The notes under the pieces: model-generated
Databases searched by the model: none
Told to the model about the DNA's origin: nothing
What the model saw: the letters and a program-made list of their open reading frames with translations, nothing else
Shown here: positions 1 to 10,154 of the stretch, piece by piece
Layout of the letters: the number at the start of each line of letters is the position of its first letter
Position numbering within the stretch: the stretch's first letter is position 1
NCBI GenBank assembly: GCA_947252975.1
Contig: CAMXWX010000032.1
Coordinates: forward strand, 1-10,154
Direction of reading: 5' to 3'
Origin: an uncultured Gardnerella sp.
GTDB taxonomy: Bacteria > Actinomycetota > Actinomycetes > Actinomycetales > Bifidobacteriaceae
DNA: 10,154 bases
Made by a program: the position numbers and the translations under genes

Positions 1-1321
1 GAGTAGGAGGAGTTTGTTTCTCTGGCTCTGCAGGATTTTGTGGATTAGCCTGTGGAGTCTGTTGATTCCCTTGTGGAGCGTTCGGCGCTGGAGCTTGATT
101 CTGCTCTTGCTGCTCTGGCTCTGCTGGAGCAGGAGCTGGAGCGTTCTGCTGGTTCTGCATTGGTGGAATTTGCTCTTGCGGAGCATTCGCATCAGGCTCG
201 TCGGCAGATGGGAGACCAGAGCTAAGTGCTTCCTCTGCTCTCTTAGCAGCTGCAGCAAGCGAATCTTTGCGGCCGTTAAGGTTGTTAGACAATGTGCTTA
301 ATTTGCTTATATACGTAGTAAGATTATCTGTGACGATTTTAAATGCGCCTTTACGATGTTCGTCTTTCTTAAAAAGATCTCCATGATTACTCTCAAGACC
401 TTTAATCATATTCCAAACAGTATTGCTTTTTTCTGAGATTTTATCTGTTGCATCGTTAACCTTAGATTCTGCATCTTGGATTTTTTTCTGAACTTTAACA
501 ACTTTTTCAGACGCTGCTGCAATCTGGTTCATAGCATCTGAAGCGTCTTTAGCTGTTCTTTCTAAATCCCGCCTTGAATTTTGCAAATTTTCTTCAATAA
601 TTTTTTTATTTTCACCTTGAGCGTCTTTAAGCTCTTGAGTTCTAGCTGCTATATCTTTCTTCGCTTTTTCGATTCCAGCTACAGCTTGTGTTTTCTTTTC
701 TATTGCGCTATTTACGCTCTGGATAGCTTCATCGGCTTCGTTTTGAGTTTTAGTTACTTCTTCTTCTACTGGATTGTATGATGCAGTTGCTTCGTTTAGA
801 TATTTGTTTGCATCTTTAAACTTCTCTGTTGCATCTTTTTCAAACTTCTTTTGTGCTTCTTCAGGCGGTGTTTTAGAATTCTTGCCACCAGCTTGCGCAC
901 CAGTGTTGCCTTCGGAGCCATGATCTTCTTTCTTTTCAGAAGATTTGCCTTGTGTGCTTGCGCTAGGGTCGGAACTTGTCTGGCTAGCGCCAGCAGAACC
1001 AGGATTGCCTTGAGTCTGACCTTGCTGTGGTTGGCCAGCAGCAGCGTTTTGAGTTTGATCTGCCTGAGTCTTTCCAGATTCATTACCAGCAACAGGCGAG
1101 TTAACGGTTTGTGGTTTAAAATCTTCTGGACCGTAAGACATAACATTGCTAACAGCATTAAAACCAGTGTCGGATATGCTTTCAACACGTGCTGCTGGAT
1201 GATTGGACGTATCGGTTGTAGTCGTGTCTGCGGCGTTTGCTGCGTTTGCAATGCTTATGCTTCCAATAAGAGCCAAAGAGCTAGCGCCTAAAGAGATAGC
1301 GGCTGCAATCTTAGCGTTCAT
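1..1321 (-). CDS. Secreted coiled-coil, Pro/Gln-rich surface protein (C-terminus beyond left edge)
   Basis: The frame is open from ATG at 1321-1319 to the window edge, about 440 codons with no stop. The start is supported by a TGAGGT Shine-Dalgarno about 5 nt upstream. Residues 1-30 form a Sec signal peptide (MNAKIAAAIS, a hydrophobic core, then an ANA-type cleavage site) with no lipobox. Residues ~30-150 are low-complexity, rich in Thr, Ser, Gln and Gly. Residues ~155-365 are rich in Glu, Lys, Ala and Gln with heptad-like spacing, consistent with a long alpha-helical coiled coil. From ~370 the chain is a Pro/Gln/Ala/Glu tail (NAPAPAPAEP and similar), the kind of wall-spanning linker that often precedes a cell-wall anchor. 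The anchor itself, if any, lies outside the window. I recognise no named family; adhesin or surface antigen is inference from architecture only. It is separated from pulA by a terminator and is probably its own transcription unit. Confidence 0.85.
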   Translation of the reverse strand, partial: MNAKIAAAISLGASSLALIGSISIANAANAADTTTTDTSNHPAARVESISDTGFNAVSNVMSYGPEDFKPQTVNSPVAGNESGKTQADQTQNAAAGQPQQGQTQGNPGSAGASQTSSDPSASTQGKSSEKKEDHGSEGNTGAQAGGKNSKTPPEEAQKKFEKDATEKFKDANKYLNEATASYNPVEEEVTKTQNEADEAIQSVNSAIEKKTQAVAGIEKAKKDIAARTQELKDAQGENKKIIEENLQNSRRDLERTAKDASDAMNQIAAASEKVVKVQKKIQDAESKVNDATDKISEKSNTVWNMIKGLESNHGDLFKKDEHRKGAFKIVTDNLTTYISKLSTLSNNLNGRKDSLAAAAKRAEEALSSGLPSADEPDANAPQEQIPPMQNQQNAPAPAPAEPEQQEQNQAPAPNAPQGNQQTPQANPQNPAEPEKQTPPT

Positions 1322-1542
1322 ATTTACCTCATTCTTCAAATCATTTAGGTTTGGGGGTGGGGATATTTGTTTAATTATCAAGTTGTAAGATCAAAGCGCT
1401 GCCATGCAATGTGTGCTTTAATAGCGTCTCTGTCTTGTTACTGAACTTTCTCCTCTCCACCATCGCGAATATACGCAAGGGGGGTATAAAGTCTAAAAAT
1501 GATTCTAGCAGAACAGCAGGAATAATTCGCTCACTTTGGCAA

Positions 1543-1571
1543 TTTATAAGGAACAATTAAGGAAATTACAA
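1543..1571 (-). promoter_or_regulatory. Candidate sigma-70-type promoter for the surface-protein gene
   Basis: Minus strand: -35 TTGTAA (1566-1571), 17-nt spacer, -10 TATAAA (1543-1548). Transcription would start near 1536, giving a leader of about 215 nt. The match is moderate and the region is AT-rich, so chance matches are likely. Confidence 0.35.
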
Positions 1572-1648
1572 GGTTTTGCCTTGAAATATTAGTATTTGAC
1601 CAAATATTCGGCTAAGTATTTGAAAATATAATATTCAACTATAAATCC

Positions 1649-1704
1649 AAAAATAATCCCGACTTTGTTTCCAAATCACAAGAATAAGGGAACAAAATCG
1701 GGAT
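1649..1704 (-). terminator. Rho-independent terminator downstream of pulA
   Basis: Arms at 1656-1672 and 1688-1704 form a 17-bp stem with one mismatch and one G-T pair around a 15-nt loop. The outer seven pairs are ATCCCGA/TCGGGAT. On the minus strand the stem is followed directly by TATTTTTGG, a short T tract. It begins about 35 nt past the pulA stop codon, as expected for the end of the maltodextrin cluster. Confidence 0.8.
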
Positions 1705-1739
1705 AAAATGCGATTCGAGCGCTAAAAAAACTCGAGCAA

Positions 1740-3737
1740 TCAAGCGCGCTTGTTGCTTAACACAACAAAAGTACGTGGTGGAATATGAACTGCGCGCTGA
1801 TCGCCATTATCATCGCAAAGCATTGATGCGCGGCTGCCGGAAGCGCTGCCAATCCATCTATCAAAGTACTCGCTGGAGTCCAGCACACAGCGCCATTTTT
1901 TGCGGCTTGCGCAAGGCTCAGGCAAATCAACCGTTGCAGACGCATCTTTCATAGGATTAGCGCACACAATCAAGTCGCTTTCAATTTGCTCCGCAAGAAC
2001 AGAATTATCGGATGCGTTAAGACGCGTGTGCTGAGCGTCGTAGAAATCAGCGTTCTTAGCGCGAAGTTTTATAAGCGCGCTATACCAGTCTACAAGCGGT
2101 TGGAATCGCTTAGCTCTAGACCAATCAAGCTGGTTCATAGCAACTCCGCGATTATAGGAGTTATCGCAACCATGCTTAGTGCGGCCAAACTCTTCGCCGC
2201 CAAGCATAAATGGCATTCCAGCGGAGCACAAAATTATGCCAGCGCTAAGAATGTTAGCGCTGAAGATGTCTGCAACGCTGTTTGGATCGCTTGCGTCAAA
2301 ATCGCAGTTAGACGCATTGTCGCGCATAGAAATGCACAGCTTATCCCACAAAGTCAAATCGTCGTGAGCAGAAACATACTGCACAATCTGGCCAACACTC
2401 TTACCAGCACAAGGCATACCACGCCAGCCATTAAACGCATTGCGCACAGGATCTGCCGTCCAGAACTCGTTGCTATTTACATAGCCGCGGTCTCGATGAT
2501 CCATAACATTGCCCTTAATCGTGTCACGAGACTCATCACTAAACCAGCCGATTCTAGAATCAAGGAAGTCGCGCCCAGCTTTATCTCCCATAGGGCAGTC
2601 ATCGCCAACAGCTGCAGCATCCGCACCCCACGGCTCGCCATACATAAGAATATCTTTGCCGCCATCAAGCTTATCTAGTTCGGCACGAATCATATTCAAA
2701 GTTTGCGCATCCGTTAAGCCCATAAGGTCAAACCTAAAACCATCCACATGGTAGCAGCGCGCCCAATGCAAAATAGACTCAATCATAAAACGCCTAAACA
2801 TTGGGTGGTTGGAAGCCATTTCGTTGCCGCAGCCCGATCCGTTTGCAAATCCGCCGTCATCCTTGCGCCTGCAAAAATAGCCAGGAGCAACGCTTTCAAA
2901 CGCGTTCGATGCTGCTTCAAACATGTGATTATAAACAACATCCATAACTACGCGCATGCCATTCTTGTGCAAAGCGCCAATCATCGCCTTGCACTCGCGG
3001 ATTCTTGCCGTTCCGTCGTACGGGTTGCTGGAGTATGCGCCTTCTGGCACGTTGTACGCGTGAGGATCGTAGCCCCAATTGTAAAGCGAATCAACACTTT
3101 TTCCATCTTTGCGTGCAGACGAAATCGCAACCTCATCCACAGTCGCAAAATCGTAGATTGGCATTAGTTGAACGTGAGTTACGCCAAGTTTTTTAAGATA
3201 GTCGATTCCAGTAGGGAAGTTGCTATCTGAATCTAAAGTTGTATGCGAATCTGTAAAAGCAAGATACTGACCGCGGTGTTCTGGCTTAAATCCGCCATTT
3301 GCATTGCTGCTAAAGTCTTCAACGTGCGTTTCCCAAACAACCGTTGCATGGCGCACAAATTCTGGCGATTTGTCTTTGTGCCACCCTGCAGGAGCCACGC
3401 GATCTTCGTCAATAACAAGGCTGCGCTCGCCATTTACGCCGCTAGCAACACCCCAAGGGTCGCTTGTGCGATTCACTTTTCCATCTGCAAAAGTCACAAG
3501 AAAGTCGTAGTAAACGCCATCTAGTCTTTGCAAGATTGACGTTCTCCATGCTCCGTCGCGCAATGGCTTCAAATCACGTGTTTTAAAAGGTTCGCTGTTG
3601 TTTCCTGTTTCAAAAAGTCGCAGTGTTACGCTCGATGCTGTTGGCGCCCAAAGCGTAAATGTGGTCGATCTTTCGTTAAGCGAGAATCCGAGCTGCCCCG
3701 AATAAACTGGCCATTGTGTTGAAGGTGGGAACGTCAT
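1740..3737 (-). CDS. pulA: Type I pullulanase (alpha-1,6 debranching enzyme, GH13, cytoplasmic)
   Basis: A 665-residue enzyme expected to hydrolyse alpha-1,6 branch points in imported maltodextrins or glycogen. Residues ~10-110 are a CBM48-like N-terminal domain (FTLWAPTASSV; DPWGVASGVNG). The type I pullulanase signature YNWGYDP is at 219-225. The GH13 conserved regions are all present: region I DVVYNH (266-271), region II GFRFDLMG with nucleophile D337, region III YGEPW with acid/base E368, and region IV SAHDD (H458, D459). Length fits the family and no catalytic residue is missing. There is no signal peptide or anchor, so it should act in the cytoplasm on imported substrate, unlike secreted bacterial amylopullulanases. 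The ATG at 3737 has AAGGA 7 nt upstream. It lies 113 nt after malG on the same strand and is probably the last gene of the cluster. GlgX-type isoamylase is less likely because of YNWGYDP. Confidence 0.93.
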   Translation of the reverse strand: MTFPPSTQWPVYSGQLGFSLNERSTTFTLWAPTASSVTLRLFETGNNSEPFKTRDLKPLRDGAWRTSILQRLDGVYYDFLVTFADGKVNRTSDPWGVASGVNGERSLVIDEDRVAPAGWHKDKSPEFVRHATVVWETHVEDFSSNANGGFKPEHRGQYLAFTDSHTTLDSDSNFPTGIDYLKKLGVTHVQLMPIYDFATVDEVAISSARKDGKSVDSLYNWGYDPHAYNVPEGAYSSNPYDGTARIRECKAMIGALHKNGMRVVMDVVYNHMFEAASNAFESVAPGYFCRRKDDGGFANGSGCGNEMASNHPMFRRFMIESILHWARCYHVDGFRFDLMGLTDAQTLNMIRAELDKLDGGKDILMYGEPWGADAAAVGDDCPMGDKAGRDFLDSRIGWFSDESRDTIKGNVMDHRDRGYVNSNEFWTADPVRNAFNGWRGMPCAGKSVGQIVQYVSAHDDLTLWDKLCISMRDNASNCDFDASDPNSVADIFSANILSAGIILCSAGMPFMLGGEEFGRTKHGCDNSYNRGVAMNQLDWSRAKRFQPLVDWYSALIKLRAKNADFYDAQHTRLNASDNSVLAEQIESDLIVCANPMKDASATVDLPEPCASRKKWRCVLDSSEYFDRWIGSASGSRASMLCDDNGDQRAVHIPPRTFVVLSNKRA

Positions 3738-3850
3738 GAATATATCCTTTTGTATTTTATTAAATTATTTAGCATAAAATACGAAGGCCGAAACGCTTTT
3801 AACGCTCGACCCCCATATTTCACCAAACTCTACAATTAATGCAGAGCTTA
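3738..3850 (-). promoter_or_regulatory. malG-pulA intercistronic region with two inverted repeats
   Basis: Two stem-loops lie in this 113-nt gap. Just after the malG stop, CTCTGCA/TGTAGAG around TTAAT gives a 7-bp stem (one G-U) with only a weak T run after it. Nearer pulA, a perfect 9-bp repeat GTATTTTAT/ATAAAATAC (3752-3782, 13-nt loop) ends just before the AAGGA ribosome binding site. It could be an mRNA hairpin affecting pulA translation or a regulator site. I found no convincing -35/-10 pair, so read-through from malG is the simplest view. Confidence 0.5.
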
Positions 3851-4771
3851 CTATCCCTTAACAGAGCCAGACATCGACTCTTCGTAGAATCGTTGCATAA
3901 CAATGAACAGGATTGCGATTGGAATGGAAACGCACACAGCTCCAGCGGAGAATCGTGCGAACCAGTGATTAATGTATTCTCTCTGCAACATTTGGTACAA
4001 GCCCAAAGCCACAGTGTAATTATCTTGAGTACGAGCAATCGTCTTAACAAGAACGAAGTCAAGCCATGGACCCAAGAAGCTAACAATAGCCTGGAACACA
4101 ATCATAGGCTTGCATATTGGAAGAATAATCTTATAGAATACTTGCCAAGTTGTGCAACCATCCAAGTAGGCGGCCTCGTCCAAAGACTTTGGAATCGTAT
4201 CCATGTAGCCCTTCATAACGTAGAAACCCATGCCGCTACCAGCAGAGTAAACGATAATCAGAGAAATAAGAACAACGGAGCCATTCGTTAATCCAAAAGC
4301 CTTCAAAATGAAGTAGATAGCAATAACTGCCATGATTCCTGGGAACATGCCAAGAATCAAAGCAATATTCATAAATGTCTTACGACCGCGGAAACGCAAG
4401 CGAGACATGCAGAACGCTACTACAAGCACGAAGAACAGAGAGATAATGCACACGAAAATAGACACAATCAAGGTGTTTAAGAACATTCGTGGGAAGTCAA
4501 GAACTTCTCGCTCAGTAAACAGCTGAATGTAATTATTAAACGTATACTTAGTTGGGAAGAACGTTGTCTGGTATGGAGCGGTGTTTTGGTTAAAGCTTTC
4601 CAAGAACACCCATACGATTGGCGCGAGCCAAATAATAGACATAATAATCAGGAAGATATGAGTGATGATATCTCCGATTATGCGGCGCACGCGCTGATCG
4701 CGCCAGAATGGAACGCTGCGTGTACTATGCACAGTTTGTTCGCTTTGCATAAGATCCTTCTTATTACTCAC
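3851..4771 (-). CDS. malG: Maltodextrin ABC transporter permease, MalG type
   Basis: A 306-residue inner-membrane subunit of a carbohydrate ABC importer, partner of the MalF-type protein encoded just upstream. Hydrophobic segments lie at roughly 35-57, 98-121, 134-158, 165-186, 223-243 and 276-294, giving the usual six helices. The EAA loop that docks on the ATPase runs from E199 to P221 (EAAYLDGCTTW...ILP). The C-terminus GSVKG resembles the GAVKG ending common in MalG. The start is GTG at 4771-4769: it overlaps the malF stop as GTGA and has AGGAGG 7 nt upstream, so the two permeases are translationally coupled. Maltodextrin rather than another sugar is inferred from the neighbouring pullulanase and binding protein. 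Confidence 0.92.
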   Translation of the reverse strand: MSNKKDLMQSEQTVHSTRSVPFWRDQRVRRIIGDIITHIFLIIMSIIWLAPIVWVFLESFNQNTAPYQTTFFPTKYTFNNYIQLFTEREVLDFPRMFLNTLIVSIFVCIISLFFVLVVAFCMSRLRFRGRKTFMNIALILGMFPGIMAVIAIYFILKAFGLTNGSVVLISLIIVYSAGSGMGFYVMKGYMDTIPKSLDEAAYLDGCTTWQVFYKIILPICKPMIVFQAIVSFLGPWLDFVLVKTIARTQDNYTVALGLYQMLQREYINHWFARFSAGAVCVSIPIAILFIVMQRFYEESMSGSVKG

Positions 4772-6171
4772 CGGAATCCCTCCTCATTCTTGTAGGAGCC
4801 AGAGTTGCGGTATGTTATCAAAGCAACAATCGCAAGCACAATGAATGTCATAATGCCGATTACTGCGCCCATGCTGTAGTTATCTTTATCAACCGTAAGC
4901 TTGTACAGCCATGTGATGAGCAAATCAGTCTTACCTGCCGAAGAGCCGATTGGTGTTGGCTCGCCGCCAGACAAGAGGTAAATAACGTTGAAGTTGTTAA
5001 CATTGCCAGTGAACGTTGTAATTAAGTATGGAGTCATAACAAAGAAGATGTATGGCATAGTAACGTTCATAAAGCGCTGCCACCAGCTTGCGCCATCAAG
5101 TTCTGCTGCTTCGTAAAGCTCTGCTGGAACATTTTGCAAAATACCAGTGATTTGCATGATTGTGTAAGGAATACCAACCCAAAGGTTGATGAGAATAACG
5201 GTAACCCTTGCCCATGTAGCGTCCTGGAAGAATGGCAGTGGGGAATGAATCCATCCAGAAGAGATGAGAAGACGGTTAATAGCGCCATCTCTTTGCAGCA
5301 TGCTGTGCATAACAAGCAAAGACACAAACTGTGGAACTGCGATTGTAAGCGAGAAGCAGATGCGCCACAAGCTCTTAAGGCGAGTAGTGCGCCTGTTAAT
5401 AATCATTGCCATAAACATGCCAAAGAAGAAGTTCAAGAATGTAGCGAAGAAGGCCCAAACAAGGGTCCAAATCAAAACATCGAAGAAGATTCCAGCATTA
5501 ATGGTTCCAGTTGTGTTTCCAAGAATCTTAACAAAGTTGTCTAAGCCAACCCAGTGGAACAGGAGCGTGTGATCACGGTCGTAATTTGTAAACGCCATTG
5601 AAATCATGAATGCTAATGGCAATACCGTAAACAGAACAATTCCAGCGGTTGGAAGAGTCATAAAACCAACGTGTGCGTGGCGATCTAGCAAAGACTCAAC
5701 ATCTTTTACAAAGGTTATAGGCTTTTCTCCGCGCTTTACAAAAGATTGAGCCTTGTATGCGCTACGCAAAGCCAAAGTAGCTAAATAAACTAAAACAATG
5801 ATTGCTGCAATGCTCATAACGCCATACAGCAAAATCTCAACAGAATTATCTCCAGCAACGTAATGCCAGAAGCCGTTAATCTTTACTCTGCCTTGTTTTC
5901 TAGTGCCGAGTGTACCGAATTTTGGTAAATATTCCGCACCAGTTGTGGCCAAGAAGGCAAGAACTCCAGCCTCGCATAGAAGAAATACGAGACCTTTCAC
6001 GTACTGTTTGCGAACGAAGTTACCAAAACCAAAGATAATTATCGAAACCCAAGACAGTGCGTCTGCGTGCTTTGCAGCCTCCTGTAGTGAGTATTGCGAA
6101 GGGGCCACAAATTCATCGGCAGAAGGTGCCTTCTTTCGCTTCCCTCGCTTGGTGGATGTCGTGCCAGTCAT
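4768..6171 (-). CDS. malF: Maltodextrin ABC transporter permease, MalF type
   Basis: A membrane permease of 467 residues. I chose ATG at 6171 because it has a GAAAGG-type ribosome binding site 6 nt upstream. The frame could extend 12 codons to a TTG at 6207, but that start lies inside a GC-rich hairpin arm and has no visible binding site. The first ~165 residues carry a Lys-rich cytoplasmic start and two hydrophobic segments before the core permease domain, an N-terminal extension also seen in Gram-positive MalF/MalC proteins. The core has about six more helices, with the EAA loop at about 354-373 (EAAELDGASWW...MP). It overlaps malG by 4 nt and follows malE after a 158-nt gap with strong hairpins. 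It works with MalG as the transmembrane channel; no ATPase is encoded beside them. Confidence 0.93.
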   Translation of the reverse strand: MTGTTSTKRGKRKKAPSADEFVAPSQYSLQEAAKHADALSWVSIIIFGFGNFVRKQYVKGLVFLLCEAGVLAFLATTGAEYLPKFGTLGTRKQGRVKINGFWHYVAGDNSVEILLYGVMSIAAIIVLVYLATLALRSAYKAQSFVKRGEKPITFVKDVESLLDRHAHVGFMTLPTAGIVLFTVLPLAFMISMAFTNYDRDHTLLFHWVGLDNFVKILGNTTGTINAGIFFDVLIWTLVWAFFATFLNFFFGMFMAMIINRRTTRLKSLWRICFSLTIAVPQFVSLLVMHSMLQRDGAINRLLISSGWIHSPLPFFQDATWARVTVILINLWVGIPYTIMQITGILQNVPAELYEAAELDGASWWQRFMNVTMPYIFFVMTPYLITTFTGNVNNFNVIYLLSGGEPTPIGSSAGKTDLLITWLYKLTVDKDNYSMGAVIGIMTFIVLAIVALITYRNSGSYKNEEGFR

Positions 6172-6207
6172 GACATGCCTTTCCGTAAAATTGTGGGGCT
6201 TATACAA

Positions 6208-6261
6208 GCAAAGAACGCCCCGCCCCGATTTACTGTTCTTAGGGGAGCGGGGCGTCCTTGC
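6208..6261 (-). terminator. GC-rich hairpin between malE and malF, probable attenuating terminator
   Basis: The core stem is ACGCCCCGC (6215-6223) with GCGGGGCGT (6247-6255). It extends inward by CCC/GGG past a bulged A and outward by GCAA/TTGC with bulges. On the minus strand it is followed by TTCTTTGCTTGT, a broken T tract, so it may terminate only part of the transcripts. Partial termination or a stabilised 3' end after malE would explain how a binding protein is made in excess over its permeases. Confidence 0.6.
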
Positions 6262-6266
6262 CGTGT

Positions 6267-6312
6267 TTTTCTAAATATTATTTTCTTTTAAAAGAATTTA
6301 ATATTTAGAAAA
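6267..6312. repeat. 46-nt near-perfect AT-rich palindrome after malE
   Basis: Two 23-nt arms meet with no spacer (6267-6289 and 6290-6312) and differ at only two positions. The outer 14 bp TTTTCTAAATATTA pair perfectly and the centre TTCTTTTAAAAGAA is itself a perfect palindrome. It begins 17 nt beyond the malE stop. As RNA it would be a long A-U hairpin; with the adjacent GC hairpin it makes a two-stem intercistronic element. It could also work as a DNA site. Confidence 0.8.
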
Positions 6313-6329
6313 TAGTCATAAGTTATTAC

Positions 6330-7559
6330 TTACTTCTTAAGAGCTTCCTCAAAGCCCTTCTGGAAGTCTGCAATCTTTGCAGCGGCGTTGCCGTCGTTGA
6401 CTTCCTTGTTGGCCAATGCAGTACCGAAGGTCTTCATTGGATCCCAGAAGGCACCCATTTCTGGAACGGTTGGCTGCAAGACAGAAGTCTTAGCAATGGT
6501 GTTCATCTGAGCAACAGCGGCTGGGTTATCCTTAACAAGATCGCTCAAAGCCTTAGCAACTGGGATGTCGCCGTGAAGCTTGTACATCTGCTCCTGGGAT
6601 TCCTTAGAACCGAGGAATGCAGCGAACTTAGCGGCCATCTCTGGAGCCTTGGAGTTAGGGTTGTAAGCAACAGCCTTAGAGCCAGCGAAGGACTTCATCT
6701 GGTGCTCGCCGTCTTCGGACTTAAACTTTGGAAGCTGAGCAGCAGCGTAGTTGTCGCCCAAAGCCTTCTTTACGTCGCCAGCATCCCAAGAGCCAGAGAA
6801 GTAAGCGTCAACAGTGTGGTTCTTAATGCCAGACAAGCCAGCGCCATCGCCATCCATTACAAAGTTCTTGTTCTGAATGAGCTTTGCAACATACTTAGTG
6901 ATTTCGGCAGCCTTATCACCAATCTTGATGCCGGCCTTGCCATCGTTGCTCTTCTCGCCGAAGAGGGTCATGTTGCCATCAAGGTAGAAGCCTGGAAGGT
7001 ACCAAGCGTTGCTAATATCGAAAGCAACCTTGCCCTTTTCGAGCATCTTATCGAGGGACTTAACGTCTTCGTCGGAGAACTTGGACTTATCGTAGTACAT
7101 GAACCAAGTGTTGCCCATGTATGGAACGCCATAAAGCTTGCCATCTTGAGCGGTTACAGACTGGATGATGGTCTCATCGTTGTCTCCCTTAACCTGCTTT
7201 GCAGCATCGTCGCTCAACTCGCCAATTGCGTTTGCCTTTACCAAGTCGCCGAGCTGATCGTTAGGGAACAGGTAAACATCGGCAGCGGCCTTAGCATCCT
7301 GCTTAACTGTCTTAGCAGCATCTGGTGGTGCAACAACAGCGTTCTTAAAAGTAACTTCTGGGTGATCCTTCTGGAAGGCTTTCTCCATAGCCTGAATCCA
7401 GCCGCCAGCCTTCTGATCTTCGGAAGAAGACCATACGGTGAGCTTTACTGGGTTCGACTTGCTGCTGGAGCCAGCGTTGGTGCTAGAACCGCATGCAGCA
7501 AATCCAAACATAGTGGCGATTGCGAGGCCTGCGCCCAGCACTTTCTTCATATTCGTCAT
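6330..7559 (-). CDS. malE: Maltodextrin-binding lipoprotein, MalE type
   Basis: A 409-residue extracellular solute-binding protein of the carbohydrate ABC family, expected to capture maltodextrins and deliver them to MalFG. The N-terminus MTNMKKVLGAGLAIATMFGF leads to a lipobox FAAC with C23 as the lipidated cysteine, so the mature protein is tethered to the outside of the membrane. Family-like stretches include LTVWSSSEDQ near the mature N-terminus, YGVPYMGNTWFMYYDKSKF in the middle and a Trp-containing PEMGAFWDPM near the end. The ATG at 7559 has AGGAGG 6 nt upstream, a near-ideal ribosome binding site. Promoter and structured leader lie upstream; hairpins downstream separate it from malF. 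Ligand specificity is inferred from the pullulanase and glucosidase neighbours, not proven by residues. Confidence 0.93.
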   Translation of the reverse strand: MTNMKKVLGAGLAIATMFGFAACGSSTNAGSSSKSNPVKLTVWSSSEDQKAGGWIQAMEKAFQKDHPEVTFKNAVVAPPDAAKTVKQDAKAAADVYLFPNDQLGDLVKANAIGELSDDAAKQVKGDNDETIIQSVTAQDGKLYGVPYMGNTWFMYYDKSKFSDEDVKSLDKMLEKGKVAFDISNAWYLPGFYLDGNMTLFGEKSNDGKAGIKIGDKAAEITKYVAKLIQNKNFVMDGDGAGLSGIKNHTVDAYFSGSWDAGDVKKALGDNYAAAQLPKFKSEDGEHQMKSFAGSKAVAYNPNSKAPEMAAKFAAFLGSKESQEQMYKLHGDIPVAKALSDLVKDNPAAVAQMNTIAKTSVLQPTVPEMGAFWDPMKTFGTALANKEVNDGNAAAKIADFQKGFEEALKK

Positions 7560-7575
7560 CCTTGACCTCCTATAT

Positions 7576-7592
7576 CATGCCAGCTTGGCATG
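7576..7592 (-). promoter_or_regulatory. malE: Small perfect hairpin just upstream of the malE ribosome binding site
   Basis: CATGCCA and TGGCATG form a perfect 7-bp stem around a 3-nt loop, ending 4 nt before the AGGAGG (7566-7571). In the mRNA it could tune ribosome access or protect the 5' side; as DNA it could be a repressor site. Confidence 0.6.
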
Positions 7593-7619
7593 TTCTTTGG
7601 TGGCATAGTAACAAATTTC

Positions 7620-7665
7620 ATGTGACGCAACTTCGACGTTTCTCTGCGTTTTTGCAGCGTCACAT
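7620..7665 (-). promoter_or_regulatory. malE: Long inverted repeat in the malE leader enclosing an operator-like site
   Basis: ATGTGACGC (7620-7628) and GCGTCACAT (7657-7665) pair perfectly over 9 bp and enclose 28 nt. Inside are a CTGC/GCAG mini-hairpin and the near-palindrome AACTTCGACGTT (7629-7640), symmetrical except for one pair of positions and centred on TCGA. CG-centred palindromes flanked by AAC/GTT are typical of LacI-family sugar regulators, so this may be an operator. The same element could also fold as leader RNA, since it lies between the predicted start site and the ribosome binding site. Confidence 0.5.
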
Positions 7666-7697
7666 TTGTTGTTGAAATCTGTTTATAAGCAATGTGT

Positions 7698-7726
7698 AGT
7701 ATACACGTATATATTGTAGTTGGCAA
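7698..7726 (-). promoter_or_regulatory. malE: malE promoter (sigma-70 type)
   Basis: Minus strand: -35 TTGCCA (7721-7726), exactly 17 nt, -10 TATACT (7698-7703), each 5 of 6 to consensus. Transcription would start near 7691, leaving a leader of about 130 nt. The -10 is overlapped by the inverted repeat GTGTA-gta-TACAC (7694-7706), a possible repressor contact. A GGAAAAATTTCC near-palindrome at 7745-7756 lies upstream of the -35. Confidence 0.7.
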
Positions 7727-7763
7727 ATCATGTTGCGCGCTATTGGAAAAATTTCCGCTAAAG

Positions 7764-7791
7764 TTGTTTATTTTTGATAAAAAGTTATATT
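7764..7791 (+). promoter_or_regulatory. Weak candidate promoter reading rightward into the hairpin array
   Basis: TTGTTT (7764-7769), 16-nt spacer, TATATT (7786-7791). The surrounding DNA is 19% G+C, so such matches occur by chance. It would start an RNA near 7798, about 45 nt before the first stem. Confidence 0.22.
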
Positions 7792-7842
7792 TTATTTTGT
7801 AAATCAGTAAATTTATCGGAATTTTATTATTGATTGTTTGAC

Positions 7843-8232
7843 GCGAAGACAGGTCATGTCGCTCGCGCGGCGAAGACGTTCGCGCGCTTAGACCGCGTGC
7901 GAGTCGACGATTTCGAGCTGCATAATGCGCGAGAAATCACCTCGACTCGCTGAGCCGCTTAGCGTAGAAGCACGGTGTGCTTCTACGCGGCAAAGCGCTT
8001 TGACTGAGCTTGAAATTGCAAAACGCATTTCAAGCTCCTTCAAAGCGTGATTTGGCTCAAATGTAAAGTCCAGTGGACTTTACGTGCCAAATCAGCCGAG
8101 CGGCTACTAATAGCCGCGAGGAATAGCGCAGCTAATCTGCGCGAACGACAACCTGCCTTCGCGCTACGCTTTAAGCACTCAGGCAGGTCGTCGCGCCCGA
8201 GAATGTACGTGATTTAGGTCAAATCTGGTACA
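7843..8232. ncRNA. Array of consecutive long stem-loops: candidate structured non-coding RNA, strand unknown
   Basis: Almost every base falls in or between nested inverted repeats. P1: 7865-7887 (GCGAA/TTCGC loop GACG, plus GCGC/GCGC past a bulged G). P2: GCGAGTCGA/TCGACTCGC (7899-7907, 7942-7950) with inner GATTTC/GAAATC. P3: a perfect 12-bp stem 7962-7973 with 7977-7988, loop GGT. P4: CGCTTTGA/TCAAAGCG (7996-8003, 8040-8047), CT/CT internal loop, GAGCTTGAAAT/ATTTCAAGCTC, then GC/GC: 21 bp. P5: GATTTGGC/GCCAAATC (8049-8056, 8086-8093) enclosing GTAAAGTCC/GGACTTTAC. P6: GCGGCTA/TAGCCGC (8100-8117). P7: GCGCAG/CTGCGC (8126-8142). P8: 8146-8157 with 8182-8193, 11 of 12 paired. P9: TGTAC..GATTT/AAATC..GTACA (8204-8232). 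A weak stem P0 (7843-7862) precedes P1. No open frame of note runs through it. It is not recognisably tmRNA, RNase P, SRP, 6S or a known riboswitch. G+C is ~55% (hand count) against 19% in the 100 nt to its left. Confidence 0.6.
7991..8002. promoter_or_regulatory. Perfect 12-bp palindrome CAAAGCGCTTTG inside the array
   Basis: This resembles the cre/LacI-family operator core (AAAGCGCTTT) and sits in the region between the divergent malE and glucosidase genes. It overlaps the left arm of stem P4, so it may simply be a by-product of that stem. It is also about 290 nt from the malE promoter, far for simple repression. Confidence 0.3.
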
Positions 8233-8257
8233 AAACCCGGGAAAAGCAAGAATGTTA

Positions 8258-8286
8258 ATAGTAAAATAAAAGATAAGTCACGCCAA
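8258..8286 (-). promoter_or_regulatory. Candidate promoter reading leftward into the hairpin array
   Basis: Minus strand: TTGGCG (8281-8286), exactly 17 nt, TACTAT (8258-8263), each about 4 of 6 to consensus. Transcription would start near 8251, about 19 nt before stem P9, a natural place for the 5' end of an RNA covering the array. Confidence 0.3.
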
Positions 8287-8300
8287 CAAAACCAACAAAA
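8283..8300 (+). repeat. Tandem 9-nt repeat CCAACAAAA x2 in the glucosidase leader
   Basis: Two perfect, adjacent copies (8283-8291, 8292-8300) end just before the GGGGGAAAT ribosome binding region. The A/C-rich, unstructured sequence may help ribosome loading or be a small regulator target. No clear -35/-10 pair for the plus-strand gene was found upstream. Confidence 0.55.
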
Positions 8301-8310
8301 CGGGGGAAAT

Positions 8311-10008
8311 ATGCAAAACGAACATGCGCAATGGCTGCGCGACGCCGTATTCTACGAAATCTACCCACAAAGCTTCTATGATTCAAACGGCGACGGAATC
8401 GGCGATATTCCAGGCATAATCGAAAAACTCGACTACGTAAAATCGCTTGGTTGCAACGCAATCTGGCTAAATCCTTGCTACGATTCTCCATTTAAGGATG
8501 CAGGCTACGACGTGCGCGACTACAAAAAAGTGGCAGCGCGCTACGGCACAAACGAGGATTTGCAACGTCTTTTTAGCGAAGCGCATAATCGCGGAATGCA
8601 CATTTTGCTAGACCTTGTTCCAGGTCACACAAGCGAAGAGCACGAGTGGTTTAAGCAAAGCTCGCGCGCGCAAGAAAACGAGTTTAGCAAGCGATACATA
8701 TGGACAGACAGCGCGTTCAGTGGCTATTCCATGCCGTTTATTGGCGGCGAAAGTGAGCGAGATGCAACGTATATTCTTAACTTCTTTAAATGCCAGCCAG
8801 CGCTAAATTACGGCTTTGCGCAAAGGGATTGCGCGTGGCAATCCGCGCCAGATTCCGCGGAGGCTGCACAAACGCGCGCTGCAATGGTTGATGTTATGCG
8901 ATTTTGGCTTTCGCTTGGCGCAGACGGATTCCGCGTAGACATGGCGGATTCGCTTGTAAAAAACGACGACAACAATGGCCCTGGAAGCCTTGGCAAAGAC
9001 AACACGATTCGCGCATGGCAAGAAATGCTGGGCGCTGTAAAAGCCGAGTATCCGCAGGCTGCTTTTGTTTCGGAGTGGGGCAGGCCTCGTCAGGCGCTGA
9101 CTGCTGGATTCGACATGGACTTCTATTTGAATTGGCGATGGGATGGGAATCCTAACGGTTATGCGCGCCTGGCTAGAGATGTGGATAATGCGCTAGACAG
9201 CAGCCCCGAGCACGACCACAGCTACTTTAATGCGCGCGGCGGCGGCAGCATTTGCCCATTCTTAGACGATTATTGCCCGCAGTATGAGGCTACTTGCAAC
9301 GAGGGCTACTTTAGCTTTATAACGTGCAATCACGATACGCCGCGTTTGGCTCCGCGATTAAGTGAGCGCGAAAGGCGGATTGCGTTTGGCATGATTCTTA
9401 CAATGCCAGGTGTGCCGTTTGTGTATTACGGCGACGAAATCGGCATGAAATACCGCGATATTCCTACAAAAGAGGGCGGTTATGCGCGCACGGGTACGCG
9501 TACGCCAATGCAATGGGATGATTCCAAGAATTTTGGATTCTCTGCGGCCGCAAAGTCGAAGTTGTACCTGCCTGTTGAGGTGCGCGCGGATGGAAGGACT
9601 TGCGCAAATTCGCGCAAGCAGGCCGTGCAAAGTGGCGAAATTCCAACGGTTTTGGGGCAGGAGCAGGATGGTGATTCGCTGCTTAACTGGGTGCGTGCGT
9701 TGATTGCTTTGCGTCACGAGTGCGCGGCGTTGCACGCGGATGCCACTTGGCGAGTGTTGCACGCGCCTGTGGATGGTCGCAGTTTTGCGTACGAGCGGTG
9801 CGCGGCTGTGTCGGATGGCGAATCCTCTACAGAACGAATCATTGTTGTTATGAATCCTGGATTAAACGAGGAGACGATTGCGCTTAGCGCGCTTGCAGGG
9901 CTTACGCCAGAGGCGATTTTGCAGCCGCGGATTTCGGTTGGAGCGGTTGCTTGCGATTCTTCCGCGCTTAAACTCGGCGCGCAGTCCTTTGCCCTGTTTG
10001 TTTTATAA
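8311..10008 (+). CDS. GH13 alpha-glucosidase-like enzyme (alpha-1,4/1,6), cytoplasmic
   Basis: A 565-residue GH13 hydrolase. The N-terminus WLRDAVFYEIYPQSF opens the catalytic barrel, followed by a calcium-site-like DSNGDGIGDIPG (24-35). Catalytic regions: I DLVPGH (101-106), II GFRVDMADS with nucleophile D210, III VSEWG with acid/base E255, IV CNHDTPR with H341 and D342. RTPMQWD (397-403) is typical of oligo-1,6-glucosidase and trehalose synthase relatives. A C-terminal beta domain ends near 565. There is no signal peptide, so it should act inside the cell, releasing glucose from maltodextrins, including products of the pullulanase. Exact specificity (alpha-1,4, alpha-1,6 or transglycosylation) cannot be read from the motifs. 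The ATG at 8311 has GGGGG 5 nt upstream. It is transcribed away from the mal cluster and is followed by a tandem hairpin repeat. Confidence 0.88.
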   Translation: MQNEHAQWLRDAVFYEIYPQSFYDSNGDGIGDIPGIIEKLDYVKSLGCNAIWLNPCYDSPFKDAGYDVRDYKKVAARYGTNEDLQRLFSEAHNRGMHILLDLVPGHTSEEHEWFKQSSRAQENEFSKRYIWTDSAFSGYSMPFIGGESERDATYILNFFKCQPALNYGFAQRDCAWQSAPDSAEAAQTRAAMVDVMRFWLSLGADGFRVDMADSLVKNDDNNGPGSLGKDNTIRAWQEMLGAVKAEYPQAAFVSEWGRPRQALTAGFDMDFYLNWRWDGNPNGYARLARDVDNALDSSPEHDHSYFNARGGGSICPFLDDYCPQYEATCNEGYFSFITCNHDTPRLAPRLSERERRIAFGMILTMPGVPFVYYGDEIGMKYRDIPTKEGGYARTGTRTPMQWDDSKNFGFSAAAKSKLYLPVEVRADGRTCANSRKQAVQSGEIPTVLGQEQDGDSLLNWVRALIALRHECAALHADATWRVLHAPVDGRSFAYERCAAVSDGESSTERIIVVMNPGLNEETIALSALAGLTPEAILQPRISVGAVACDSSALKLGAQSFALFVL

Positions 10009-10026
10009 TCCGTTTCATCGTTTGGT

Positions 10027-10146
10027 GTTTTTTGATACAAACGCACTACATAAACACGCAGAACTGTAGTGTGTTTGTACCGAATTTCAGCGTTTTTTAA
10101 TACAAACGCACTACATAAACACGCAGAACTGTAGTGCGATTGTATC
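10027..10146. repeat. Two tandem copies (65-nt period) of a 15-bp hairpin element
   Basis: Copies at 10027-10080 and 10092-10145 are nearly identical over 54 nt: G, six T, then TACAAACGCACTACA, a 14-nt loop and a complementary arm. In copy 1 the arms (10036-10050, 10065-10079) pair fully with one G-T. In copy 2 (10101-10115, 10130-10144) that position is G-C but an A-A mismatch appears elsewhere. Left arms and loops are identical; only right arms differ, at two paired positions. The T6 lies before each stem rather than after it, so these are not standard terminators for the glucosidase gene. More copies may lie beyond the right edge. Confidence 0.85.
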
Positions 10147-10154
10147 TAAAATAC

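Follow-up and report, generated by a model that had tools for sequence, protein, structure and literature searches.

A dispersed three-hairpin repeat of Gardnerella, probably a BOX-like mobile element, between malE and a GH13 gene

The G+C-rich hairpin block that separates malE from a GH13 gene in the 10,154-nucleotide stretch of DNA analysed here (the window) is best explained as a mosaic of a Gardnerella interspersed three-hairpin repeat, and this repeat is likely a BOX-like non-autonomous mobile element recognised by its folded strand, a reading that we favour with some reserve. The repeat is present in many copies, lies between genes, follows a modular H1-H2-H3 plan and is present or absent at given sites in different strains. 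Its stems covary, and the mismatches that they tolerate are biased towards one strand.

The hairpin block and its parts

The window comes from a Gardnerella close to G. piotii, its GH13 protein sharing 97% identity with a protein of Gardnerella piotii UGent 18.01. The two genes, whose names are those of the first-pass annotation, are divergent, and the unit between them has the same sense as the GH13 gene. When folded locally, the stretch 7836-8241 is predicted to form nine hairpins, with 22, 22, 15, 22, 19, 9, 6, 16 and 15 pairs. The fold of the whole block on the + strand reaches -197.3 kcal/mol, compared with -136.4 (sd 5.8) for shuffled sequences (z -10.5, none of 100 shuffles being as good); on the - strand the z value is -11.3. 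The nine stem-loops of the first-pass annotation are thus real, but they do not make up one element: the stretch 8196-8241 is part of another dispersed repeat, and the first hairpin, 7836-7893, does fold but does so across pieces of modules and is not itself a module. The symmetrical CT/CT internal loop described there is found at 8004-8005 / 8038-8039. The lack of coding potential noted there agrees with the window's ORFs of at least 80 aa, none of which overlaps the block, and the failure to name an RNA class for it agrees with Rfam, which has no family at gathering score for the window or for seven loci with copies of the unit. Promoter and terminator scans of 7540-8330 return one site each, which is about the shuffle level.

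The core of the block is a unit of ~125 nt with three hairpins, H1, H2 and H3, whose plan recurs among 21 folded loci of the nearest genome (G001). H1 consists of 9 bp, a 2x2 internal loop, ~11 bp and a loop of ~10-12 nt. The linker TGAGC leads to H2, whose outer stem (5-8 bp) is set off by a 5' bulge from an inner stem (8-11 bp) capped by a 3-nt loop, and the linker GAAGACG leads to H3, with a stem of 9-11 bp and a loop of 5-7 nt. The linkers are constant and the stem alleles vary widely, H1 occurring for example as GCGCTCCGA, GCGCTTTGA, GCGAATCGA and GCGCGCCAA; linker letters alone retrieve 49 units from G001 and the fetched part of a second genome, G002. In G001, BLAST matches to the block repeatedly end at set points in it, implying that it is built of modules, and the orders of these modules recur as well. 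Half-units and opposed units are frequent among the G001 loci, and many copies are fragments or mosaics. The parts of the window are as follows.

6330-7559, - strand: malE.
7865..7897, + strand: unit fragment comprising the end of H2, the linker GAAGACG and a shortened H3; in G001, BLAST modules have recurrent boundaries at element positions 22-23 and 55.
7899..8009, + strand: best match in the window to the covariance model of the three-hairpin unit (58.3 bits, E 4e-13; second run E 5e-12).
7899..7950, + strand: H1, allele with stems GCGAGTCGA and GATTTC, from the fold; the same allele occurs at G001 C2:496043 and G002 C25:166689.
7951-7955, + strand: linker TGAGC before H2.
7954..7991, + strand: H2, from the fold, in which a 5' bulge separates the outer stem GCCGC/GCGGC from a 10-bp inner stem; other copies carry alleles of it.
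7995..8048, + strand: H1, allele GCGCTTTGA with the CT/CT internal loop, from the fold; copies at G001 C2:1379754 and C3:63163.
8048..8094, + strand: H2, from the fold, in an allele whose base is TGATTTGGC/GCCAAATCA and whose inner stem is GTAAAGTCC/GGACTTTAC; in this region BLAST module 153-290 is repeated at 96% identity, and there is a weak model match at 8047-8146 (E 1.3e-4).
8095..8121, + strand: extra hairpin after the TGATTTGGC/GCCAAATCA allele of H2, from the fold.
8122..8147, + strand: H3 with loop CTAAT and a shortened 5' side, from the fold.
8146..8193, - strand: reversed H1 (loop TTAAAGCGTA on the - strand), the end of a second, opposed unit, from the fold and BLAST module 316-354; the opposed unit has a weak model match at 8096-8196 on the - strand (E 0.0034).
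8196..8241, no strand assigned: piece of another dispersed palindromic repeat (TGTACGTGATTT...); 31 matches end at element position 390 in G001.
8311-10008, + strand: GH13 gene.

A further contact, between TGAGCC and GGCTCA, had been suggested in the first-pass annotation and does not stand. These letters are constant parts of two modules, and in four other copies of the arrangement the pairing is kept in one (C2:1309156) and lost in three, which read TGAGCT at G001 C2:188519, TGAGCA at C2:1023343 and TGAGCT with GGCTTA at G002 C19:207583. The second dispersed repeat, TGTACGTGATTT...AAATCTGGTACA, often forms tandem pairs in G001.

Conservation of the fold on one strand

A search for covariation among relatives, which the first-pass annotation had proposed, reveals compensatory double changes in copies of the unit. 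In an alignment of 72 distinct matches from eight other Gardnerella genomes, fitted to a covariance model built from 37 units, 89.8% of cells pair and 39 of 42 pairs show double changes. Double changes occupy 431 cells of this alignment, itself fitted to the model; shuffles give 122 and slid controls no more than 51. The unfitted MAFFT alignment A1 has 83.0% of cells paired (75.7% in shuffles), double changes in 22 of 42 pairs and 113 double-change cells (shuffles 38, slid controls up to 43); because the copies share ancestry, such counts, fitted or unfitted, are not numbers of independent events. Further pair types in A1 do not exceed the shuffles (42 vs 43.7).

The mismatches are more telling as to strand. 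For this count, units were found by their linker letters and stems were registered by Watson-Crick matches only, a rule that is neutral between strands. Among 36 distinct H1 hairpins of G001 and G002 (11 of 49 units, without an H1, being excluded), GA/AG makes up 31 of 42 adjacent double mismatches and its complement CT/TC none; for 45 distinct H1 hairpins of other genomes (20 of 71 units excluded) the figures are 64 of 82 and, again, none. At the base of H2, in 42 distinct copies from other Gardnerella, GA faces GA in 28 and TC in 12, the latter being a Watson-Crick swap of the same two positions. Mismatches in H3 show the same trend (G-A 29 and 31, T-C 0 and 3). G.T is favoured over A.C in H1 of G001 and G002 (15 to 3) and in H3 (11 to 3 and 5 to 1); the H1 hairpins of the other genomes, some of whose rows are misregistered, show no such preference (13 to 17). 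Sheared G.A pairs in tandem are stable in DNA strands as well as in RNA. Since in H1 GA/AG takes the place of lost Watson-Crick pairs and its complement never does, it must be the fold of one strand, as RNA or as single-stranded DNA, that is selected. The strand that is kept is the folded H1-H2-H3 strand and, judged from sequence, either nucleic acid would fit. Neither copying between arms nor decay would give covariation together with this one-strand GA/AG pattern. The unit is thus a bacterial interspersed repeat for which selection on the fold of one strand can be demonstrated, through mismatch chemistry and covariation, rather than presumed palindromic debris.

Copy number and turnover among strains

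BLAST with the block, likewise proposed in the first-pass annotation, finds dispersed copies: 163 matches in G001, 103 in G002, the other of the two nearest genomes, and between 15 and 76 in each of eight further Gardnerella genomes. The G001 matches in C2 and C3:1-80000 resolve into 61 loci, nearly all of them between ORFs as called by a crude ORF caller. With the covariance model, ten Gardnerella genomes give 57 (the nearest genome), 33, 25, 13, 45, 31, 65, 23, 46 and 32 hits, which are matches and not strictly loci, some of them overlapping on opposite strands; the control, Bifidobacterium polysaccharolyticum, gives none. A survey of 151 family genomes gives 17 with matches; seven of them have at least 12 and ten have one or two weak ones (E 2.5e-6 to 7e-4). 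The seven rich genomes are six of the ten already used plus G139, the four other Gardnerella genomes lying outside that draw. Phage and plasmid collections contain no match to the block, and literature searched at the level of titles and the beginnings of abstracts holds no report of such a Gardnerella repeat, a weak negative.

At the malE-GH13 site the unit model matches the window and one other locus (L001) and none of nine others. The units of the window and of G. piotii differ, G. piotii having another arrangement; scraps and tandem repeats occupy the site in a third strain (L002), and a short spacer in the other species. The tandem CCCGCGTTTGTTTC... repeats of the third strain stand in place of the unit, at L002:4650-4900. 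Elsewhere, 38 G001 loci were compared with the fetched part of G002: 21 have no orthologous flank pair there, and the 17 that are comparable comprise seven sites with a unit, seven with none and three at an assembly gap. Orthologous sites that are occupied often carry different alleles. The site at G001 C2:1379754 differs among three genomes: the first has a unit, the second has other repeats instead, and the third has a unit in the opposite orientation that follows a terminator-like hairpin.

Does this turnover imply movement? It fits both movement and recombination. Units stand, however, at sites that are empty in near relatives and, at two G001 loci, inside the loop of another repeat, and for these reasons we judge that movement has happened; the units would then be mobile in themselves, and not only shuffled by homologous recombination. 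A constant target duplication was considered as the rule and rejected: a 20-bp direct repeat flanks the unit at G001 C2:1379754, and direct repeats of at least 13 bp flank only 4 of 42 clusters, with differing lengths, two of the four being other repeats. A third, longer hairpin repeat, GAGATTCGAGATTTTTC...GAAAAATCGAGAATCTC, is seen at L135:~3800, G001 C2:1376364 and C2:1395932, with units in its loop at both C2 sites.

The first-pass annotation had offered a choice between a large structured RNA and, as its last alternative, a mosaic of short palindromic repeats, and had named many dispersed copies as one of two outcomes that would count against the former. With dispersed copies and modules now found, the mosaic is the alternative that is borne out. 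The structured-RNA idea survives in part, the fold being kept by compensatory change on one strand; what falls is the single RNA of this locus, the block being dispersed, strain-variable and a mosaic. The choice itself does not hold, since the repeats themselves have a selected fold.

The placement of units along the chromosome is uneven. Among the 31 loci on C2 of G001, none falls in a 427-kb stretch at C2:597000-1023000 (P 0.00015 for uniform placement, 0.0012 on intergenic bases); the stretch is centred on the GC-skew maximum, presumed to be the terminus. G139 shows what may be a similar sparse zone, with 3 of 49 matches between 409 and 1,040 kb.

Relation to known repeats and alternative explanations

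The closest parallel is with the BOX elements of Streptococcus pneumoniae (boxA-boxB-boxC), which are described as modular, many-copy intergenic elements that are predicted to form RNA stem-loops, lie nested within other repeats, vary in presence from strain to strain and are proposed to be parasites moved in trans (PMC3049150). The Gardnerella unit resembles that description (PMC3049150) in each structural and distributional respect, having many short intergenic copies (the 61 G001 loci; 13-65 model matches per genome), variable modular composition, with recurrent module boundaries and orders, a predicted fold, nesting in other repeats and strain-variable presence (seven comparable sites occupied, seven empty and three at gaps). 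By analogy it may work like a BOX-type element. It differs in that its stems turn over almost wholly and in that GA/AG stands in for Watson-Crick pairs on one strand. We claim no shared sequence and imply no relatedness, and no related IS ends were found. Neisserial intergenic mosaic elements are also mosaics of short repeats in intergenic DNA, but belong to another genus, and the passage that names them describes no three-hairpin unit (PMC3049150). REP/BIME elements with RAYT transposases are likewise dispersed palindromic extragenic repeats in alternating orientation (PMC2817692); the Gardnerella unit is nevertheless not a REP/RAYT element, the Y1 transposase being found in 0 of 10 genomes. 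In its preference of fold over letters the unit is also like the attC sites of integrons, although cassettes are absent and the attC core letters are not evident. Integron attC sites are recombination sites that are read as folded single strands, with structure kept over sequence.

How might such a unit spread? As a non-autonomous element it would pass between intergenic sites, its folded single strand serving as the predicted handle for a copying or joining enzyme; the fold would then be needed for movement. Transcription through a unit would place its hairpins in the RNA, where they could affect processing or stability. Searches of ten Gardnerella genomes for candidate enzymes gave no Y1 transposase (PF01797; positive in 5 of 14 controls), reverse transcriptase (PF00078; 3 of 14) or IS110 transposase (PF01548; 4 of 14), and one match, below cut-off and with stops, to the Cas12f1-like zinc ribbon of TnpB (PF07282). 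REP/RAYT, retroelement or retron, IS110 bridge RNA and TnpB/omega-RNA partners were rejected, these searches having found none of their enzymes in the ten genomes except for that one broken match. A longer autonomous element around the unit was likewise rejected: the long flanks that G001 copies share consist of other repeats or repeated gene parts, and a common coding element was not seen. The lack of these enzymes and of a constant target duplication counts against a BOX-like mobile element, as do the rve-type transposase matches discussed below, the missing G.T preference in H1 of the other genomes and the fact that recombination alone could produce fragments and mosaics. If the fold is indeed the handle of a mobilising enzyme, that enzyme would be of a kind missed by four obvious searches. 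In its strongest form, this proposal would have a Gardnerella-restricted element propagating as a folded single strand. Its three hairpins, with letters almost wholly replaceable and sheared tandem G.A allowed for Watson-Crick pairs, would be the code by which an enzyme recognises the element and inserts it between genes, by copying or by joining. We put this form forward only tentatively.

Somewhat less probable again is that the units serve the host as cis-acting RNA, as processing or stability elements at mRNA ends that are kept by selection at their sites and passed on by recombination. Conservation of the fold on one strand is what such a role would predict. By type of gap, the 38 G001 model loci divide into 18 tandem, 11 convergent and 8 divergent, with 1 more at an edge, and convergent gaps are in excess (11 of 37 classed loci vs 65 of 442 background gaps, P 0.03). 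Within tandem gaps, 16 units share the direction of the genes and 9 oppose it, which is not significant (P 0.23). None of the 38 lies inside a long ORF, on crude ORF calls, and short ORFs (101-184 aa) contain 6 of 49 units. Against a host function, however, divergent gene pairs flank 8 of the 37 loci, which is also the arrangement of the window; a near strain lacks the unit at 7 of 14 resolved sites; half-units and units in opposition occur often; and H3 is not followed by a terminator-like T tract in the flanks examined.

Could the unit be an ordinary DNA-level MITE, moved by a DDE transposase, whose palindromes act as cruciforms or protein-binding DNA with no single-strand role? Its size, copy number and intergenic sites would suit, as would the one 20-bp flanking duplication, and since rve-type transposase matches (rve being the DDE family covered by the search) occur in 5 of 10 genomes, the idea keeps a small probability. 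Double-stranded DNA, however, gives no preference for GA/AG over CT/TC, seen here at 31 to 0 and 64 to 0, and the unit is made of three distinct hairpins, not of a single terminal inverted repeat pair, and has no constant target duplication. Even less likely, in our view, are mutational palindromes, whose arms correct each other by template switching and so covary without selection. The stems are near-perfect, and at G002 C18:16031 a deletion relative to G001 joins similar loop letters; but correction between arms should yield Watson-Crick pairs. It would not produce GA/AG tandems that recur on one strand at given positions of the stem, and it leaves the constant bulges and internal loops unexplained. 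One large structured RNA gene specific to malE-GH13, for all the strength of the fold, is effectively ruled out by the dispersed copies and by relatives in which the block is different or absent at the same site.

The units that come and go beside sugar-uptake and other genes of Gardnerella would change leaders, tails and strain typing.

Finally, viral contigs were searched with exact patterns of the unit. Two patterns had no match, and a third matched two viral-labelled contigs, in which the model places units at L345:2527-2650 and L346:2651-2794. Both units adjoin large ORFs that we take to be recombinase-like, and such contigs may be a possible vehicle.
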